Assembly (NCBI RefSeq): GCF_016901135.1
Contig: NZ_JAFEVL010000048.1
Span: 620,001-684,000, forward strand
Length of the DNA stretch: 64,000 nucleotides
Direction of reading: 5' to 3'
Source: Martinezella lusitana
Lineage (GTDB): Bacteria > Pseudomonadota > Alphaproteobacteria > Rhizobiales > Rhizobiaceae
In this document: positions 1 to 64,000 of the stretch, piece after piece
Layout of the letters: each line of letters begins with the position of its first letter
Position numbering within the stretch: the first letter of the stretch is position 1
Notes under the pieces: model-generated
The model's input: the letters and a program-made list of their open reading frames with translations, nothing else
What the model was told of the DNA's origin: nothing
The model's database searches: none
Program-made: the position numbers and the translations under genes

Positions 1-371
1 TAGCGCTGCGGATCGTTTTCCAGAACGATCGGCTTGCCGTGCGGCGTTGCCTCCGCCGCCCGCTGCCAGCTTCTCTGCAAGTCGACGATCACATCCACAT
101 CCGCGACGCCTTTCGCCACCAGCAGGCCGGAGAGAGCCGCCACCCAGCAATCAAAATAATCGCTGCCGTCTGGTGCGCGACCCGGCTTATGCAGCTCGGC
201 CGAAAGCCGTTCCGCCCATTCGCTCCAAGCAAACAGGCCTTTCTCATGCAGATGCACAGTCATGGCGAAGGCCTCGGCAGCCCAGGGCTCAGGAAAAACC
301 GGCTCGCCATCATCAGACCTCGGCATGTCAGGCGATTGCGCCAGTGGCGGGGCGATCTCACAGGCGCTCAA
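1..371 (-). CDS. Nitrile hydratase accessory protein, cut at the window edge
   Basis: This is the N-terminal 123 or so residues of the small protein that helps nitrile hydratase acquire its metal and mature; family members resemble the beta-subunit N-terminus. The visible part has the family pattern: MPRSDDGEPVFPEPWAAEAF, then VHLHEKGLFAWSEWAERL, then YFDCWVAALSGLL. The likely start is TTG at 371, overlapping the end of the beta-subunit gene by 14 bases, because a GGGAGAG ribosome site lies just upstream. An ATG at 326 is the alternative. It is the third gene of an alpha-beta-accessory operon. The C-terminus lies outside the window. Confidence 0.85.
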   Translation of the reverse strand, partial: MSACEIAPPLAQSPDMPRSDDGEPVFPEPWAAEAFAMTVHLHEKGLFAWSEWAERLSAELHKPGRAPDGSDYFDCWVAALSGLLVAKGVADVDVIVDLQRSWQRAAEATPHGKPIVLENDPQR

Positions 372-1017
372 GATAGCTCTCCCAGGCATCGATGGAGACC
401 GTCAGCGAGGGATCGGCGCCCTCGCCCCAGATCTCCAGCGCGTCGAAGACAACGGTATAGACCCATTGCGGATTCTCGCCCCGGCCATGGGCATTGTCAT
501 CGGGAAACACGAAGGAGCCCTGCACGGCTTCGACCACGCCAGCCTTGGCGCGAGCATAACGCGGCAACCTTGTGTGGCCGGTCGGATTGAAATTCCTCGT
601 GCGCACGCGATCGCCGACGGCAAAGAGCGGTGCGGTATCAACAGGCCGATCGCAAGGGCCGCCCTTGTCGAGGACCGCATCAACCATGCCAGCCGTCAGA
701 ACCCGCTTCGGCACCGCGCCCTGCTGGAGAGAATGGCCGGTTTGCAACTCCTCGGCTGTTGCGAAGCCGTGCCGCTCCAGGAGCACGTCGATGGCGCGGG
801 TCCAGATCTCATAGTAGCTGGCGGCAAGGTAATCGGCTGTCGGAATGTTCTCGCGCGCATGCCGGCTTTCGTCGATAGTCCAGGCTCCGAAGGCACCGCA
901 GGACAATGTGATGCCGAGCGCCCGCTTTTCCCACTCGGCATGGAAATATGGCTCATTCGGTTCCGGCGCAACCGGGCCAAACCCCATTTGCCCGCCGAGA
1001 TCATGCGGCCCGTTCAT
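358..1017 (-). CDS. nthB: Nitrile hydratase beta subunit
   Basis: This is the beta subunit of nitrile hydratase, which hydrates nitriles to amides in the cytoplasm. The 219 residues open with [16 protein letters not shown], the usual beta-subunit start, and end with the SH3-like beta-barrel that packs on the alpha subunit ([20 protein letters not shown]). Length is normal for the family. The ATG overlaps the alpha-subunit stop as ATGA, so the two are translationally coupled, and a GGAGG site precedes it. In plant-associated bacteria such enzymes can act on indole-3-acetonitrile, but nothing here fixes the substrate. Confidence 0.93.
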
Positions 1018-1655
1018 ATCGCCGCCTCCGGAGATCTGGCGACCGCCGTTCCGATCATGGCATCGCGGCTGACGAAATCGGCCAATACAGCCTCGTCCAG
1101 GCCTTCGGAGCCGGCGGGCCGCTGCGGGATGACCAGATAGCGCAGCTCCGCCGTCGAATCCCAGACACGGATTTTCGTTTCCTGCGGCAGCGTCAGGCCG
1201 AATTCAGCCAGCACACCACGCGGATCAATCACCGCGCGCGAACGATAGGCCGGCGCCTTGTACCAGACAGGCGGTAGTCCGAGCACGGACCATGGGTAGC
1301 AGGAGCAAAGCGTGCAGACGACCAGATTGTGCGTATCCGGCGTATTGAAAACCGCGCGCATATGCTCGCCCTGACGGCCGGTAAATCCGAGGCTCGCAAT
1401 CGCTGCCGTAGTGTCGCGCCGCAGCCAGTCGGCAAAGGCGGGATCGGCCCAGGCTTTTGCCACCACCTGCGCCCCGTTGCGCGGCCCGATCTTCGTCTCA
1501 TAGGTTTCAACGATGCGATCGATCGCCGCCGGATCGATCAGGCCCTTTTCCGTCAGCAGCGTTTCCAGCGCTTTCACGCGCGCCTGCATATCGGAATAGC
1601 TGTTGTCGTGATCATGGTGATGGTGGTCGTCATCATGCGAATGCCCGTGGGACAT
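1014..1655 (-). CDS. nthA: Cobalt-type nitrile hydratase alpha subunit
   Basis: This is the catalytic subunit that binds the metal. The claw motif CTLCSC spans residues 114-119. Threonine in the second position is the signature of the Co(III) form, whereas the Fe form has serine. The N-terminus is unusually rich in histidine and aspartate (residues 2-17 hold eight His and six Asp) and may collect metal, which is an inference. A good AGGAG ribosome site precedes the ATG. The gene starts 23 bases after the LysE-type exporter on the same strand, so the two may be cotranscribed. It heads the alpha-beta-accessory set. Confidence 0.94.
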
Positions 1656-1678
1656 GACTGTCTCCTGTCTTTGCCGGC

Positions 1679-2272
1679 CTATTTTAACATCGGCCAGAGA
1701 CTGAGCACCAGCAGCACCGCCATCGTTATGTTAAACCATTTGAGGCGAACCGGATCGGACAGCCAGTCGCGCAGCGCCGAGCCGAAACCGGCCCAGGTCG
1801 AAACGCTCGGCACGTTGACCGCGGCGAAAGCGAGGCCGACCAGCAGCACGCTGAAGAGATAAAGCTGCTCATTGGTATAGGTCGCCATTGCGGTGACGGC
1901 CATCACCCACGCCTTGGGATTGACCCATTGAAAGGCGGCGGCGCTCATGAAGCTCATCGGTTGGGCACCGCTTTCCCTCTCGCTGAGGCTGCGCGACGTG
2001 CCGATCTTCCAGGCAATCCAGACGAGATAAGCCCCGCCGGCGAATTTCAGCGCGGTATAGAGCAGCGGCACCGTGTGCAGAAGCGCGCCCAGTCCCAACC
2101 CCACAGCAATCAGCAGCACGAAAAAGCCGACGCCGATCCCGAGCATATGCGGGATGGTGCGCCGGAAGCCGAAATTCACGCCCGATGTAAACAGCATCAT
2201 GTTGTTCGGCCCAGGCGTGATCGAGGTCGTGAACGCGAACAGAAGAAGAGCCAGAAATGTATCCAGCGCCAT
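1679..2272 (-). CDS. LysE/RhtB-family amino acid exporter
   Basis: This is an inner-membrane exporter of the LysE/RhtB family, which moves amino acids or related compounds out of the cell. It has the family motif SITPGPNN near residues 16-23 and about six hydrophobic segments over 197 residues. The start at 2272 is chosen because GGGGGAGG precedes that ATG; an upstream ATG would add 23 non-hydrophobic residues unlike the family. The gene is divergent from the aldo/keto reductase and runs directly into the nitrile hydratase genes. The substrate cannot be told from sequence. Confidence 0.9.
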
Positions 2273-2492
2273 AAAGCCTCCCCCGGACACCGTATTGTGA
2301 CAAAGGACGGCATCCAAAATTTTTCTCGTGATTCTTGTCATGCGCGCCGAGTATGGTGACGCATGTCTGGCCTGACACTAATTCGCGCGCAATCCGAAAG
2401 CCATAATGCGATTGTCACGGTGACATCAGCCGTGTCGATTGAAATCCGGCGGGATGCAACTATCCTTCCGCTCTCTGAAGCGAGGACATACC

Positions 2493-3338
2493 ATGCGAGA
2501 CCCGATTCCTACTGTCACCCTACCCTCCGGCATTGCGGTTCCAGCACTCGGTCAGGGGACATGGAACATGGGAGACAATGCCGCCCACGCCCGGGATGAG
2601 ATCGCCAGCCTGAAAATCGGACTGGATCTTGGCATGACGTTGATCGATACCGCCGAAATGTATGCCGATGGCGGCTCGGAGGAGATCGTCGGCAAGGCGA
2701 TCGAGGGGCGGCGCGACGAGGTTTTCCTGGTCAGCAAGGTCTATCCGGCCAATGCAAGCCTCAGAGGTGCTGTCGAAGCCTGCGAGCGCAGCCTGAAACG
2801 CCTGAATACGGATCGCATCGATCTTTATCTGCTGCATTGGCGCGGAAATTATCCGCTTGCTGAGACAGTAGAAGCCTTCGAAAGCCTGAAGGCGGCCGGC
2901 AAGATCGAGGCCTGGGGCGTGTCGAATTTCGACGTTGCCGATATGGACGAGCTACTTGCGGTGCCGAACGGCGGCAATGTTGCCGCCAATCAGGTACTCT
3001 ACAATCTTGCGCGACGGGGCATCGAATATGATCTGCTGCCCTGGTGCCAGGAGCGCAGCATCCCGATCATGGCCTATTCCCCTATCGAACAGGGCCGGCT
3101 GACCCACCATCCGGATCTGATCCGCATCGCCAAGACCTATCAGGCCACCCCTGCCCAGATCGCGCTTGCCTTTCTGCTGGAGCGCGACGGCGTGATGGCT
3201 ATTCCGAAATCCTCAAACCCGCAGCGCATCGAGGAAAATCGGGGCTCCATAGACCTCGACATTACCGACGAGGATTGGGCCGTCCTCGATGCCGCGTTTC
3301 CACCGCCATCGCGAAAGAAGTCATTGGAAATGCTGTAG
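2493..3338 (+). CDS. Aldo/keto reductase
   Basis: This is an NADPH-dependent oxidoreductase of the aldo/keto reductase superfamily, which reduces aldehydes and ketones in the cytoplasm. The catalytic tetrad is visible: Asp52 and Tyr57 in [12 protein letters not shown], Lys82 in LVSKVYP and His115 in YLLHWRG. The C-terminal [13 protein letters not shown] segment is the cofactor phosphate-binding region. The protein is 281 residues. ATG 2493 was chosen over an ATG 54 bases upstream because a GAGGA ribosome site lies before it and the family N-terminus starts there. It is convergent with the KpsC-type gene, only two bases apart. Confidence 0.93.
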
Positions 3339-3340
3339 GC

Positions 3341-4393
3341 TCAGACCACCGCCTTCTGCTGCGCGACAATCAGCTCGATAGCTTGGAAGACGTCGATCTC
3401 TCGCCAGTCCGCCGGATCGCGATAGATCGGATAAAGCGAAAAGGCGGCAGCGGCAATCTGGTCGACGGTTCGCAGCTTCGTGCGCCTGCCTGCCAGCGCC
3501 GCTTTCGTATAGACGCCGAAATGATCCTGCGTCACACCCCAGCCGGCATAGAAGGGCGCAGCATAGGAGCGGACCGGAAGGCCGCGCAGCAGTGCATCGA
3601 AACCGAACTGGCTCGAAACCGTCCAGACCTCGTCGACGACCTCCAGGATCGACGCCACCGAGACGGCATCGTCTATCATGACCGCCCCACCCCTCGCGGC
3701 GGCGTCAGACGTAAGATATCCCTTACGCAGTCCGGCCATGACATCGGGATGGGTACGGATCAGGCATTGCACGCCGCTTGCCAATCCATCGGCAAGCATC
3801 CGCTCAAAGGAGGCCTGCGAACCGAGCGCCCGGCCGACCGAGACGTCGCCGACGACCTGATCGACCAAAAGGATACGGCGTTTGCTTGTTCGCTCGATTT
3901 GGGGCGACCGATGCGGCAGGTGATTGTACTTCGAGAGCCTGTTGAGAACGATCTGCTCTCGAATCGCCCGGCCGAGATCGCCTGCCTCGCCGGCGCCCTC
4001 TATCAGACGCTCGAGCCGCGACGGCCTGCTTGCATCGACTGGCAGGCCAAGATCGTCAATGACGATGGAAAGCGGGACCGCGCCGGCCTTGCCGAGGCCG
4101 ACGGAACGGAGAAAGCCATCCTCCAGATGCCAATGTGGCAGTCGTCGGAAGCGGGCAATCGCTGCCGCCGTCTTGGCCGGCACGCGACCACCCCAGGAAA
4201 CGATGCCGCCTATGCCGGGCGACAAGGTGGATGCGAGCTTCTGCGAACCGAAATAGTGGCCGAGCCAAGGGAAGTCGTTGCGCACGAAGAAGCTAGCGCC
4301 GAGGCGCATGCCGGCCGGCGGATGCCAATGCTTCTCGCCGAGATCAGGCAAAATTTCCCCGACGACGAATGCCACCCTTTTACCCCGCTGCAA
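3341..4393 (-). CDS. Single-module KpsC-type capsule glycosyltransferase
   Basis: The protein resembles one of the two repeats of KpsC, the enzyme that adds beta-Kdo residues to the lipid anchor of capsular polysaccharide. Supporting motifs are WGGR (about residue 67), LEDGFLRSVGLG (about 89), RLSKYNHLP, VDQVVGDVS, a CLIRTHPDV segment and PFYAGWGVTQDHFG near the C-terminus. Full KpsC has two such modules in about 670 residues; this has one in about 350. The 5' end is uncertain: the longest frame opens at TTG 4393 without a clear ribosome site, and GTG 4375 is equally possible. No other capsule gene is adjacent. Confidence 0.8.
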   Translation of the reverse strand: MQRGKRVAFVVGEILPDLGEKHWHPPAGMRLGASFFVRNDFPWLGHYFGSQKLASTLSPGIGGIVSWGGRVPAKTAAAIARFRRLPHWHLEDGFLRSVGLGKAGAVPLSIVIDDLGLPVDASRPSRLERLIEGAGEAGDLGRAIREQIVLNRLSKYNHLPHRSPQIERTSKRRILLVDQVVGDVSVGRALGSQASFERMLADGLASGVQCLIRTHPDVMAGLRKGYLTSDAAARGGAVMIDDAVSVASILEVVDEVWTVSSQFGFDALLRGLPVRSYAAPFYAGWGVTQDHFGVYTKAALAGRRTKLRTVDQIAAAAFSLYPIYRDPADWREIDVFQAIELIVAQQKAVV

Positions 4394-4467
4394 ATGCGGC
4401 CATCGATCTGGCCCGAGCGTCGCAAAGGCTAGGCGACGCCCGCAAACCGGTCAACGACGGATAGGTA

Positions 4468-5040
4468 TCACATACCCTGCGGGCCGCGATTCATCGCCGC
4501 GATGCCGGTACGGCATACCTCGATGAGACCAAGCGGCTTGATGATGGCGATAAACTGGTCGATCTTCGACGACTTGCCGGTGATCTCGAGAATGAAGTGC
4601 TCGACGGTCGCGTCCACCACCTTGGCATGGAACGCATCGGCCAGCCGCAATGTTTCGGCACGCATCTCCCCGCTTCCGGTCACCTTCAGCAGCGCGACTT
4701 CGCGCTCGATCGGCCGTTCCTGGCCGAGTTCGCGGGCGCGCACGGTGAGATCGACGACGCGATGAACCGGAACGATGCGTTCCAACTGCGCCTTGATCTG
4801 CTCCAGCACCTGCGGCGTGCCACGCGTTACCACAGTGATCCGCGACAGATGCGCCTGATGCTCGGTCTCCGAAACCGTAAGGCTTTCGATGTTGTAGCCG
4901 CGGCCGGAGAAAAGGCCGATGACGCGGGCAAGCACGCCGGGCTCGTTATCAACAAGCACCGAGAGCGTGTGGCTCTCCGCCGCCGCCGTTTCTGGCGAGA
5001 TGAAGTAGGCGGAGCCTGTGGGTTGAAGGTGTGCGTTCAT
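4468..5040 (-). CDS. ilvH: Acetolactate synthase small (regulatory) subunit
   Basis: This is the regulatory subunit of acetohydroxyacid synthase, which binds valine and controls the first common step of valine, leucine and isoleucine synthesis. The ACT domain is at residues 20-95 (HTLSVLVDNEPGVLARV, then FSGRGYNIESL), followed by the ALS_ss C-terminal domain. The 190-residue length is normal. ATG 5040 is preceded by AAGGA; an upstream ATG would add 32 residues with no match to the family. It lies 100 bases downstream of ilvB and should be cotranscribed with it under the ilvB attenuator. Confidence 0.95.
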   Translation of the reverse strand: MNAHLQPTGSAYFISPETAAAESHTLSVLVDNEPGVLARVIGLFSGRGYNIESLTVSETEHQAHLSRITVVTRGTPQVLEQIKAQLERIVPVHRVVDLTVRARELGQERPIEREVALLKVTGSGEMRAETLRLADAFHAKVVDATVEHFILEITGKSSKIDQFIAIIKPLGLIEVCRTGIAAMNRGPQGM

Positions 5041-5140
5041 TGTCCTTGTTCCGTTTCCTCGGTTCTTGTTCGGTATGCCAGCGCGACATTGGTAAGCTCG
5101 ACGGTCCGGACGCGGCTTCTGCCGCGCCCCGGCCATTCGA

Positions 5141-6934
5141 TCAGACCAGCTGACGGCCCTTGGCGTCGATGGCGTTGGCGACGGCTTCGTCGGTGGCTTC
5201 GTCCGGCAACAGCATCTCGTTATGCGCCTTGCCCGAGGGGATCATCGGGAAGCAGTTGGCGAGATTGGCAACGCGGCAATCGAAAATGACCGGCTTGTCG
5301 ACGTCGATCATCTCTTGAATCATCGCATCGAGATCGCCGGGCTTTTCGCAACGCAGGCCGACCGCGCCATAGGCATCGGCCAGCTTGACGAAATCGGGCA
5401 TCGCTTCCGTATAGGAATTCGACAGGCGGTTGCCGTGCAGCAGCTGCTGCCACTGGCGTACCATACCCATGTACTGGTTGTTCAGGATGAAGATCTTGAT
5501 CGGCGCATTGTGCTGGATCGCCGCCGACATTTCCTGAATGCACATCTGGATCGAGGCGTCGCCGGCAATATCGATGACCAGGCTCTCCGGATGGGCGATC
5601 TGCACGCCGAGCGCTGCCGGCAGGCCATAGCCCATGGTGCCGAGGCCGCCCGAGGTCATCCAGCGGTTCGGCTCTTCGAAGCCATAGAACTGCGCCGCCC
5701 ACATCTGATGCTGGCCGACTTCGGTCGTGATGTAGGTATCGCGATGCTTGGTCAGCTCATAGAGGCGCTGAATGGCATATTGCGGCATGATGACATCGTC
5801 GCTCGGCTTGTAGGCGAAGGAATTGCGCGCGCGCCAGCGAGCGATGTTTCCCCACCAGTCGCCAAGACGATCCGCTGCCGGCTTCTGCGGCAGTGCCCGC
5901 CACAGCCGGACCATGTCTTCGAGAACATTGCCGACATCGCCGAGAATGCCGACATCGACGCGAACATTCTTGTTGATCGAGGATGGATCGATATCGATAT
6001 GGATCTTCTTCGAATTCGGCGAGAAAGCGTTCAGGCGGCCGGTAATGCGGTCGTCGAAGCGTGCGCCGATACAGACCATGACGTCGCAATCATGCATCGC
6101 CATGTTCGCCTCATAAGAACCGTGCATGCCCAGCATGCCGAGCCAGCTCTTGCCGGATGCCGGATAGGCGCCAAGGCCCATCAGGGTCGACGTGATCGGG
6201 AAGCCGGTCAAGTCGACCAGCTCCCGCAGCAGCTTGCATGCTTCGGGGCCGGAATTAACGACGCCGCCGCCGGAATAGATGATCGGCTGACGCGCATTCT
6301 TCATCAGTTCGATGGCTTGGTTGATCTTGTTCAGATCGCCCTGAACCTTGGGCTGATAGCTCTTCTGGACATCATGCGCTTCCGGCGGCGTGTAGGTGCC
6401 GGTAGCAAACTGGACATCCTTCGGAATGTCGACGACGACCGGGCCTGGACGGCCTGATTGCGCGATACGGAAGGCTTCGTGAATGACGGCTGCGAGCTGG
6501 TTGACGTCCTTGACCAGCCAGTTGTGCTTGGTGCAAGGCCTGGTGATGCCGACCGTGTCGCATTCCTGGAAAGCGTCGGAGCCGATCAACGAGGTCGGAA
6601 CCTGACCGGTCAGGCAGACCAGCGGGATCGAGTCCATCAGCGCATCCTGCAGCGGCGTGACCGCATTCGTGGCACCAGGACCGGAAGTGACCAGCATGAC
6701 GCCGACCTTGCCGGTCGAGCGGGCATAGCCTTCGGCCGCATGACCGGCGCCCTGCTCGTGGCGTACGAGAATGTGTTGGATATCGTCCTGCTGGAAAATC
6801 TCGTCGTAGATCGGAAGCACAGCGCCGCCCGGATAACCGAAGATGTGTTCGACGCCATTGTCCTTGAGCGCCCGCAACACGATCTCCGCGCCTGTCATTC
6901 GATTGTCGCTCGCCTGATTATCTGTGCCGGTCAT
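5141..6934 (-). CDS. ilvB: Acetolactate synthase large (catalytic) subunit
   Basis: This ThDP-, Mg- and FAD-dependent enzyme condenses two pyruvates to acetolactate, or pyruvate and 2-ketobutyrate to acetohydroxybutyrate. The 597 residues show the three-domain plan: Glu60 in VRHEQGAGH activates ThDP, and the metal/ThDP-binding motif starts at GDAS (458-461) and ends at LNNQ (484-487). The GDGS form is more usual than GDAS, but Ala is tolerated in this family. Expression is probably set by attenuation at the leader 57-115 bases upstream. ilvI is an alternative name for the same role. Confidence 0.96.
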   Translation of the reverse strand: MTGTDNQASDNRMTGAEIVLRALKDNGVEHIFGYPGGAVLPIYDEIFQQDDIQHILVRHEQGAGHAAEGYARSTGKVGVMLVTSGPGATNAVTPLQDALMDSIPLVCLTGQVPTSLIGSDAFQECDTVGITRPCTKHNWLVKDVNQLAAVIHEAFRIAQSGRPGPVVVDIPKDVQFATGTYTPPEAHDVQKSYQPKVQGDLNKINQAIELMKNARQPIIYSGGGVVNSGPEACKLLRELVDLTGFPITSTLMGLGAYPASGKSWLGMLGMHGSYEANMAMHDCDVMVCIGARFDDRITGRLNAFSPNSKKIHIDIDPSSINKNVRVDVGILGDVGNVLEDMVRLWRALPQKPAADRLGDWWGNIARWRARNSFAYKPSDDVIMPQYAIQRLYELTKHRDTYITTEVGQHQMWAAQFYGFEEPNRWMTSGGLGTMGYGLPAALGVQIAHPESLVIDIAGDASIQMCIQEMSAAIQHNAPIKIFILNNQYMGMVRQWQQLLHGNRLSNSYTEAMPDFVKLADAYGAVGLRCEKPGDLDAMIQEMIDVDKPVIFDCRVANLANCFPMIPSGKAHNEMLLPDEATDEAVANAIDAKGRQLV

Positions 6935-6991
6935 ACGTTTGTTCCGCTATCTGCTGGAGGTTTGGAAAGATGAAATCTCGATTTCGGGCAT

Positions 6992-7015
6992 AAAAAAAGG
7001 CTCCTTGGGGAGCCT
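6992..7015 (-). terminator. Attenuator terminator upstream of ilvB
   Basis: Read on the minus strand, AGGCTCC and GGAGCCT form a stem around a CAAG-containing loop, followed by seven T residues. It lies between the leader peptide stop and the ilvB start, as a Rho-independent attenuator should. Confidence 0.9.
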
Positions 7016-7023
7016 GTTGTCTA

Positions 7024-7071
7024 GCGCATGGGTGGCTGTCGCCGGATGGTTACACCATCCTGCCCATGCGC
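7024..7071 (-). promoter_or_regulatory. Leader RNA hairpin of the ilvB attenuator
   Basis: Nested complementary arms lie over the end of the leader reading frame. An outer 9-bp pair joins 7063-7071 with 7024-7032 (CCCATGCGC/GCGCATGGG). An inner 7-bp pair joins 7054-7060 with 7044-7050 (ACCATCC/GGATGGT), with the TAA stop in its loop region. This has the layout of the pause/protector stem of an attenuator. A clear antiterminator pairing with the terminator arm was not found by eye. Confidence 0.7.
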
Positions 7072-7106
7072 ATTCCCACCACGATAAGAGCCATCGAAAT
7101 TTTCAT
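7050..7106 (-). CDS. ilvL: ilvB leader peptide (attenuator)
   Basis: The 18-codon frame reads MKISMALIVVGMRMGRMV and stops at TAA. It has a run of Ala-Leu-Ile-Val-Val codons, the amino acids that signal branched-chain supply. Scarcity of charged tRNA would stall the ribosome there and favour readthrough into ilvB. The position (a hairpin over its 3' part, then a terminator, then ilvB) is as expected for an attenuator. No ribosome-binding site precedes the ATG. The predicted -10 box ends only eight bases upstream, so the message probably begins at or near the AUG. Confidence 0.85.
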   Translation of the reverse strand: MKISMALIVVGMRMGRMV

Positions 7107-7114
7107 GGGGTCGA

Positions 7115-7143
7115 GTGATAGACAGAAAATTTCGAAGCGTCAA
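7115..7143 (-). promoter_or_regulatory. Predicted sigma-70 type promoter of ilvL-ilvBH
   Basis: On the minus strand a TTGACG box (7143-7138) and a TATCAC box (7120-7115) are 17 bases apart. The expected start of transcription falls at about 7106-7109, at the leader ATG itself. The boxes were read by eye and no start site has been mapped. Confidence 0.6.
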
Positions 7144-7262
7144 CGCGTCAAGCAATAAAAAATCGCGCCCTCTCCCTATCCAAGTAAAAAGCGCGGCTTG
7201 CCGACAGGATTTTGTTAAGCCGCCGACCCTATGCTCCGCAATCTAACGCTTGAGGTAGCCGT

Positions 7263-9299
7263 TTGCTCAATAATGATCTGCAGACGTCCGGCAAGGCTGG
7301 AGATTTAGATCGCCGCGATAAACTGAAGCCAGGAAATCGCTTTCTCGGTCGCGTCGTTGCGTGCAACGGCTCCAGGGCGACCATTGCCGCCGTCGCCGAG
7401 GACGGCGGCACCGATCTCACGGAACTTTGGTCGGTCGGCAAGCTGATCTCCATCAGCGTCGGGACCAATCGCGTCGCGGCCATGGTCTACGCCATGAATA
7501 CCAGTAACATCGGCTGGGGCGAAGAACAGGACAACCTCTTCCGTATCGAAGTGGAGCTGCTAGGCGAGGTCCGTGTCGAACCCGATGGCCGCGAGGAATT
7601 CTCAAGCGGCATTTCCGCTTATCCTTATCTCGGCGCCATCGCGCATCGCATCCGCGCCAGCGACCTCATGCGCATCTTCGATGCCGGCAAGGACAGCAGC
7701 TGCGTCATCGGCAAGCTGACGCAGGACGAAAGCATCGATGCCGCCATCCACATCCCGTCGATGCTGTCGAAACATTTCGCCGTGGTCGGCTCCACCGGCG
7801 TCGGCAAATCGACCGCCGTTTCACTTCTGCTGCACAAGGCGATCGGCGCCGATCCGAAGCTGCGCGTGCTGATCCTCGACCCGCACAATGAATTCGCCGC
7901 CGCCTTTCCGAAGCACTCCGTCGTCATCGATACCGAGACGCTCGACCTGCCCTTCTGGCTGATGCGGCTCGAGGAATTCAGCGAAGTCGTCTTCCGCGGC
8001 CGTCCGGCAGTGCCGGAAGAGCTAGATGCGCTGCGCGATCTCATTCCGGAGGCGAAACGAGCCTTTCGCGGCAGCGATTCAACCTTGATGCGCCGCCAGT
8101 CGGAAAAAGCATCGGTGACGGCGGATACGCCGGTTCCCTATCGCATGGCCGACCTGCTGGCGCTGATCGACGAACGCATCGGACGGCTGGAGGGCCGCCA
8201 GGAAAAGCCGCACCTGCGCTCGCTGAAAATGCGCGTCATCTCGGCAATCAACGATCCGCGCTATAATTTCATGTTCTCCAACAACACGATCACCGATACG
8301 ATCATGGAGACCATTGCCGAGATCTTTCGCATTCCGGGCGATGGTAAGCCGATTTGCACCTTCCAGCTCGCCGGAATTCCTTCGGAAGTCGTCAACTCCG
8401 TCGCGTCAGTCCTATGCCGCATGGCGTTCGAGCTGACGCTCTGGAGCGATGGCGCGATCCATATGCTCGTCGTCTGCGAGGAAGCGCATCGCTATATCCC
8501 CGCCGATCCGACACTCGGCTTCCTGCCCACCCGGCAGGCCATTTCCCGCATCGCCAAGGAGGGACGCAAATACGGCGTTTCGCTTGGCATCATCACCCAG
8601 CGTCCGGGCGAACTCGACCAGACGATCCTGTCGCAATGCTCGACCCTGTTCGCCATGCGCCTTGCCAATGATCGCGACCAGGAAATCATCCGTTCTGCCA
8701 TACCGAACTCCTCCGTATCGACGACGAGTTTTCTGTCATCCATAGGCAACGGCGAAGCCATCGCCTTCGGCGAAGCCATTGCCGTGCCGATGCGCATGCG
8801 TTTTTCTCGCGTGGCAGAGGATCTGCTGCCGAAAGCCCATGGCAGCGTGGCGAAAGCTAGCGAGGAATCGCCTGACACCGTCGACTTGCGGACCATTGTC
8901 AGTCGCATGCGCTCGATCTCCACTCCCGATATTTCCGCCCTGCAGCAGAGCTACAATGCCGCGAGTGAAGTTATGCCGGACATCGGGAACGATCTTGGCG
9001 ATGCCCCTGTCGAGCAACCCGCAAGGCGTCCGATGGAGGCAACCGCGCCATCGATCGAACCCTATCGCCCGGACATGCTGCCGCGCGCCGACGCTGTGCC
9101 GCAGACGGCTGCCTCCATGCAGACATCGATCGACAGCAAGCTCGCGGAACTGCGCCGCGAAATCCGTGGCGACGACACGGCTGGCGCTCGCGCGATGCCG
9201 ACGAGAGACCCCGCTCCGCCCCTGCGGCGGGAGCCCGGCCTTTCGCTGCGTGACAGTATCCTGAAGAAGCCGCTGAGCAGCCTTTACGACAAGGATTGA
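7263..9299 (+). CDS. HerA-like ATP-binding protein (HAS-barrel and DUF87)
   Basis: The protein resembles bacterial HerA/FtsK-superfamily DNA-translocating ATPases. An N-terminal HAS-barrel lies at about residues 28-85. The ATPase core has Walker A GSTGVGKST (176-184), ILDPHNEFA after it, and a Walker B region MLVVCEEAH at about 401-409. The glutamine/arginine-rich motif ITQRPGELD follows. The last 150 residues look disordered and proline-rich. HerA homologues work in DNA repair with NurA; no NurA gene is nearby, so the role here is inferred only from the fold. The start is TTG with GAGGT eight bases upstream. Confidence 0.82.
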   Translation: MLNNDLQTSGKAGDLDRRDKLKPGNRFLGRVVACNGSRATIAAVAEDGGTDLTELWSVGKLISISVGTNRVAAMVYAMNTSNIGWGEEQDNLFRIEVELLGEVRVEPDGREEFSSGISAYPYLGAIAHRIRASDLMRIFDAGKDSSCVIGKLTQDESIDAAIHIPSMLSKHFAVVGSTGVGKSTAVSLLLHKAIGADPKLRVLILDPHNEFAAAFPKHSVVIDTETLDLPFWLMRLEEFSEVVFRGRPAVPEELDALRDLIPEAKRAFRGSDSTLMRRQSEKASVTADTPVPYRMADLLALIDERIGRLEGRQEKPHLRSLKMRVISAINDPRYNFMFSNNTITDTIMETIAEIFRIPGDGKPICTFQLAGIPSEVVNSVASVLCRMAFELTLWSDGAIHMLVVCEEAHRYIPADPTLGFLPTRQAISRIAKEGRKYGVSLGIITQRPGELDQTILSQCSTLFAMRLANDRDQEIIRSAIPNSSVSTTSFLSSIGNGEAIAFGEAIAVPMRMRFSRVAEDLLPKAHGSVAKASEESPDTVDLRTIVSRMRSISTPDISALQQSYNAASEVMPDIGNDLGDAPVEQPARRPMEATAPSIEPYRPDMLPRADAVPQTAASMQTSIDSKLAELRREIRGDDTAGARAMPTRDPAPPLRREPGLSLRDSILKKPLSSLYDKD

Positions 9300-9308
9300 T
9301 CGGTCAGC

Positions 9309-10208
9309 CTATGGCTGGCTGATGCGCTCCCAGCTTTCGTCCATCTGATTGCGAAACCACGTCATTTGCCGCTTGGCATATTGCCGCGTGGCTGCCGCTC
9401 CGGTTTCGAGAACGTCCTCTCGCGTCATCTCACCTCTTAGCATCGCTGCAATCTGCGACACACCGATCGCCTTCATGACCGGCATCTCCGGCGACAATTC
9501 CAACGCCAGCAGAGCCTGCACTTCGTCCGCAGCACCCATCGCCAGCATCTTTTCGAAACGGCTGTTGATGCGCTCATGCAGCAAGGCGCGGTCGGGCAGC
9601 ACCACGATCTTCCGGGCGCGATCAGGATCGATCACAACTGGCCCGGTCTTCCCCTGAAAGGCGGCGATGGATCGGCCAGTCGCTTCGATCACCTCCAGGG
9701 CGCGAACGATGCGCTGGCCGTCCTGAGGATTGAGAGTTTCAGCAACGGCACTGTCGCGGTCGGCAAGCTCGCGATGCAGCGCCTCGGCTCCCTCCGCCAG
9801 GAACCGTTCCCGCAGACGGCTTCGAATCTCGACAGGAACCTCAGGCATGTCGGAAAGACCGCCTGTCAACGCCTTGAAGTAAAGCCCTGTTCCGCCAACG
9901 AAAACAGGCATTCTCCCCTCCTTGCGCAACCGCTCCACCAATGCGGCGGCTTCGCGCAGCCAGACCCCGGTGGAATAGGCTTGCGCCGCCGGCACATGAC
10001 CATAGAGATGATGCGGAATGCCCTCCATATCCGCCTGCGAAGGCCGAGCGGTCAGCACGCGCAACGTATCGTAAACCTGCATGCTGTCGGCGTTGATGAC
10101 CACGCCGCCATGCGCACGCGCCAATTCAATGGCCAGTGCGGACTTGCCGCTGGCGGTCGGCCCGGTTATCAGGATCGCGTCGATATCGCTCACAAGGTTT
10201 CTGCTCAT
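9309..10208 (-). CDS. miaA: tRNA dimethylallyltransferase
   Basis: MiaA transfers a dimethylallyl group to A37 of tRNAs reading UNN codons, the first step of the ms2i6A modification. The P-loop GPTASGKS is at residues 16-23, followed by the substrate motifs NADSMQVY, DIPH-like GIPHHLYG and FVGGTGLYFKAL, and the C-terminal RQYAKRQMTWFRNQ that contacts tRNA. Length is 299 residues. ATG 10208 fits the family N-terminus; a longer frame adds 19 residues without similarity. Its start codon overlaps the serB start codon on the other strand by two bases. Confidence 0.95.
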   Translation of the reverse strand: MSRNLVSDIDAILITGPTASGKSALAIELARAHGGVVINADSMQVYDTLRVLTARPSQADMEGIPHHLYGHVPAAQAYSTGVWLREAAALVERLRKEGRMPVFVGGTGLYFKALTGGLSDMPEVPVEIRSRLRERFLAEGAEALHRELADRDSAVAETLNPQDGQRIVRALEVIEATGRSIAAFQGKTGPVVIDPDRARKIVVLPDRALLHERINSRFEKMLAMGAADEVQALLALELSPEMPVMKAIGVSQIAAMLRGEMTREDVLETGAAATRQYAKRQMTWFRNQMDESWERISQP

Positions 10209-11097
10209 GGCCTTCGTTGCCACGCTTATTGCCAATCCGTCAAATCCCGTTCTTGCTCCGGCCATCGCCGAACAGGCGGCGGACGCCGTCGGGGCTTCAG
10301 GGCTCTATTGGTTGGCCGACGGCATCGCCTGCGATATCGCGCTGCGTGATGATGCCGACCTGCAGGCGGCGGAAGCCGGCATTCTCGCCGTCATCGGCGG
10401 CGCGCCGATCGACCTGGTGATCCAGGAAGCCGAAATGCGTCGCAAGAAATTGCTAATCGCCGACATGGATTCGACCATGATCGGCCAGGAATGCATCGAC
10501 GAGCTCGCGGCCGAAGTCGGTCTGAAGGAGAAGGTCGCCGACATCACGGCCCGCGCCATGAACGGCGAGATTGCCTTCGAGCCCGCCCTGCGCGAGCGTG
10601 TGGCTCTGCTGAAGGGCCTGCCGCTTTCCGTGGTCGACGATGTCATCGCAAAACGCATCACCCTGACGCCGGGCGGCCCTGAGCTGATCGCCACGATGAA
10701 AGCGAAGGGCTATTACGCCGCCCTCGTTTCCGGCGGCTTCACCGTCTTTACGAACCGCATCGGCGCGACATTGGGCTTCGACGAGGATCGCGCCAATATC
10801 CTGCTGGAGGAAAATGGCGTTCTGACGGGCCTTGTCCAAGAACCGATCCTCGGCAAGCAGGCCAAGGTGGATGCGCTGAACGAGATCGCCGAAAAGCTCG
10901 GAATTTCGACGGATGACGCGCTCGCCGTCGGCGACGGCGCCAACGATCTCGGCATGCTGCAGCTCGCCGGCGCGGGCGTCGCGCTCCACGCCAAGCCGAC
11001 GGTTTCAGCGCAAGCCCGAATGCGCATCGACCACGGCGATCTGACCGCCCTGCTCTATCTTCAGGGCTATCGAAAGACCGACTTCATCAAACCATAA
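10207..11097 (+). CDS. serB: Phosphoserine phosphatase
   Basis: This is a haloacid-dehalogenase phosphatase that releases serine from phosphoserine, the last step of serine synthesis. Catalytic Asp86 and Asp88 are in LLIADMDST, the second motif is VSGGF, and the Mg-binding motif is GDGANDLGML. The roughly 75-residue N-terminal extension is the ACT-like part usual for the family. Length is 296 residues. ATG 10207 has AAGG nine bases upstream. It is divergent from miaA with overlapping start codons, so each promoter must lie inside the other gene or very close to it. Confidence 0.95.
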   Translation: MAFVATLIANPSNPVLAPAIAEQAADAVGASGLYWLADGIACDIALRDDADLQAAEAGILAVIGGAPIDLVIQEAEMRRKKLLIADMDSTMIGQECIDELAAEVGLKEKVADITARAMNGEIAFEPALRERVALLKGLPLSVVDDVIAKRITLTPGGPELIATMKAKGYYAALVSGGFTVFTNRIGATLGFDEDRANILLEENGVLTGLVQEPILGKQAKVDALNEIAEKLGISTDDALAVGDGANDLGMLQLAGAGVALHAKPTVSAQARMRIDHGDLTALLYLQGYRKTDFIKP

Positions 11098-11122
11098 GAC
11101 CGGCGGAAATCGCCGATACCGG

Positions 11123-11695
11123 ATGCCATCGATGATCATCACCGAAACCGAACGCCTCATCATCCGCAACTGGCGCGAGACGGATCGCGATCTGGCCTTC
11201 GAGATCAATTCGGACGAGGCCGTCATGGAATTCTTTCCCTTCCGCCGCAACCGCGCGGAAGCAGATGCCTTTTTCGACCGCGTTCACTCGATGATCGCCG
11301 AAACCGGCCTCGGCTTCTATGCCCTGGAGAACAAATCGACCGGCGAGACGATCGGCTTTTGCGGGCTGGCGCGTGTCGATCACCTGGAGCCCCACATAGC
11401 CAAGGGCACGGTCGAAATCGGCTGGCGGCTGGCGGTCCGCTTCTGGGGCAAGGGATTTGCCAGCGAGGCAGCACGAGGGCTTCTCGCCCACGGTTTCGAA
11501 AAACTCGGTCTCGACCAGATCGTATCCTTTGCCGTACACGACAACATCAGGTCGACCTCCGTCATGGAGCGGATCGGCATGCATCGCGTCGCCGGTGGCG
11601 ATTTCGACCATCCCAACGTGCCTGACACCTACCCACACCTGAAACGTCATGTGCTTTATCGCCTGACCGTGGATGAATGGCGCGCCGGACGATGA
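11123..11695 (+). CDS. GNAT-family N-acetyltransferase (RimJ/RimL-like), first of a tandem pair
   Basis: This is an acetyl-CoA-dependent N-acetyltransferase of the RimJ/RimL type (Acetyltransf_3). The opening ITETERLIIRNWRETD, EIGWRLAVRFWGKGFASEAA (acetyl-CoA pyrophosphate-binding region) and NIRSTSVMERIGM are typical. The target could be a protein N-terminus, an amino acid or an antibiotic and cannot be told. An ATG at 11132 is an alternative start. The next gene is a paralogue overlapping it by four bases, which points to tandem duplication and coupled translation. Confidence 0.85.
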   Translation: MPSMIITETERLIIRNWRETDRDLAFEINSDEAVMEFFPFRRNRAEADAFFDRVHSMIAETGLGFYALENKSTGETIGFCGLARVDHLEPHIAKGTVEIGWRLAVRFWGKGFASEAARGLLAHGFEKLGLDQIVSFAVHDNIRSTSVMERIGMHRVAGGDFDHPNVPDTYPHLKRHVLYRLTVDEWRAGR

Positions 11696-12264
11696 CCGTC
11701 ATCGAGACGCCCCGGCTGATCCTGCGACCCTGCCGGGAAGAGGATCGGGATCTGTTCTACGAACTCAGTTCCGATCCCGCAGTGCTTGCGTTCTTTCCCT
11801 TTCGCCGCAGTCGAGCAGATGCCGATGCTGTCTTCGCCATGGTCCGGAGCATCGTCCCGGAACCCGGCTTCGATCTTCTCGTGATGGCTTTGAAGCAGAG
11901 CGGCGAAGCGATCGGCCTTTGCGGGCTGTCGAAGCCGCAGCTCGAGCCCCATCTTCCGAAGGACGCGGTGGAAATCGGCTGGCGGATTTCAGCGCGCCAC
12001 TGGCGCAATGGCTATGCCACAGAAGCCGGCCTGGCAATCTTGCGCCACGCCTTCGAGACGCTGAAGCTTGATGAAATCCTGTCGATCGCCGTTCACGACA
12101 ACCGTCGTGCCCTGACGGTCATGCAAGGGATCGGCATGCATCCGGATCCGGCCATCGATTTCGACCACCCGCAGATTCCGGACACGCATCCGCAATTAAA
12201 GCGCCATGTCGTCTACCGCCTGCGTGCCGCCGAATGGCGGTCGCCGGGGCAAACGGAAAACTGA
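11692..12264 (+). CDS. GNAT-family N-acetyltransferase (RimJ/RimL-like), second of a tandem pair
   Basis: This paralogue of the preceding gene shares its plan: IETPRLILRPCREED, FFPFRRSRADAD, VEIGWRISARHWRNGYATEA, and the shared C-terminal pattern DFDHP..PDTHP.LKRHVVYRL. About half the aligned residues look identical by eye. ATG 11692 overlaps the upstream stop as ATGA; an ATG 15 bases earlier is less likely. The substrate is unknown. It is convergent with degP, five bases away. Confidence 0.85.
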   Translation: MTVIETPRLILRPCREEDRDLFYELSSDPAVLAFFPFRRSRADADAVFAMVRSIVPEPGFDLLVMALKQSGEAIGLCGLSKPQLEPHLPKDAVEIGWRISARHWRNGYATEAGLAILRHAFETLKLDEILSIAVHDNRRALTVMQGIGMHPDPAIDFDHPQIPDTHPQLKRHVVYRLRAAEWRSPGQTEN

Positions 12265-12269
12265 CGTCT

Positions 12270-13982
12270 CTATTCGAGAGCAACAGCGATAAAGCGCAAG
12301 TCGCCACTTGGAGACGCGATCATCAACTGCGCGTTGCGGCGGCCTTCACGCTTCAGCGAGGCCACCTTTTCCGATGCGGCACTCGGCGTCTGCACGAATT
12401 CCTGCGCGACTTCGACGACGACATCCCCGGGTTTCAGGCCCTTCTCGGCGGCAGCCGAACCCGGCGCAACTTCCGTGATGACGACGCCATCGACGCTATC
12501 GGCGATACCGAAGCTCTTGCGGTTCTCGGCCGTCATCGTCGCCAGCTTCATGCCGAGTATATTTGTGTTTGCCTGGGCCGGCGGCTGAGTCTGCGGCGAC
12601 TGCTGCTGGTTGTCACCCTGGTCCTGTCCATCCATGCCATCATCATTGCCGTCATCGCTCCCGTCCGGATTGATGACGCCGTCGCGATTGGCGTCGCCAT
12701 CAGGCGCAAGCTGAGGCTGCTTGTCCTTGTCGGTGGTCGCCGCTGCCGCCTGATCGCTATTCTCCAGTCGGCCAAGCGTGACCTTGACGGTCTGTTCCTT
12801 GCCGTCGCGGAAGATGATCACATCGACTTCCTTGCCGACCGGGCTTTCGGCGACGACACGCGGCAGGTCGCGCATCTCAGCCACATCCTTGCCGTCGAAT
12901 TTCAGGATGACGTCACCTGCCTTGATGGTGCCGTTGTCGACGGGGCCGCCCTTGATGACGCCGGCCACGAGCGCGCCCTTCGCGCTGCCGAGACCGAGAC
13001 TGTTGGCGACATCATCCGTTACCGGCTGAATACGGACGCCAAGCCAGCCGCGACGGGTTTCGCCGAAATCCCTGAGCTGCTTGACGACGCCCTCGGCCAG
13101 CTCCGACGGCACGGCAAAGCCGATGCCGATCGAGCCGCCGCTCGGGGAGATGATGGCCGTGTTGATGCCGATCACCTCACCCTTCATGTTGAAGAGCGGA
13201 CCGCCGGAATTACCCTTGTTGATCGCCGCATCCGTCTGGATGAAATTGTCGTAGGGACCGGCATTGATGTTTCGCCCGCGCGCGGAAACGATGCCGATGG
13301 TCACGGATCCACCCAGGCCGAAGGGATTGCCGATCGCCATCACCCAGTCACCGATCCTCATCTTGGAGGAATCGCCGAACTTCACCGCCGTCAGCGGGTG
13401 CTTCGGCTCGACCTTGAGGAGCGAAAGATCGGTCTTCGTATCGGTTCCGATCAGCTTCGCCTTCAGCTTCGTCCCGTTCGGGAAGATCGCCTCGATATCA
13501 TCGGCGCCTTCGATGACGTGGTTGTTGGTGACGATATAGCCGGCCGCATCGATGACGAAGCCGGAGCCGAGCGAGCTCACCTTGCGGTTGCTGTCGTCAT
13601 TATTCCTGTTCTTGAAGAAATCGTTGAAGAAATCCTGGAAAGGCGAATTGTCCGGCACCTTCGGCGTCGCCGGACCATCACCCTCGTCCTTCACCTTCTG
13701 CGAAGTGGAGATGTTGACGACGGCATCGAGCAAACCGGAAGCAAGATCTGCAACCGAAGCAGGGCCGGCATTCATCGCCGGGTTCATCGTCATCGTCGGT
13801 GTGTCCGCAGGCGGCGTCTGGTTGTCGGTGGCTGCCGGTGCCTGAGCACCCGCAGCCGCGCCGCTATTCTGCGTCTGCGCGTGGGCCTGTCCGGCACCAC
13901 CCACGACGGGACCGGCAATCAGCGCCATGCTGGCCAGCAAAGCGAACGAACGTCTGAAAGGCAGGCGAATGGTCGGGGCCAT
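12270..13982 (-). CDS. degP: Periplasmic serine protease/chaperone, Do family
   Basis: DegP/HtrA degrades or refolds damaged envelope proteins. A signal peptide ends near residue 36 (AQAHAQ). The catalytic triad is His155 (TNNHVIEG), Asp185 (TDLSLL) and Ser259 (GNSGG). Two PDZ domains follow, at about 310-405 and 475-565. The linker between them (about 410-470) is rich in Asp, Gln and Gly and holds an EF-hand-like loop at 430-441 (DANRDGVINPDG), which is unusual. At 570 residues it is longer than E. coli DegP, mainly through that linker and the N-terminal low-complexity stretch. It lies downstream of hflKC behind a terminator, so it probably has its own promoter. Confidence 0.94.
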   Translation of the reverse strand: MAPTIRLPFRRSFALLASMALIAGPVVGGAGQAHAQTQNSGAAAGAQAPAATDNQTPPADTPTMTMNPAMNAGPASVADLASGLLDAVVNISTSQKVKDEGDGPATPKVPDNSPFQDFFNDFFKNRNNDDSNRKVSSLGSGFVIDAAGYIVTNNHVIEGADDIEAIFPNGTKLKAKLIGTDTKTDLSLLKVEPKHPLTAVKFGDSSKMRIGDWVMAIGNPFGLGGSVTIGIVSARGRNINAGPYDNFIQTDAAINKGNSGGPLFNMKGEVIGINTAIISPSGGSIGIGFAVPSELAEGVVKQLRDFGETRRGWLGVRIQPVTDDVANSLGLGSAKGALVAGVIKGGPVDNGTIKAGDVILKFDGKDVAEMRDLPRVVAESPVGKEVDVIIFRDGKEQTVKVTLGRLENSDQAAAATTDKDKQPQLAPDGDANRDGVINPDGSDDGNDDGMDGQDQGDNQQQSPQTQPPAQANTNILGMKLATMTAENRKSFGIADSVDGVVITEVAPGSAAAEKGLKPGDVVVEVAQEFVQTPSAASEKVASLKREGRRNAQLMIASPSGDLRFIAVALE

Positions 13983-14124
13983 CAGGCATCCTCATCGATA
14001 AAGGGAAATCTTGAATAAGCATCAACATAAGGCGGAATGATGAAGCGTGAAATCACCTTTTTGCGAAATCCCCGAACCTCAATCCGACCAGGGACTTGAT
14101 GGCGAAGGTGACACGGTTTCGGCT

Positions 14125-14154
14125 AAAGAAAAGGGCCGCCGTGAGGCAGCCCTT
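14125..14154 (-). terminator. Intrinsic terminator after hflC
   Basis: On the minus strand AAGGGCTGCC and GGCGGCCCTT form a stem around TCAC, with one mismatch, followed by a T-rich TTTTCTTT tail. It lies 22 bases after the hflC stop and separates hflKC from degP. Confidence 0.8.
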
Positions 14155-14175
14155 CGATTTCAGCGGGTTGACGCC

Positions 14176-15117
14176 TCAGTTCGCCGGAGTCGTCGTCGGA
14201 TTGGCCAGCGCCGGCGCGGCGGAATTGGGCGCAGTGCCGTTAGGACTATCGAAGAACTTGAAGAAGTCCGACTTGTTCGGCGGCAGGACCAGCGTCTTGC
14301 CACCTGAGACGAACGCCTTGTTGTAGGCGGCCATCGTGCGATAGAATTCGTAGAAATTCGGATCGCGCGATGAGGCACCGGCGAAGATGCCGTTGCGCTC
14401 GGCTTCACCCTGACCGCGCAAGACCTCCGAATCCCTCTGCGCATCCGCGAGGAGCTCGACGACCTGACGGTCCGCGATCGCGCGGCGGCGCTGGCCTTCT
14501 TCGTTACCCCGTGCGCGGAGGAGCTCGGCTTCCGCCAAACGCTCGGCCTTCATACGATCGTAAGTATTCTGCGACACTTCCTGAGACAGGTCCGTGCGGC
14601 GGATGCGGACATCCTCGATATTGAGACCGAGCGTCTCGGCATCGCGACGCAGATCGTCCCGCACTTCTGTCATCATCGACGCGCGTTCGTTGGACAATGC
14701 CGCTTCGAAGTTGCGCAGACCGTAGACACGACGCAGCGAGGCGTCGAGGCGAGTTCTGAGACGGGATTCCGCCGCATCGCGATCGCCCGACACCGCCTCG
14801 CGGAACTTGCGAGCATCGGTGATCTTGTAGACGACGAAAGCATCGACCTCGTAGAACTTGCCGCCCGACACCTGGACGCGGATATTGTCCAGATCGAAAC
14901 GGAGTTCCTGCAGCTGGATGTATTGAACGCGGTCAGCATCCATGAAGGCGAAGGGCAGCTTGAAATAGAGCCCCGGCTCCGCCTTGACTGCGCGGATCTG
15001 GCCGAAACGCAGGACGATTGCCTGCTCCCGGGCATTGACCACGAACACCGACGAATAAACGAGCAGCAGCAGCACCGCGAGCGCGATGAGAATGGTTGGC
15101 AAACGGCTGGACGTCAT
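14176..15117 (-). CDS. hflC: HflC, subunit of the FtsH-regulating HflKC complex
   Basis: This is an SPFH/band-7 membrane protein that with HflK forms a cage around the FtsH protease and tunes membrane protein turnover. A single N-terminal membrane segment is at residues 8-28. The band-7 domain follows (REQAIVLRFGQIRAVKAEPGLYFKLPF). A coiled-coil region (ERLAEAELLRARGNEEGQRR) comes next, then a Pro/Ala-rich tail. Its ATG overlaps the hflK stop by one base (TAATG), so translation is coupled. Confidence 0.95.
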   Translation of the reverse strand: MTSSRLPTILIALAVLLLLVYSSVFVVNAREQAIVLRFGQIRAVKAEPGLYFKLPFAFMDADRVQYIQLQELRFDLDNIRVQVSGGKFYEVDAFVVYKITDARKFREAVSGDRDAAESRLRTRLDASLRRVYGLRNFEAALSNERASMMTEVRDDLRRDAETLGLNIEDVRIRRTDLSQEVSQNTYDRMKAERLAEAELLRARGNEEGQRRRAIADRQVVELLADAQRDSEVLRGQGEAERNGIFAGASSRDPNFYEFYRTMAAYNKAFVSGGKTLVLPPNKSDFFKFFDSPNGTAPNSAAPALANPTTTPAN

Positions 15118-16244
15118 TATTTGGCCTCCGGCTGAGCTGCAGTGGCGGGCTTGCCCGCCTGCGTCGCGGGCTGCTTGCCGAGGTCGTTCAGCGGCAGATA
15201 GGGCACGACGCCCTGCTTGTCGTCGATGATGACACTGTTGGAATTGCCGATGACGGTCTCCATGGTTTCAAGGAACAGCCGCTTGCGGGTGACTTCCGGC
15301 GCCTTGATATACTCGTCGTAGATCGAGATGAAGCGCTGCGCCTCACCCTGAGCTTCCTTTACGACACGATCCTTGTAGGCAGCCGCTTCTTCGCGGATCT
15401 GAGCCGCGCGACCACGAGCCTGCCCTAGCTGCTGGTTGGCGTACTGATTGGCTTCTTCAACCTGCTGGTCTTCGTTCTGCTCGGCGCGCTGCACTTCTTC
15501 GAACGCATCCGCCACTTCGCGCGGCGGTGCTACATCCTCGATCGGCACGGCAGTAATGGAGATGCCGGCGCCGTAGCGGTCCAGCGTATCCTGGATGATG
15601 GCCCTCACCTGAACGGCGATTTCCTGGCGGTTATCGCGATAGATGTCCTGGGCGGGACGGCGGCCGACGATTTCGCGCATGGCGCTTTCGGCAACCTGCT
15701 GCAGCGTTTCGTCGGGACTTTCGAGATTGAAGAGATAGGATTGCGGATTGGTTACCACAAAGAGAACCGAGAACTGGACGTTGACGATATTCTGATCGCC
15801 CGTCAGCATCAGGCCGGCATTCGAACCGGCAGCCGAGCGACCGCCTATATTGCGCTGCTGTTCCGTGACCTTCACGAACTCAACGCGATCCATCGGCCAG
15901 AAATGGAAATGCAGGCCGGGCATCGAGACTTCCTCGCGCGGCTTGCCGAAACGCAGTTCCACACCACGCTCGTCAGGCTGCACCGTATAGATGCACTGGA
16001 TCAGCCAGAAAACACCGATAACCGCTGCAATGATGAGGAAGACACCTGCATTAAAGCCACCAGGGATAAAGCCCCTCAACCGGTCCTGGCCGCGGCGAAT
16101 AATATCCTCGAGATCCGGAGGCCCTCCGTTGCCGCTTCCCCGCGGCCGGTTCGGTCCTTGCCCCCAAGGTCCCTGATTATTTCCACCGCCGCCGCCGCCG
16201 CCCCATGGGCCACCGCCGCCGCCATTCTGATTGCTCCAAGGCAT
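15117..16244 (-). CDS. hflK: HflK, subunit of the FtsH-regulating HflKC complex
   Basis: This is the HflC partner. It has a Gly-rich cytoplasmic N-terminus (runs of GGGGG in residues 8-30), one membrane segment near residues 70-92, and the SPFH domain starting at VQPDERGVELRFGKP. A coiled coil with alternating charged residues follows (QREEAAAYKDRVVKEAQGEA region). Length is about 375 residues, normal for the family. ATG 16244 is preferred over the TTG just before it because AGAGG sits six bases upstream. It is first in the hflK-hflC pair. Confidence 0.95.
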   Translation of the reverse strand: MPWSNQNGGGGGPWGGGGGGGNNQGPWGQGPNRPRGSGNGGPPDLEDIIRRGQDRLRGFIPGGFNAGVFLIIAAVIGVFWLIQCIYTVQPDERGVELRFGKPREEVSMPGLHFHFWPMDRVEFVKVTEQQRNIGGRSAAGSNAGLMLTGDQNIVNVQFSVLFVVTNPQSYLFNLESPDETLQQVAESAMREIVGRRPAQDIYRDNRQEIAVQVRAIIQDTLDRYGAGISITAVPIEDVAPPREVADAFEEVQRAEQNEDQQVEEANQYANQQLGQARGRAAQIREEAAAYKDRVVKEAQGEAQRFISIYDEYIKAPEVTRKRLFLETMETVIGNSNSVIIDDKQGVVPYLPLNDLGKQPATQAGKPATAAQPEAK

Positions 16245-16407
16245 CAAAACCTCTTTGTTTGTTGACTCCCAGCACCGCGCCGAACCCGCAAAATTAGCAG
16301 GCAGCAGCGATTGCTTCCCGTTATAGGTATCGACGCACCTGCTTTCAACGCAACTTCAGGAAGTTCGGCGGATTAACTGGAAAATATTTGAATTTTCGGG
16401 GCAGCCC

Positions 16408-16926
16408 TTATGCATTTCGCCTAAAATAACTGACGAAACGCGTCGGGTAGGTATCTTTCTCGCCGGCGGGCACGGCAAGCTCGCTGTCGACCTGCCAAAG
16501 GGCGGGATCGATGGCCGGGAAGGAGGTGTCGCCATCCACCTCCGCCTCGACATGCGTGATGAGCAACCGGTCTGCCAGACCGATCGCCTGCCGATAGATC
16601 TCGCCGCCGCCCAGAATGCAGATCTCGTCGACGCCGCTCTCCATCGCAAGGCGGGCAGCGGCATCGATGGCTTCGCTGAGCGAATGCACCACCGTTACGC
16701 CTTCTGGCGAAAAGCTTGCGTCGCGAGTGATGACGACATTCGGTCGGCCGGGCAGCGGCTTGCCGATCGACTGGAACGTCTTGCGTCCCATGATGACGGG
16801 CTTGCCGAGGGTCATCGCCTTGAAGCGCTTGAGATCGGACGACTGTCGCCAGGGCATGGCGCCATCGCGCCCGATAATGCCATTGCGCGAAACGGCAACG
16901 ACGATGGTCTTGATCGGCTGGGTCAT
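16408..16926 (-). CDS. folA: Dihydrofolate reductase
   Basis: This enzyme reduces dihydrofolate to tetrahydrofolate with NADPH, restoring the folate used by thymidylate synthase. The active-site region is NGIIGRDGAMPW with Asp31 as the catalytic acid. NADPH contacts are in VIMGRKTFQSIG and ILGGGEIY. Length is 172 residues. ATG 16926 is preceded by GAGGGAGGAAGC, a near-ideal ribosome site, so the 32-residue upstream extension of the open frame is discarded. hflK follows on the same strand. thyA, often adjacent in related bacteria, is about 9.4 kb away here. Confidence 0.95.
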   Translation of the reverse strand: MTQPIKTIVVAVSRNGIIGRDGAMPWRQSSDLKRFKAMTLGKPVIMGRKTFQSIGKPLPGRPNVVITRDASFSPEGVTVVHSLSEAIDAAARLAMESGVDEICILGGGEIYRQAIGLADRLLITHVEAEVDGDTSFPAIDPALWQVDSELAVPAGEKDTYPTRFVSYFRRNA

Positions 16927-17033
16927 GCTTCCTCCCTCAAACAACGTCACCGCCGCCTTAGGCGAGTCGGCCTCATGATTCCATTGCATGATAGCGCTGA
17001 CATCAGGTGGAGAGCACCCCACTTGTAGCTCGA

Positions 17034-17867
17034 TCAGCCGCCATTAAGCTCGTCGAGCTGCCCGGCCAACACCCCGCCATCTTCGCGATCATCCGCCATC
17101 TTGCGGTAAAGACCGGCCATGCCTTTGAATATCAGCGCGGCGGGATCGTCTTTACCGAGGAAATCCGAAATCTCCTCCATCTCCGCGACCCAGCGATAGG
17201 CCTTCGGATACATGTCCGGAATGCCCTGCACAAATTTCGCATCGAGATCCGGCAGGCTTTCCTGAAGTTCGCGCTTCAGGGCCTCGTCCGCTCCGGAGCG
17301 GATCGCGGCGAGCAGCATGGCTGTCCCAAGGCCCGTCACGCCCTTGTTGATTCCGGCATAGCACATCTTCAGCGCCGACGCGGCGCCGATCGGCCCATCG
17401 ATGCGGCGCACCTGAAGCCCGCGTTCGGCCAGCACGGCGCTGTCGTTGGCCGCATCTCCGCTGACATAAAGCTTGGGTCCCTTCTGGCCGGGCTTCGGTG
17501 GGCCGCCGATAATGGAACCATCAAGAACCACGCCGCAATCGCTGGCGAAGATCGCGGCGACCTGCGTCATCGTCTGCGGCGAAATCGCGTTGCAGTCCAT
17601 GAACGTCGTCCTCGTGCCGCGCCGACGCACGGCGGTAGCGATCTGCTCGGCCACGTCGACGGCATTGGCGGGCGGGACGATGGAAAGGATGAGGCCGGCT
17701 CCGGCGATATTGTCCAGTCCGACGACGTCCATGCCCACAGACTTCGCTCGATCGACCGTCGCCGCAGAACGACCTTCGAGATAGGTCAGCACCTTCGCGC
17801 CGTTCTCGACCAAACGCCTCGCAATGGCGCTGCCCATCGCGCCGGCTCCGATGACTGCGATATCCAC
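17034..17867 (-). CDS. NAD(P)-binding dehydrogenase with DUF1932 C-terminal domain
   Basis: The fold is that of the 6-phosphogluconate/3-hydroxyisobutyrate dehydrogenase superfamily. The Rossmann glycine motif is VIGAGAMGSAIA (residues 5-16). MDCNAISP and GSIIGGPP match the substrate-side motifs of the DUF1932 branch, and Lys in SALKMCYAGINKG is the probable catalytic lysine. The exact substrate, presumably a short hydroxyacid, is unknown. The start is GTG 17867, preceded by a strong AAGGAGAT; no ATG fits. It is divergent from the liv-like transporter, and a paralogue lies at the far end of that transporter, so both probably act on the imported compound. Confidence 0.82.
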   Translation of the reverse strand: MDIAVIGAGAMGSAIARRLVENGAKVLTYLEGRSAATVDRAKSVGMDVVGLDNIAGAGLILSIVPPANAVDVAEQIATAVRRRGTRTTFMDCNAISPQTMTQVAAIFASDCGVVLDGSIIGGPPKPGQKGPKLYVSGDAANDSAVLAERGLQVRRIDGPIGAASALKMCYAGINKGVTGLGTAMLLAAIRSGADEALKRELQESLPDLDAKFVQGIPDMYPKAYRWVAEMEEISDFLGKDDPAALIFKGMAGLYRKMADDREDGGVLAGQLDELNGG

Positions 17868-18133
17868 GACCGATCTCCTTCTCCATACAAGGACGACAAC
17901 ATAACGCCTCGCGGCCGGCCAGACGAGCGGAATGCCGCGCGGTAACGATAAGTTTTTGACGATTGGCGACGGCACAAAAACGATCTGCCGAGACAGGCAC
18001 TATAGCTTTTTCTTATAGGCAGCCGACCATTTCGAAATGGGCAATTGCCGCGCTTCCCGTCATCCCTAGTCGCCAGTCAAGACCCATCAGGGCGAGCAGC
18101 CTCGACGTGGCATTGACGGGACACGGAGGAGAA

Positions 18134-18988
18134 ATGCTGACCCTTTTATTTGACGGCCTCGCTTATGGCATGTTGCTGTTCGTGCTCTCGTGCGGGCTGG
18201 CGGTGACGCTGGGATTGATGAATTTCATCAATCTGGCCCACGGCGCTTTCGCCATGGCCGGCGGCTATGTCACGGTGGTGCTGACGAACAGATATGGCGT
18301 GCCTTTTCTGCTGACGCTGCCGATTGCCTTCGCCGCTACCGCCATCGCCGGGGTCATTCTTGAGAAGACCCTCTACGCACGGCTCTATGACAAGAGCCCG
18401 CTCGATCAGGTGCTGTTCTCGATCGGCATCGTCTTCATCGCCGTCGCCGGCATCGACTACATCATGGGATCGCAGCAGCAGATCCTGAACCTGCCGGACT
18501 TCCTGCGCGGCCGCGTCGAGGTGTTCGGCGTCGGCATCGGCGTCTATCGCGCCTTTCTGATCATCGTCTGCGGCCTGCTTGCCTTCGCGCTGCAGATGGC
18601 GCTTGCCCATACGCGCTTCGGCAGCCGCCTGCGTGCTTCGGTGGACGATCGGCGTGTGGCGCGGGGCGTCGGCATTCATGTCAACATGATCTTCGCCATC
18701 ACCTTCGCCGTCGGATCCGGCCTTGCGGGCCTCGGCGGCGCTCTCGGCGCGGAAATCCTCGGGCTCGATCCGACATTTCCGCTGAAGTTCATGGTCTACT
18801 TCCTCATCGTCGTCTCTGTCGGCGGCACATCGAGCATGTACGGACCGCTCTGTGCCTCGATCCTGCTTGGCGTGGCAGACGTTCTCGGCAAGTATTACGT
18901 GCCGGCGCTCGGCGGCTTCGTGATCTATATCGTCCTCGTCGCCGTTCTGGTCGTCCGGCCACAAGGCCTCTTCGCGAGGGCCAACTGA
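18134..18988 (+). CDS. Branched-chain amino acid-type ABC permease, LivH family
   Basis: This is the first of two integral-membrane permeases of a LivHMGF-type importer. The N-terminus (DGLAYGMLLFVLSCGLAVTL) and MNFINLAHGAFAMAGGYV are characteristic of LivH. Eight or so hydrophobic segments fill the 284 residues, and VGGTSSMYGP near 240 is the ATPase-contacting loop region. ATG 18134 follows GGAGGAGAA. The next permease overlaps it by one base (TGATG). Family members also carry urea, amides and other small acids, so the substrate is open. Confidence 0.93.
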   Translation: MLTLLFDGLAYGMLLFVLSCGLAVTLGLMNFINLAHGAFAMAGGYVTVVLTNRYGVPFLLTLPIAFAATAIAGVILEKTLYARLYDKSPLDQVLFSIGIVFIAVAGIDYIMGSQQQILNLPDFLRGRVEVFGVGIGVYRAFLIIVCGLLAFALQMALAHTRFGSRLRASVDDRRVARGVGIHVNMIFAITFAVGSGLAGLGGALGAEILGLDPTFPLKFMVYFLIVVSVGGTSSMYGPLCASILLGVADVLGKYYVPALGGFVIYIVLVAVLVVRPQGLFARAN

Positions 18989-20037
18989 TGAAGACATCCG
19001 GTTCCGCAAACACGGCGCTCGAACAGCGCATCTCCGGCGTCATGAGAAAATCGGCGCGCTGGAGCATCCTCGAACTGGCGTTCTGGGCACTCGCCATCGC
19101 CTCATGGTTTCTCTTTCCGAGCCAGCACCTGATCCTCAACGAAGTCGTCGGCTTCGCGATCCTCGCCCTGTCGATCGATCTGATACTGGGCTATGCCGGC
19201 ATCGTCTCCCTTGGGCAGGCTGCGATGTACGGCGTCGGCGCCTATGCCAGTGGGCTCTTCTCGATCCACGTCACCGGAGAACCGTTAACGGGACTGATCG
19301 TCGGCGCTCTCTCAGGCGCGGTCGTTGCCTTCCTCACAAGCTTCCTGCTGCTACGCGGCGGCGATCTGACGAGGCTGATGGTCACCCTGGGCGTGGCGGC
19401 CGTCTTCTCTGAAATCGCCAACCAGGCAAGCTGGCTGACGGGCGGCGCGGACGGCCTGCAGGGAATTACCATCCAGCCTTTGTTCGGTGTCTTCGATTTC
19501 GACATCTACGGACATACGGCCTATGCCTATAGCCTCGGCGTCCTGTTCATCCTCTTCCTTCTGGCCCGGCTGATCGTTTCCTCGCCCTTCGGTTACTCGC
19601 TGAAGGCGATCCGCGACAATCCGCTGCGCGCCTCGGCGATCGGCATACCGGTCAATGCGCGCCTGGTCGCCATCTACACGCTTTCCGGCGCCTATGCCGG
19701 CATCGCCGGCGCGCTCTTCACACAGACGCAGCAGTTCATATCGCTCGATGTCCTGTCCTTCCAGAAATCCGCCGACGGCCTGATGGTCCTCGTCATCGGT
19801 GGCACCGGCTATCTCTATGGCGGCATCGTCGGCGCACTTGTCTACGAGCTGATACAGGACGCACTGTCCTCGATCACCCCGCAATACTGGCAGTTCTGGC
19901 TCGGCATGCTTCTGGTCGCCTTTGTCCTCATCGGGCGCGACCGTCCGCGTCAGCTTGTACTTACCCTCTCCGCCCGCTTTTCCGCTGCCCGCGGCAATCT
20001 CTTGCGGGGCCGCGCATCCACGAGGAGAGTACCGTGA
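18988..20037 (+). CDS. Branched-chain amino acid-type ABC permease, LivM family
   Basis: This is the second permease of the importer. LivM features include [27 protein letters not shown] at residues 50-76, [13 protein letters not shown] around 205-217 (the coupling loop), and [16 protein letters not shown] near 270. Length is 349 residues. Its stop overlaps the GTG start of the next gene (GTGA), which follows GAGGAGAG. It should pair with the LivH-like protein in the membrane and be energised by the LivG/LivF ATPases. Confidence 0.93.
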
Positions 20038-20763
20038 CGGCTGCCGTTCTCGAAACAAGACATCTCAACAAGTCGTTCGGCGCGCTGAAAGCCACCACCG
20101 ACGTATCGTTCCGCCTGGAAAAGGGCACGCGTCATGCGCTCATAGGGCCGAATGGCGCGGGCAAGACGACCTTCATCAATCTTCTGACCGGCGTGCTGGC
20201 ACCTTCAGGCGGCCAGGTTGCTCAAGCGCGAAAGGCGCGTGCATCGCGGCCTGGTGCGGACATTCCAGATCAACCAGCTGTTCGGCGAGTTGAACGTCGT
20301 GGAGAGCCTGGGGCTCGTGATCAGCGAGCGGCGCGGGCATGGCCGGGACTGGTTTCGCACCGCCGGCACGCTTGCGGGCATGGAGGATGAAATCGCCGGA
20401 CTTGTTGGGGACTTTGGGCTCGACACCGTGCTCGACCAGCCCTGCTCCAGCCTGCCATACGGCAAGCAGCGCCTGCTCGAAATCGCGCTGGCGATCGCCT
20501 GCAAGCCCAAGGTTCTGCTGCTCGACGAACCCGCCGCCGGTGTGCCGGAAGCGGATCGGCACGAGGTTCTGGCGCGCCTTTCGGCCCTGCCGAAGGACGT
20601 CTCGATCCTGCTCATCGAGCACGACATGGACCTCGTCTTCAACTTCGCCGACCGGATCTCGGTCCTCGTCGCCGGCGCCCTCTTTGCCGAGGGCACGGTG
20701 GCGGAGATCTCGACCGACCCGCGCGTCAAGGAAGTCTATCTCGGAGGGGCCAACCATGCCTGA
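20034..20763 (+). pseudogene. LivG-type ABC ATPase, broken by an internal deletion/frameshift
   Basis: The first frame, from GTG 20034, gives a normal LivG N-terminus with Walker [10 protein letters not shown] and goes as far as APSGGQV, near 20217. After that it turns into unrelated sequence and stops at 20390. The LivG protein continues in the +1 frame from about 20218 with [20 protein letters not shown], the signature LPYGKQR, Walker B VLLLDEPAAG and the switch histidine in LLIEHDMD. Compared with E. coli LivG spacing, about eight residues are missing at the junction, equal to a 26-base loss. A TTG at 20218 could start a fragment, but this would lack Walker A. A sequencing or assembly error is the alternative. 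Confidence 0.85.
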
Positions 20764-21499
20764 ACTCCTTTCGCTCGATCGCCTCTCGGCCGGCTACGGC
20801 AAAGCCGTGGTCCTGCATGGCATCAGCCTTTCCGTCGGCTCCGGCGAGGCCGTCGCCCTCCTCGGCCGCAACGGTGTCGGCAAGACGACGACGCTGAACA
20901 GCATCGTCGGGCTGACGCGCTATCACGGCGGCAGGGTCACGGTCGACGGTGCGGATATCGAGCGCCTGACGCCGGAACGCCGCGTTGCAACCGGCGTCGG
21001 CTGGGTGCCGCAGGAGCGCGGCATATTCCGCTCGCTGACGGTCGAGGAAAACATCACCGCAGTCGCCCGTCCCGGCAGGTGGAACCTGCAGGCCATCTAC
21101 GAGCTGTTCCCACGGCTGAAGGAACGCCGCGGCAACTACGGCAACCAGTTGTCGGGCGGCGAACAGCAGATGCTGTCGATCGCCCGCGCGCTCGTCCTCA
21201 ACCCGAAGATCTTGCTGCTGGACGAGCCGCCCGAAGGCCTGGCGCCGATCATCGTCGAGGAATTGCTTGCCGCCATCAGGCGCATCGTCCGCAACGAGGG
21301 CATGGCCGCCATCATCGTCGAGCAGCACGCGCAGCAGATCCTCGCGATCACGGACAAGGCGGTCATCCTCGAACGCGGCACCGTCGCCTATTCCGGCAAG
21401 AGCGCCGATCTCGCACAGGATGCCGCAACCCTCAGCAAGTTTCTGGGCGTTGGCACCGGCGGAGCGGATGCGCCGGTCTCGACAAAACGAAAGCACTGA
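20756..21499 (+). CDS. Branched-chain amino acid-type ABC ATPase, LivF family
   Basis: This is the second ATPase of the importer. Walker A is LLGRNGVGKTTT at about residues 37-48, the Q-loop is WVPQERGIF, the signature is LSGGEQQM, Walker B is ILLLDEPPEGLAP, and the switch histidine is in IVEQH. All elements are intact over 247 residues, unlike those of its LivG partner. ATG 20756 lies inside the LivG end (8-base overlap) after GGAGGGG. The operon runs on to the binding-protein gene. Confidence 0.93.
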   Translation: MPELLSLDRLSAGYGKAVVLHGISLSVGSGEAVALLGRNGVGKTTTLNSIVGLTRYHGGRVTVDGADIERLTPERRVATGVGWVPQERGIFRSLTVEENITAVARPGRWNLQAIYELFPRLKERRGNYGNQLSGGEQQMLSIARALVLNPKILLLDEPPEGLAPIIVEELLAAIRRIVRNEGMAAIIVEQHAQQILAITDKAVILERGTVAYSGKSADLAQDAATLSKFLGVGTGGADAPVSTKRKH

Positions 21500-21573
21500 A
21501 TTGCAGCGGCAGTGGCCGGCAAACACCGGACTAAAGCCGCGCCAAAAACACATGGGTTTAACAGGAGGAGAGA

Positions 21574-22740
21574 ATGAGCATCAGGAAACTGGCATTAGGC
21601 GCAATCGCGGCAATCGGCCTCATGGGCGCAGCCGCGCCGAGTTATGCCGAAGATACGGTCAAGATCGGCGTCGTCATTCCGCTCACCGGCGGATTCCAGT
21701 CCAACGGCCGCCAGATCAGCGCGGCGATCAAGACCTTCGTGGCGACCAGGGGCAACACGGCGGGCGGGAAAAAGGTCGAGCTGATCGTCAAGGATGACGC
21801 GAGTGCGGCGGATAACTCCCTGCGGCTGGCGCAGGAACTGGTGACCAACGACAAGGTCTCCATCCTCACAGGCTTCGGCAATACGCCCGCCGCTCTGTCC
21901 GTGGCGCAATTGTCGAAGCGGGCGAAGATCCCGCAGGTCATCATGGTCGCCGCGACCTCTTCGATCATGAACGCCTCGCCCTATATGCTGCGGACCTCGT
22001 GGACGATCCCGCAGGTGGCGAGCATCATCGGCAAGTGGGCTCCGGAAAACGGCGCGAAGAAATTCGTCAGCATCGTTTCCGATTATGGTCCGGGCGCAGA
22101 CGCGGAGAAATGGTTTCAGCAGACCATCGAGGCCAATGGCGGCACGGTCATTTCGAAGCTGAAGGTGCCGCTTGCCAATCCGGATTTCGCGCCCTTCCTG
22201 CAGCGCGCGGCGGATGAAAAGCCGGAAGCGCTCTTCGTCTTCGTTCCCACCGGTGCTGGTGCTGCCTTCATGAAGCAGTTCGTCGAGCGCGGTCTCGACA
22301 AGTCAGGCATCAAGGTCATCGCCATGGCCGACGTCACCGACGAAGACCTCCTGAACAATATGGGCGACCCGACGATCGGCGTCGTTACCGGCGGCCCCTA
22401 TTCCGCAAGCCACGACTCCGCCGAGAACGAGGCTTTCGTGGAAGCCTTCAAGAAGGCGAATGACGGCATGCGCCCGAACATGGTCGCGGTTGCCGCCTGG
22501 GACGCGCTCGACCTGATCTACAAGACCCTCGACAAGACCAAGGGCGACGCGACCGGCGACACCTTCGTCACCGCCGCCAAGGGCATGAAGCTCGATAGCC
22601 CGAGGGGGCCGATCTCGATCGATCCGGACACACGCGACATCGTCCAGGATATCTACATGCGCAAGGTCGAGAAGGTCGGCGGCGAATTGTACAATGTCGA
22701 GTTCAAGACCTACGAAAACGTTAGGGATCCCGCTCACTGA
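21574..22740 (+). CDS. Periplasmic substrate-binding protein of the liv-type ABC importer
   Basis: This periplasmic receptor belongs to the leucine-binding-protein class (Peripla_BP_6). The signal peptide ends at about residue 25 (SYA before EDTVKIGVV). The mature protein opens with VKIGVVIPLTGGFQSNGRQI. KVELIVKDDASAADNSLRLAQELV and ILTGFGNTPAALSVAQLS line the usual ligand cleft. Length is 388 residues. The ribosome site AGGAGGAGAGA is very strong. It is last in the transporter operon, with a strong terminator 17 bases after the stop. The ligand is unknown. Confidence 0.93.
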   Translation: MSIRKLALGAIAAIGLMGAAAPSYAEDTVKIGVVIPLTGGFQSNGRQISAAIKTFVATRGNTAGGKKVELIVKDDASAADNSLRLAQELVTNDKVSILTGFGNTPAALSVAQLSKRAKIPQVIMVAATSSIMNASPYMLRTSWTIPQVASIIGKWAPENGAKKFVSIVSDYGPGADAEKWFQQTIEANGGTVISKLKVPLANPDFAPFLQRAADEKPEALFVFVPTGAGAAFMKQFVERGLDKSGIKVIAMADVTDEDLLNNMGDPTIGVVTGGPYSASHDSAENEAFVEAFKKANDGMRPNMVAVAAWDALDLIYKTLDKTKGDATGDTFVTAAKGMKLDSPRGPISIDPDTRDIVQDIYMRKVEKVGGELYNVEFKTYENVRDPAH

Positions 22741-22756
22741 GCGATGATCCCTTCGG

Positions 22757-22789
22757 GGAGGGCCGTGCCACACAACGGCCCTCCTTCTT
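22757..22789 (+). terminator. Intrinsic terminator of the liv-type operon
   Basis: Perfect 10-base arms GGAGGGCCGT and ACGGCCCTCC enclose an eight-base loop and are followed by TTCTT. The stem is strong and the U tract moderate. It separates the transporter operon from the second DUF1932 gene. Confidence 0.85.
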
Positions 22790-22843
22790 GCAGGCGTTGC
22801 CTGCAATCCGACCCACCGACTTTTCGCATGAGGGACCAGTCGC

Positions 22844-23728
22844 ATGTCGACGATCGCATTCATCGGCTTCGGAGAGGCCGCACAGGCCTTTGCTTCCGGC
22901 TGGAAAACCGTCGAAAACAATCCAATCGAAACCCCTCTCGCCATCTTCGACATCAAGGTCGCCGATGCCGCGTCCCGGTCAGCCCTGCTCGATGCCTGCG
23001 CGCGACTTGCGGTCGCCTGCACAGAGACCCCGCGAGACGCGATCACTGGGAGGACATGGATATTCAGCCTCGTGACCGCCGATCGCGCCCTCGAAGCCGC
23101 AGAGATGATTGCGCCGCATATCGACGAGGGCGCACTCTATCTCGACTGCAATTCCTGCTCGCCATCAACCAAGATCGCGGCCGCCGACGTCATCGAACAG
23201 ACGGGCGCCCACTATGTCGATGTCGCCGTAATGGCGCCCGTCCACCCTGCCCGCCACCGCACGCCACTGCTTCTTGCGGGCAGCGAGGCGGCGAAGGCCG
23301 AGGGGTTCCTGACGCGCCTCGGGATGAATGCCCGCATTGCCGGCGACAAAGTCGGACAGGCATCCTCGATCAAGATGCTGCGCTCCGTCATGATCAAGGG
23401 TTTCGAGGCGCTGACGACCGAATGCGTGCTGGCTGCCCGCCGCGCCGGCGTCGAAGAGGCCGTTCTGGCCTCGCTGCAAGCGTCAGACCCCGGCATCGAT
23501 TGGAAGGCGCGCTGCGCCTACAATCTCGAACGCATGATGGTCCACGGCGTGCGTCGCGCCGCCGAGATGGAGGAAGTGGTCGTCACCCTGCGCGACCTCG
23601 GCCTGCCGGATGGAATGGCCGCCGCCACCGTTGACTGGCAGCGGCGAATTGGCAATCTAGGCCTAAGCGCCGCCGATCTGTCGCTGACTGAGCGCATAGA
23701 CCGGATACTGGGGCGCCTTCTGACTTGA
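22844..23728 (+). CDS. NAD(P)-binding dehydrogenase with DUF1932 domain, second paralogue
   Basis: This has the same superfamily and plan as the divergent gene upstream of the transporter. The glycine motif is FIGFGEAAQAFASGW (residues 6-20), with YLDCNSCSP, VDVAVMAPVHP, and the probable catalytic Lys in ASSIKMLRSVMIKG. The C-terminal DUF1932 part spans about 195-265. Length is 294 residues. Its stop overlaps the TTG start of the LysR gene (TTGA), so the enzyme and the regulator are coupled. Two such enzymes flanking one importer suggest a catabolic route for a short hydroxyacid-like compound, which is an inference. Confidence 0.82.
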   Translation: MSTIAFIGFGEAAQAFASGWKTVENNPIETPLAIFDIKVADAASRSALLDACARLAVACTETPRDAITGRTWIFSLVTADRALEAAEMIAPHIDEGALYLDCNSCSPSTKIAAADVIEQTGAHYVDVAVMAPVHPARHRTPLLLAGSEAAKAEGFLTRLGMNARIAGDKVGQASSIKMLRSVMIKGFEALTTECVLAARRAGVEEAVLASLQASDPGIDWKARCAYNLERMMVHGVRRAAEMEEVVVTLRDLGLPDGMAAATVDWQRRIGNLGLSAADLSLTERIDRILGRLLT

Positions 23729-24936
23729 ATTCCACGCGAAAGACAGAGGCGGAGTTGCAGCATAATCTTCGTCATCTGCGGGTTTTTCTGACGGTCGTGG
23801 ATACCGCCTCGGTCACGAAAGCCGCCGACCTGTGCCATGTGTCGCAGCCCGCGGTCACGCAGGCCCTCTCCAAGATCGAACGCGGCGTCGGCATGCCGCT
23901 TTTCACGCGCACCACACAGGGCCTGTTCGTCAACAAGCAGGGCGAAGTGCTCGCGCGCCGCGTCAGGCGCGCCTTCGGCTATCTCGACCCGGCATTATCG
24001 GAACTGAGCCCGAGGCTGCGGATAACGGCGACGACGGCGCAGCTTCAGGCGTTGATCGCCGTGCGCGAGGCGGAAAACTTCACGCTTGCCGCGCGCCGCC
24101 TCGGCCTTGCCCAACCAACCGTGCACCGCGCCGTCACGCAATTCGAACAGGAGGCCGCCCGTCCGCTGTTCGAGCGCACCTCCTATGGCATCGTCGCCAC
24201 GCGCGCGGCACAGACGCTCGCCCAGGCCGCAAGACTGGCCTTCGCGGAACTTGCGCAGGCGGAAGCCGATCTTGCCGAAACGGTTTCGGAAGAAGCAGGC
24301 CGCATCGTCATCGGCGCGATGCCGTTGTCGCGATCCTATGTGCTGCCGCAAGCAATCGCCAGCTTCCGCAAGTTTCGTCCGAAGACATCAATACAGGTTT
24401 TGGAGGGCCCTTACGCCGATCTCCTGGCGGGCCTAAGACGCGGTGAAATCGACTTCCTGATCGGCGCCCTGCGTGATCCCGCGCCGATCGGCGATGTTGA
24501 GCAGCAGGTGCTCTTCGCCGATACCCTGGTGCTGGTCGCCGGTCGCGATCATCCCCTGACGAAAAAGCAGAGCGTCGCCGTCGAGGAACTGGCACGGTAT
24601 CCTTGGGTCGTCGCATTGAAAGGCACGCCGATCCGCGGCCATTTCGACGCCATGTTCGATGCGCTGGGAGAGAGGCCGTCCGGCATCGTCGAATCTTCCT
24701 CCCTCATCCTCATGCGCGAGCTGCTGGACAGAACGGATCATCTCGGCTGCATATCCTATCTGCAGGCCGAGGCGGAACTGCTGCGCGGGCTGCTCAAGGC
24801 CCTGCCCTGCAATCTCGATCACACCGCGCGGCCGATCGGGCTAACGCTGAGGTCCGGCTGGATGCCGACGGCTGCCCAGGACCTGTTTTTGCACTTCGTC
24901 CGCGAAAGGGTGAACGCGCCGTCGGAAGCAACTTAG
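23725..24936 (+). CDS. LysR-type regulator with two N-terminal HTH domains
   Basis: Normal LysR regulators are about 300 residues with one winged HTH. This one has 403 residues and two. The first is at about 15-75 (TKAADLCHVSQPAVTQALSK, then FTRTTQGLFVNKQG). The second is at about 103-163 (TLAARRLGLAQPTVHRAVTQ, then FERTSYGIVATRAA). A LysR effector-binding domain follows from about 193. The TTG start overlaps the previous stop, and there is no in-frame ATG before the first HTH. It probably controls the importer and the two DUF1932 genes, though no operator was identified. Confidence 0.88.
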   Translation: MNSTRKTEAELQHNLRHLRVFLTVVDTASVTKAADLCHVSQPAVTQALSKIERGVGMPLFTRTTQGLFVNKQGEVLARRVRRAFGYLDPALSELSPRLRITATTAQLQALIAVREAENFTLAARRLGLAQPTVHRAVTQFEQEAARPLFERTSYGIVATRAAQTLAQAARLAFAELAQAEADLAETVSEEAGRIVIGAMPLSRSYVLPQAIASFRKFRPKTSIQVLEGPYADLLAGLRRGEIDFLIGALRDPAPIGDVEQQVLFADTLVLVAGRDHPLTKKQSVAVEELARYPWVVALKGTPIRGHFDAMFDALGERPSGIVESSSLILMRELLDRTDHLGCISYLQAEAELLRGLLKALPCNLDHTARPIGLTLRSGWMPTAAQDLFLHFVRERVNAPSEAT

Positions 24937-24953
24937 CCGCCGCGACAATTGCT

Positions 24954-25520
24954 CTACGCGTTGCGGAGAACAAGGACGGCATAGATGCAGGACCTGCCGC
25001 TTTCATTCTTGAACACGCAATCCGTCGGCGGGCCAAGCTCGAGACAATCCCCTGCCGACATCCGATGCCTCACATCGCCTTCGAGAAAAGTCAGCTGCCC
25101 CTCCAGCACCCATATGAGCTGCCGCATGAAAGCATAGGCCGATGCCGGCATGGGAACATCGGCTCCCGCGGGCAATTCGATGCGAACCAGATCCAGCGGC
25201 AGGTCCGACTTCGGGGACACATGCCGCCGCTCGTAGCCGGTCTGCGGATCGACCCAGACGGGCTGATCCTCCTTCTTCAGGAAACGGCCCTGCTGCATTT
25301 CAGCACGCGCCATCAATGTCGACATGCTCAGGCTGAAAGCACCTGACAACTTGCCGAGCAGCGTCGCCGTCGGACTGCTCTCGCCGCGTTCGATCTTATG
25401 GATCATGGCGCGGGAAACAGCGGAACGTTCGGCAAGCTCCGTCAGCGACCAGCCGCGGCTCTCGCGTTCGATGCGAATGCGCGCACCGATGCGCCTATCG
25501 ATTTCATCAAGTTGAGACAT
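24954..25520 (-). CDS. XRE-family regulator with cupin domain
   Basis: The N-terminal HTH_3 domain covers about residues 6-65 (LTELAERSAVSRAMIHKIER). A C-terminal small-molecule-sensing cupin barrel covers about 100-185 (LIWVLEGQLTFLEG, then SAGDCLELGPPTDCVF). This architecture usually represses nearby transport or catabolic genes until a ligand binds the cupin. ATG 25520 fits the family start; the open frame extends 16 residues further upstream without similarity. No good ribosome site precedes it. It is convergent with the LysR gene and divergent from the acetyltransferase. Confidence 0.88.
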   Translation of the reverse strand: MSQLDEIDRRIGARIRIERESRGWSLTELAERSAVSRAMIHKIERGESSPTATLLGKLSGAFSLSMSTLMARAEMQQGRFLKKEDQPVWVDPQTGYERRHVSPKSDLPLDLVRIELPAGADVPMPASAYAFMRQLIWVLEGQLTFLEGDVRHRMSAGDCLELGPPTDCVFKNESGRSCIYAVLVLRNA

Positions 25521-25525
25521 CGTTT

Positions 25526-25535
25526 TACTATAGTA
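25526..25535. promoter_or_regulatory. Possible operator palindrome before the XRE-cupin gene
   Basis: TACTATAGTA is a perfect 10-base palindrome lying five bases upstream of the regulator's ATG, beside a related AGTAGACTA element. Its position suits autoregulation by the XRE-cupin protein, but that is an inference from location only. The AT-rich stretch at about 25585-25612 further upstream could carry promoter elements for the divergent acetyltransferase. Confidence 0.35.
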
Positions 25536-25761
25536 GACTACCCTGAGGATAGCAATCTGGAAATCCACACCATCTCTATGACTAAATAATTGATATATTG
25601 ATATAATATGTGCAAACTGCTTCGTGCCATGGGTCGTCCGGTTATCAGCTTACTGGTTTTTATGACAACATAGTGGACAAGCTCGGAAATCGGCGTATGA
25701 CAGAGTGAAACGATCAATCACACCAGAATCCAATTGAGTGGATAGCTTCACGGAGCAATCG

Positions 25762-26289
25762 ATGCAAATTCGCGATGCCAATGACGAAGATGTCGCGGGA
25801 ATAACCGCGATCTACAACGACGCCGTCGTCAACACAGCCGCGATCTGGAACGAAACACAGGTCGACACGGACAATCGAAAGCGATGGCTGCAGGATCGAC
25901 ACAGGCTGGGCTATCCGGTGCTGGTCGCCATCGACGATCGCGGCGAAGTCGTCGGATATGCCTCATTCGGTGACTGGCGGGCGTTCGACGGCTATCGGCA
26001 CACGGTCGAGCATTCCGTCTATGTCCGCAATGATCAATATCGAAGCGGTATCGGCAGGGCGTTGATGGTCGAGCTGATCGAGCGAGCCAAGATCATCGGA
26101 AAGCACGCGATAATCGCCGGCATCGAGGCCGGCAACGTTGCTTCGATCAGGCTCCATGAGAAGCTCGGCTTTAAGCAGGTCGGCCTTCTCCCGGAAGTCG
26201 GCACGAAATTCGGACGATGGCTCGATCTGGCGTTCCTGCAACTGCTGCTCGATCGGCGCACTGATCCCGATACCCCACCCTCAGCCTGA
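25762..26289 (+). CDS. GNAT acetyltransferase, phosphinothricin/methionine sulfoximine type
   Basis: The protein matches the PAT/MddA-type branch of GNAT acetyltransferases. It opens with MQIRDANDEDVAGITAIYND, and then has VVGYASFGDWRAFDGYRHTVEHSVYV and the acetyl-CoA loop QYRSGIGRALM. LHEKLGFKQVGLLPEVGTKFGRWLD is the typical C-terminal part. Such enzymes acetylate glutamine-synthetase inhibitors and can give tolerance to them; the real substrate here is not known. ATG 25762 has GGAG seven bases upstream; GTG 25738 is less likely. Length is 175 residues. Confidence 0.88.
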   Translation: MQIRDANDEDVAGITAIYNDAVVNTAAIWNETQVDTDNRKRWLQDRHRLGYPVLVAIDDRGEVVGYASFGDWRAFDGYRHTVEHSVYVRNDQYRSGIGRALMVELIERAKIIGKHAIIAGIEAGNVASIRLHEKLGFKQVGLLPEVGTKFGRWLDLAFLQLLLDRRTDPDTPPSA

Positions 26290-26368
26290 AAGTGCCGGAT
26301 ACCATGCCGATCGCGGTCGCAACGTTCATCCTCGCCGGAGCAGCGCTCGTTGCCGGGCGAAACGCCGC

Positions 26369-27289
26369 TTAAACGGCGACCTCGGCCGCGATGGCCGCGT
26401 GCGGCTCGTAGCCCACGACTTCGAAATCCTCGATGCGGTAGCCGTCTATGCTGTCAGGCCGGCGCAGCAAGCGCAGGGTCGGGAACGGCCTGGGATCGCG
26501 GCTCAACTGCTCGCGGATCGCATCCAGATGGTTGAGATAGAGGTGCACGTCGCCGCCCGACCAGACCAGCTCTCCCAGATCCATGTCTACCTGCTGCGCA
26601 ACCATGGCCAACAAAGCCGCCTGCTGGGAGATATTGAACGGGTTCCCCAGGAACAGATCGCAGGAGCGCTGGAAGACCATGAGACTAAGGCGCGGACGCC
26701 GGCCTTCAGCTCCGGATATGTTCGACACATGGAACTGATAGACCATGTGGCAGGGATGCAGCGCCATGTCGGCCAACTCACCGACATTCCATGCATGGAA
26801 GATCATCCGGCGGCTGCTGGGATTGGTCTTCAGGTCGTGGATGACCGATGCGAGCTGATCGTGCACCCGGCCCTCGGCATCGCGCCATTGCCGCCATTGC
26901 TTGCCATAGACCGGGCCAAGATCGCCCCATTCGAGCGCAAAAGCCTCGTCAGCCAGAACCCGCGCCTCGAAAGCGATCTGATCGATGTTCTCGCCGGTAG
27001 CCTTGCGATATTTCGCCAACGGCCAATCGGTCCAGATCCGCACGTTTTCCTTGAGGAGATTGCGGATGTTCGTATCGCCAGTCAGGAACCAGAGCATTTC
27101 CTTGACGGCGAGCTTCCAGTAGACGCGCTTGGTCGTGAAGACCGGGAACTGCCCCTTCGAGAGATCGAAGCGCATCATCGCTCCGAGGCCGCTCAGGGTG
27201 CCGACGCCCGTTCTATCGATCCGGCGATCACCGTTCTCGAGCAGGTGCGCCATCAGGTCGAGATATTGATACTCCGGGTGACGAACCAT
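26369..27289 (-). CDS. thyA: Thymidylate synthase
   Basis: ThyA methylates dUMP to dTMP using methylene-tetrahydrofolate, producing dihydrofolate for FolA to recycle. Catalytic Cys180 is in MALHPCHMVYQFHV, with RRMIFHAWN (dUMP phosphate), LSLMVFQRSCDLFLGNPFN and the C-terminal YEPH motif. At 306 residues it is longer than the 264-residue E. coli enzyme because it has the insertion near residues 95-120 seen in longer ThyA forms. ATG 27289 follows GGAGCTGAAG; a 62-residue Arg-rich upstream extension of the frame has no similarity and is left out. Confidence 0.95.
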   Translation of the reverse strand: MVRHPEYQYLDLMAHLLENGDRRIDRTGVGTLSGLGAMMRFDLSKGQFPVFTTKRVYWKLAVKEMLWFLTGDTNIRNLLKENVRIWTDWPLAKYRKATGENIDQIAFEARVLADEAFALEWGDLGPVYGKQWRQWRDAEGRVHDQLASVIHDLKTNPSSRRMIFHAWNVGELADMALHPCHMVYQFHVSNISGAEGRRPRLSLMVFQRSCDLFLGNPFNISQQAALLAMVAQQVDMDLGELVWSGGDVHLYLNHLDAIREQLSRDPRPFPTLRLLRRPDSIDGYRIEDFEVVGYEPHAAIAAEVAV

Positions 27290-27494
27290 CTTCAGCTCCG
27301 AAATCGCTCTTGAAGTTTTCCGGGCAGCTCGAGTGCCGCCAGCGGCAGTTCGCCGCCGCGCGCCCGGCCGATTCCTTTTTCGCAATTCTAGTGACAAGCT
27401 CGTGTGAAACCAACCGCGGCTGACAATAATCCCACCGAATCTCTGTCTTCCTGCCGCAAACCGATGTTTCGGCAAAGCATTTATGACAATTGCC

Positions 27495-27523
27495 CTTCCC
27501 TTCGCCCGCGGAAAACATTATAT
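27495..27523 (+). promoter_or_regulatory. Candidate ssrA promoter
   Basis: CTTCCC and TTATAT are 17 bases apart and resemble the rhizobial CTTGAC/CTATAT consensus in four and five of six positions. Transcription would begin near 27530, just ahead of the tmRNA acceptor piece. Read by eye only. Confidence 0.4.
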
Positions 27524-27549
27524 CACCCATGCCGGTCTTCGGGCCGGCT

Positions 27550-27875
27550 ATGGCGATAAATGAGCGGTGTAATAAACCTATTGGACCCGGGGGCGGTACC
27601 CGGCGCCTCCACCAAAAACCGGCCGGCCAAACTGGCGTCAGACCGGCTTTTGATGGGGGCGAAACAGGATCGACAAGGGTGTAAAGATCGACTTTTTGCT
27701 CGGCATTGTACCGCCGTTATCGGGCTAAAATTGTAGTTGCAAATGACAACTATGCGGAAGCTCGTCTCGCTGCTTAATCGCGGTGTGACACTTCAAATAA
27801 AGTCCTAAGGGGTCGCACTCTTGGGCGGGGTTCGAAGGCACCTGGCAACAGAAGCCTTCACCTTATCCTCCAGTG
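27550..27875 (+). ncRNA. ssrA: Two-piece (circularly permuted) tmRNA
   Basis: tmRNA rescues ribosomes stalled on broken messages and adds a degradation tag. The gene is permuted as in alphaproteobacteria. The acceptor piece comes first: a 5-bp T-stem at 27587-27591/27599-27603 with a 7-base loop, then CGCCTCC and ACCA ending at 27614. After a short spacer that is removed, the coding piece begins GGGGGCG at 27655-27661, which pairs with CGCCTCC to rebuild the acceptor stem. The tag frame starts at GCA 27739 and reads ANDNYAEARLAA before TAA 27775-27777. The outer ends are approximate. sspB, whose product recognises this tag, is directly downstream. Confidence 0.93.
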
Positions 27876-27982
27876 CTATATTATATGTGACGAGGCGATG
27901 ACTCGCGCACGGGGCTTTCCCGTCGACGTTCGGCGTGGCATAAGCCTTAGAAAAAGCATGGGCCAACGAAAGACAGGAAAGC

Positions 27983-28489
27983 ATGGCGCAGGATCACATC
28001 CGCTACGACATTTTGGCACAGGACGCCCTGCGTGGAGTTATACGCAAGGTGTTGACCGAGGTCGGCGCCTCCGGCCGTTTGCCCGGTGATCATCATTTCT
28101 TCATCACCTTCCTGACGGGCGCTCCCGGTGTGCGCATTTCGCAGCACCTGAAGTCGAAGTATCCAGAGCAGATGACTATCGTCATCCAGCATCAGTTCTG
28201 GGATATGAAAGTTACGGAGAGCCAGTTCGAGATCGGCCTGTCTTTCTCCGACGTCCCCGAAAAGCTGGTCATCCCCTTCAACGCGGTCCGCGGCTTCTAC
28301 GATCCTTCCGTCAACTTCGAACTGGAGTTCGACGTGCCGTTGGCCGACGAAGAGGACATCACCTCCAGCGAGATCACCGCCTATCCGGTGCCGGCCGAAC
28401 ATGCCGAAGAGCCGGCAACGGCCAAGGACGGCGAGGAAAAGAAGCCAGGTTCCGTCGTCTCTCTCGACGCATTCCGCAAGAAGCAGTGA
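27983..28489 (+). CDS. sspB: SspB-type adaptor delivering ssrA-tagged proteins to ClpXP
   Basis: This is the alphaproteobacterial form of SspB, which binds the ssrA tag and tethers the substrate to ClpX. The globular tag-binding domain is at about residues 5-125 (GDHHFFITFLTGAPGVRIS, MTIVIQHQFWDM, FSDVPEKLVIPFNAVRGFYDP). An acidic flexible linker follows. The last residues, SVVSLDAFRKKQ, form the expected ClpX-docking (XB) peptide. Length is 168 residues. It lies about 100 bases after ssrA, so the tag and its adaptor are neighbours. A small DUF4169 gene follows 55 bases later. Confidence 0.95.
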   Translation: MAQDHIRYDILAQDALRGVIRKVLTEVGASGRLPGDHHFFITFLTGAPGVRISQHLKSKYPEQMTIVIQHQFWDMKVTESQFEIGLSFSDVPEKLVIPFNAVRGFYDPSVNFELEFDVPLADEEDITSSEITAYPVPAEHAEEPATAKDGEEKKPGSVVSLDAFRKKQ

Positions 28490-28544
28490 GCATGTTGGGG
28501 AAGCGTCCGCTTCCCCTTTCCACATCGGCAACGGGAAAAGATCG

Positions 28545-28739
28545 ATGAACGCCGAAATCGTCAATCTGCGCCAGTTCCGCAAGAAACAGGTTCGTTCCGA
28601 GAAAGAAAAGCAGGCAGAACAGAACCGCATCACGTTCGGCCGTCCCAAGGCTGAAAAGAACCTGACGAAGGCGCTCAACGACAAGGCCACAAAAGAACAC
28701 GAGGCCGGTCGTAGGGAGATGCCTGAAACAGACGACTGA
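28545..28739 (+). CDS. DUF4169 small basic protein
   Basis: This 64-residue highly charged protein belongs to the DUF4169 family, common next to sspB in alphaproteobacteria. It opens with MNAEIVNLRQFRKKQ, then a Lys/Glu-rich region likely to be helical, and ends acidic. The N-terminal IVNLRQFRKKQ closely resembles the C-terminal VVSLDAFRKKQ of SspB, the ClpX-docking peptide. It may therefore bind ClpX or compete with SspB. That is an inference; no function is established to my knowledge. It is probably cotranscribed with sspB. Confidence 0.85.
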   Translation: MNAEIVNLRQFRKKQVRSEKEKQAEQNRITFGRPKAEKNLTKALNDKATKEHEAGRREMPETDD

Positions 28740-28846
28740 TTGCTGCGCCAGAATTAAAAAACTTCCGAAATCAGTTGCTTACTCGTGCATTTTGAATCAC
28801 GTTAGAAATATCCCACCGTTTCCGATTTTTTTTGATCGACCCGCCG

Positions 28847-29059
28847 ATGATCCGTAAACATTCCGCGACGCTGCATGGCCATCGCACGAGCTTTTCCCTT
28901 GAGGATGCCTTCTGGACAGAACTGAAGGCAATTGCCAATGTGCACGGCACTTCGCTCGCAGCGCTGATTTCCGAAATCGACGATGGACGCGACGCAGAGA
29001 GCAATCTCTCCTCCGCGCTGCGTCTCTATGTTCTCAAGTGGCTGAAGGAACGCAATTAG
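28847..29059 (+). CDS. Ribbon-helix-helix domain protein
   Basis: This 70-residue protein is of the RHH_4 type: KHSATLHGHRTSFSLEDAFW gives the strand that would enter the DNA groove, and KAIANVHGTSLAALISEID the two helices. It is probably a small DNA-binding regulator; no partner toxin is adjacent. ATG 28847 is the first ATG; a TTG 15 bases upstream is possible. It follows the sspB-DUF4169 pair after about 105 bases and is convergent with the AsmA-like gene. Confidence 0.8.
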   Translation: MIRKHSATLHGHRTSFSLEDAFWTELKAIANVHGTSLAALISEIDDGRDAESNLSSALRLYVLKWLKERN

Positions 29060-29125
29060 CGTCGCTGCTCCCGATTACGGCATCCGGTTGAAACCATTGC
29101 TGCCCATGCCGCACAAAGCCATGCG

Positions 29126-32100
29126 CTATTGGGCAACACCGGGCAATCCGTTGAAGTTCAACGGCGCTGTCGGCTGCGGCGACTGGCCGTTGAGCGCTGG
29201 CAATTGCTGGACCTCGGCTTTGGCACGAGCTTCGGCGGCTGCCTTGGCCTTAGCCTCCTCTTCCGCTTGCTTCTGCGCCGCTGCTTGCCTCATCAAATCG
29301 CGCAGCCGGATTTCTTCGGCCCGCCGCTGCTGCTCGATGGCGGCGTCGCGCTGCCGTTGGGCTTCGCGCGCAACGGCCACGTATTTGTAAAGCGAGACCT
29401 CGCGCCGGAGCCGCTGCTTTTCGAGTACATTGGCCTGAAGGCGCTCGACGCGCCGGCGCTCGCGCTCGAAAGCGCGCAGCGACAGGAAGCTGGTGACGTC
29501 GCTCACGTCCATCGTCCGGCCGGGCGTTGCCAGCGGGCCGGCGAAATCGAGGCGCAAAGCCGGCTCGGCGCCACTCTGCGCCTCGCTTGCAGCATTGAAG
29601 TCGATGCCAAGAGAGCCGCGCATTCGCTCATCCGGCAAGCTGATTTCGGCATTGCCGGAGAGCTTCGCCACATCGTTGCCGGCAACGATGTTCGTAGCAC
29701 GCACGACGCCGGTGGAGACATTGAACGGTATGCTCGTGGCCGGCAGCACGGCTTCGCCATTGTTGAGCAGCGTCTGCACGATCGGCAACACCTTGTCGGC
29801 CGTGATATCGCCCTGGATCTGATCCGTCGCCGACAGCAAGGGCGGCAGGACGGACAGATTGAGGCCACGCACATGAGTCTCCCCGAGCTTGACCTCGCCC
29901 GAACCACTGGCATTGGCCGCAAGGTCGCCCATGCTCTTGCCGCTGGCTTCGACATTCATGGCCAGGCCGAAGCGGCCGCTGGCAAGTGGCGCACCGTCAC
30001 GTTGCCAGGCGACCGCGGCAAGATCGCCATTGGCGAGGCTGAGCTTCGTTTGCATCAGTCCGATGCCGTCGGAATTGGCGAGCATCAGGCTGCCATTCAG
30101 CGTGCCGCCGTTCCAGCCGCCGGACAGATCGTTCAGCCGCAATTCCTCGCCCTTGTAGGCGACATTGCCGGTGAAATTCGAAATGGGACCGAATATGCCC
30201 GGCCATACCTGCTTCGCCGAAAGCTTGATGCCGATATCGAGCCCGCTGAAAGCCGGCAATCCGAGCTTGTCCTTGGTCAGGTTGCCGGTTTTGACGTCCG
30301 TGATCGGACCATAAATCGCCTCGGCCAGCCAGCCGAGATCCGCCTTGTCGAGCGCCAATTCCCCGGTCGCCTTTATGTTCGGCGCTTTTCTGTCGAAGGT
30401 GAGCGCGCCCGACACATTGTTGTCGGCAAACAGTCCCTTCATATCGGAGAATACGATCTTGTCGGGGCTGACAGCGGCGTTGGCCTGGAACTTGACCGGC
30501 AAGCCGGTGCCCATCTGCGGGATGCCGATGCCGTTCATGACGAAATAGGGATCGAGATCGGCGCTATCGAGCGACAGTGCGACGTTGCCGTTGAGGAAGC
30601 TGTCGGGGCGCACATCGACCTTGCCGTTCGCGGTGAACGAGGTCTTGTCGGTCGCGAAAGTCAGCGCCGCATCGGCCGGATCGGTGCCGCTGGCGGACAC
30701 TTTCAACGTCATGCGGCCATTGGCATCGGCTTCGACCGGCAGCGGATCGAGACCAGCCTGGCCGAAGAGGATAGACGTCACGGAATTTTCGAGTGTTCCT
30801 TCCAGCGTCGTCGTGCCCTTGCCTGCGAACGCCGCCAGATCGGACATGCGGTAATCGAAATTGACGCGGCTGCCGTTCGAAACGCCGGCGAGCGTCACTG
30901 TCAATGCATTGTCCTGATCGCCGCCGAGCGTCACCGCGCCGCGAAGCGCGGTATTTCCATACCAGGCGGCATTGCGCACCAGACGATCCATGACAGGATG
31001 ATGGGGCAGATGCTGGCGCAGCATCTCGAAGAAGGGGCCGGGATCGGCCGCCTTGAAGGTGATTTCGCCCGATCCCTTGTAGCTCGACGGCGAACCGTCG
31101 GCGCGGCCCGTCGCGGTGATCTCCGCGCCGGCGACATCGCGTACCGCAAGCTTGTCAAGCGTCAGCGCGCCATCCGCGATAGAGAACGACGTATCGACAT
31201 CGTCGGCCGGCACGCCGAAGGCGACGAATTTCGCAGCCTGCAGATGGGCGGTGATCCGGTGATCGAAAAGGGATTCGCCGGCGTCCTGACCGGTGAACAG
31301 ACCGGTCAACGCTCTCAGCGCATCGAGATCGAACGCATCGCCGGTAAGATCGACGGCAAGCTTTGGCGCATCCTTGTCGTTCGGCGCCTGGCGATCGAGG
31401 CGGCCCTTGAGCGTAGCCGACCCGATGGCGATCTCCAGATTCTCGAAGCGCTGCTCCTCATGCCGCAAGCTGACGTCAGCGGAGAAGCCGGCCTGGCGCA
31501 GTTGGCGGATAGACGGATCCACGGATCCCACCAGCCAGGAGGCCAGGCCAGAGGGCTGGCTGGAGGCGACGACGAGATTGCCGATGAAATTCGGCTCGCC
31601 CTGCAGCATCAGATTGCCGCGAGCCTCGACCTGCGTGCGCCCAGGCAGCGTGCCGATCGCATGATCGATCTTCCAGCCCGTTCCGGCCGGCTCGAGATCG
31701 AGCTGCACGTCACGGATGGTCGTGTCGCCGGCAACGATCGCGGGCAACCGGAAGGTCGCCTTACCGGGCACTTGCGGCACCGGAATTTCCGCCGCGGTCG
31801 CGATCAGGCTGTTCAAACGTTGGCGCGCCGAAACGGCCGGGTTCCGGTTGGTCTTGCCATTGGGGCCTTTGCTGTTACCCAGGCGATTGACGTCGATCTG
31901 CTGGCCATCGGCAGTCAGCAGAAACTCCGGCTTGGTCCCGGTATCCAGCGTCGCCTCGCCTGTCACCACGTAGGGATCGTCGGCAGCGCCGACTTCCAGG
32001 CGATACTCCGGAACGCGGATACGATCGTTGGTCAGCTCGAAACGCCCCTTGATGCGAGGCTGGACTTGCTGGTCGCCAGAATTGCCGGAACGTTTGTCAT

Positions 32101-32833
32101 CAACCCCGGCGTTGAACGAACCCATGTAGTCCGGTCTGCTGTTGACCAGCTTCAACTCGCCATCGAGATCGACATTGAGCGGATGCCGGTCAGGCATCAG
32201 CCGGGTACGAACGCGCAAAACGCCGTTGTCATCAGGCTGGCTGCTGGAAACACTGAAGTTGCCATGCTCGCCATCGAGCGCCGCATCGCCTTCGATCCGC
32301 CATGGCCCTGCCAGCGATTTCGCCGACATTTCAGCATTGAAACCGGTAATATGCCGGGTGCGGCCCAATTGCTCGTCGACAAACAGGATGTCCCCCTCTT
32401 CGACATGGACGCTTTCAAGCACCACCGATTTGGCGGGAATTTCGGGCTGGCTGCCGCGCATCCAGTCCAATGTGCCATCCTTCAGCAACCGCAGGCGCAC
32501 CTTCGGCTTCGACACGCGCATATCGAAGATCAGGGCTTCGCCGGAAAGGAAGGGCGCCAGCTCGGCATCCATGGAGAATTCGTCGACCTGCACCAATGGC
32601 GTTCCGTCGGTCTCCTGGCCAACGCGAACATCATGCAGCGTCACGGATGGAAAGGGCAGAAGGCGAGCATCGACGGTGCCGTGGACGGTCACCTTCTTGC
32701 CGATGATACGGCTCGCCTGATCCTCGAAATTCTTACGAAAATCGGTCCAGTCTATGAAGAGCGGAGCGAGCAGCGCCATGAACAGCACTACTACGAGCAA
32801 TCCACCCAGAAAAACCAGGACCCTACCTAACAA
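29126..32833 (-). CDS. AsmA-like envelope protein
   Basis: This large protein (1235 residues) is anchored by one N-terminal membrane segment (residues 4-26). The AsmA N-terminal domain follows (FIDWTDFRKNFEDQASRIIG, then LPFPSVTLHDVRVG). A long repetitive beta-rich body has the domain plan of AsmA/TamB/YhdP proteins, thought to move lipids between membranes. The AsmA C-terminal region is near 950-1110. The last 130 residues form an Arg/Glu/Ala-rich coiled coil and a Pro/Gln tail, which is an uncommon ending. The start is TTG with GGAG ten bases upstream. It stands alone, with no tam or envelope genes beside it. Confidence 0.88.
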   Translation of the reverse strand: MLGRVLVFLGGLLVVVLFMALLAPLFIDWTDFRKNFEDQASRIIGKKVTVHGTVDARLLPFPSVTLHDVRVGQETDGTPLVQVDEFSMDAELAPFLSGEALIFDMRVSKPKVRLRLLKDGTLDWMRGSQPEIPAKSVVLESVHVEEGDILFVDEQLGRTRHITGFNAEMSAKSLAGPWRIEGDAALDGEHGNFSVSSSQPDDNGVLRVRTRLMPDRHPLNVDLDGELKLVNSRPDYMGSFNAGVDDKRSGNSGDQQVQPRIKGRFELTNDRIRVPEYRLEVGAADDPYVVTGEATLDTGTKPEFLLTADGQQIDVNRLGNSKGPNGKTNRNPAVSARQRLNSLIATAAEIPVPQVPGKATFRLPAIVAGDTTIRDVQLDLEPAGTGWKIDHAIGTLPGRTQVEARGNLMLQGEPNFIGNLVVASSQPSGLASWLVGSVDPSIRQLRQAGFSADVSLRHEEQRFENLEIAIGSATLKGRLDRQAPNDKDAPKLAVDLTGDAFDLDALRALTGLFTGQDAGESLFDHRITAHLQAAKFVAFGVPADDVDTSFSIADGALTLDKLAVRDVAGAEITATGRADGSPSSYKGSGEITFKAADPGPFFEMLRQHLPHHPVMDRLVRNAAWYGNTALRGAVTLGGDQDNALTVTLAGVSNGSRVNFDYRMSDLAAFAGKGTTTLEGTLENSVTSILFGQAGLDPLPVEADANGRMTLKVSASGTDPADAALTFATDKTSFTANGKVDVRPDSFLNGNVALSLDSADLDPYFVMNGIGIPQMGTGLPVKFQANAAVSPDKIVFSDMKGLFADNNVSGALTFDRKAPNIKATGELALDKADLGWLAEAIYGPITDVKTGNLTKDKLGLPAFSGLDIGIKLSAKQVWPGIFGPISNFTGNVAYKGEELRLNDLSGGWNGGTLNGSLMLANSDGIGLMQTKLSLANGDLAAVAWQRDGAPLASGRFGLAMNVEASGKSMGDLAANASGSGEVKLGETHVRGLNLSVLPPLLSATDQIQGDITADKVLPIVQTLLNNGEAVLPATSIPFNVSTGVVRATNIVAGNDVAKLSGNAEISLPDERMRGSLGIDFNAASEAQSGAEPALRLDFAGPLATPGRTMDVSDVTSFLSLRAFERERRRVERLQANVLEKQRLRREVSLYKYVAVAREAQRQRDAAIEQQRRAEEIRLRDLMRQAAAQKQAEEEAKAKAAAEARAKAEVQQLPALNGQSPQPTAPLNFNGLPGVAQ

Positions 32834-33083
32834 TGCGCACCGTCTCCAATCTTCATTCCAAATAAGCGATGAACCGTAACCTATCGGAGCACATACACCA
32901 CATTGCCCCGGATACGCACGTTTCTATCCGATGCCATTGCAAAATCGCATCATTTTTCCCGAACGATGCCGCGTGATCCAGCGCATCCTGGCCGCCTTCC
33001 ATGACAAAGGTCGGAAAAGGGTGGCTCAAACCTAGCTCCATTCACGCGGGTAGCAAGCCAAGATCATGGGAATGCTCCACCTT

Positions 33084-34496
33084 TCAATGGGCGTGGAATA
33101 TCTTACCGGGGTTGAAAATGGCATCGGGATCGAGCGCTTCCTTGATCTGTCGCATCAAATCGACGGCATCGCCGAGCTCCTGTTCGAGGAACGACATTTT
33201 GCCCTGCCCCACGCCATGCTCGCCTGTGCACGTTCCGTCCATGGCCAGCGCACGCGCATTGAGGCGGGCAACAAAGTTCTCGACCGTTGCGATGCCTTCC
33301 GGGGTCTTGTCGTCGAACAGGACAAGCACGTGGAAATTGCCGTCGCCGGCATGGCCGACGATCGGCGCCAACAATCCATTCGCCTCGATATCGGCCTGGG
33401 TCTCCGCGACACACTCGGCCAGCCGCGATATCGGCACGCAGACGTCGGTCGACAGCGCCGCCAGGTCGGGCGCAAGCGCGCGCGCTGCCCAATAGGCATC
33501 ATGCCGCGCCTTCCAGAGCTTGTTGCGCTCCTCCGCATTAACAGTCCAAAGGAATTCGCCGCCGCCGCATTCGGCTGCGATCTCGGCGAATTGTGCCGAT
33601 TGCAGCGCAACGGTCTCGTCGGTGCCGTGAAACTCGAGGAAAAGCGTGGGCTTCTCGTCAAAGGTCAGGCCGGAATAGCGGTTGCAGGCCCGCAGCTGCA
33701 TGGCATCGAGCAACTCGATACGCGCAACGGGAATGCCCATCTGGATCGTCATGATGACGGCATCGCATGCCGACTGGATATCGGGAAAGGCGCAGGCGCC
33801 GCCGGCGATCTTCTGGGGAATTCCCTGCAGGCGCAGCGTCACCGACGTCAGCACGCCAAGCGTTCCTTCCGCGCCGACGAAGAGCCGGGTCAGATCATAG
33901 CCGGCGGACGATTTCTTGGCGCGGCGGGCGGTGCGAATTTCTTCGCCATTGGCGGTAACGACGGTCAATGCCAGCACGTTGTCCTTCATCGTGCCGTAGC
34001 GGACCGCATTCGTGCCCGAGGCGCGGGTGGACGCCATGCCGCCGATCGAGGCATTGGCGCCGGGGTCGATCGGGAAGAACAGGCCGGTGTCACGAAGATA
34101 GGTGTTGAGCTCTTCGCGCGTCACACCGGGCTCGACGGTGCAATCCAGATCCTCGGCATTCACTTCAAGAACCCGGTTCATCCGGCTGAAATCGATGCAA
34201 ATTCCGCCCTGCGGTGCATTTACCTGCCCTTCCAGCGAAGAGCCCGTGCCGAAGGGGATGACAGGCACCTTATGCTCGGCGCAAGCCTTGACGACAGCCT
34301 GCACGTCCTCGCGCGTTTCGGCGAAAATCACGCCGTCGGGAAGCTGCGCGGGAATATAGGTGGTCGTATGGGCATGCTGGGCGCGGAAGCTTTCGCCGGT
34401 CTGGAAGCGCTCTCCGAATGCCTGCTTCAGAATGCCGAGAACGGCTGATATCCCCGCCTCGTTGCGTTTTCCCGCCTTAGCGTCAGCCAGCACCAT
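33084..34496 (-). CDS. FAD-linked 2-hydroxyacid dehydrogenase (GlcD/D-lactate dehydrogenase type)
   Basis: This belongs to the FAD_binding_4 / FAD-oxidase_C family, which oxidises D-lactate, glycolate or similar acids and passes electrons to the respiratory chain. The FAD-binding part has VIPFGTGSSLEGQVNAP and DPGANASIGGMASTRASGTN. The C-terminal part has the metal-site motif GHAGDGNFH and DGTCTGEHGVGQGK. Length is 470 residues, matching single-subunit D-lactate dehydrogenase (cytochrome) better than GlcD of a three-subunit glycolate oxidase, since no glcE/glcF are nearby. ATG 34496 follows GGGAGA. Confidence 0.88.
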   Translation of the reverse strand: MVLADAKAGKRNEAGISAVLGILKQAFGERFQTGESFRAQHAHTTTYIPAQLPDGVIFAETREDVQAVVKACAEHKVPVIPFGTGSSLEGQVNAPQGGICIDFSRMNRVLEVNAEDLDCTVEPGVTREELNTYLRDTGLFFPIDPGANASIGGMASTRASGTNAVRYGTMKDNVLALTVVTANGEEIRTARRAKKSSAGYDLTRLFVGAEGTLGVLTSVTLRLQGIPQKIAGGACAFPDIQSACDAVIMTIQMGIPVARIELLDAMQLRACNRYSGLTFDEKPTLFLEFHGTDETVALQSAQFAEIAAECGGGEFLWTVNAEERNKLWKARHDAYWAARALAPDLAALSTDVCVPISRLAECVAETQADIEANGLLAPIVGHAGDGNFHVLVLFDDKTPEGIATVENFVARLNARALAMDGTCTGEHGVGQGKMSFLEQELGDAVDLMRQIKEALDPDAIFNPGKIFHAH

Positions 34497-34849
34497 CTTC
34501 CGAATCTCCCATCGCGAGCGTCAAAGGACGTTAACCTTTTGTCGGTTCTATGGGACATAGATGTGGCGGTGTCCAGCCATGAAAATGATCCACCGTTCTC
34601 GCGCCACATCGCCCCTTGCGCCTTTTGCATGAGTGCCCGTTTGGAGCGCCCTGGATAGACGCGCGCAAAGAAACGCCGCGACCTTAAAATGCGCATTTTT
34701 TAGGCAAGCGCTGGCAAACTATCCATCGAAGATGAAACCCTCTCGCGAGGATACCCGCGGCGGTCCGACATGAACGTCATGCCAGCGACTGGCATGGGTC
34801 TTGCCTTTTGCCTTCCAGCTTTCACATAGCTCGATTGGAAGGACATTCG
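34497..34849. other. Intergenic region between divergent genes
   Basis: These 353 bases separate the FAD dehydrogenase (minus) from the amino-acid ABC operon (plus) and must hold both promoters. A short CTATGGGACATAG inverted repeat lies near 34548-34560. No gene, RNA structure or clear promoter box was recognised. Confidence 0.5.
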
Positions 34850-35644
34850 ATGAAGCGCAGACAATTGCTCATGGCACTCGGCATCGCGATACTCGCGACG
34901 GGATCGTTTTCCGCCCCGCACGCAGCCCGGGCGGATGCCTTGAGCGACATAGCATCGCGCGGCACGCTCCGCGTCGCCGTTCCGCAGGACTTTCCGCCTT
35001 TCGGCAGCGTCGGCACGGATATGGCGCCGATGGGCTATGACATCGACATGGCCAACCTGATCGGCGAAAAACTTGGCGTAAAGACAGAACTCGTGCCGGT
35101 CACCAGTGCCAACCGCATTCCCTACCTGCAGACGAACAAGGTCGATCTGGTGATTTCGAGCCTCGGCAAGAATGCCGAACGCCAGGCCGTCATCGATTTC
35201 TCGGATGCCTATGCGCCCTTCTTCAACGGGATATTCGGCCCTGCCGACACCGCCGCCGCCAAGCCGGAGGATCTTTCCGGCAAGACCATCGGCGTCACTC
35301 GTGGCGCGATCGAGGATCTGGCGCTGACCAAGGTCGCGCCGCAGGACGCGACGATCAAGCGCTACGAAGACAATAACGGCACCATCTCCGCCTTCCTCTC
35401 CGGCCAGGTGCAGTTGATCGCGACGGGCAACGTCGTCGCGGCGGCAATTCTCGCCAAGAACCCGCCGAAAAAGCCCGAGATGAAATTCCTCATCACCAAC
35501 TCCCCCTGCTACATCGGCTTCAACAAGAGCGAGCCGGCCCTACAGAAGAAGGTCGATGAGATCATCGCCGCCGCCAAGACCGATGGGACGTTGAACAAGA
35601 TATCGCAGAAGTGGCTCGGTGCCGATCTTCCCGCCGGCTTCTGA
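34850..35644 (+). CDS. Polar amino acid-type ABC transporter, periplasmic binding protein
   Basis: This is a periplasmic receptor of the SBP_bac_3 family. A signal peptide ends near residue 28 (ARA before DALSDI). GTLRVAVPQDFPPFG opens the mature domain, PMGYDIDMANLIGEKLGV is the family signature, and NKVDLVISSLGKNAERQAVIDFSDAY follows. Length is 264 residues. ATG 34850 follows GGAAGGA. It is first in a four-gene operon with two permeases and an ATPase. The ligand, probably an amino acid, cannot be told. Confidence 0.93.
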   Translation: MKRRQLLMALGIAILATGSFSAPHAARADALSDIASRGTLRVAVPQDFPPFGSVGTDMAPMGYDIDMANLIGEKLGVKTELVPVTSANRIPYLQTNKVDLVISSLGKNAERQAVIDFSDAYAPFFNGIFGPADTAAAKPEDLSGKTIGVTRGAIEDLALTKVAPQDATIKRYEDNNGTISAFLSGQVQLIATGNVVAAAILAKNPPKKPEMKFLITNSPCYIGFNKSEPALQKKVDEIIAAAKTDGTLNKISQKWLGADLPAGF

Positions 35645-35707
35645 TCAACGCACGACGAACCGCACCGTTAGCTGGCGGCGCGGTCCGTCCGAGCGAGGTA
35701 TCTTCCC

Positions 35708-36379
35708 ATGCGCTATCATTTCGACTTCGGCTGGCTCGCCGAATATTACCCAGTCCTGATCAAGGGCATCCTTGTCACCCTGGAGCTGACTCTGATCGGC
35801 GCCGTGCTCGGCATCATCCTCGGCATCGCCTGCGCCTGGGCGCGCGCGCTCGGCCCACGCTGGCTCAAGCCCATCGTTGCAACCTATGTCGAGCTGATCC
35901 GCAACACGCCGTTCCTGATCCAGCTCTTCTTCATCTTCTTCGGCCTGCCCGGCATCGGCGTCCAGATGAACGAGATGACCGCGGCCAATCTCGCCATGGT
36001 CATCAATCTCGGCGCCTATAGCTGCGAGATCATCCGCGCCGGCATACAGGCAACACCGCGCGGCCAGTTCGAGGCCGGTGCGAGCCTCGCCATGACGCCG
36101 TTCGAGACCTTCTGGCATGTCGTCCTCGTTCCTTCCCTGCAACGTATCTGGCCTGCACTATCGTCGCAGGTCGTCATCGTCATGCTCGGCTCATCGGTCG
36201 TCTCGCAGATCGCGGCAGAGGATCTGACCTTCGCGGCAAACTTCATCCAGTCGCGCTCGTTCCGCGCCTTCGAAGCCTATTTCGTGTCCACGGCGATCTA
36301 TCTGGTGCTGGCAGTCCTGCTCCGGCAGACGCTCTCCGGCGTCGGCGCATTGATCTTTCCACGCAGGGTCCGCCGATGA
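35708..36379 (+). CDS. Polar amino acid-type ABC permease, first
   Basis: This is a His/Glu/Gln/Arg-type permease (HEQRo family). LAEYYPVLIKGILVTLELTL opens it. VELIRNTPFLIQLFFIFFGLP and GAYSCEIIRAGIQATPRGQFEAG (the ATPase-contacting EAA loop) are characteristic. About five membrane segments occur in 223 residues. Its stop overlaps the ATG of the second permease (ATGA). Confidence 0.92.
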   Translation: MRYHFDFGWLAEYYPVLIKGILVTLELTLIGAVLGIILGIACAWARALGPRWLKPIVATYVELIRNTPFLIQLFFIFFGLPGIGVQMNEMTAANLAMVINLGAYSCEIIRAGIQATPRGQFEAGASLAMTPFETFWHVVLVPSLQRIWPALSSQVVIVMLGSSVVSQIAAEDLTFAANFIQSRSFRAFEAYFVSTAIYLVLAVLLRQTLSGVGALIFPRRVRR

Positions 36380-37035
36380 TCCAGTTCACCACATGGGATA
36401 TTCTTCGCGGCCTCTTGCTGGCCACGCGCTGGACGATACTTCTGTCGCTCGTCTCCTTTGCCGGCGGCGCCATCGTCGGTGCCATCCTGCTGTTCCTGCG
36501 CATCGGCAAGCGCAAGGCCGGCCGCATCGCCGTTAAATACTTCGTTGAGCTGTTTCAGGGCACACCGCTGCTGATGCAGCTCTTCCTCGCCTTCTTCGGC
36601 CTCGGGCTCTTCGGCATCGACGTGCCGGCATGGCTGGCCGCCGGTGCTGCGCTGACCCTCTGGTCGGCCGCCTTTCTCACCGAGATCTGGCGCGGCTGCG
36701 TCGAGGCGGTCGCGAAGGGACAATGGGAAGCCTCCGCCAGCCTCGGCATGGGTTACATCCAGCAGATGCGCTACGTCATCCTGCCACAGGCGCTGCGCAT
36801 CGCCGTGCCGCCGACGGTTGGCTTCTCCGTGCAGGTCGTCAAGGGCACGGCGCTGACCTCGATCATCGGCTTCGTCGAGCTGTCGAAGGCCGGCACCATC
36901 ATCACCAATGCGACCTTCCAGCCATTCACCGTCTATGGCTTCGTCGCGCTCATCTATTTTGCCCTGTGCTGGCCGCTGTCGAGAAGCAGCCAGATCCTGG
37001 AGAGGAAGCTCAATGTCGCTCATCGAGGTCACTGA
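36376..37035 (+). CDS. Polar amino acid-type ABC permease, second
   Basis: This is the partner permease of the same family: WDILRGLLLATRWTILLSLV, YFVELFQGTPLLMQLFLAFFGLG and the EAA loop WRGCVEAVAKGQWEASASLG. Length is 219 residues. The four-base overlap with the first permease and the 23-base overlap with the ATPase gene show tight coupling. The two permeases are related to each other and should form a heterodimer. Confidence 0.92.
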   Translation: MIQFTTWDILRGLLLATRWTILLSLVSFAGGAIVGAILLFLRIGKRKAGRIAVKYFVELFQGTPLLMQLFLAFFGLGLFGIDVPAWLAAGAALTLWSAAFLTEIWRGCVEAVAKGQWEASASLGMGYIQQMRYVILPQALRIAVPPTVGFSVQVVKGTALTSIIGFVELSKAGTIITNATFQPFTVYGFVALIYFALCWPLSRSSQILERKLNVAHRGH

Positions 37036-37738
37036 AGTCCGCAAGAGCTTTGGCACCAACGAGGTCCTGAAAGGCATCAACCTCGATGTCGAGCCGGGCG
37101 AAGTGATCGCCATCATCGGCAAGAGCGGCTCGGGCAAATCGACGCTGCTGCGCTGCATCAACGGGTTGGAGACGATCAACGACGGCTCGATCTCCGTCGC
37201 CGGCGCGCAGCTTCTGCCCGATGACCTGCATCTGAAAGCCCTGCGGCTGAAGGTCGGGATGATCTTTCAGCAGTTCAACCTCTTTCCGCATCTGAGTGCG
37301 GGACGCAACGTCATGCTGTCGCAGATGGTCGTCAAGAAGATCGCCAAGGCCGAAGCCGAGGCCACGGCACGCCGCATGCTCGATCGCGTCGGCCTCGGGC
37401 ATAAGTTCGACGCCTTTCCGGACGAACTTTCCGGCGGCCAGCAGCAGCGCGTCGCCATTGCCAGGGCGCTCGCCATGCAGCCGATCGCGCTTCTCTGTGA
37501 TGAGATCACGTCAGCCCTCGACCCGGAGCTTGTGGCCGAGGTTCTGGCCGTCGTGCGCGAGCTGGCAGGCGAAGGCATGACGCTGCTGATGGTGACGCAT
37601 GAGATGAAGTTCGCCCGCGACGTCTGCTCCCGCGTCGTCTTCATGCATCAGGGCCGGGTGCATGAAATCGGGCCGCCGGGCGAAGTCTTCGCCAATCCGC
37701 AGACGCCGGAGCTCAAGCAGTTCCTCGGCCTTCACTGA
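37013..37738 (+). CDS. Polar amino acid-type ABC transporter ATPase
   Basis: This is the ATPase of the importer: Walker A IIGKSGSGKST, Q-loop MIFQQFNLFPH, signature LSGGQQQRVAIARAL, Walker B IALLCDEITSALDPE and switch histidine in VTHEM. Cys replaces the usual Phe before DE in Walker B, which is seen in the family. Length is 241 residues. ATG 37013 follows GGAGAGG and lies within the end of the second permease. The operon ends here, convergent with the AraC regulator seven bases away. Confidence 0.93.
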   Translation: MSLIEVTEVRKSFGTNEVLKGINLDVEPGEVIAIIGKSGSGKSTLLRCINGLETINDGSISVAGAQLLPDDLHLKALRLKVGMIFQQFNLFPHLSAGRNVMLSQMVVKKIAKAEAEATARRMLDRVGLGHKFDAFPDELSGGQQQRVAIARALAMQPIALLCDEITSALDPELVAEVLAVVRELAGEGMTLLMVTHEMKFARDVCSRVVFMHQGRVHEIGPPGEVFANPQTPELKQFLGLH

Positions 37739-37745
37739 AAGCCGG

Positions 37746-38642
37746 TCAGCCTCGCTGTCCGGCTCCTCGCACCATACCGCCCCATGCGCCCGGTGCGATG
37801 CCGAAGGCTTTCTTGAAATGCCGCGTCAAATGACTCTGATCGGCAAAACCGGTCGCGGCGGCGACCTCGGCGATCGACTCGCCCTTGCCGATCATCACTT
37901 TCGCCTGCTGCAGCCGCCGCATCAGCAGGAAGCGGTGCGGACTCGTGGCAAAGGCGGCGCGGAAATGCCGCGCGAGCGCAAAGCGATCAAGGCCGGTGAT
38001 GCGCTCGAGCTCCTGTGAACGCACGTCGCGCGTGACATGCGCTTCCAGATACTCCCGCGCCGCTTTCGCCTGCCCCCAGGCGATGCTGCCCAATGGCCTT
38101 TGCGGCAGGCGCGCATGCTGGACGAGGCCATCGGCAAGCCGGGAAACGAAATCGTCGACGAAGAGCTCGTCCAGCTCGCGATCGAGCTCGCCGAGTGCCG
38201 CCAGCAGCAGGCCGGCAAGGCGGCTATCCTCAATGACAGGCTCGTCGACGAAGGGCAGCCCGATACGAGCTGCCTCCAGGCACTGAAACAGCAAGGAAGG
38301 CTCCAGATAGAGCATGCGATAGACGAGGCCGTCATCGGTCGCCGCCCCGCCATCATGCAATTCGTCGGGATGAAGGACGATCACCCGCCCCGGCAGGCTG
38401 TAGCGCTGCTCGCCGCGATAACGGAAGGTCTGAACGCCGCGCATGGTGACACCCAGCGCATGGGTGTCGTGGCGATGCAGTTCGAAGGCATCGCCGCGAA
38501 ACTGCGCCTGAATGCGCTCGATACCTGGATAGGCGGGCGCGGACAGGATGCGGTTGGCGTCGGGTGCCACGCACAAACGTTCAAGACCCTCGAAGATCTG
38601 TCCAGCTACACCGTCGCTTAACGTCTCATTTCCCGACTGCAT
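37746..38642 (-). CDS. AraC-family transcriptional regulator
   Basis: The N-terminal cupin-type sensing domain (AraC_binding) is at about residues 40-140 (FELHRHDTHALGVTMRGVQ, then VIVLHPDELHDGG). The C-terminal double HTH of AraC is at about 190-290 (LERITGLDRFALARHFRAAF, then SIAEVAAATGFADQSHLTRH). The likely start, ATG 38642, lies 14 bases from the start of the divergent DUF2000 gene, so their promoters would have to overlap the coding starts. It may control the convergent amino-acid transporter or the DUF2000 gene; neither is shown. Confidence 0.88.
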   Translation of the reverse strand: MQSGNETLSDGVAGQIFEGLERLCVAPDANRILSAPAYPGIERIQAQFRGDAFELHRHDTHALGVTMRGVQTFRYRGEQRYSLPGRVIVLHPDELHDGGAATDDGLVYRMLYLEPSLLFQCLEAARIGLPFVDEPVIEDSRLAGLLLAALGELDRELDELFVDDFVSRLADGLVQHARLPQRPLGSIAWGQAKAAREYLEAHVTRDVRSQELERITGLDRFALARHFRAAFATSPHRFLLMRRLQQAKVMIGKGESIAEVAAATGFADQSHLTRHFKKAFGIAPGAWGGMVRGAGQRG

Positions 38643-38656
38643 GAAAGTGACCACCG

Positions 38657-39064
38657 ATGTTCGATACCAAAATCGCGATCGTTCTGCGAAGCGATCTTCA
38701 ATCCTGGCAAAAACTGAATGTGACCGCGTTCCTGACAAGCGGCATTGCCGGACAAAGTCCGGAAATCATCGGCGAACCCTATCGCGATCGTGCCGGCAAC
38801 GTCTACAACGCATTGTCCGTCCAGCCGATCATCGTCCTGTCAGCCGATGAGAAAGATATCGCCGCCATCCATCGCCGCTCACTGGAACGCGGCGTCACCT
38901 CCTCGCTCTTCATCGAGGAAATGTTCGCGACCGGCCATGATGCTGCCAATCGCGCCGTCTTCTCCGAATTCGCCCCCGAAGACGCCAAGGTCGTCGGCAT
39001 CGCCCTACGCGCGGAGAAGAAGATCGTCGACAAGATCACCAAGGGCGCAAGCATGCATGCGTGA
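38657..39064 (+). CDS. DUF2000 domain protein
   Basis: This 135-residue protein of the DUF2000 family has a fold related to peptidyl-tRNA hydrolase 2. It opens with MFDTKIAIVLRSDLQSWQKL and has FLTSGIAGQSPEIIGEPYRD and RGVTSSLFIEEMFATGHDAANR. Function is unknown. No clear ribosome site precedes the ATG. It is divergent from the AraC regulator, a common arrangement for a regulator and its target, and convergent with the OmpA-type gene. Confidence 0.85.
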   Translation: MFDTKIAIVLRSDLQSWQKLNVTAFLTSGIAGQSPEIIGEPYRDRAGNVYNALSVQPIIVLSADEKDIAAIHRRSLERGVTSSLFIEEMFATGHDAANRAVFSEFAPEDAKVVGIALRAEKKIVDKITKGASMHA

Positions 39065-39082
39065 TCGGGCGGCATAGGGAAA

Positions 39083-39106
39083 CGGCCGGATCCTGAGACC
39101 CGGCCG
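39083..39106. terminator. Possible shared terminator hairpin between convergent genes
   Basis: CGGCCGG and CCGGCCG form a 7-bp GC stem around a ten-base loop, midway between the convergent DUF2000 and OmpA-type genes. The U tract is weak on either strand. Confidence 0.5.
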
Positions 39107-39122
39107 CATTTGTTGAAGAGAC

Positions 39123-39791
39123 TCAGCCGTTCTGGGTGATCGGCGCGATCTGGATCTCGACGCGGCGATTCTGGGCGCGGCCAGATTCGTTTGCGTTGGA
39201 CGCAACCGGCTGCGTGGGACCGAAGCCGATAGCGGACATGCGGCGCTGGTCGATGCCCTGGCTGCCAAGATAGGAGGCAACCGAGCCGGCGCGGCGTTCG
39301 GACAGATCCTGGTTATGCTGCAGGCTGCCGGTCGAATCCGTGTGGCCGTTGACGTCGATCAGGGTGCGGTTGAACTTACGCAGAACGATTGCGACGGAAT
39401 TGAGCGTCGGGAAGAACTCCGGCTTGATGGCGTCCTGGTCGATGTCGAAAGTGATCGCCGACGGCATGTTCAGAATGATGCGGTCGCCGGCACGGGTAAC
39501 CGAAACGCCGGTACCCTGCAGCTGCGCGCGCAGCTCGGATTCCTGTTGGTCCATATAGTTGCCGATGCCGGCACCTGCGAGCGCACCGACGCCGGCGCCG
39601 ATCAGCGCGGCATTGCGGCGCGAAGCCGGCGAATGACCGATGAGAAGACCAGCGACAGCACCGACACCGGCACCGAGCGCAGCACCGCCCGCCGTATTCG
39701 ATACTTTCTGCTCGCCCGTATAGGGGTCGGTCGTGGTGCACGCGTTCAAAAAACCTGCCGCTAGGGCAAGAATGGCAATTTTCTTGATCAT
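39123..39791 (-). CDS. OmpA-family lipoprotein (YiaD-like)
   Basis: This is an outer-membrane lipoprotein. The signal peptide ends in the lipobox LNAC with Cys at residue 18. A glycine-zipper region follows at about 35-75 (GAALGAGVGAVAGLLIG, GAGVGALAGAGIGNYM). The C-terminal OmpA domain binds peptidoglycan (TLIDVNGHTDSTGSLQHNQD, LSERRAGSVASYL, then AQNRRVEIQI). Length is 222 residues. ATG 39791 follows GGAGAG; upstream ATGs in the frame would bury the signal peptide. Confidence 0.92.
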   Translation of the reverse strand: MIKKIAILALAAGFLNACTTTDPYTGEQKVSNTAGGAALGAGVGAVAGLLIGHSPASRRNAALIGAGVGALAGAGIGNYMDQQESELRAQLQGTGVSVTRAGDRIILNMPSAITFDIDQDAIKPEFFPTLNSVAIVLRKFNRTLIDVNGHTDSTGSLQHNQDLSERRAGSVASYLGSQGIDQRRMSAIGFGPTQPVASNANESGRAQNRRVEIQIAPITQNG

Positions 39792-39988
39792 AGAATCGTC
39801 GCTCTCCGGTTCGATGGCCGCAGCAGATATGAAGCATTGCGGCAATATGATGAAGAGAAATCTTATCTGGACCTTTGTCCCCTGTGCATAGCGCAAAGGC
39901 ATGGCATTTTCGGAAACCAACCGCCGCCCGCGATCTGCGGGGCCGACATCGACCCCGTTTCACCTTACCTGCGACGTGGGCCGGACGA

Positions 39989-41002
39989 TCAGAGATTCTG
40001 GAAGAGCTGCAGCACCGTATTGTAGCTCGCATTGGCGATCGAAAGCGATTGCAGCCCGAGCTGCTGCTGCGTCTGCAGCGCTAATACCTTGCTCGACTGC
40101 TGTTCCATATCGGCATCCACAAGCTTGCCGACACCGCTGGTCAGCGAATCGCTGAGATTGCCGGCGAACTGGCTCTGAAGATTGACGCGTGCCTCCAGGG
40201 AGCCGAAGGCCGAGCCGATCGTGCTGAGCTGCTGCAGCATCGCCGTCACGGTATTGACCATATCGACGATGGCGCCCTTCGTCGTATTGGCATCGAGCGA
40301 AACTTCCACCTGGCCGCTGGTGTCGCCATTCTTGCTGTCGATGAGCACATAGTTCTTCGCCGCCCCGGCTTCGGTCGCAAAGGCCGTCGAGGTCAGCACG
40401 CCATAGCCGCCGGTGCCACTCGACTGATCGTCGACCAGGTATCGTGCATCCGTCGAGACGATGGTACCGCCCGTCGACGTTACGCCCTCGTAGTTCAGCA
40501 TGCCGATCGAAATGCTTCCATTGGTGTGGCGAATGAGAGAGCCCGGCACCTGGTGCGGCTCGGTCGGGTCTTCGCCGTCCTGTAATACGATCCAGTTGAC
40601 GCCGTTGAAGCTTGCCGACTCCGCGACATTGCGAAGCTGCTGCTTGAGCTCGGTAATCTCGTCATTGAGCTTCGTCTTGTCGACGCTCGTCTCAAAGGCG
40701 CTGACAAGCTTCGTTCGGATCTGCGTCACGATGTCGACCGCGCTGCTGACGCCCGTGGAGGCGGTGCTGACCGTGGATGCGGCAAGACCAAGCGCATCCT
40801 GCACCGCCGAAATGGCGCCGACATCGGTGCGTGTCAAAGTCGAGATTTTCCAGTATGTGGCGTCGTCTTTCACCGACTGCACGCGCAGGCCGGACGACAT
40901 CTGCCGCTCTGCAGCAGTCAGTTTGGTCTTGGTGTCTCTCAGCACTTCAAGCGCTGTGGTGACAGAGGGATTGACCCTGATGGAGGTCGAAAAAATACTC
41001 AC
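39989..41002 (-). CDS. Divergent, isolated flagellin
   Basis: The flagellin N-domain (residues 1-140: TALEVLRDTKTKLTAAERQM, SSGLRVQSVKDDATYW) and C-domain (about 255-337, ending NASYNTVLQLFQNL) are both present around a short variable centre. Length is 337 residues. The only fitting start is GTG 41002, 11 bases after GGAG. An ATG eight bases upstream sits better on that GGAG but opens a different 19-codon frame. No other flagellar gene is in the window, so it is outside any motility cluster here. It may be a minor filament subunit. Confidence 0.88.
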   Translation of the reverse strand: MSIFSTSIRVNPSVTTALEVLRDTKTKLTAAERQMSSGLRVQSVKDDATYWKISTLTRTDVGAISAVQDALGLAASTVSTASTGVSSAVDIVTQIRTKLVSAFETSVDKTKLNDEITELKQQLRNVAESASFNGVNWIVLQDGEDPTEPHQVPGSLIRHTNGSISIGMLNYEGVTSTGGTIVSTDARYLVDDQSSGTGGYGVLTSTAFATEAGAAKNYVLIDSKNGDTSGQVEVSLDANTTKGAIVDMVNTVTAMLQQLSTIGSAFGSLEARVNLQSQFAGNLSDSLTSGVGKLVDADMEQQSSKVLALQTQQQLGLQSLSIANASYNTVLQLFQNL

Positions 41003-41252
41003 GGCACATGAACTCCGGACGCAAAAATACGCAACGAATACAAGGAGACATTGAAACCTTGCCGCGGGCGCTCATGCGCGCGGGCCGAACGTATCGGCGA
41101 ACGGGGAGCCCGGCTAAAACAATGCCTGAACTCCGACGGTTACAGGTCACTATCATTAGCAAACATGCTTAAAAAAACGCTAATCGGAACGCATAATTTA
41201 CCATAAATAAGCGCACAAGCTGCAACGGGCGCAACTCACCCGTGCTCGACTT

Positions 41253-44200
41253 TCATTCCGCAGCCCGCAGATTAGCCAGCTTCGCGCGCAGCACCGCGTC
41301 CGACATTTCCTCGTGCAGGCGTTGTTCTTCATGCGTCTGCGGCTTAGCGAAGCGGGCAATAAGGAGATAGGCGACGGGCGTGATGTAGAGCGTGACCAAG
41401 GTGGCGAAACCAAGTCCGCCGACGATCACCCAGCCGAGCGCTATGCGCGCTTCCGCGCCGGCACCTTCGGCAAACACCAGCGGCACGCCGCCGAGGATGG
41501 TCGCAATCATGGTCATCATGACGGGGCGCAGGCGGAGCGCGCAGGCTTTTTCGATTGCTTCACGCACGCCCTCGCCCTTGTCGCGAAGCTGGTTGGCGAA
41601 CTCCACGATCAATATGCCGTTCTTCGCCATCACGCCGACAAGAAGCACCAGCCCGATCTGGCTATAGATGTTGAGGCTCGAACCGGTGATGACAAGCGCA
41701 AAGACGGCACAGGCAAGGCCAAGCGGCACCGTGGACATGATGATCAGCGACGACAGCACGCTTTCGAACTGCGCGGCAAGCACCAGGAAGATGATGATGA
41801 TGGCAAAGCCGAAAGTGAGCGCCATTCCGCTGGAATTCTCCTCCAGCGTTGCCGCTTCCGCCAGCGGCATTAACCGCGCTCCGGGCGGCAACAGCGGCGT
41901 CGCGATCCTCGTCACCTCTTCGACGGCCTGTCCGAGCGACATGCCGTTCTTGAGGCCGGCGGTGATCGCAACCGAGGCCAGCTGCTGCTCACGGGTCAGC
42001 TGCGGCGCGACGGCATTTTCCTTCAATGTGGCAATAACCGACATCGGCACGATCTTGCCGTCGCCGGTCTTCAAATAGACGTTCTCAAGATCTGTGGGAT
42101 CGTCGATCGGGCGCATCGTCGAGGTGAGCAGCACCGGATAGGAGTCGCCGGCGACGAAAACATCGACCACGGAACGCCCCTCGAGCAGCGACTGCAGCGC
42201 CACCGAAAGACCTGTGATATCAACCCCAAGATCGGACGCACGCTCGCGATCGATGGCAACGGAGACCTGGGCCTGGGTCGGTTCGTTGTTGAGACGCGGC
42301 GTGTCGAACTGCCCCGTTGCATCGAGCGCCTGCACCAGTTTCAGTGCCGCTTCAGTCAGCGCCTCGTGATTATTGCCAACGAGAGCCATCTGCACGCCGC
42401 TGCCGGCGCCGCGAATGCGCAGGCTGTTCGCCTGAATGACGTTCCCTCGAAGAGCAGGCACATTTGCCGTGGCGCGGTTGATATCGGAAACGATATCCTG
42501 CTGCGTGCGATGGCGCTCGCTCCAGGGCGCCAGCGTCAGCACCATAAAACCGCTATTCTCCTGGCCGTTCATGCCTGATATCGCATAGATATTGCGGATA
42601 TCGCCGCTATCCATCAGCGGCTGCAGCCGCTCTTCGACGCGCTGCAACTGATCCTTCGTATAATCGAGGCCGGCGCCCTGCGGCGTCGTCAGTCGAAGCA
42701 TGACCATGGCTCGGTCTTCGTTTGGCGTCAGTTCACTTTTAACATTCAGGAAGGCAAGGACGGCAGCGGCCGAGAACAGGGCGCAGAAGACGATGACCAC
42801 AAGCGGTGCATTGAGACAGGCCCGTAGCGTCCGACGATAGACGGCGGCAAACAGCTCGCCGAAACGGCCGAGCATGCCATGATCCTCGCGCATCTCCTTG
42901 GTCAGCATGCGCGACGCGAGCATGGGGCAAAGCGTCAATGCCACGATCGACGACAGGCCGACGGAGAAGGCCAGTACGAAGCCGAATTCGCGGAACAGGC
43001 CGCCCACCTGCCCCGGCAGGAACGACAGCGGAATGAACACCGCGGCAAGCGTGGCCGTCGTCGCGATAACGGCGAAGAACACTTCGCGCGTGCCGAGCAC
43101 GGCGGCGGCCCGCGGCCCGATTTTCTCGGCCCTGCGACGGACGATGTTTTCCAGCACGACGATGGCGTCGTCGACCACGAGGCCGGTGGCAAGCACGATC
43201 GCCAGCAGCGTCAGGATATTGACCGAGAAACCGACCATGTAGAGCGCGGCGAGCGTGCCCGTCAGCGCCACCGGCATGGTGACGACCGGGATCAGCGTTG
43301 CCCGCCAGTCTCTCAGGAAGAGATAGATGACGACGGTGACGATCAGCGCCGAAAGAACGAGTGCCAGCACGACCTCGTGGATCGCCCCCTGAATGAACAC
43401 GGCATCGTCGCTGGTGATGGCGATGCGCGTTCCCTCGGGCAGCGACTTCGAAAGCTGCGCGACGACAGTCTTCACGCCTTCCGAGATATTGAGCGTATTC
43501 GATTGCGCCTGACGGATAATGCCGAGGCCAATCCCCTGCACGCCGTTGGAGCGCAGCGCAGTTGTCCCGTCGCGCGGGCCGAGCGTCACGGTGGCGACAT
43601 CGGAAAGCCGCACACGGTCCTTGACCATCAGCCGCGCAAAATCCTCCGGCGTCTGCAGCGCTGCCGTCGCGCGCACGACGATATCCTGACGCGCGCTTTT
43701 CAGCGATCCCGCCGGCACGTCGAGTGCGGCGGTCGCAAGCGCCGTCGTCAGATCGCCGATCGTCAGCCCTCGCCCGGCAAGCGCTGCCTGATCGACATCG
43801 ATACGGAAGACCTTCTCCTGATCGCCGTAGAGTTCGACATCGGCAACGCCCTCTACCGAAGCCAGCCGGTCGGTAATCTCCTTGTCGACGAGCTGCGTCA
43901 GGTCGTCCATCGTCAGAGTACTGGAGGTTACGGCAAGGCGCATGATCGGCTGCGAATCCGAATCCGCCTTGACGATCTGCGGCGCATCGGCCTGATCGGG
44001 CAATTGCTCGGTGATGCGGCCGATGGCGTCCCGGACATCGTTGGCGGCGACGGAAAGATCCGTGGCGTCGGAGAACTCCAGCGTCACCCTGCTCTGCCCG
44101 AAGGACGAGCTGGAGGAAACCGACTTCAGGCCGCTGACGCGGGCGACCGCACCTTCGATGACCTTGGTCAGCTCTTGATCGATTGTCTGTGGCGACGCGC

Positions 44201-44408
44201 CGTCGAACATGGTTCTCACGGTGACGACCGGACGGTCAACGTCCGGCAGCTCGCGCACCTCGACGCCGAAATAGGCGGCAAGGCCGGCAACGACCAGCAG
44301 CGTATTGAAGACCAGCGCCAGGATCGGCCGGCGCACGAAAAGCGCGGTGAAGGACTGCTTGCCCGAACCCGCGCCACCTTGGTTCATGTCATCGCCATGC
44401 TCCGTCAT
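41253..44408 (-). CDS. RND efflux pump, inner-membrane transporter (HAE1 type)
   Basis: This is a proton-driven AcrB/MexB-like transporter exporting drugs or other hydrophobic compounds. FVRRPILALVFNTLLVVAGL is the first membrane segment, and the proton-relay pair Asp-Asp is in GLVVDDAIVVLENI near residue 405. ELTPNEDRAMVMLRLTTP opens the second half, and GVMAKNGILIVEFANQLRDKG is the conserved fourth motif. Length is 1051 residues. The ATG overlaps the adaptor gene by four bases. No outer-membrane channel gene is adjacent, so it must share one encoded elsewhere. Confidence 0.94.
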   Translation of the reverse strand: MTEHGDDMNQGGAGSGKQSFTALFVRRPILALVFNTLLVVAGLAAYFGVEVRELPDVDRPVVTVRTMFDGASPQTIDQELTKVIEGAVARVSGLKSVSSSSSFGQSRVTLEFSDATDLSVAANDVRDAIGRITEQLPDQADAPQIVKADSDSQPIMRLAVTSSTLTMDDLTQLVDKEITDRLASVEGVADVELYGDQEKVFRIDVDQAALAGRGLTIGDLTTALATAALDVPAGSLKSARQDIVVRATAALQTPEDFARLMVKDRVRLSDVATVTLGPRDGTTALRSNGVQGIGLGIIRQAQSNTLNISEGVKTVVAQLSKSLPEGTRIAITSDDAVFIQGAIHEVVLALVLSALIVTVVIYLFLRDWRATLIPVVTMPVALTGTLAALYMVGFSVNILTLLAIVLATGLVVDDAIVVLENIVRRRAEKIGPRAAAVLGTREVFFAVIATTATLAAVFIPLSFLPGQVGGLFREFGFVLAFSVGLSSIVALTLCPMLASRMLTKEMREDHGMLGRFGELFAAVYRRTLRACLNAPLVVIVFCALFSAAAVLAFLNVKSELTPNEDRAMVMLRLTTPQGAGLDYTKDQLQRVEERLQPLMDSGDIRNIYAISGMNGQENSGFMVLTLAPWSERHRTQQDIVSDINRATANVPALRGNVIQANSLRIRGAGSGVQMALVGNNHEALTEAALKLVQALDATGQFDTPRLNNEPTQAQVSVAIDRERASDLGVDITGLSVALQSLLEGRSVVDVFVAGDSYPVLLTSTMRPIDDPTDLENVYLKTGDGKIVPMSVIATLKENAVAPQLTREQQLASVAITAGLKNGMSLGQAVEEVTRIATPLLPPGARLMPLAEAATLEENSSGMALTFGFAIIIIFLVLAAQFESVLSSLIIMSTVPLGLACAVFALVITGSSLNIYSQIGLVLLVGVMAKNGILIVEFANQLRDKGEGVREAIEKACALRLRPVMMTMIATILGGVPLVFAEGAGAEARIALGWVIVGGLGFATLVTLYITPVAYLLIARFAKPQTHEEQRLHEEMSDAVLRAKLANLRAAE

Positions 44409-45571
44409 TGCGTGATGACCTCGGTGGCCTGGGCGACATCGCGCGCAAAGCGAACGTCGCCGCCTTCAGTCACTCGCTGCAATCCTTCGATGACGATGAG
44501 ATCGCCATCGCGAAGATCGCCCCTGACCAGCACGGCATCCAGATTGCGCTGTACGATGCTAATACGCACCTTCGAGGATTTGCCGTCGGTAACGCGCCAT
44601 ACATGCGCGCCCTCTCCATCCCACTGCACGGCAAGCGGATCGACGGAGGGATAGGTTTCGCCGGAGAAGCGCATGCCGACATTGAAGGACATGCCGGCCC
44701 GCAGCTCATCGGAAGCATTGTCGATGCGGGCGCGCACGCGCAGGGTCCGGCTGGCGCCATCGATACGATTGTCCACCGCCTCGACCGCGCCGGCAAAGGC
44801 GCGCCCCGGCAGCGCGACCGATGTCGCTTCCACCGGCTGATCGACCTTGACCGTATTGGCGAAGCGCTCCGGCACCCAATAGTCCACCAGGATCTCGGAG
44901 CGATCGTCCAGCGTCACGATGCTGGTCGTCGTCGTCACATTGTCGCCGACCACGACCGGCACGATGCCGACGATGCCGTCTATCGGCGCAACGACATCGC
45001 GGCGCTTCAGAGCGAGTTCCGCCGATTGCAGCGCCAGCTTGGCGCCCTGCTCGACGATCTCGGCATCGAAGACATCCATGCGCGACACGCTGGACTTGAT
45101 ATTGCGATAGAGCTGGGATTTTTCGGAGGCACTCCTCAGCGCCACTTCCGCCTGGCCGCGAGCGATAATCTGTTCGTCATCGTCGAGACGCGCCAGCACC
45201 TGCCCCTGCTTTACCCGGTCGCCGGACTTGATGAGGATTTCCCTGATCGTGCCCGCCGCCTGCGGCATGACGACGACCGAACGGATGGCATCGCCGGTGC
45301 CGATCGCGCTGAGGCGGTCATTGACGATGCCGCCGACCACCCGCTCCGTGACGACGAGCGGCACATTCTGGCCGCGCCGCGCGCCGCCGTTTGCAGCACT
45401 AGCCTGCTTCTCGCCATTGTCGCTCTTGCCCGGCGCAACAACCGCCACCACGGCTTCGGGAGCGCCAGCTCCCCGCAACAGGCCGGCTACGCCCGGCACG
45501 AAGGCCACGGCGGCGGCGATACCTGCCACCAGCAAGAAAAAACACAGGGAAAGCTGCTTCCAGGCGGTCAT
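44405..45571 (-). CDS. RND efflux pump periplasmic adaptor (membrane fusion protein)
   Basis: This is the adaptor that links the RND transporter to an outer-membrane channel. An N-terminal anchor is at residues 7-28, then the lipoyl/hairpin part (GTIREILIKSGDRVKQGQVLARLDD; DVVAPIDGIVGIVPVVVGDNV) and the beta-barrel (VDYWVPERFANTVKVDQPVEA). Length is 388 residues. It is first in the two-gene operon, upstream of the transporter and divergent from uvrD. Confidence 0.93.
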   Translation of the reverse strand: MTAWKQLSLCFFLLVAGIAAAVAFVPGVAGLLRGAGAPEAVVAVVAPGKSDNGEKQASAANGGARRGQNVPLVVTERVVGGIVNDRLSAIGTGDAIRSVVVMPQAAGTIREILIKSGDRVKQGQVLARLDDDEQIIARGQAEVALRSASEKSQLYRNIKSSVSRMDVFDAEIVEQGAKLALQSAELALKRRDVVAPIDGIVGIVPVVVGDNVTTTTSIVTLDDRSEILVDYWVPERFANTVKVDQPVEATSVALPGRAFAGAVEAVDNRIDGASRTLRVRARIDNASDELRAGMSFNVGMRFSGETYPSVDPLAVQWDGEGAHVWRVTDGKSSKVRISIVQRNLDAVLVRGDLRDGDLIVIEGLQRVTEGGDVRFARDVAQATEVITQ

Positions 45572-45932
45572 GCACGTCTCCGGCTCGTTGTGTCAGAGGC
45601 GATGAAATCGCGTCGTCGGTTCTTTAATGGCCTCATCTCGTCAAGCGCACTTACTGAGGCCAAGTTCGGGTTGGTAGCGATATAACGCACGATTGTGCCC
45701 GATTTGCTGCAATATCGTTTTTTTGAGCATATGCGGCAAGCTTTGCCACAGATTATGACAAAGTTGTAATCTTGGCGCCGACAACGAGGCGTTTTATTTG
45801 CGCTCTCAGGTCTCTGTTCAGAGAGGGAAATGGCCTTCTCATTCCCTTTTTTTGCCTGTGAATGTGCACTTTTTGTTCTGTTTTCAGCCCGTTTCTTTTG
45901 CCTTTCGGGGTAGAATCATTACATTGGGCCGT
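45572..45932. other. Intergenic region between divergent efflux and uvrD genes
   Basis: These 361 bases separate the adaptor gene from uvrD and should hold both promoters. The part from about 45700 to 45900 is rich in T runs. No gene, repressor gene for the pump, repeat or clear promoter pair was recognised. Confidence 0.5.
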
Positions 45933-48398
45933 ATGACCATCGGACATGACGACATTCCCTTCTTTGACGAGGAGCCGGAGCACCTGGCACCGCGCCGTTC
46001 TGCGCCGGATGCAAGCAGCATTGGCGGCGGCATTGCGGCCCGCGCCATGGCGGCGCGCGACAGCCACCGCCGGCCGGACTATCTGGCAGGCCTCAATCCG
46101 GAGCAGACGGAAGCGGTGGAAACGCTTGATGGACCCGTTCTGGTGCTTGCCGGCGCTGGCACCGGCAAGACGCGCGTGCTCACGACCCGCATCGCCCATA
46201 TCCTCTCCACCAATCGCGCCTTCCCCAGCCAGATCCTCGCCGTCACCTTCACCAACAAGGCGGCGCGCGAGATGAAGGAACGTGTCGCCCTGCTCGTCGG
46301 CGGCGCTGTCGAGGGCATGCCCTGGCTCGGCACCTTCCACTCGATCGGCGTCAAGCTGCTGCGCCGTCATGCCGAACTGATCGGCCTTACCTCCAGCTTC
46401 ACCATTCTCGACACCGACGACGTCATCCGCCTGATCAAGCAGCTGATCCAGGCGGAAGGCATCGACGACAAGCGCTGGCCGGCCAAGCAATTCGCCGGCA
46501 TGATCGACACCTGGAAGAACAAGGGTCTTGGCCCCGCCGAGATTCCCGAGGGCGACGCCCGCGCCTTTGCCAACGGCAAGGGCCGCGAACTCTATGCCGC
46601 CTATCAGAACCGCCTGAAGACGCTGAACGCCTGCGACTTCGGCGACCTTTTACTGCATCCGATCAATATGTTCCGGCAGAATCCTGATATATTGAAGGAT
46701 TATCACCAGCGATTCCGCTACATCCTCGTCGACGAGTATCAGGATACCAACACGGCGCAATATATGTGGCTTCGCCTTTTGGCGCAGCGACCAAAGGGCG
46801 AGTTGCAGAACGTCTGCTGCGTCGGCGACGACGACCAGTCGATCTATGGCTGGCGCGGCGCGGAAGTGGACAATATCCTGCGCTTCGAAAAGGACTTTCC
46901 CGGCGCCAAGGTGATCAAGCTCGAGCGCAACTACCGCTCCACCGAACATATCCTCGGGGCTGCCGCGCATCTGATCGCCCACAATGAAGGCCGGCTCGGC
47001 AAGACGCTGTTCACCGACCGTTCCGATCCCGACGACATCAAGGTGCAGGTGCATGCTTCCTGGGATTCCGAGGAGGAAGCCCGCGCCATCGGCGAGGAGA
47101 TCGAGCAGCTTCAGCGCAACAAACACAAGCTGAACGACATGGCGATCCTGGTGCGCGCCTCCTTCCAGATGCGCGAATTCGAAGACCGTTTCGTCACGCT
47201 CGGCCTGAACTACCGCGTCGTCGGCGGCCCTCGCTTCTACGAGCGCCTCGAAATCCGCGACGCCATGGCCTATTTCCGCCTCGTCTGCCAGCCGGCCGAC
47301 GATCTCGCCTTCGAGCGCATCGTCAACACGCCGAAGCGCGGCCTCGGCGACACCACCGTGCGCGCGCTGCATGATTATGCCCGCGTCCGCAACATCCCGA
47401 TGCTGGCGGCATCAGCCGACATCGTCGAGACCGACGAGATGAAGCCGAAGCCGCGCAAGGCGCTGTTCGACGTCGTGCAATCCTTCCGCCGCTGGCAGGG
47501 CCTGCTCGAAAATACGCCGCACACTGAACTTGCCGAGCAGATTCTCGAAGAGTCCGGCTACACGGACATGTGGAAGAACGACAAATCGGCAGAAGCGCCC
47601 GGACGACTTGAAAACCTGAAGGAACTCATCCGCTCGATGGACAGCTTCGAATCCATGCGCGGCTTCCTCGAACACGTCGCCCTCGTCATGGATGTCGAGC
47701 AGAACGAAAATCTCGACGCCGTCTCGATCATGACGCTGCACTCGGCCAAGGGCCTGGAATTCGACACCGTCTTCCTGCCCGGCTGGGAGGAAGGCCTGTT
47801 TCCGCATCAGCGCTCGCTCGACGAGAGCGGCCGGGCGGGCCTCGAGGAAGAACGCCGCCTCGCCTATGTCGGCCTCACCCGCGCCAAGCATCGCTGCCAT
47901 ATCTGGTTCGTCTCCAACCGCCGTATCCACGGCCTATGGCAATCGACCATCCCTTCCCGCTTCCTAGACGAGCTGCCGGTCACCCATGTCGAGGTCGCCG
48001 AAGTGGAGCAATCCTACGGCGGTTACGGCCGCGGCGGCTATGGCCAGTCGCGCTTCGACAAGGCCGAGCCCTTCGCCAATTCCTATTCCACCCCCGGCTG
48101 GAAACGCGCCCAGGCGAACCGCAACGACGCCACCCGCGACAACTGGGGCAGCCGCTCCGGCCACGCCGTCGAACGCATCGGCTACGGCGAAAGCGGCCCG
48201 AAGGTGCGCACAATCGACGGCGAGCTGGTGGCCAAATCCACCTCCTCCGAACCCTCAAAATTCGCCATCGGCGACCGCGTCTTCCACATCAAGTTCGGCA
48301 ACGGCAATATCGCGGAGATAGAGGGCAACAAACTAACGATCGAATTCGATCGCGCCGGGCAGAAGCGCGTGCTGGATGGGTTCGTCGAGCGGGTGTGA
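45933..48398 (+). CDS. uvrD: DNA helicase II (UvrD/PcrA)
   Basis: This superfamily 1A 3'-5' helicase acts in nucleotide-excision and mismatch repair. The Q motif is LNPEQ (54-58), Walker A is AGAGTGKT (73-80), motif II is LVDEYQDTN, motif III is DDDQSIYGWRGAE, motif V is MTLHSAKGLEFD, and motif VI is GLTRAKHR. The C-terminal Tudor-like segment (IGDRVFHIKFGNGNIAEIEG) binds RNA polymerase in PcrA/UvrD. Length is 821 residues, with a roughly 50-residue acidic N-terminal extension. ATG 45933 is the closest fit; a TTG nine bases upstream is possible. Confidence 0.94.
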   Translation: MTIGHDDIPFFDEEPEHLAPRRSAPDASSIGGGIAARAMAARDSHRRPDYLAGLNPEQTEAVETLDGPVLVLAGAGTGKTRVLTTRIAHILSTNRAFPSQILAVTFTNKAAREMKERVALLVGGAVEGMPWLGTFHSIGVKLLRRHAELIGLTSSFTILDTDDVIRLIKQLIQAEGIDDKRWPAKQFAGMIDTWKNKGLGPAEIPEGDARAFANGKGRELYAAYQNRLKTLNACDFGDLLLHPINMFRQNPDILKDYHQRFRYILVDEYQDTNTAQYMWLRLLAQRPKGELQNVCCVGDDDQSIYGWRGAEVDNILRFEKDFPGAKVIKLERNYRSTEHILGAAAHLIAHNEGRLGKTLFTDRSDPDDIKVQVHASWDSEEEARAIGEEIEQLQRNKHKLNDMAILVRASFQMREFEDRFVTLGLNYRVVGGPRFYERLEIRDAMAYFRLVCQPADDLAFERIVNTPKRGLGDTTVRALHDYARVRNIPMLAASADIVETDEMKPKPRKALFDVVQSFRRWQGLLENTPHTELAEQILEESGYTDMWKNDKSAEAPGRLENLKELIRSMDSFESMRGFLEHVALVMDVEQNENLDAVSIMTLHSAKGLEFDTVFLPGWEEGLFPHQRSLDESGRAGLEEERRLAYVGLTRAKHRCHIWFVSNRRIHGLWQSTIPSRFLDELPVTHVEVAEVEQSYGGYGRGGYGQSRFDKAEPFANSYSTPGWKRAQANRNDATRDNWGSRSGHAVERIGYGESGPKVRTIDGELVAKSTSSEPSKFAIGDRVFHIKFGNGNIAEIEGNKLTIEFDRAGQKRVLDGFVERV

Positions 48399-48509
48399 TC
48401 ACCTAGATCATCTGGTTTGGGACCAGAGGCGCACACTAGTGCGAAGGCCTACGCCAATACAAAGCGAAGCCTTGGACTCACTGTAGGGCTCCTCATCTCC
48501 CCGCCCCTC

Positions 48510-48537
48510 CGTCATCCTCGGGCTTGACCCGAGGATC
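48510..48537 (+). repeat. Palindromic repeat, copy 1
   Basis: The core has perfect 9-base arms, ATCCTCGGG and CCCGAGGAT, around CTTGA, and is flanked by CGTC on the left and C on the right. It resembles the small dispersed palindromes of rhizobial genomes. The same 28-base unit occurs inverted about 130 bases downstream. Confidence 0.85.
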
Positions 48538-48665
48538 TACGCACAAGCGTTCTGATCGGACGCATTGTGCCCACTAGAACCACGGGCGCATCACAGGTGG
48601 CGGCGAAAGACAGAAGGCTGTCAGCTTGCCAATAACATGTCCACAAACAACAAGGCCTGTGTTTG

Positions 48666-48693
48666 GATCCTCGGGTCAAGCCCGAGGATGACG
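48666..48693 (-). repeat. Palindromic repeat, copy 2 (inverted)
   Basis: This is the exact reverse complement of copy 1 over 28 bases, with the same 9-base arms around TCAAG. With copy 1 it forms a pair of terminal inverted repeats around a 128-base stretch, ending 93 bases before the GIY-YIG gene. Confidence 0.85.
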
Positions 48694-48786
48694 GAATGTG
48701 GGGGTATGCCACGGTGGCAAACGCAGACGCCGTCCCGGCCACCTTTGGCTCCGGACGACCAAGATCTCCGTTAGCATCGTACACGC

Positions 48787-49068
48787 ATGGGTGGATATAC
48801 CTACATCATCACCAATAAGCGGGGCACTTTGTACATCGGCGTCACCTCCGATCTTGAACGCCGCATCTACGAGCATCGCGAGGGTCTGACACCCGGATTC
48901 GCATGGAAGTATGGGTGCACGCGATCGGTCTGGTATGAAGACCACGCCGGCATCGTTTCAGCCATACAGCGGGAAAAATCTCTGAAGCGCTGGTATCGCC
49001 AGTGGAAAATCGAGTTGATCGAGAAAATGAATCCAGATTGGCGTGATCTATATTTCGAACTGTGGTGA
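48787..49068 (+). CDS. Small stand-alone GIY-YIG nuclease
   Basis: This is a 93-residue single-domain GIY-YIG protein of the kind found in many copies in alphaproteobacteria. The motif is YTYIITNKRGTLYIG at residues 4-18. Arg25 in SDLERRIYEHREG is the conserved catalytic arginine, and Glu73-like acidic residues follow in the C-terminal half (IQREKSLKRWYRQWKIELIE). It probably nicks or cuts DNA, but cellular targets are unknown. The ribosome site is weak. It lies just after an inverted pair of palindromic repeats, which may be meaningful. Confidence 0.88.
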   Translation: MGGYTYIITNKRGTLYIGVTSDLERRIYEHREGLTPGFAWKYGCTRSVWYEDHAGIVSAIQREKSLKRWYRQWKIELIEKMNPDWRDLYFELW

Positions 49069-49310
49069 CATCTGCATCAACCAGCCCGCCTCCCCTCCTC
49101 AACACCCTATCCTGATAGCCGCATTGCTGCATTGCAAAATCCGCATCGCTAGCACGCTACCAATCTCGGACCAATCCCTTATATCGAGTCAAGCGGCTTC
49201 GAGTCAGCGCGCCTCCCGCGATGTCTCGGCAAGCCGTTGCCAGCCTGCCGTCCGGCACACCTACAGGGCCCCACCCTCGTCTGGCAAAAACAAAAATCGA
49301 GGATAAAAAA

Positions 49311-50594
49311 GTGGCTGGCATAGCAACACGCTCTGCGCCCACGAGCGCCGGTGCATCCGCACATCAAGGCCAGGGCAATTACCAATTCGCGCTTATCGCA
49401 CTCACCTCACTCTTTTTCATGTGGGGTTTCATCACCTGCCTGAACGACATTCTGGTGCCGCACCTGAAAAGCGTCTTTCAGCTCAACTATACGCAATCGA
49501 TGCTGATCCAACTCTGCTTCTTCGGCGCGTACTTCATCGTATCGCTGCCGGCAGGAGCGCTTGTGAAGCGCATCAGCTATAAATGGGGCATCGTCGTCGG
49601 CCTCGTCATCGCCGCGATCGGCTGCGCCCTGTTCATCCCGGCCGCAAGCTACCGCGTCTATGTCCTATTCCTCGGCGCCCTCTTCGTGCTCGCCACCGGC
49701 GTCACCATCCTGCAGGTCGCGGCCAATCCTTATGTCACCGTGCTTGGCCCGCCGGATACCGCCGCAAGCCGCCTCAATCTCACCCAGGCGTTCAATTCGC
49801 TCGGCACCACGCTTGCCCCTTGGTTTGGCGCCATGCTGATCCTCTCGGCCGCGACCGTTGCCGTCGCCAATGCAACGCCGGAGCAGCTCGATGCCATCAG
49901 GCTTACAGAGGCCGGAGCGGTGAAACTCCCCTACCTCATGCTTGCAGCGGCTTTCCTTCTGCTTGCCGCCATTTTCGCGGCGCTGAAGCTGCCGCAGGTC
50001 GAAGATGAGGAAACGGTCGAGCCCATGCGCGGCGGCGGTTCGGCCTGGCAGTATCGCCACCTCGTCCTCGGCGCTGTCGGCATCTTCCTCTATGTCGGCG
50101 CCGAAGTCAGCATCGGCAGCTTCCTTGTTAATTTCCTGAGCCAGCCTGATATCGCCCATTTCTCCGAGTCCGAAGCCGCTCACTACGTCTCCTATTTCTG
50201 GGGCGGCGCGATGATCGGCCGATTCATCGGCTCGCTGGTCATGCGCCATGTCGACGACGGCAAGGCGCTGGCCTTCAATGCCATTATCGTCGCCATCCTG
50301 CTTCTGGTGACCGTGCTCACGACCGGCCATGTCGCCATGTGGTCAGTGCTGGCGATCGGCCTCTTCAACTCGATCATGTTTCCGACGATCTTCAGCCTGG
50401 CGCTGCATGGTCTCGGTAAATACACCAGCCAGGGCTCGGGCATCCTGTGCCTCGCCATTGTCGGCGGCGCCATCCTGCCGATGATCCAGGGCGGACTTGC
50501 CGACACCATCGGCATCCATCTCGCCTTCCTGATGCCGATCATCTGCTACATCTATATCGCCTTCTACGGCCTCAAGGGCCACAAGCCCGCATAA
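49311..50594 (+). CDS. FucP/GluP-type sugar:proton symporter (MFS)
   Basis: This is a major-facilitator permease of the fucose/glucose-galactose class. [24 protein letters not shown] is the hallmark first segment, [19 protein letters not shown] follows, and [27 protein letters not shown] is typical of FucP/GluP. Twelve hydrophobic segments fit the 427 residues. GTG 49311 is preferred because GAGGA lies seven bases upstream; an ATG 90 bases earlier adds a stretch with no similarity. The sugar is not determined. No catabolic genes are adjacent. Confidence 0.88.
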
Positions 50595-50706
50595 GCCCTT
50601 GCAAACCATTGCGCCTCGTCCGGTCCGCCGGCGGGGCGCAAAAGGCTTGATCCGAAGCCCGTCACTTGGCATCGTGCAGTGCAACAGAGACGGAAGGACA
50701 GGCCTC

Positions 50707-51330
50707 ATGAAAGCACTGCTGCTCATCGACATCCAGAACGGCTTCTGCCCCGACGGCAATCTTCCGGTGCCGGATGGCGATCAGGTGGTGCCTGTTGCCA
50801 ACGCGCTCATCGACAGCGGCAGATACGACCTGATTGTGGCATCGCAGGACTGGCATCCAGCCGGTCACGGCAGCTTCGCCTCCGCCCATCCCGGAAAGAA
50901 GCCTTTCGAGATGGGCATGCTTTCGGGCAAGCCGCAGATGATGTGGCCAGACCACTGCGTTCAGAATACCGAGGACGCCATGTTCCACCCCGATCTCAAC
51001 GCCTCCGGCATCGATTTCGTCCAGCAGAAGGGGCAGAATCCGGCCGTCGACAGCTATTCCGCCTTTCGCGACAACGATCAGGCAGCGCTCACCGGCCTTG
51101 CCGCATATCTGCGCGCCGAAGGGGTGACTGCGCTCGATCTCTGCGGGCTGGCGACGGATTACTGCGTGAAGTTCTCCGCGCTCGACGCGGTCGAGATGCT
51201 GCCGGGTGTCACCGTCCGCTTCATCGAGGATGCGAGCCGCGGTATCGATCCGGCCGGCGTAAAGGCGGCGATCGACGAAATGCGCACGCGTGGCGTCACT
51301 ATTATCGGCAGCCAGGATGCGCTTGCCTAA
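50707..51330 (+). CDS. pncA: Nicotinamidase
   Basis: PncA hydrolyses nicotinamide to nicotinate for NAD salvage. The catalytic triad is Asp8 (LIDIQNGF), Lys108 (QQKGQ) and Cys153 (ATDYCVK). Metal ligands are Asp48 and His50 (SQDWHP) and His83 (WPDHC). Length is 207 residues. ATG 50707 follows GGAAGGA; the longer open frame upstream has no similarity. An intrinsic terminator lies about 50 bases after the stop. Confidence 0.95.
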   Translation: MKALLLIDIQNGFCPDGNLPVPDGDQVVPVANALIDSGRYDLIVASQDWHPAGHGSFASAHPGKKPFEMGMLSGKPQMMWPDHCVQNTEDAMFHPDLNASGIDFVQQKGQNPAVDSYSAFRDNDQAALTGLAAYLRAEGVTALDLCGLATDYCVKFSALDAVEMLPGVTVRFIEDASRGIDPAGVKAAIDEMRTRGVTIIGSQDALA

Positions 51331-51380
51331 AATCGCGACGGCCCGGCTAAACCTTCTCTAAGGAAAATGATGCAAGCTGT

Positions 51381-51408
51381 TCCCGATCAATGAGATATCG
51401 GGATTTTT
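51381..51408 (+). terminator. Intrinsic terminator after pncA, abutting the next start codon
   Basis: TCCCGAT and ATCGGGA form a 7-bp stem around a nine-base loop, followed by TTTTT. It ends three bases before the GTG of the glycosyltransferase gene and so occupies the place where a ribosome site would normally be. Confidence 0.75.
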
Positions 51409-51411
51409 CGC

Positions 51412-52497
51412 GTGCAGTCGATCATCATCAACGGGCGTTTTCTCGGCCAGCCTCTGTCCGGCGTACAGCGCTTTGCGCGCGAACTCACGCTGGCGCTCGA
51501 CCGCAAGATCTCCGCCGGCAACGTACCCGCCGCATTGAAGGGTGCAAGCTGGCGGCTGGCCGTCCCGCGCCACACCCCTGTCGACCTTGGGCTTTCCGCC
51601 ATAGTGATCGATTCCTTCGGCTCCGGCCCCGGCCATGTCTGGGAGCAGACGGCGCTGCTTGCGCGTTCGCGCGGCGGCCGGCTGATCGGCTTCGGCGGCA
51701 GCGGCCCTCTCCTGCACCGCCGCCAGGCCGTCGTCATCCACGACGTAACGATCTTCCGGCACCCCAAATCCTTCAAGCGCAGCTACCGCCTGCTGCATAG
51801 CGCACTCGGCACGGTACTAACCCGCACCGCCAAGATCGGCACGGTCTCGGAGTTTTCACGTCAAGAGCTTGCCTCCGTCTTCCGCGTCCCCTCCGGCGGG
51901 ATCGATGTCGTCTACAACGCTGTCGATCATTTCGCCGCGATCGAGCCGGATGAGACCATCGTCCAACGCCTCGGGCTGCAGACCAACGGTTTCTTCCTGC
52001 TTGTCGGCACGATGAAGCCGAACAAGAATCTCGATTTTGCCATGCGCGCCTTCGAGGCGCTCGGCGACGAAAGCCAGAAGCTCGTGGTTGTCGGCGGCAC
52101 TGCGCCGACCGTGTTCAAATCGGATGGTCCGCAGTCGAGCGATCGCCTGCTCTTTCCCGGGCGGCTCAGCGATGCAGAGATCGCCGCACTGGAGCGTCAC
52201 GCCACCGCCTTTGTCTTTCCGAGCCTCTATGAAGGCTTCGGCATCCCTCCTCTGGAGGCCATGACGCAGGGCTGCCCGGTGCTCGCGGCCGATATTCCCG
52301 CCGTGCGTGAAGCCTCCGGCGACGCCGCGCTCTATTTCGATCCGACCAAGCAGGACGAGCTTATTGCCGCCATGCGAAGGATTGCCGAGGACAGCGCCCT
52401 GCGCGAGAACCTGCGTCGACGCGGCCGAGAAAACGTCGCCCGCTTCTCCTGGGACCACAGCGCCGACCGTGTGCTCTCGATGCTGGAAGATCTTTGA
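51412..52497 (+). CDS. GT4-family glycosyltransferase
   Basis: This is a cytoplasmic retaining glycosyltransferase, probably building a surface polysaccharide. INGRFLGQPLSGVQRFAREL opens the acceptor-binding domain. FFLLVGTMKPNKNLDFAMRA marks the start of the GT-B nucleotide-sugar domain (about residue 190), and SLYEGFGIPPLEAMTQGCPV is the donor-site EX7E motif. Length is 361 residues. The GTG start agrees with the family N-terminus but has no ribosome site, only a terminator-like hairpin. It is convergent with the flippase-like gene. Confidence 0.9.
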   Translation: MQSIIINGRFLGQPLSGVQRFARELTLALDRKISAGNVPAALKGASWRLAVPRHTPVDLGLSAIVIDSFGSGPGHVWEQTALLARSRGGRLIGFGGSGPLLHRRQAVVIHDVTIFRHPKSFKRSYRLLHSALGTVLTRTAKIGTVSEFSRQELASVFRVPSGGIDVVYNAVDHFAAIEPDETIVQRLGLQTNGFFLLVGTMKPNKNLDFAMRAFEALGDESQKLVVVGGTAPTVFKSDGPQSSDRLLFPGRLSDAEIAALERHATAFVFPSLYEGFGIPPLEAMTQGCPVLAADIPAVREASGDAALYFDPTKQDELIAAMRRIAEDSALRENLRRRGRENVARFSWDHSADRVLSMLEDL

Positions 52498-52548
52498 GCG
52501 CGAAGAGCATTTCCAGGAAAACCGCTACGCACTTTTCCTGAAACTGCT

Positions 52549-53946
52549 CTAGGACCGGGCTCTCGGCCGGAACATCGTGACAAAATAGCTGTAAAGTCCG
52601 AGCAGGCAGAAGAGCGCACCACCGATCACGCCCGCTGAGACCGATATCCAGAGCGAATAGGTGAAGCCCGCAGTCGCAAGCACCGGCACGGCCAGGCCGA
52701 CGGCGGAGAGCAAGACCGGCTGCCAGACAAAATCGAAGGGCAGCGATATCAGCACCTTCACGCCGACCGCCATCGCAATCATCGCCCCGATCATGCCGCC
52801 GGCCATCAGGGCCGCATCGCCGAAGGAGCCGAGATAGCCGCCCGCCAGCGTCCCGGCACTCAACAGCACGCAGTCGATCGCAGCGAGCAGGAAAATCGCC
52901 AGTAGCCGATGCTGCAGATGCGCCGGCGTCGGCAGCATGTTGAGTGTCAGGGCGCGGCACACTGCAAGGCCGGTCACGAAGGGCGCCGCCACGAGAAACT
53001 CGTTGCGCAGGCCGGCGGAAATGACGAACTGCCCGATGGGCTGCAAGAGCGCGAAGATGCCGGCCGCCGTCATCAGGGTAAAGCCGGTCAGCAGCGAATA
53101 ATAGTCGCCGAGCTGCTTTCTGAAAGCCGGTGTTGCGCCCTCGCGGTCATAGGTGGCAACCACATCGGGATACTGGATGGCCTGCAAGGCCGAAACGATC
53201 AGCACGAAGGGCCGTTGCAGCAGGTCGAGCGCCAACAGCGCGCCGGCAGCGCCTCCTGCTCCCAGCGCCGTCGTCAGGATCGACTTCAACGCCAATGGCG
53301 CCAGAATGCCGATAACCGACGCGCTGGCCGCGACGCTGCCATAGACGAAGTGCTTGCGGACCAGCGGCGGCTCGAAATGCGCCGCCTCGCGCAGACTGTT
53401 GCGCGTGAGGAACGCAGCCCAGATACCGTAGGCGACATAGCCGGCCAGCAGGCCGGCGACCGTGCAGGTGAAGTTCGGGGCGATGGCCGCACCGGCGAGC
53501 GTGCCGACCGCCAGAATGGTGGCGCGCGAACCCTGCAGGCGCGAGAAGGCGCGAAACTCCTTGCGGAAGCGCAGCATGGTGAGATGTAGATCGCTGCCGC
53601 CCTGAAAGATCGCGACCAGACCACCGAGCACGGCGACCTCGCCGGGCACGGAGAAGAATATCGAGGCGTACGCCGCGATCAGGCAGAACGCCGCGCATGA
53701 CGAGAATTCGACGGTCAGCGCCTTGCGCTCCAATGCCTCGCTGCCGGGTGTCTGCCCAGGATAGAAACGGCTGCAGGCAAAACGGATCCATTCGAAACAG
53801 AAGATCGCCGCAAACTGGCTGATCGAGATGAAGAGCGAATAGGCAGCGTAATCAGCAGGAGCCAGCAGATGCGCGACCGCGATCAGCAGCCCGAAAGCCA
53901 CCGCCGCCTGATAGAAATATGCCGCCAATGCCACGATCTTCGCCAT
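52549..53946 (-). CDS. Polysaccharide flippase-like membrane protein
   Basis: This integral membrane protein has about 12-14 hydrophobic segments and resembles O-antigen/lipopolysaccharide translocases (Wzx/MOP type). YQAAVAFGLLIAVAHLLAPA followed by DYAAYSLFISISQFAA is the usual first-segment pattern. No short sequence motif proves the family, so the call rests on topology and the neighbouring glycosyltransferase. ATG 53946 gives 465 residues, a normal length; ATG 54024 or ATG 54186 would give longer forms, and none has a clear ribosome site. Confidence 0.72.
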   Translation of the reverse strand: MAKIVALAAYFYQAAVAFGLLIAVAHLLAPADYAAYSLFISISQFAAIFCFEWIRFACSRFYPGQTPGSEALERKALTVEFSSCAAFCLIAAYASIFFSVPGEVAVLGGLVAIFQGGSDLHLTMLRFRKEFRAFSRLQGSRATILAVGTLAGAAIAPNFTCTVAGLLAGYVAYGIWAAFLTRNSLREAAHFEPPLVRKHFVYGSVAASASVIGILAPLALKSILTTALGAGGAAGALLALDLLQRPFVLIVSALQAIQYPDVVATYDREGATPAFRKQLGDYYSLLTGFTLMTAAGIFALLQPIGQFVISAGLRNEFLVAAPFVTGLAVCRALTLNMLPTPAHLQHRLLAIFLLAAIDCVLLSAGTLAGGYLGSFGDAALMAGGMIGAMIAMAVGVKVLISLPFDFVWQPVLLSAVGLAVPVLATAGFTYSLWISVSAGVIGGALFCLLGLYSYFVTMFRPRARS

Positions 53947-54127
53947 GTGGGCAGCTAACAGCAAAAGATTGAGAAAAGCGCTAAGCTCGAAGGGATAATT
54001 CCGGAATGAGGCGGCAAGTGCCATCGACGGCGACGCGTCTGCAGCGGCAACTCTGAGCCGCAAGCAGACATTTAGCTCGCCCCGTGCTAAAGAACAGCCG
54101 TCATCACCAAAGAGCAGAGACGCCGTT

Positions 54128-54535
54128 TTGACGGAGCCTAAATTACTTGCAGGCGGCAACCCGCAAATACCCAAAGGCGAAGGCAATGTGCCTGTCCAGG
54201 CCTATATTGCAGCGATGCCCGGTTGGAAACAGCGCATCGGACGCGCCATCGACGACGTCATCGAACGCACCGTTCCCAACGTGAGAAAAGCGGTCAAATG
54301 GAACACGCCGTTATACGGCGTCGAAGGCCAGGGCTGGTTCCTCGGTTTCCATTGCTACGAGCGATATGTGAAAGTGACGTTCTTCCGCGGCGCATCGCTC
54401 GATCCGGTACCGCCGGGCCAGTCGAAGCAGAAAGAGGTTCGCTATCTCGATATCCACGAGGATGACCTGATCGACGACAGCAGTCTTTCAGACTGGATCA
54501 AGCAAGCGAGCAAATTGCCGGGCGAAAGGCTTTAG
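54128..54535 (+). CDS. DUF1801 domain protein
   Basis: This 135-residue YdhG/DUF1801 family protein has VQAYIAAMPGWKQRIGRAID, VRKAVKWNTPLYGVEGQGWF and the C-terminal VRYLDIHEDDLIDDSSLSDW. The fold is known from structural genomics, but no firm function exists; iron or heme-related roles have been proposed for relatives. TTG 54128 is the likely start because the family N-terminus begins there; no earlier ATG fits. It is divergent from the flippase-like gene. Confidence 0.85.
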   Translation: MTEPKLLAGGNPQIPKGEGNVPVQAYIAAMPGWKQRIGRAIDDVIERTVPNVRKAVKWNTPLYGVEGQGWFLGFHCYERYVKVTFFRGASLDPVPPGQSKQKEVRYLDIHEDDLIDDSSLSDWIKQASKLPGERL

Positions 54536-54782
54536 AACCGCCCTTCTCCTTCACCTCTGGCTTCGGTCCTCTGTAAAGAAGGATCGGATAGCTAGCGTAA
54601 AGCCGCAGACGATCGAACCCTAACGGCCACCAGGGCACGGGTTGCCGGAGACACGCTCCGGAGCCACAGGGGCCGATTGGCATTGAATTGCCTTTTTGCA
54701 CTGCACACGTTAGAAGAGCCGCCAAATTCAAGGGATGGAAACGGGCGGTGGGGGACAGCGCGGCCTGCGGAGGAGTGCCACT

Positions 54783-55658
54783 ATGGAGATCGTCAATACG
54801 ATAGCCGCCTTGCGCGAACGGCTTGTCGTGCATCGCAGAGCCGGCAAGAGCATCGGCCTGGTGCCGACCATGGGCTACCTGCATGCCGGCCATTTGGAGC
54901 TGGTATCCCGTGCCAGGGCGGAAAACGATATCGTCGTCACCTCGATCTTCGTCAATCCGCTGCAGTTTGGCGCCAATGAGGATCTGGCGAAATATCCGCG
55001 CGATCTTGAGCGCGATAGCGCCATGCTGCGGAACGGCGGCGTCGATTTTCTCTTTGCGCCTGATGTGACCGATATGTATCCCCGGCCGATAGAAACGCTC
55101 GTCGATGTGCCGAATCTCGGCGCGGAGCTGGAAGGTGCGGTTCGCCCCGGTCACTTCGCCGGTGTCGCCACTGTCGTCACCAAGCTTTTCAATATCGTCC
55201 AGCCCGACAGCGCCTATTTCGGCGAAAAGGATTATCAGCAGGTGGCGATCATCCGCCGCATGGTCGAGGATCTGGCGCAGCCGGTTCGGGTCGTGCCGGT
55301 GCCGACCGTCCGCGATGCGGACGGACTGGCCTTGTCCTCGCGCAACGTCTACCTCTCGCAAGAAGAGCGTGCCGCCGCCGTCATCGTCCCGAAGGCATTG
55401 GCGGAAGCCGAAAGGCTTTACAATCTCGGCGCCGACGATCCCACCGCATTCGAGGAGGCCTTGCGCGCCTTCATCGAAAAGGAGCCGCTCGCAACCGCCG
55501 AAGTCGCCGCGGTTCGTCATCCCGATACGCTGGCGCATCTGACGAAACTGCAGGGCCAACCCGTGCTCGTCGCCCTGTTCGTGCGCATCGGCGCCACCCG
55601 CCTGCTCGACAACCGCGTGATCGGCCGCAAGCAGGCCGCCAGCGAAAAGGCCGCCTGA
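54783..55658 (+). CDS. panC: Pantothenate synthetase
   Basis: PanC joins pantoate and beta-alanine using ATP, the last step of vitamin B5 synthesis. The nucleotidyl-transferase HxGH motif is HAGH at 34-37 in [46 protein letters not shown] and [11 protein letters not shown] (KMSKS-like loop) are all present. Length is 291 residues. ATG 54783 has GGAGGAG eight bases upstream; an ATG 48 bases earlier is discarded. panB follows after one base. Confidence 0.96.
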
Positions 55659-55659
55659 G

Positions 55660-56481
55660 ATGAGCACTGTCGGACAGACCAAACGCATGACGCCCGCCGC
55701 CATCGAAGCGACGAAGGGCACGCGCCCGATCGTCAGCCTGACGGCCTATACGACGCCGATCGCCCGCCTGCTCGATCCGCATTGCGACCTGCTACTGGTC
55801 GGCGATTCCCTCGGCATGGTGCTCTACGGCATGGAGACAACAGTCGGCGTCACGCTGGACATGATGATTGCTCACGGCCAGGGCGTCATGCGCGGCGTCA
55901 AGCATGCCTGCGTCATCGTCGACCTGCCCTTCGGCTCCTATCAGGAATCGAAAGAGCAGGCCTTTCGCAATGCCGCACGAATCCTCAAAGAGACCGGCTG
56001 CGACGGCGTGAAGCTGGAAGGTGGCGAGGAAATGGCTGATACGATCGCTTTCCTCACGGCCCGCGGCATCCCCGTCTTCGGGCATATCGGGCTGATGCCG
56101 CAGCAGGTGAACACCACGGGCGGCTACCGCTCGCTCGGCCGCTCCGACAAGGAAGCCGACAAGATCCGGCGCGACGCCAAGGCGGTTGCCGATGCCGGCG
56201 CCTTCGCCGTGGTCGTCGAGGGCACCGTCGAGCCGCTTGCCCGCGAGATCACCGCCTCGATCAGCATCCCCACCATCGGCATCGGCGCATCCCCCGCCTG
56301 CGACGGCCAGATCCTCGTCTCCGACGACATGCTCGGCTTGTTCAACGATTTCAAGCCACGCTTCGTGAAGCATTTCGCGGAACTGGCCCCCATCATTTCA
56401 AAGGCGGCGGAAACCTATGCGGAAGAAGTAAAGGCACGGACGTTTCCCGGGCCGGAGCACACCTTCCAGCCGAAGAAATAG
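55660..56481 (+). CDS. panB: Ketopantoate hydroxymethyltransferase
   Basis: PanB transfers a hydroxymethyl group from methylene-tetrahydrofolate to 2-ketoisovalerate, the first committed step to pantothenate. It thus draws on the valine pathway served by ilvBH and on folate. Key regions are [18 protein letters not shown] (metal-binding Asp), [19 protein letters not shown] and GHIGLMPQ, plus [17 protein letters not shown] with the catalytic Glu. Length is 273 residues. It is coupled to panC and convergent with the DUF2164 gene. Confidence 0.96.
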
Positions 56482-56489
56482 AGCCGGGT

Positions 56490-56741
56490 TCAGCTCTTGG
56501 CCGGCTCCTTCTCCAACAGGTAGATCGCCTCGCCGAAATCTTCCATCTTGCTCATCAGTGCTGCGTGCGCATCCCGCAGACCCTGATTGTAGTAGTGGTG
56601 GCCAATCTCGGCGGTGAAGAAATCGAGCAGGAATTCGGCGGGCAGCGTGCCGAGCATCTGGTCGAGCTCGTCGGCGAAATAGCGCTGAAGGCGCGCGATC
56701 ATGGCTGCCTTCTCTTCCTTCTCAAAAGTGATCTTCTTCAT
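56490..56741 (-). CDS. DUF2164 domain protein
   Basis: This 83-residue protein of the DUF2164 family opens with MKKITFEKEEKAAMIARLQR, then YFADELDQMLGTLPAEFLLD and FTAEIGHHYYNQGLRDAHAA. It is probably all-helical and cytoplasmic; no function is known. ATG 56741 follows GGAGG; an ATG 36 bases earlier is less likely. It is convergent with panB and divergent from azlC. Confidence 0.85.
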   Translation of the reverse strand: MKKITFEKEEKAAMIARLQRYFADELDQMLGTLPAEFLLDFFTAEIGHHYYNQGLRDAHAALMSKMEDFGEAIYLLEKEPAKS

Positions 56742-56975
56742 ACTCCGCGCCTCCCATTTTGCGAACAAGCCCAACAAGATGGATCAAGGGAATCAATTGA
56801 TCCATCAAGTAAATTGAATTGCCGGCTCTTTGCACACAGCTTACAGCTCCGCCATTGAACAGCGCGCGGGAGCGGACACGCAAGGAGTGCGATCATATTT
56901 GTGATCAGCGCCTGGGGCTGTAAATCCACTATCCGGGATTACGCGCCGGGTTTTCCACGAAGGACAGAGCGGACT

Positions 56976-57698
56976 ATGAGTCGCGCGGAGTTTTTTGACG
57001 GGTTGAAGGGTGGTATTCCCGTCGGCCTTGCAGCAGCGCCCTTCGGTGCCTTGTTTGGCGCTTTGGCGCGCGACCAGGGCATGTCGCTCGGCGAATTGAC
57101 CCTGATGAGCGGCACTGTTTATGCCGGCGCCAGCCAGATGGTGGGGCTGGATCTCTTCGGCCACAACGTCCAGGCTTGGCTCATCGTGCTATCGATCCTG
57201 GCTGTGAACTTTCGCCATGTGCTCTATTCGGCGGCGATTGCCCGCTATATCAGGCACTTCTCCGCGGTCGAAAAATTCTTCACCTTCTTCCTGCTGGTCG
57301 ATCCACAATTTGCCGAAACGGTGAAGCGGCACGAAAGCGGCAAAGCCGTGACCTTCGCCTGGTATTTCGGCTTTGCTGCAATGGTCTATGTTCCCTGGGT
57401 GCTGCTGAGCCTTGCCGGCGGTTTGCTCGGCAGTCTGATCGGCGATCCGAAATCCATCGGCCTCGATATCCTGCTGCCGATCTATTTCCTCGGCATCGTC
57501 ATCGGTTTCCGCAAGCGCGACAACTTCTTGCCCGTCGTGGTGGCCAGCGCCGCCGCTTCGGCCGTCGCCTATCGCTATGTCGGCTCGCCCTGGCATGTCA
57601 GCATCGGAGCGCTCGCCGGCGTCGCCCTCGCTGCTATTCTGCCGCCGGTGAAGGCAAATCGTAAACCCGACCTCGTCCACGAAAACCACGAGGCCTGA
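56976..57698 (+). CDS. azlC: AzlC-type branched-chain amino acid exporter subunit
   Basis: This is the large membrane subunit of the AzlCD/LIV-E exporter, which pumps out leucine, isoleucine and valine. FFDGLKGGIPVGLAAAPFGA opens the protein. GTVYAGASQMVGLDLF and NFRHVLYSAAIARYIRHFSA are characteristic. About seven membrane segments lie in 240 residues. ATG 56976 was chosen over an ATG 75 bases upstream because the family similarity starts there. azlD follows after two bases. Confidence 0.93.
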   Translation: MSRAEFFDGLKGGIPVGLAAAPFGALFGALARDQGMSLGELTLMSGTVYAGASQMVGLDLFGHNVQAWLIVLSILAVNFRHVLYSAAIARYIRHFSAVEKFFTFFLLVDPQFAETVKRHESGKAVTFAWYFGFAAMVYVPWVLLSLAGGLLGSLIGDPKSIGLDILLPIYFLGIVIGFRKRDNFLPVVVASAAASAVAYRYVGSPWHVSIGALAGVALAAILPPVKANRKPDLVHENHEA

Positions 57699-57700
57699 CC

Positions 57701-58012
57701 ATGCTCGATTTCAATCCGCATATGGTCCTGCTGATCCTGGCCGCCGCCGTGGTGACCTTCCTCACGCGCATCGGCGGCTACATCCTCATTGTCAAGATGA
57801 CCCGCATCCCGCCGCGTGTCGAGGCGGCGCTGAATGCAGTGCCTGCGGCGGTGTTGACGACCCTCGTCGCACCCGCCTTCTTCATCGGCGGCTGGGATAT
57901 CAAGGTGGCGATGTTCGCCGCCCTTCTCGTGGGCTTGCGCTATTCCTCGACCTTCATGCTGGTCGCGGGATGGATCGTTGTAATGACTTGGCGGCATTTC
58001 ATCGGCGCGTAA
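57701..58012 (+). CDS. azlD: AzlD-type branched-chain amino acid exporter subunit
   Basis: This is the small membrane subunit that completes the AzlCD exporter. FLTRIGGYILIVKMTRIPPRVEAAL followed by VPAAVLTTLVAPAFF is the family pattern, with three to four hydrophobic segments in 103 residues. It starts two bases after azlC, so the pair is surely cotranscribed. A strong inverted repeat lies just beyond the stop. Confidence 0.92.
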   Translation: MLDFNPHMVLLILAAAVVTFLTRIGGYILIVKMTRIPPRVEAALNAVPAAVLTTLVAPAFFIGGWDIKVAMFAALLVGLRYSSTFMLVAGWIVVMTWRHFIGA

Positions 58013-58023
58013 GACGCCGCAAG

Positions 58024-58055
58024 GCCATCCCGCCTTCACTCGGAAGCGGGATGGC
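58024..58055. terminator. Hairpin between convergent azlD and pepP
   Basis: GCCATCCCGC and GCGGGATGGC are perfect 10-base arms around a 12-base loop. The position between convergent stops suggests a shared terminator, although neither strand has a good U tract. Confidence 0.5.
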
Positions 58056-58065
58056 ATAGTGCGCA

Positions 58066-59901
58066 TTAATGGTTGAGTTCGAGCGTCGCATTCTCCAGCC
58101 AGACCCGAATATCCGCATCATGGATCAGCGGCATCAGCGCTTCACGGGTCCTGGCGTGATACTCGTTCAGCCAATGCAGCTCCTCGTGCGTCAGCAGTTC
58201 CACGAGGACCAGGCTGCGGTCGATTGGGCAGAAGGTCAGCGTTTCGAAGCCCAGCATCGGCATATCACCGCCTTCGATCTCCTCCGGATCGCGGATATAG
58301 ATCAGGTTTTCGATGCGGATGCCGAAATGGCCGGGGCGGTAGTAGCCGGGCTCGTTCGAGAGAATCATGCCGGGCAACAGCTCCTGCGTCGATAGCCGCG
58401 AGATGCGCTGCGGGCCTTCATGCACCGAGAGATAGGAGCCGACGCCATGGCCGGTGCCGTGGGCAAAATCGACGCCGGCCTTCCAGAGCGCGATGCGTGC
58501 CAGCGGGTCGAGATCGCAGCCGCGCGTGCCCTTCGGGAAGCGCGAAGTGCTGATGGCGATCATTCCCTTCAGAACCAGCGTGAAAAGACGCTTCTGCTCT
58601 TCGGGGACGGAGCCGACGCCGACCGTGCGGGTGATATCCGTGGTGCCGTTGATATATTGGGCGCCCGAATCGATCAGGAACAGCTCACCGGCCTGGATCA
58701 ACCGGTCGCTCGCCGTCGTGACGCGATAATGCATGATCGCCGCATGCTCGCCGGCGCCCGAGATCGTATCGAAGGAAATGTCCTTCAGCGGGTTCTGCAT
58801 GCTTTCGCCGACGCGGGCGCGGCAGGCTTCCAGCCGTTCGGCGGCGGTAATTTCCGTCACGGTGCCCGGCTTGGTGGTCTCCAGCCAGTAGAGGAATTCC
58901 ACCATGGCCGCCCCGTCCTGCAGATGAGCTGCGGCGGATCCGTTGATCTCGGCGGCATTCTTGCAGGCGCGCGGGAGCTTGGCGGGATCATTGCCCTCGA
59001 CGACCTCGCCACCCTCGCGACGGATGATATCGGTCAGTGCATAGGAGGCGAGGTCCGGATCGACCAGGATGCGCCCACCATTTGCAGCCGCGAGAGCCAG
59101 CCGCTTGACAAGATCGGACGGCGGCAGCTGCTTGCAGATCTGCGCCAGGTAGGCCTCGGCCTCGACCTTGGTCTTGCACTTGTCGAGGAAGAGCTCGGCC
59201 TCGCCCTCGGCATAGATGATGGCGCGTGCCAGCGGATGCGGTGTGTGCGGCACGTCGCTGCCGCGAATGTTGAAAATCCAGGCAACCGAGGACGGATCGG
59301 TGATCAGGGCCGCCTTGAGATTCTTTTCCCTCAGGCTGGCTGCGATCGTCGCAAGCTTGTCTCTCGCCAATATGCCGGCCTGGCCAATATCCTGAATGAT
59401 GACGCCGCCGAGCGGCTCGGCAGGCCGGTCGCTCCAGAGCCTGTCGAGCGGGTTATGCGGCAAGAAGACCAACTTGCCGTCTATTTCGCCCAGCGCCTTC
59501 TCCAGCCGGCGGACTTCGGCGCCCGTATGCAGCCACGGATCGATGCCGAGCCGGAATCCCTTCTTTGCATTGCGCGGCAGCCAGACATGCGGCGGCTCTT
59601 TCACCAGGTCGCCGCCGGTAAAGACCGTGCGATCCACCTGCTCGGCGAGCTGCGTCACATAACGACCGTCCACGAAAACCACGGCCTGGCTGTGTGTCAC
59701 AAGCGCAACACCTGCCGATCCAGTGAAGCCTGTGAGCCATGCCAGGCGCTCTGAGCATCTGGGCACGTACTCGCCTTGATACTCATCGGCCCGCGGCACG
59801 AGGAAGCCGTCAATGCCGAGATCGCCGAAAGCGGCACGCAAGCCAGTGACGCGTTCGCGGCCGAATTGCGGGGTGGAAGTGACGTCGAAAGACTGGAACA
59901 T
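58066..59901 (-). CDS. pepP: Xaa-Pro aminopeptidase (M24B)
   Basis: This cytoplasmic metallopeptidase removes an N-terminal residue before proline. It has the three-domain long form (611 residues), like eukaryotic and plant-type aminopeptidase P, rather than the roughly 440-residue E. coli PepP. The dinuclear metal ligands are visible in order: Asp in FLIDSGAQY, Asp in NGTTDITR, His in HGTGHGVGSYLSVHEGP, Glu in LSNEPGYY and Glu in IRIENL. It is convergent with azlD. Confidence 0.93.
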   Translation of the reverse strand: MFQSFDVTSTPQFGRERVTGLRAAFGDLGIDGFLVPRADEYQGEYVPRCSERLAWLTGFTGSAGVALVTHSQAVVFVDGRYVTQLAEQVDRTVFTGGDLVKEPPHVWLPRNAKKGFRLGIDPWLHTGAEVRRLEKALGEIDGKLVFLPHNPLDRLWSDRPAEPLGGVIIQDIGQAGILARDKLATIAASLREKNLKAALITDPSSVAWIFNIRGSDVPHTPHPLARAIIYAEGEAELFLDKCKTKVEAEAYLAQICKQLPPSDLVKRLALAAANGGRILVDPDLASYALTDIIRREGGEVVEGNDPAKLPRACKNAAEINGSAAAHLQDGAAMVEFLYWLETTKPGTVTEITAAERLEACRARVGESMQNPLKDISFDTISGAGEHAAIMHYRVTTASDRLIQAGELFLIDSGAQYINGTTDITRTVGVGSVPEEQKRLFTLVLKGMIAISTSRFPKGTRGCDLDPLARIALWKAGVDFAHGTGHGVGSYLSVHEGPQRISRLSTQELLPGMILSNEPGYYRPGHFGIRIENLIYIRDPEEIEGGDMPMLGFETLTFCPIDRSLVLVELLTHEELHWLNEYHARTREALMPLIHDADIRVWLENATLELNH

Positions 59902-60242
59902 GGCTTAATCCGAGACTGGTGGGGAATCCGTGAAATTGAGTAGTGCCAGTATGTTAGAGCATGATTGCTGGAAGTGCGACGTGATTTTCAGGGGAGCGTG
60001 AAAACTGTCCGTGATGTGGCAATTCAAGCCTGCCGTGCCGCCAGAGTTGCCCTCGCCGCCGTTAACGAATCCGCCCATTTCATGAGCATCGCTGGTCAAT
60101 TATGACATCTTCACGGCATGCAATATGCATAACACGCATGGCTCCCATGAGGCGCACCCCCTGCCACGCAAGCGGGCGAGTCGCTATATCCAGCGCATCA
60201 AACGGGGTTCACAACGAACCCAACCGAAAAGGACTGAAAACA
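59902..60242. other. Intergenic region upstream of a small transcript
   Basis: These 341 bases lie between the pepP start (minus) and a 46-codon frame (plus). The pepP promoter must be here. A near-palindrome ATGCAATATGCAT lies near 60118-60130. No gene or firm promoter was recognised. Confidence 0.45.
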
Positions 60243-60383
60243 ATGCCTATCTCCCGCTCTGCATATGTTAGCCCGGCGCTGGCTGGCGAGCGTCGCACCG
60301 TACGCCACTCCGTCGGCTCGCTTCGTCAGCTTGAAGTCGAAACGTCCAGGGCAATCGGCACAAGCCGTGGCGATCGCCACTAA
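60243..60383 (+). CDS. Small hypothetical protein of 46 residues
   Basis: This is a short frame reading from MPISRSAYVSPALAGERR to SRGDRH, basic and without a membrane segment. AAGGA lies about ten bases before the ATG, and a strong intrinsic terminator ends the same strand 140 bases beyond the stop. The transcription unit therefore looks real even if the peptide may not be. No family was recognised. A small regulatory RNA is the main alternative. Confidence 0.45.
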   Translation: MPISRSAYVSPALAGERRTVRHSVGSLRQLEVETSRAIGTSRGDRH

Positions 60384-60518
60384 GAGTTCATGAGCTACGC
60401 GTTCTAATTCGGTCGCGGTCCGGTACTCCTCCTCCCTCCCCGGATCATGATCAGAACGCTAGAGCCTGCTTGAGCACTCCTCCACACGCTCGCGGGCAAG
60501 ATCGGTTTAGGCCGATCC

Positions 60519-60546
60519 AAGGCGGTGCTTCGGCACCGCCTTTTTT
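60519..60546 (+). terminator. Strong intrinsic terminator with UUCG loop
   Basis: GGCGGTGC and GCACCGCC form a perfect 8-bp stem closed by TTCG, an especially stable tetraloop, followed by six T residues. It points to a plus-strand transcript ending here, which must be the small unit starting before 60243. Confidence 0.92.
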
Positions 60547-60588
60547 ATTTCCTCTCGTCCGAGACAGGACTGCGGAAAAGCGACCGGC

Positions 60589-61467
60589 TCAAGGCCGGTC
60601 GAGATGGATGGTGACCCAGCCGTTGCGCCAGATGGTGCGCACATGGCGCAGCTTCGCACCATTATAAGCCGCCAGAACCTTCCAGCGCTGCTCGGCGAGA
60701 ATGCCGGAAAGAACAACCGAGCCGCCCGGCGCCAGATGTGCCACAAGTTGCGGCGCCATCTTGATCAGCGGGCGCGCAAGAATATTGGCGATGATCAGAT
60801 CGAACGGTCCATGACGCGAAAAGGCCGTGGAATGAAAGCCCGGCGCGGTCTCCAGCGCGATGCCGGACGCAATGCCGTTGCGGCGGACATTTTCGCGCGC
60901 GACGCGCACGGCGACCGGATCGATGTCGGTGGCGAGAACCGGAATATTGCGCAGCTTGCGCACCCCGATCGCCAGCACGCCGCTGCCGGTGCCGAGATCG
61001 AGGGCGTTGCGGACCTGCCGGCTGGCAAGAACCTTTTCGATGGTCTCCAGGCAGCCTGCCGTGGTGCCGTGATGGCCGGTGCCGAAGGCCTGGCCGGCAT
61101 CGATCTCGATGGCGATATCGCTCGAACCAATCTTGTCACGGTCGTGGGAACCGTGCACCAGAAAGCGCCCGGCGCGGACCGGCTTCAACCCCTCCAGCGA
61201 CTTGGCAATCCAGTCGATATCCGGAATCACTTCCTTTTTGACGGTAAGCTCGGGAAAGGTCGGCTTCAGCAAGGCCGCAAAGCGAGCGCGCACCTCGTCT
61301 TCATCATCCGCGTAGAGATAGATCGAGGTTTCCCAGATGTCCCTCTTCTCATCGATCTCGCTGGTAGCGATTGGCAACTCTTCGTCTTCGAACACCGGCG
61401 TCATCAGATCGAGGATCTGCTCTGCCTTTTTCTCGGTCGTCGTCACATAAAGGCGGATTTCACTCAA
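60589..61467 (-). CDS. prmA: Ribosomal protein L11 methyltransferase
   Basis: PrmA trimethylates lysines and the N-terminus of ribosomal protein L11. The N-terminal substrate-recognition domain begins SEIRLYVTTTEKKAEQILD. The SAM-binding core has AFGTGHHGTTAGCLE, NALDLGTGSGVLAIG and LATDIDPVAV, and the IIANILARPL motif follows. Length is 292 residues. TTG 61467 gives the expected family N-terminus and lies 20 bases after the preceding stop; the longer frame to 61509 would overlap that gene. It is third in an SCO1-monooxygenase-prmA operon. Confidence 0.92.
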   Translation of the reverse strand: MSEIRLYVTTTEKKAEQILDLMTPVFEDEELPIATSEIDEKRDIWETSIYLYADDEDEVRARFAALLKPTFPELTVKKEVIPDIDWIAKSLEGLKPVRAGRFLVHGSHDRDKIGSSDIAIEIDAGQAFGTGHHGTTAGCLETIEKVLASRQVRNALDLGTGSGVLAIGVRKLRNIPVLATDIDPVAVRVARENVRRNGIASGIALETAPGFHSTAFSRHGPFDLIIANILARPLIKMAPQLVAHLAPGGSVVLSGILAEQRWKVLAAYNGAKLRHVRTIWRNGWVTIHLDRP

Positions 61468-61487
61468 CTCGTCGCTCTTTCTCGTTC

Positions 61488-62636
61488 TTACTCGGCCCAA
61501 TCGATCCAAGGTGGCTTTGGCGTATCGTAACCGGCTACACTCTGAAGCAGGGCCAGCCGGGCCGGGCCGAATCGCAAGAGTAGCGGTGCCAACAGATTGC
61601 GCGCCGCAATGGCCAGCGGATTTGTCATAGTGATCAGTCGCGTCAGGCCATGGGTCTGCTTCAACACCTGCTTCACGGCGGGAATTCTCAGCGCCGAATA
61701 CTCCTGTTCTCGCCCTTCCGCAATGAGCCAGGCAAGCCAGCAGGCATCTTCGATGCCAAGGTTCATGCCGCGCGCGCCGGCTGGCGAATGGATGTGGGCA
61801 GCATCACCGGCCAGAAACACATTGCCCTTCGCCATCGGCTCGACATGGCGAAAGTGAATGCGGAACTGCGAGGTCCAGGTCTTCTCGGCAACCTTGGCCG
61901 GATGAACGATACGGCTTTCGAAACCCTCGAGCGTCGAGATATAGCGTATGACATCGGCAGCGACAGGCAGGCGCCCGATCATGCCCGGATCGAAGAGCGA
62001 GATCTCGGCGACATGCGTATCGACCGGCCCGTCGTAGCGGAAATCCGCAATATAGAAATAGGCCTCCAGCGCTTCGCCGGGGAAACCGGCACCCAACGCC
62101 TTGCGCACACCAGAATGCGCACCATCGGCACCGACGAGGATATCCGGCCGAACCGTTTCCATCGCGCCGTCGGCATGCCGGAGCGTAACCTCCGGCTTCT
62201 GCAAATCGGTTACCTCGCCTGCGACAACAGCCGTTTGCCACTCCGGCGTAATGCCATGGGCCGAAAGCGCCTCGATCAGCAAGCGCTCGGTGCGGCCCTG
62301 CGCCAGAGCATGAATGGCGCTGAAGCGGCCTTTCACCTGTCGGGTATCCAGCTCGATGAGAGTTTTCCCACCAGAGCGAACGCGAAACTGTTCGATGGGT
62401 TGAGCAGCGGCGATGATGCGTTCACCGACGCCGCAGGCGGAAAGCAGCGTCAGCGTGCGTGCGTTGACACCAAGAGCGCGGCTCTCCTCGACAGGCGTCG
62501 GGTCCGTGCCGTCATCGATGATACGCGGCGCAAAGCCGCGCCGGGCAAGCTCAAGCGCGGCGGTTAGGCCGACAGGCCCCGCCCCCGCAATCAGGATGGA
62601 TCTGGATTTCTTTTGGCCGCCTACCTCGTCGCCCAT
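61488..62636 (-). CDS. FAD-dependent monooxygenase (PheA/TfdB type)
   Basis: This is a flavin hydroxylase of the FAD_binding_3 family. The dinucleotide motif is ILIAGAGPVGLTAALELARRG (residues 14-34), the DG motif is ILVGADGAHSGVRKALG, and the GD motif is FLAGDAAHIHSPAGARGMNLG. Length is 382 residues. Relatives hydroxylate aromatic compounds or act in ubiquinone synthesis; the substrate here is unknown. It begins eight bases after the SCO1-like stop and ends 20 bases before prmA. Confidence 0.9.
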   Translation of the reverse strand: MGDEVGGQKKSRSILIAGAGPVGLTAALELARRGFAPRIIDDGTDPTPVEESRALGVNARTLTLLSACGVGERIIAAAQPIEQFRVRSGGKTLIELDTRQVKGRFSAIHALAQGRTERLLIEALSAHGITPEWQTAVVAGEVTDLQKPEVTLRHADGAMETVRPDILVGADGAHSGVRKALGAGFPGEALEAYFYIADFRYDGPVDTHVAEISLFDPGMIGRLPVAADVIRYISTLEGFESRIVHPAKVAEKTWTSQFRIHFRHVEPMAKGNVFLAGDAAHIHSPAGARGMNLGIEDACWLAWLIAEGREQEYSALRIPAVKQVLKQTHGLTRLITMTNPLAIAARNLLAPLLLRFGPARLALLQSVAGYDTPKPPWIDWAE

Positions 62637-62644
62637 CTTGGCCC

Positions 62645-63247
62645 CTATCCCTTCTTGATCAGGTTCTCCAGTTTCTTCACCGCCACGTCGGGATCCTCCT
62701 GGTAGGCAATGGTTCCGGCAAAACTCCCGGCCGAATCCAGCAGGAAAACCGAGGCGGTATGATCCATCGTATAATCGCCGTTCGGCTGCTTCTCGTCTAC
62801 CGGCACCTTCTTGGCATAGACACGGAACCCCTTGACCATGTCCATCACCTTGGAGGGATCGCCTGAAATGCCGGTAATGCGCTTGGATACGTTGGAAACA
62901 TACTGGTTCATGATTTCAGGCGTATCGCGCGCGGGATCTACAGTCACGAAATAGGCATTGAGCTTGGTGCCATCGGGATCGACCTTCTGCAGCCAACCGT
63001 CCAGTTCGAACAGGGTCGTCGGGCAGACATCCGGGCAATGCGTATAGCCGAAGAACACGGCCGAGGGCTTGCTGCGAAACGCCTGATCGCTGATCGGCTG
63101 GCCGCTCTGCGAGACCAGCGTGAAAGGCACGCCATAGGGTCCCGCTACGGCCGCCTCGGGCGCCCTGCCGTTTCCAAAGCTCAGCCAGCCCAATATCCCG
63201 GCCACGATCAACACGGCCACCCAGACACCAATTCGCACGCTTTTCAT
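62645..63247 (-). CDS. SCO1/SenC copper chaperone
   Basis: This is a thioredoxin-fold protein that delivers copper to the CuA centre of cytochrome c oxidase. One N-terminal membrane anchor is at residues 7-24, so the domain faces the periplasm. The copper ligands are Cys71 and Cys75 (GYTHCPDVCP) and His163 (MDHTASVFLL). Length is 200 residues. ATG 63247 has AAGGA ten bases upstream; the frame's 33-residue upstream extension is not hydrophobic and is dropped. It is first in the operon. Confidence 0.94.
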   Translation of the reverse strand: MKSVRIGVWVAVLIVAGILGWLSFGNGRAPEAAVAGPYGVPFTLVSQSGQPISDQAFRSKPSAVFFGYTHCPDVCPTTLFELDGWLQKVDPDGTKLNAYFVTVDPARDTPEIMNQYVSNVSKRITGISGDPSKVMDMVKGFRVYAKKVPVDEKQPNGDYTMDHTASVFLLDSAGSFAGTIAYQEDPDVAVKKLENLIKKG

Positions 63248-63710
63248 GACTGCAATTCCTTGATGGGCCCCCACCGTCGAGCCCGCCTGAAAAATGGCGG
63301 AGGACGGCCTTCCAGCCGGTGTAGCGGCTCGTCGTGGAGGACGCAATTCAACAAGACGTTTTGAAGATGCCGAAATCGTCGCAGCGGGGAGCCTCGAAGT
63401 CTCAAGCGTCCTCCGGCTCTTCCTTGCCTTGCCCTTTCGGGCAGACCGAGGCGAAATCCGCCTCTGTGTTAAACCAATCCTAACCTGTCCGCGCCAACAT
63501 CAACCACAAAAGTAAGACTCGACTTCGCCGGCCGCAAGGAAAGCGCGGCAGACCGATTTCTTTCAGAAGGGCATGACGCCCGCCGGATCAGCCAGGCGTT
63601 ATCAGCCGAAGCCACCGGATGCTGCCGCTGCCCAAGCTGCTCCAGCCGATCCCTCTTTTTTCAATCGCTAGCGTCGCGTGCCGCCGACGCCAAACGGGAA
63701 GTCCTCAATC
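63248..63710. other. Intergenic region between divergent SCO1-like and cheW genes
   Basis: These 463 bases hold promoters for both sides. A GAGGCG-AAATC-CGCCTC inverted repeat lies near 63450-63466. Short open frames here lack any similarity I recognise. No RNA gene or clear promoter boxes were seen. Confidence 0.5.
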
Positions 63711-64000
63711 ATGACGAACGCCATCAAACAATCGGGCGCCTACCTGGAAATCGTCTCCTTCCATCTCGGCGATCAGGAATTTTGCATCGATATCATGGCC
63801 ATCCGCGAAATCCGCGGATGGGCGCCGGTAACGCCCATGCCGCATACGCCGCCTTACGTGCTCGGCCTCATCAACCTGCGCGGTGCTGTCATCCCGGTCA
63901 TCGACATGGCCTGCCGTCTCGGTATGAAAATGACGGAGCCGTCCGAGCGCTCGGCGATCATCGTTACGGATATCGCCGGCAAGCTCGTTGGCCTCCTGGT
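63711..64000 (+). CDS. cheW: Chemotaxis coupling protein CheW, cut at the window edge
   Basis: CheW couples chemoreceptors to the histidine kinase CheA. The visible 96 residues show the CheW fold: YLEIVSFHLGDQEFCIDIMA, IREIRGWAPVTPMPHTPPYV, LGLINLRGAVIPVIDM and AIIVTDIAGKLVGLLV. The C-terminal part is outside the window. No other chemotaxis gene is inside, so whether it belongs to a full cluster cannot be judged. Confidence 0.95.
   Translation, partial: MTNAIKQSGAYLEIVSFHLGDQEFCIDIMAIREIRGWAPVTPMPHTPPYVLGLINLRGAVIPVIDMACRLGMKMTEPSERSAIIVTDIAGKLVGLL

Follow-up and report, generated by a model that had tools for sequence, protein, structure and literature searches.

Proteins of the DUF4169 family (PF13770) begin with a short peptide that resembles the end of the alphaproteobacterial adaptor SspB, whose C-terminal tail docks on the N domain of ClpX. 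Judged from the sequences, this likeness is a property of the family that extends beyond the single genome in which it was noticed. We put forward, tentatively and with slightly less than an even chance of its being right, the proposal that DUF4169 is a two-helix basic protein whose N-terminal peptide would dock on the ClpX N domain, making it a second adaptor or tether and, at high level, a competitor of SspB. The stretch of DNA analysed here, called the window, comprises 64,000 nucleotides from Martinezella lusitana (Rhizobiaceae; assembly GCF_016901135.1, contig NZ_JAFEVL010000048.1, forward strand, positions 620,001 to 684,000), a genome of 7,434,033 bases.

The locus and its two peptides in Martinezella lusitana

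On the + strand of the window the tmRNA gene is followed by sspB, a gap of 55 bases from the sspB stop to the ATG of the next gene, the DUF4169 gene and a gene for an RHH_4 protein (Table 1). The matches to Rfam RF01849 and the ARAGORN call upstream confirm that ssrA lies beside the sspB-DUF4169 pair, as the sequence-only reading of this DNA had stated. The structures matched by the SspB protein (PDB 2nys, 2qas and 2qaz) are ones that we take to come from Agrobacterium and Caulobacter. In the Rhizobiaceae loci L346, L364, L366, L379, L381, L387, L394, L396 and L398, ARAGORN reports the tmRNA tag ANDNNAKEYALAA or ANDNNAKGYALAA rather than the tag found in the window.

Table 1. Features of the ssrA-sspB-DUF4169 region, in coordinates of the window.
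Feature	Position	Strand	Evidence
ssrA, permuted alphaproteobacterial tmRNA, tag ANDNYAEARLAA	27492..27862	+	Rfam RF01849, 299.6 bits, E 7.7e-88; ARAGORN 27520-27868
sspB, alphaproteobacterial-type SspB adaptor, 168 aa	27983..28489	+	PF04386 E 4.4e-48; PDB 2nys E 1.4e-90, also 2qas, 2qaz
SspB C-terminal peptide VVSLDAFRKKQ, presumed ClpX N-domain docking peptide	28454..28486	+	Sequence; DNA-pattern match; looser pattern fits 139/139 tails
GC-rich hairpin GGGGAAGC-GTCC-GCTTCCCC followed by TTT, in the sspB/DUF4169 gap	28497..28516	+	By eye
DUF4169 gene, basic protein, 64 aa	28545..28739	+	PF13770 E 2.6e-20; AlphaFold2 two-helix model
DUF4169 N-terminal SspB-tail-like peptide IVNLRQFRKKQ	28557..28589	+	Sequence, DNA pattern, profile, column counts
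DUF4169 second conserved block NRITFGRPKAEK (family form NRxxFGRTKAEK)	28623..28658	+	Column counts, 154 proteins
RHH_4 ribbon-helix-helix neighbour gene, outside the proposed mechanism	28832..29059	+	PF13467 E 2.4e-24

The SspB open reading frame terminates in ...GSVVSLDAFRKKQ*, its last 11 residues being VVSLDAFRKKQ, and the DUF4169 frame reads MNAEIVNLRQFRKKQVRSEK..., with MNAEIVNLRQFRKKQ as its first residues. When the two peptides are aligned over 11 residues, V, L, F, R, K, K and Q are identical, V/I is conservative, and S/N, D/R and A/Q differ. The sequence-only reading had claimed seven identities and one conservative position in genes 55 bases apart, and both the reading frames and the PF13770 and PF04386 matches agree with it. 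The identity is in part local, since the F and the final KQ are not family-wide: K occupies position 14 of the protein in 8 of 154 DUF4169 sequences and Q occupies position 15 in 8 of 154. The shared FRKKQ is partly a trait of the Rhizobiaceae: of the 79 loci that fit the counting rule, 77 have the F, and the 80th has it in shifted register. These 80 loci were selected for their likeness to the window, in part with a pattern that overlaps the DUF4169 peptide itself.

The protein encoded in the window matches PF13770 with 72.9 bits (cut-off 25) over profile positions 1-55 of 55. This is its sole match to Pfam at E up to 1; there is no match to the SspB domain PF04386, so DUF4169 is ruled out as a paralogue of SspB. 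NCBIfam gave no match for the protein, and no solved structure matched the DUF4169 profile at E up to 10.

The sspB-DUF4169 gap contains a perfect stem of at least 6 in 43 of the 80 Rhizobiaceae loci, and within Rhizobium the two genes are often separated by a GC hairpin with T residues after it. Among the loci listed (40 of the 80) the bases of the stem vary with pairing kept, and very short gaps have no hairpin. A consensus terminator scan did not call the hairpin of the window. From its sequence it is possibly an attenuator or a weak terminator, and sspB and DUF4169 need not be equally expressed, given that the hairpin lies between them.

A core shared by SspB tails and DUF4169 starts

A DNA pattern for the peptide (RTNRTNNNNYTNNNNNNNTTYCGNAAR, encoding phi-phi-x-L-x-x-F-R-K with R through CGN codons only) has two matches in the 7,434,033-base genome, and these are exactly the SspB and DUF4169 peptides; the control, which is the pattern reversed, matches once on each strand. 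The uniqueness of the two matches is partly luck, because the same-genus genome G311 gives three pattern matches (both peptides and one elsewhere) and three control matches, and many genomes of the order give further matches to pattern and control.

A nine-column profile was built from 170 SspB tails (170 of 172 fitted the profile pattern), and the best-scoring segment within the first 14 residues of each DUF4169 protein was taken. The peptide from the window scores 15.7 bits, the best of 165,950 background segments reaching 8.1 bits; with other background frequencies the corresponding values are 15.1 bits and, for 133,783 segments, 9.3 bits. The class and order samples supplied 154 DUF4169 proteins, whose scores have a median of 6.2 bits, a 25th percentile of 3.8 and a 10th percentile of -0.96; SspB tails under their own profile have a median of 30 bits. 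In a background of 575 neighbouring ORFs, called mechanically and in part spurious, the DUF4169 median is reached by 3 of the 165,950 segments, by 0 of the 575 N-termini and by 0 of the 575 C-termini. The same cut, carried over as 6.17 bits from this first profile, is reached by no N-terminus and one C-terminus among 469 likewise mechanically called ORFs from the window and 380 kb of its own genome, scored with a rebuilt profile and other background frequencies. The window's part of that ORF list seems to lack sspB and DUF4169 themselves, since neither is among its top matches and a longer reverse-strand ORF overlaps both. These figures are not formal significance levels, because the likeness had been spotted before it was tested. 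Pure chance as the source of the likeness was rejected on the DNA pattern and on both N-terminus backgrounds.

Sought in other genomes, the likeness is present. An N-terminal core of the type phi-phi-N-L-x-x-x-R-K occurs in 111 of 117 class genomes, by a pattern that itself demands R or K at the last two positions; the family median lies above all N-termini of both backgrounds; and an SspB-type tail lies upstream in 80 of 80 Rhizobiaceae loci. The genomes that miss the pattern comprise two near-fits (G099 and G224) and four that are further off (G121, G225, G242 and G154).

SspB tails were read in 139 of the 253 SspB-bearing genomes of the class, and DUF4169 proteins in 117 of 118, with G226 left out. 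What the 139 tails and the 111 fitting DUF4169 starts have in common is a pair of mostly beta-branched residues followed by any residue, Leu, a spacer of three residues, Arg and Lys (phi-phi-x-L-x-x-x-R-K). Other columns set the two groups apart. Position 5 is Asp in 131 of 139 SspB tails and neither Asp nor Glu in any of the 111 DUF4169 starts; position 7 is Phe in 132 of 139 tails, whereas DUF4169 has Phe or Tyr in 38 of 111 and Ala in 44; and position 3 is Asn in 105 of 111 DUF4169 starts but in only 4 of 139 tails. The phenylalanine was accordingly rejected as the key shared residue, being near-fixed in SspB and in the DUF4169 of Rhizobiaceae and present in a minority of DUF4169 proteins class-wide. 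The sequence-only reading had described the DUF4169 peptide as a copy of that of SspB. The resemblance of the core stands throughout the family, but a class-wide copy does not, given that D5 and F7 are not general in DUF4169 and N3 is rare in SspB. Covariation of the two peptides, which that reading had proposed to check, was dropped: in a comparison by eye of genomes with both genes, SspB tails with a moved F (G012, G070, G105 and G244) pair with the usual DUF4169 starts, and no sign of covariation was seen.

In the alignment of 154 DUF4169 proteins, conservation is highest at K13 (153), G32 (151), L8 (149), R28 (149), A24 (147), N27 (145), N7 (144) and R12 (142), with K35 at 124, and position 11 is A in 64, F in 35, V in 23 and Y in 11. 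Two blocks are conserved, namely the N-terminal peptide and NRxxFGRTKAEK. Counting Met as 1 and with start codons chosen mechanically, 120 of 154 proteins have the motif starting at residue 4 and a further 18 at residue 5, which puts it at a free end of the protein. The second residue is G, A, T or S in 138 proteins of the 154, making removal of the Met likely. AlphaFold2 predicts helices at residues 2-31 and 35-54 (mean pLDDT 81.9, pTM 0.43), with a pLDDT of 72 for the first ten residues, from a shallow alignment of 30 close sequences. The motif is placed within the first of these helices, so that in the free protein it may be helical rather than a loose tail; its R12-K13 runs into a conserved basic helix (R17, A24, N27, R28 and G32). 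The median net charge is +6. Extra residues lie between the N-terminal segment and the body, as seen by eye, in five of the 154 proteins (those of G009, G143, G121, G225 and G242; loci L078, L079, L058, L057 and L059), some of which have a degenerate N-terminal segment, and the SspB of these genomes has its usual tail; these insertions suggest that the N-terminal peptide is a separable module. At the other end, two hydrophobic last residues occur in 1 of 154 proteins, and the sequences finish most often in D (36) or E (25). A C-terminal degron like that of ssrA (for example Ala-Ala) was rejected on this count.

Linkage and distribution of DUF4169

Each of the 80 Rhizobiaceae loci has a gene with an SspB-type tail, called SspB in these loci and in G467 by the tail pattern rather than by profile search, that ends 7-149 bases 5′ of DUF4169, and each has a tmRNA gene upstream in the same orientation. 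Of the 121 genomes in the order sample, 69 contain DUF4169, and all 69 also have SspB. With distances measured between profile matches, a same-strand sspB precedes DUF4169 by no more than 400 bp in 26 of these genomes, by up to 2.5 kb in 44 and by up to 16 kb in 54.

The class sample contains DUF4169 in 118 and SspB in 253 of 289 genomes, and 115 of the 118 DUF4169-bearing genomes have SspB as well. Here 44 of 117 genomes (the window's own genome counted) have sspB on the same strand no more than 16 kb upstream of DUF4169, and in the other 73 it was not found in that position. Of 44 fetched class stretches with both genes, a set that excludes the window's own genome and includes G287, where the two genes are on opposite strands, 21 have a tmRNA gene upstream of sspB in the same orientation; the tmRNA was sought over about 1.5 kb upstream of sspB, or less in three stretches. 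In G063 and G011, beyond these 21, the tmRNA call overlaps the region of the SspB match. The genomes with DUF4169 and no SspB match are G187 (96% complete), G231 (100%) and G226 (70%), and the DUF4169 proteins of G187 and G231 retain the motif. In the phylum sample DUF4169 is present in 69 of 299 genomes, all within the Alphaproteobacteria; three genomes from other classes are without it, and 210 more appear, from the order of listing, to belong to other classes.

One small Rhizobiaceae genome, G467 (1.5 Mb, 100% complete; locus L399, C4:40000-47000), has the tmRNA, the gene with the SspB-type tail and DUF4169 in order. The upstream gene ends in IVSLDSFRKK, and DUF4169, which keeps its motif and has MVETINLRQFRKQKK as its first residues, begins 12 bases past that gene's stop, at the second ATG; an in-frame ATG at the stop of the sspB-type gene would lengthen the protein by four residues. 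Retention in so small a genome argues for a real use of DUF4169.

In 46 of 117 class genomes the fetched stretch carries an RHH_4 gene in the same orientation, the stretches being of unequal length, and RHH_4 as an obligate partner was rejected on this count. The RHH_4 gene of the window recurs with sspB and DUF4169 and lies beside a putative class II fumarase gene. The recurring neighbours would also include, as read from their sequences, this putative fumarase gene and an oppositely oriented gene for an AsmA-like protein. Because RHH_4, fumarase-like and AsmA-like genes recur in the block too, linkage alone is no proof of a shared function.

A candidate ligand of ClpX and its rivals

That the N-terminus of DUF4169 docks on the ClpX N domain has, in our estimate from the sequences, close to an even chance of being correct. 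Under the proposed mechanism the extreme N-terminus would grip the N (zinc-binding) domain in the general manner of the alphaproteobacterial SspB tail and would take SspB's site there, while the conserved body NRxxFGRTKAEK would bind another partner. DUF4169 would then act as a second ClpX adaptor or tether and, when abundant, as a competitor of SspB. The model builds on the family-wide likeness, the N-terminal place, the second conserved block and the linkage to ssrA-sspB, all of which are observed, on helices that are predicted, and on a binding to ClpX that we infer. Counting against docking are the low scores of many family members, a quarter of the 154 falling below 3.8 bits and a tenth below -0.9, set against the SspB-tail median of 30. 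The same holds for the columns in which the two peptides differ, the predicted helical setting of the motif, the lack of visible covariation, the three genomes with DUF4169 and no SspB match, and the 73 of 117 class genomes in which no same-strand sspB was found up to 16 kb upstream.

The SspB XB peptide of Alphaproteobacteria (PF04386; 2nys, 2qas, 2qaz) shares with DUF4169 the core phi-phi-x-L-x-x-(F)-R-K, the position at a protein end and the locus. It differs in being C-terminal, with D5 and F7 near-fixed, and in following an ssrA-tag-binding domain, whereas the DUF4169 peptide is N-terminal and DUF4169 has no match to that domain. If the binding is real, DUF4169 would provide a new N-terminal variant among ClpX ligands, the known SspB peptides being C-terminal. 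Chowdhury and colleagues are said to have found in 2010 that recognition of the Caulobacter SspB peptide spans about ten residues and involves several side chains, and the Caulobacter and E. coli peptides are reportedly read differently. The strength of DUF4169 binding would thus depend on whether D5 and F7 are among the side chains that ClpX reads. According to the available part of PMC3983244, the E. coli SspB XB peptide (RGGRPALRVVK), also short, basic-hydrophobic and located at a protein end, binds the ClpX N domain in competition with substrates; its sequence is of another type than that of DUF4169. Alone, this tail peptide binds the N domain and blocks degradation of FtsZ and lambda O. 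The same portion of that paper has UmuD, MuA and lambda O contacting the N domain directly, as proposed here for DUF4169, to which these proteins are unrelated. Trigger factor and the Caulobacter adaptor CpdR also bind the N domain (PMC7804408, available part), which in Caulobacter has species-specific functions (PMC5422525, available part).

The explanation that DUF4169 is unrelated to ClpX is a serious one, although on balance we lean against it. DUF4169 would be a small basic helical protein, for example a binder of RNA, DNA or the ribosome, the SspB tail would be similar by convergence, and the locus would be an old neighbourhood. In this view the two beta-branched residues, N-cap-like Asn, Leu and Arg-Lys pair at its N-terminus would be the start of a conserved basic helix. 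The view agrees with the way in which K13, R17, A24, N27, R28 and G32 extend the motif along one predicted helix in a protein with a median net charge of +6, with the unshared D5 and F7 of SspB and N3 of DUF4169, and with the presence in the block of genes that have no known ClpX link (RHH_4 and, by sequence reading, the fumarase-like and AsmA-like genes). It fits poorly with the rarity of the likeness at other protein ends (0/575 and 0/469 N-termini) and with the strong linkage to sspB in the window's own order. A copying relic, in which the 3′ end of sspB or the 5′ end of DUF4169 was duplicated into its neighbour long ago and the peptides have since diverged in use, would account for genes that adjoin in many lineages and for nine-residue cores that align gap-free. 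As judged from the sequences such a relic is most improbable, since DUF4169 has no SspB profile match and the column preferences of the two peptides are distinct class-wide.

Two further explanations keep the contact with ClpX and change its purpose. DUF4169 could be a self-delivering substrate, docked on ClpX by its own N-terminal peptide and rapidly degraded as a short-lived regulator. The motif does stand at the extreme N-terminus, Met removal is likely from residue 2 in 138 of 154 proteins, and direct contact with the N domain has precedent in UmuD, MuA and lambda O (PMC3983244, available part); we nonetheless consider self-delivery unlikely, in view of the missing hydrophobic C-degron (1/154, the last residues being mostly D and E) and of a strongly conserved body that suggests a lasting function. 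Alternatively, DUF4169 could be an anti-adaptor whose sole action is to compete with SspB for the ClpX N domain, so that under some condition fewer ssrA-tagged proteins are degraded. The like peptide, the position of the gene directly 3′ of sspB in Rhizobiaceae, an intergenic hairpin that could set a lower or conditional level of DUF4169, and the inhibition by the isolated SspB tail peptide in E. coli (PMC3983244, available part) all speak for such a role. We regard it as very unlikely, because it leaves the second conserved block unexplained and because G187 and G231 hold DUF4169 and its motif without an SspB match; these two genomes weaken a strict antagonism to SspB, and a role at ClpX still fits them. 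If DUF4169 docks at all, our guess is that it does so as an adaptor or competitor ahead of a self-delivering substrate. An adaptor or tether that also competes is favoured over self-delivery by the conserved second block and the missing C-degron.

A bolder form of the adaptor proposal would make DUF4169 the third arm of a trans-translation locus, ssrA-sspB-DUF4169. It would be a ClpX tether, docked by its SspB-type N-terminal peptide in competition with SspB for the six N domains, and the basic face of its conserved helix would bring ClpXP to ribosomes, to tmRNA or to another client bound to nucleic acid. We consider this extension rather unlikely.

The literature search returned no described function for DUF4169 and no paper containing PF13770, and, among the matches listed by a broader search of titles and the starts of abstracts, with most subscription papers outside it, there was no link between DUF4169 and ClpX. 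Within the literature searched, the statement of the sequence-only reading that the family has no described function thus holds; DUF4169 is named once, among differentially expressed genes of Bradyrhizobium, in the available part of PMC13207237.

In Alphaproteobacteria ClpXP governs both the cell cycle and the responses to stress, and the occupancy of ClpX N domains by adaptors helps decide which proteins are destroyed. A negative binding result would still show how far an SspB-type motif can arise without ClpX. If the N-terminus of DUF4169 does dock on ClpX, the whole family would gain a testable role, and the trans-translation locus would gain a protein able to balance the degradation of ssrA-tagged proteins against that of other substrates.
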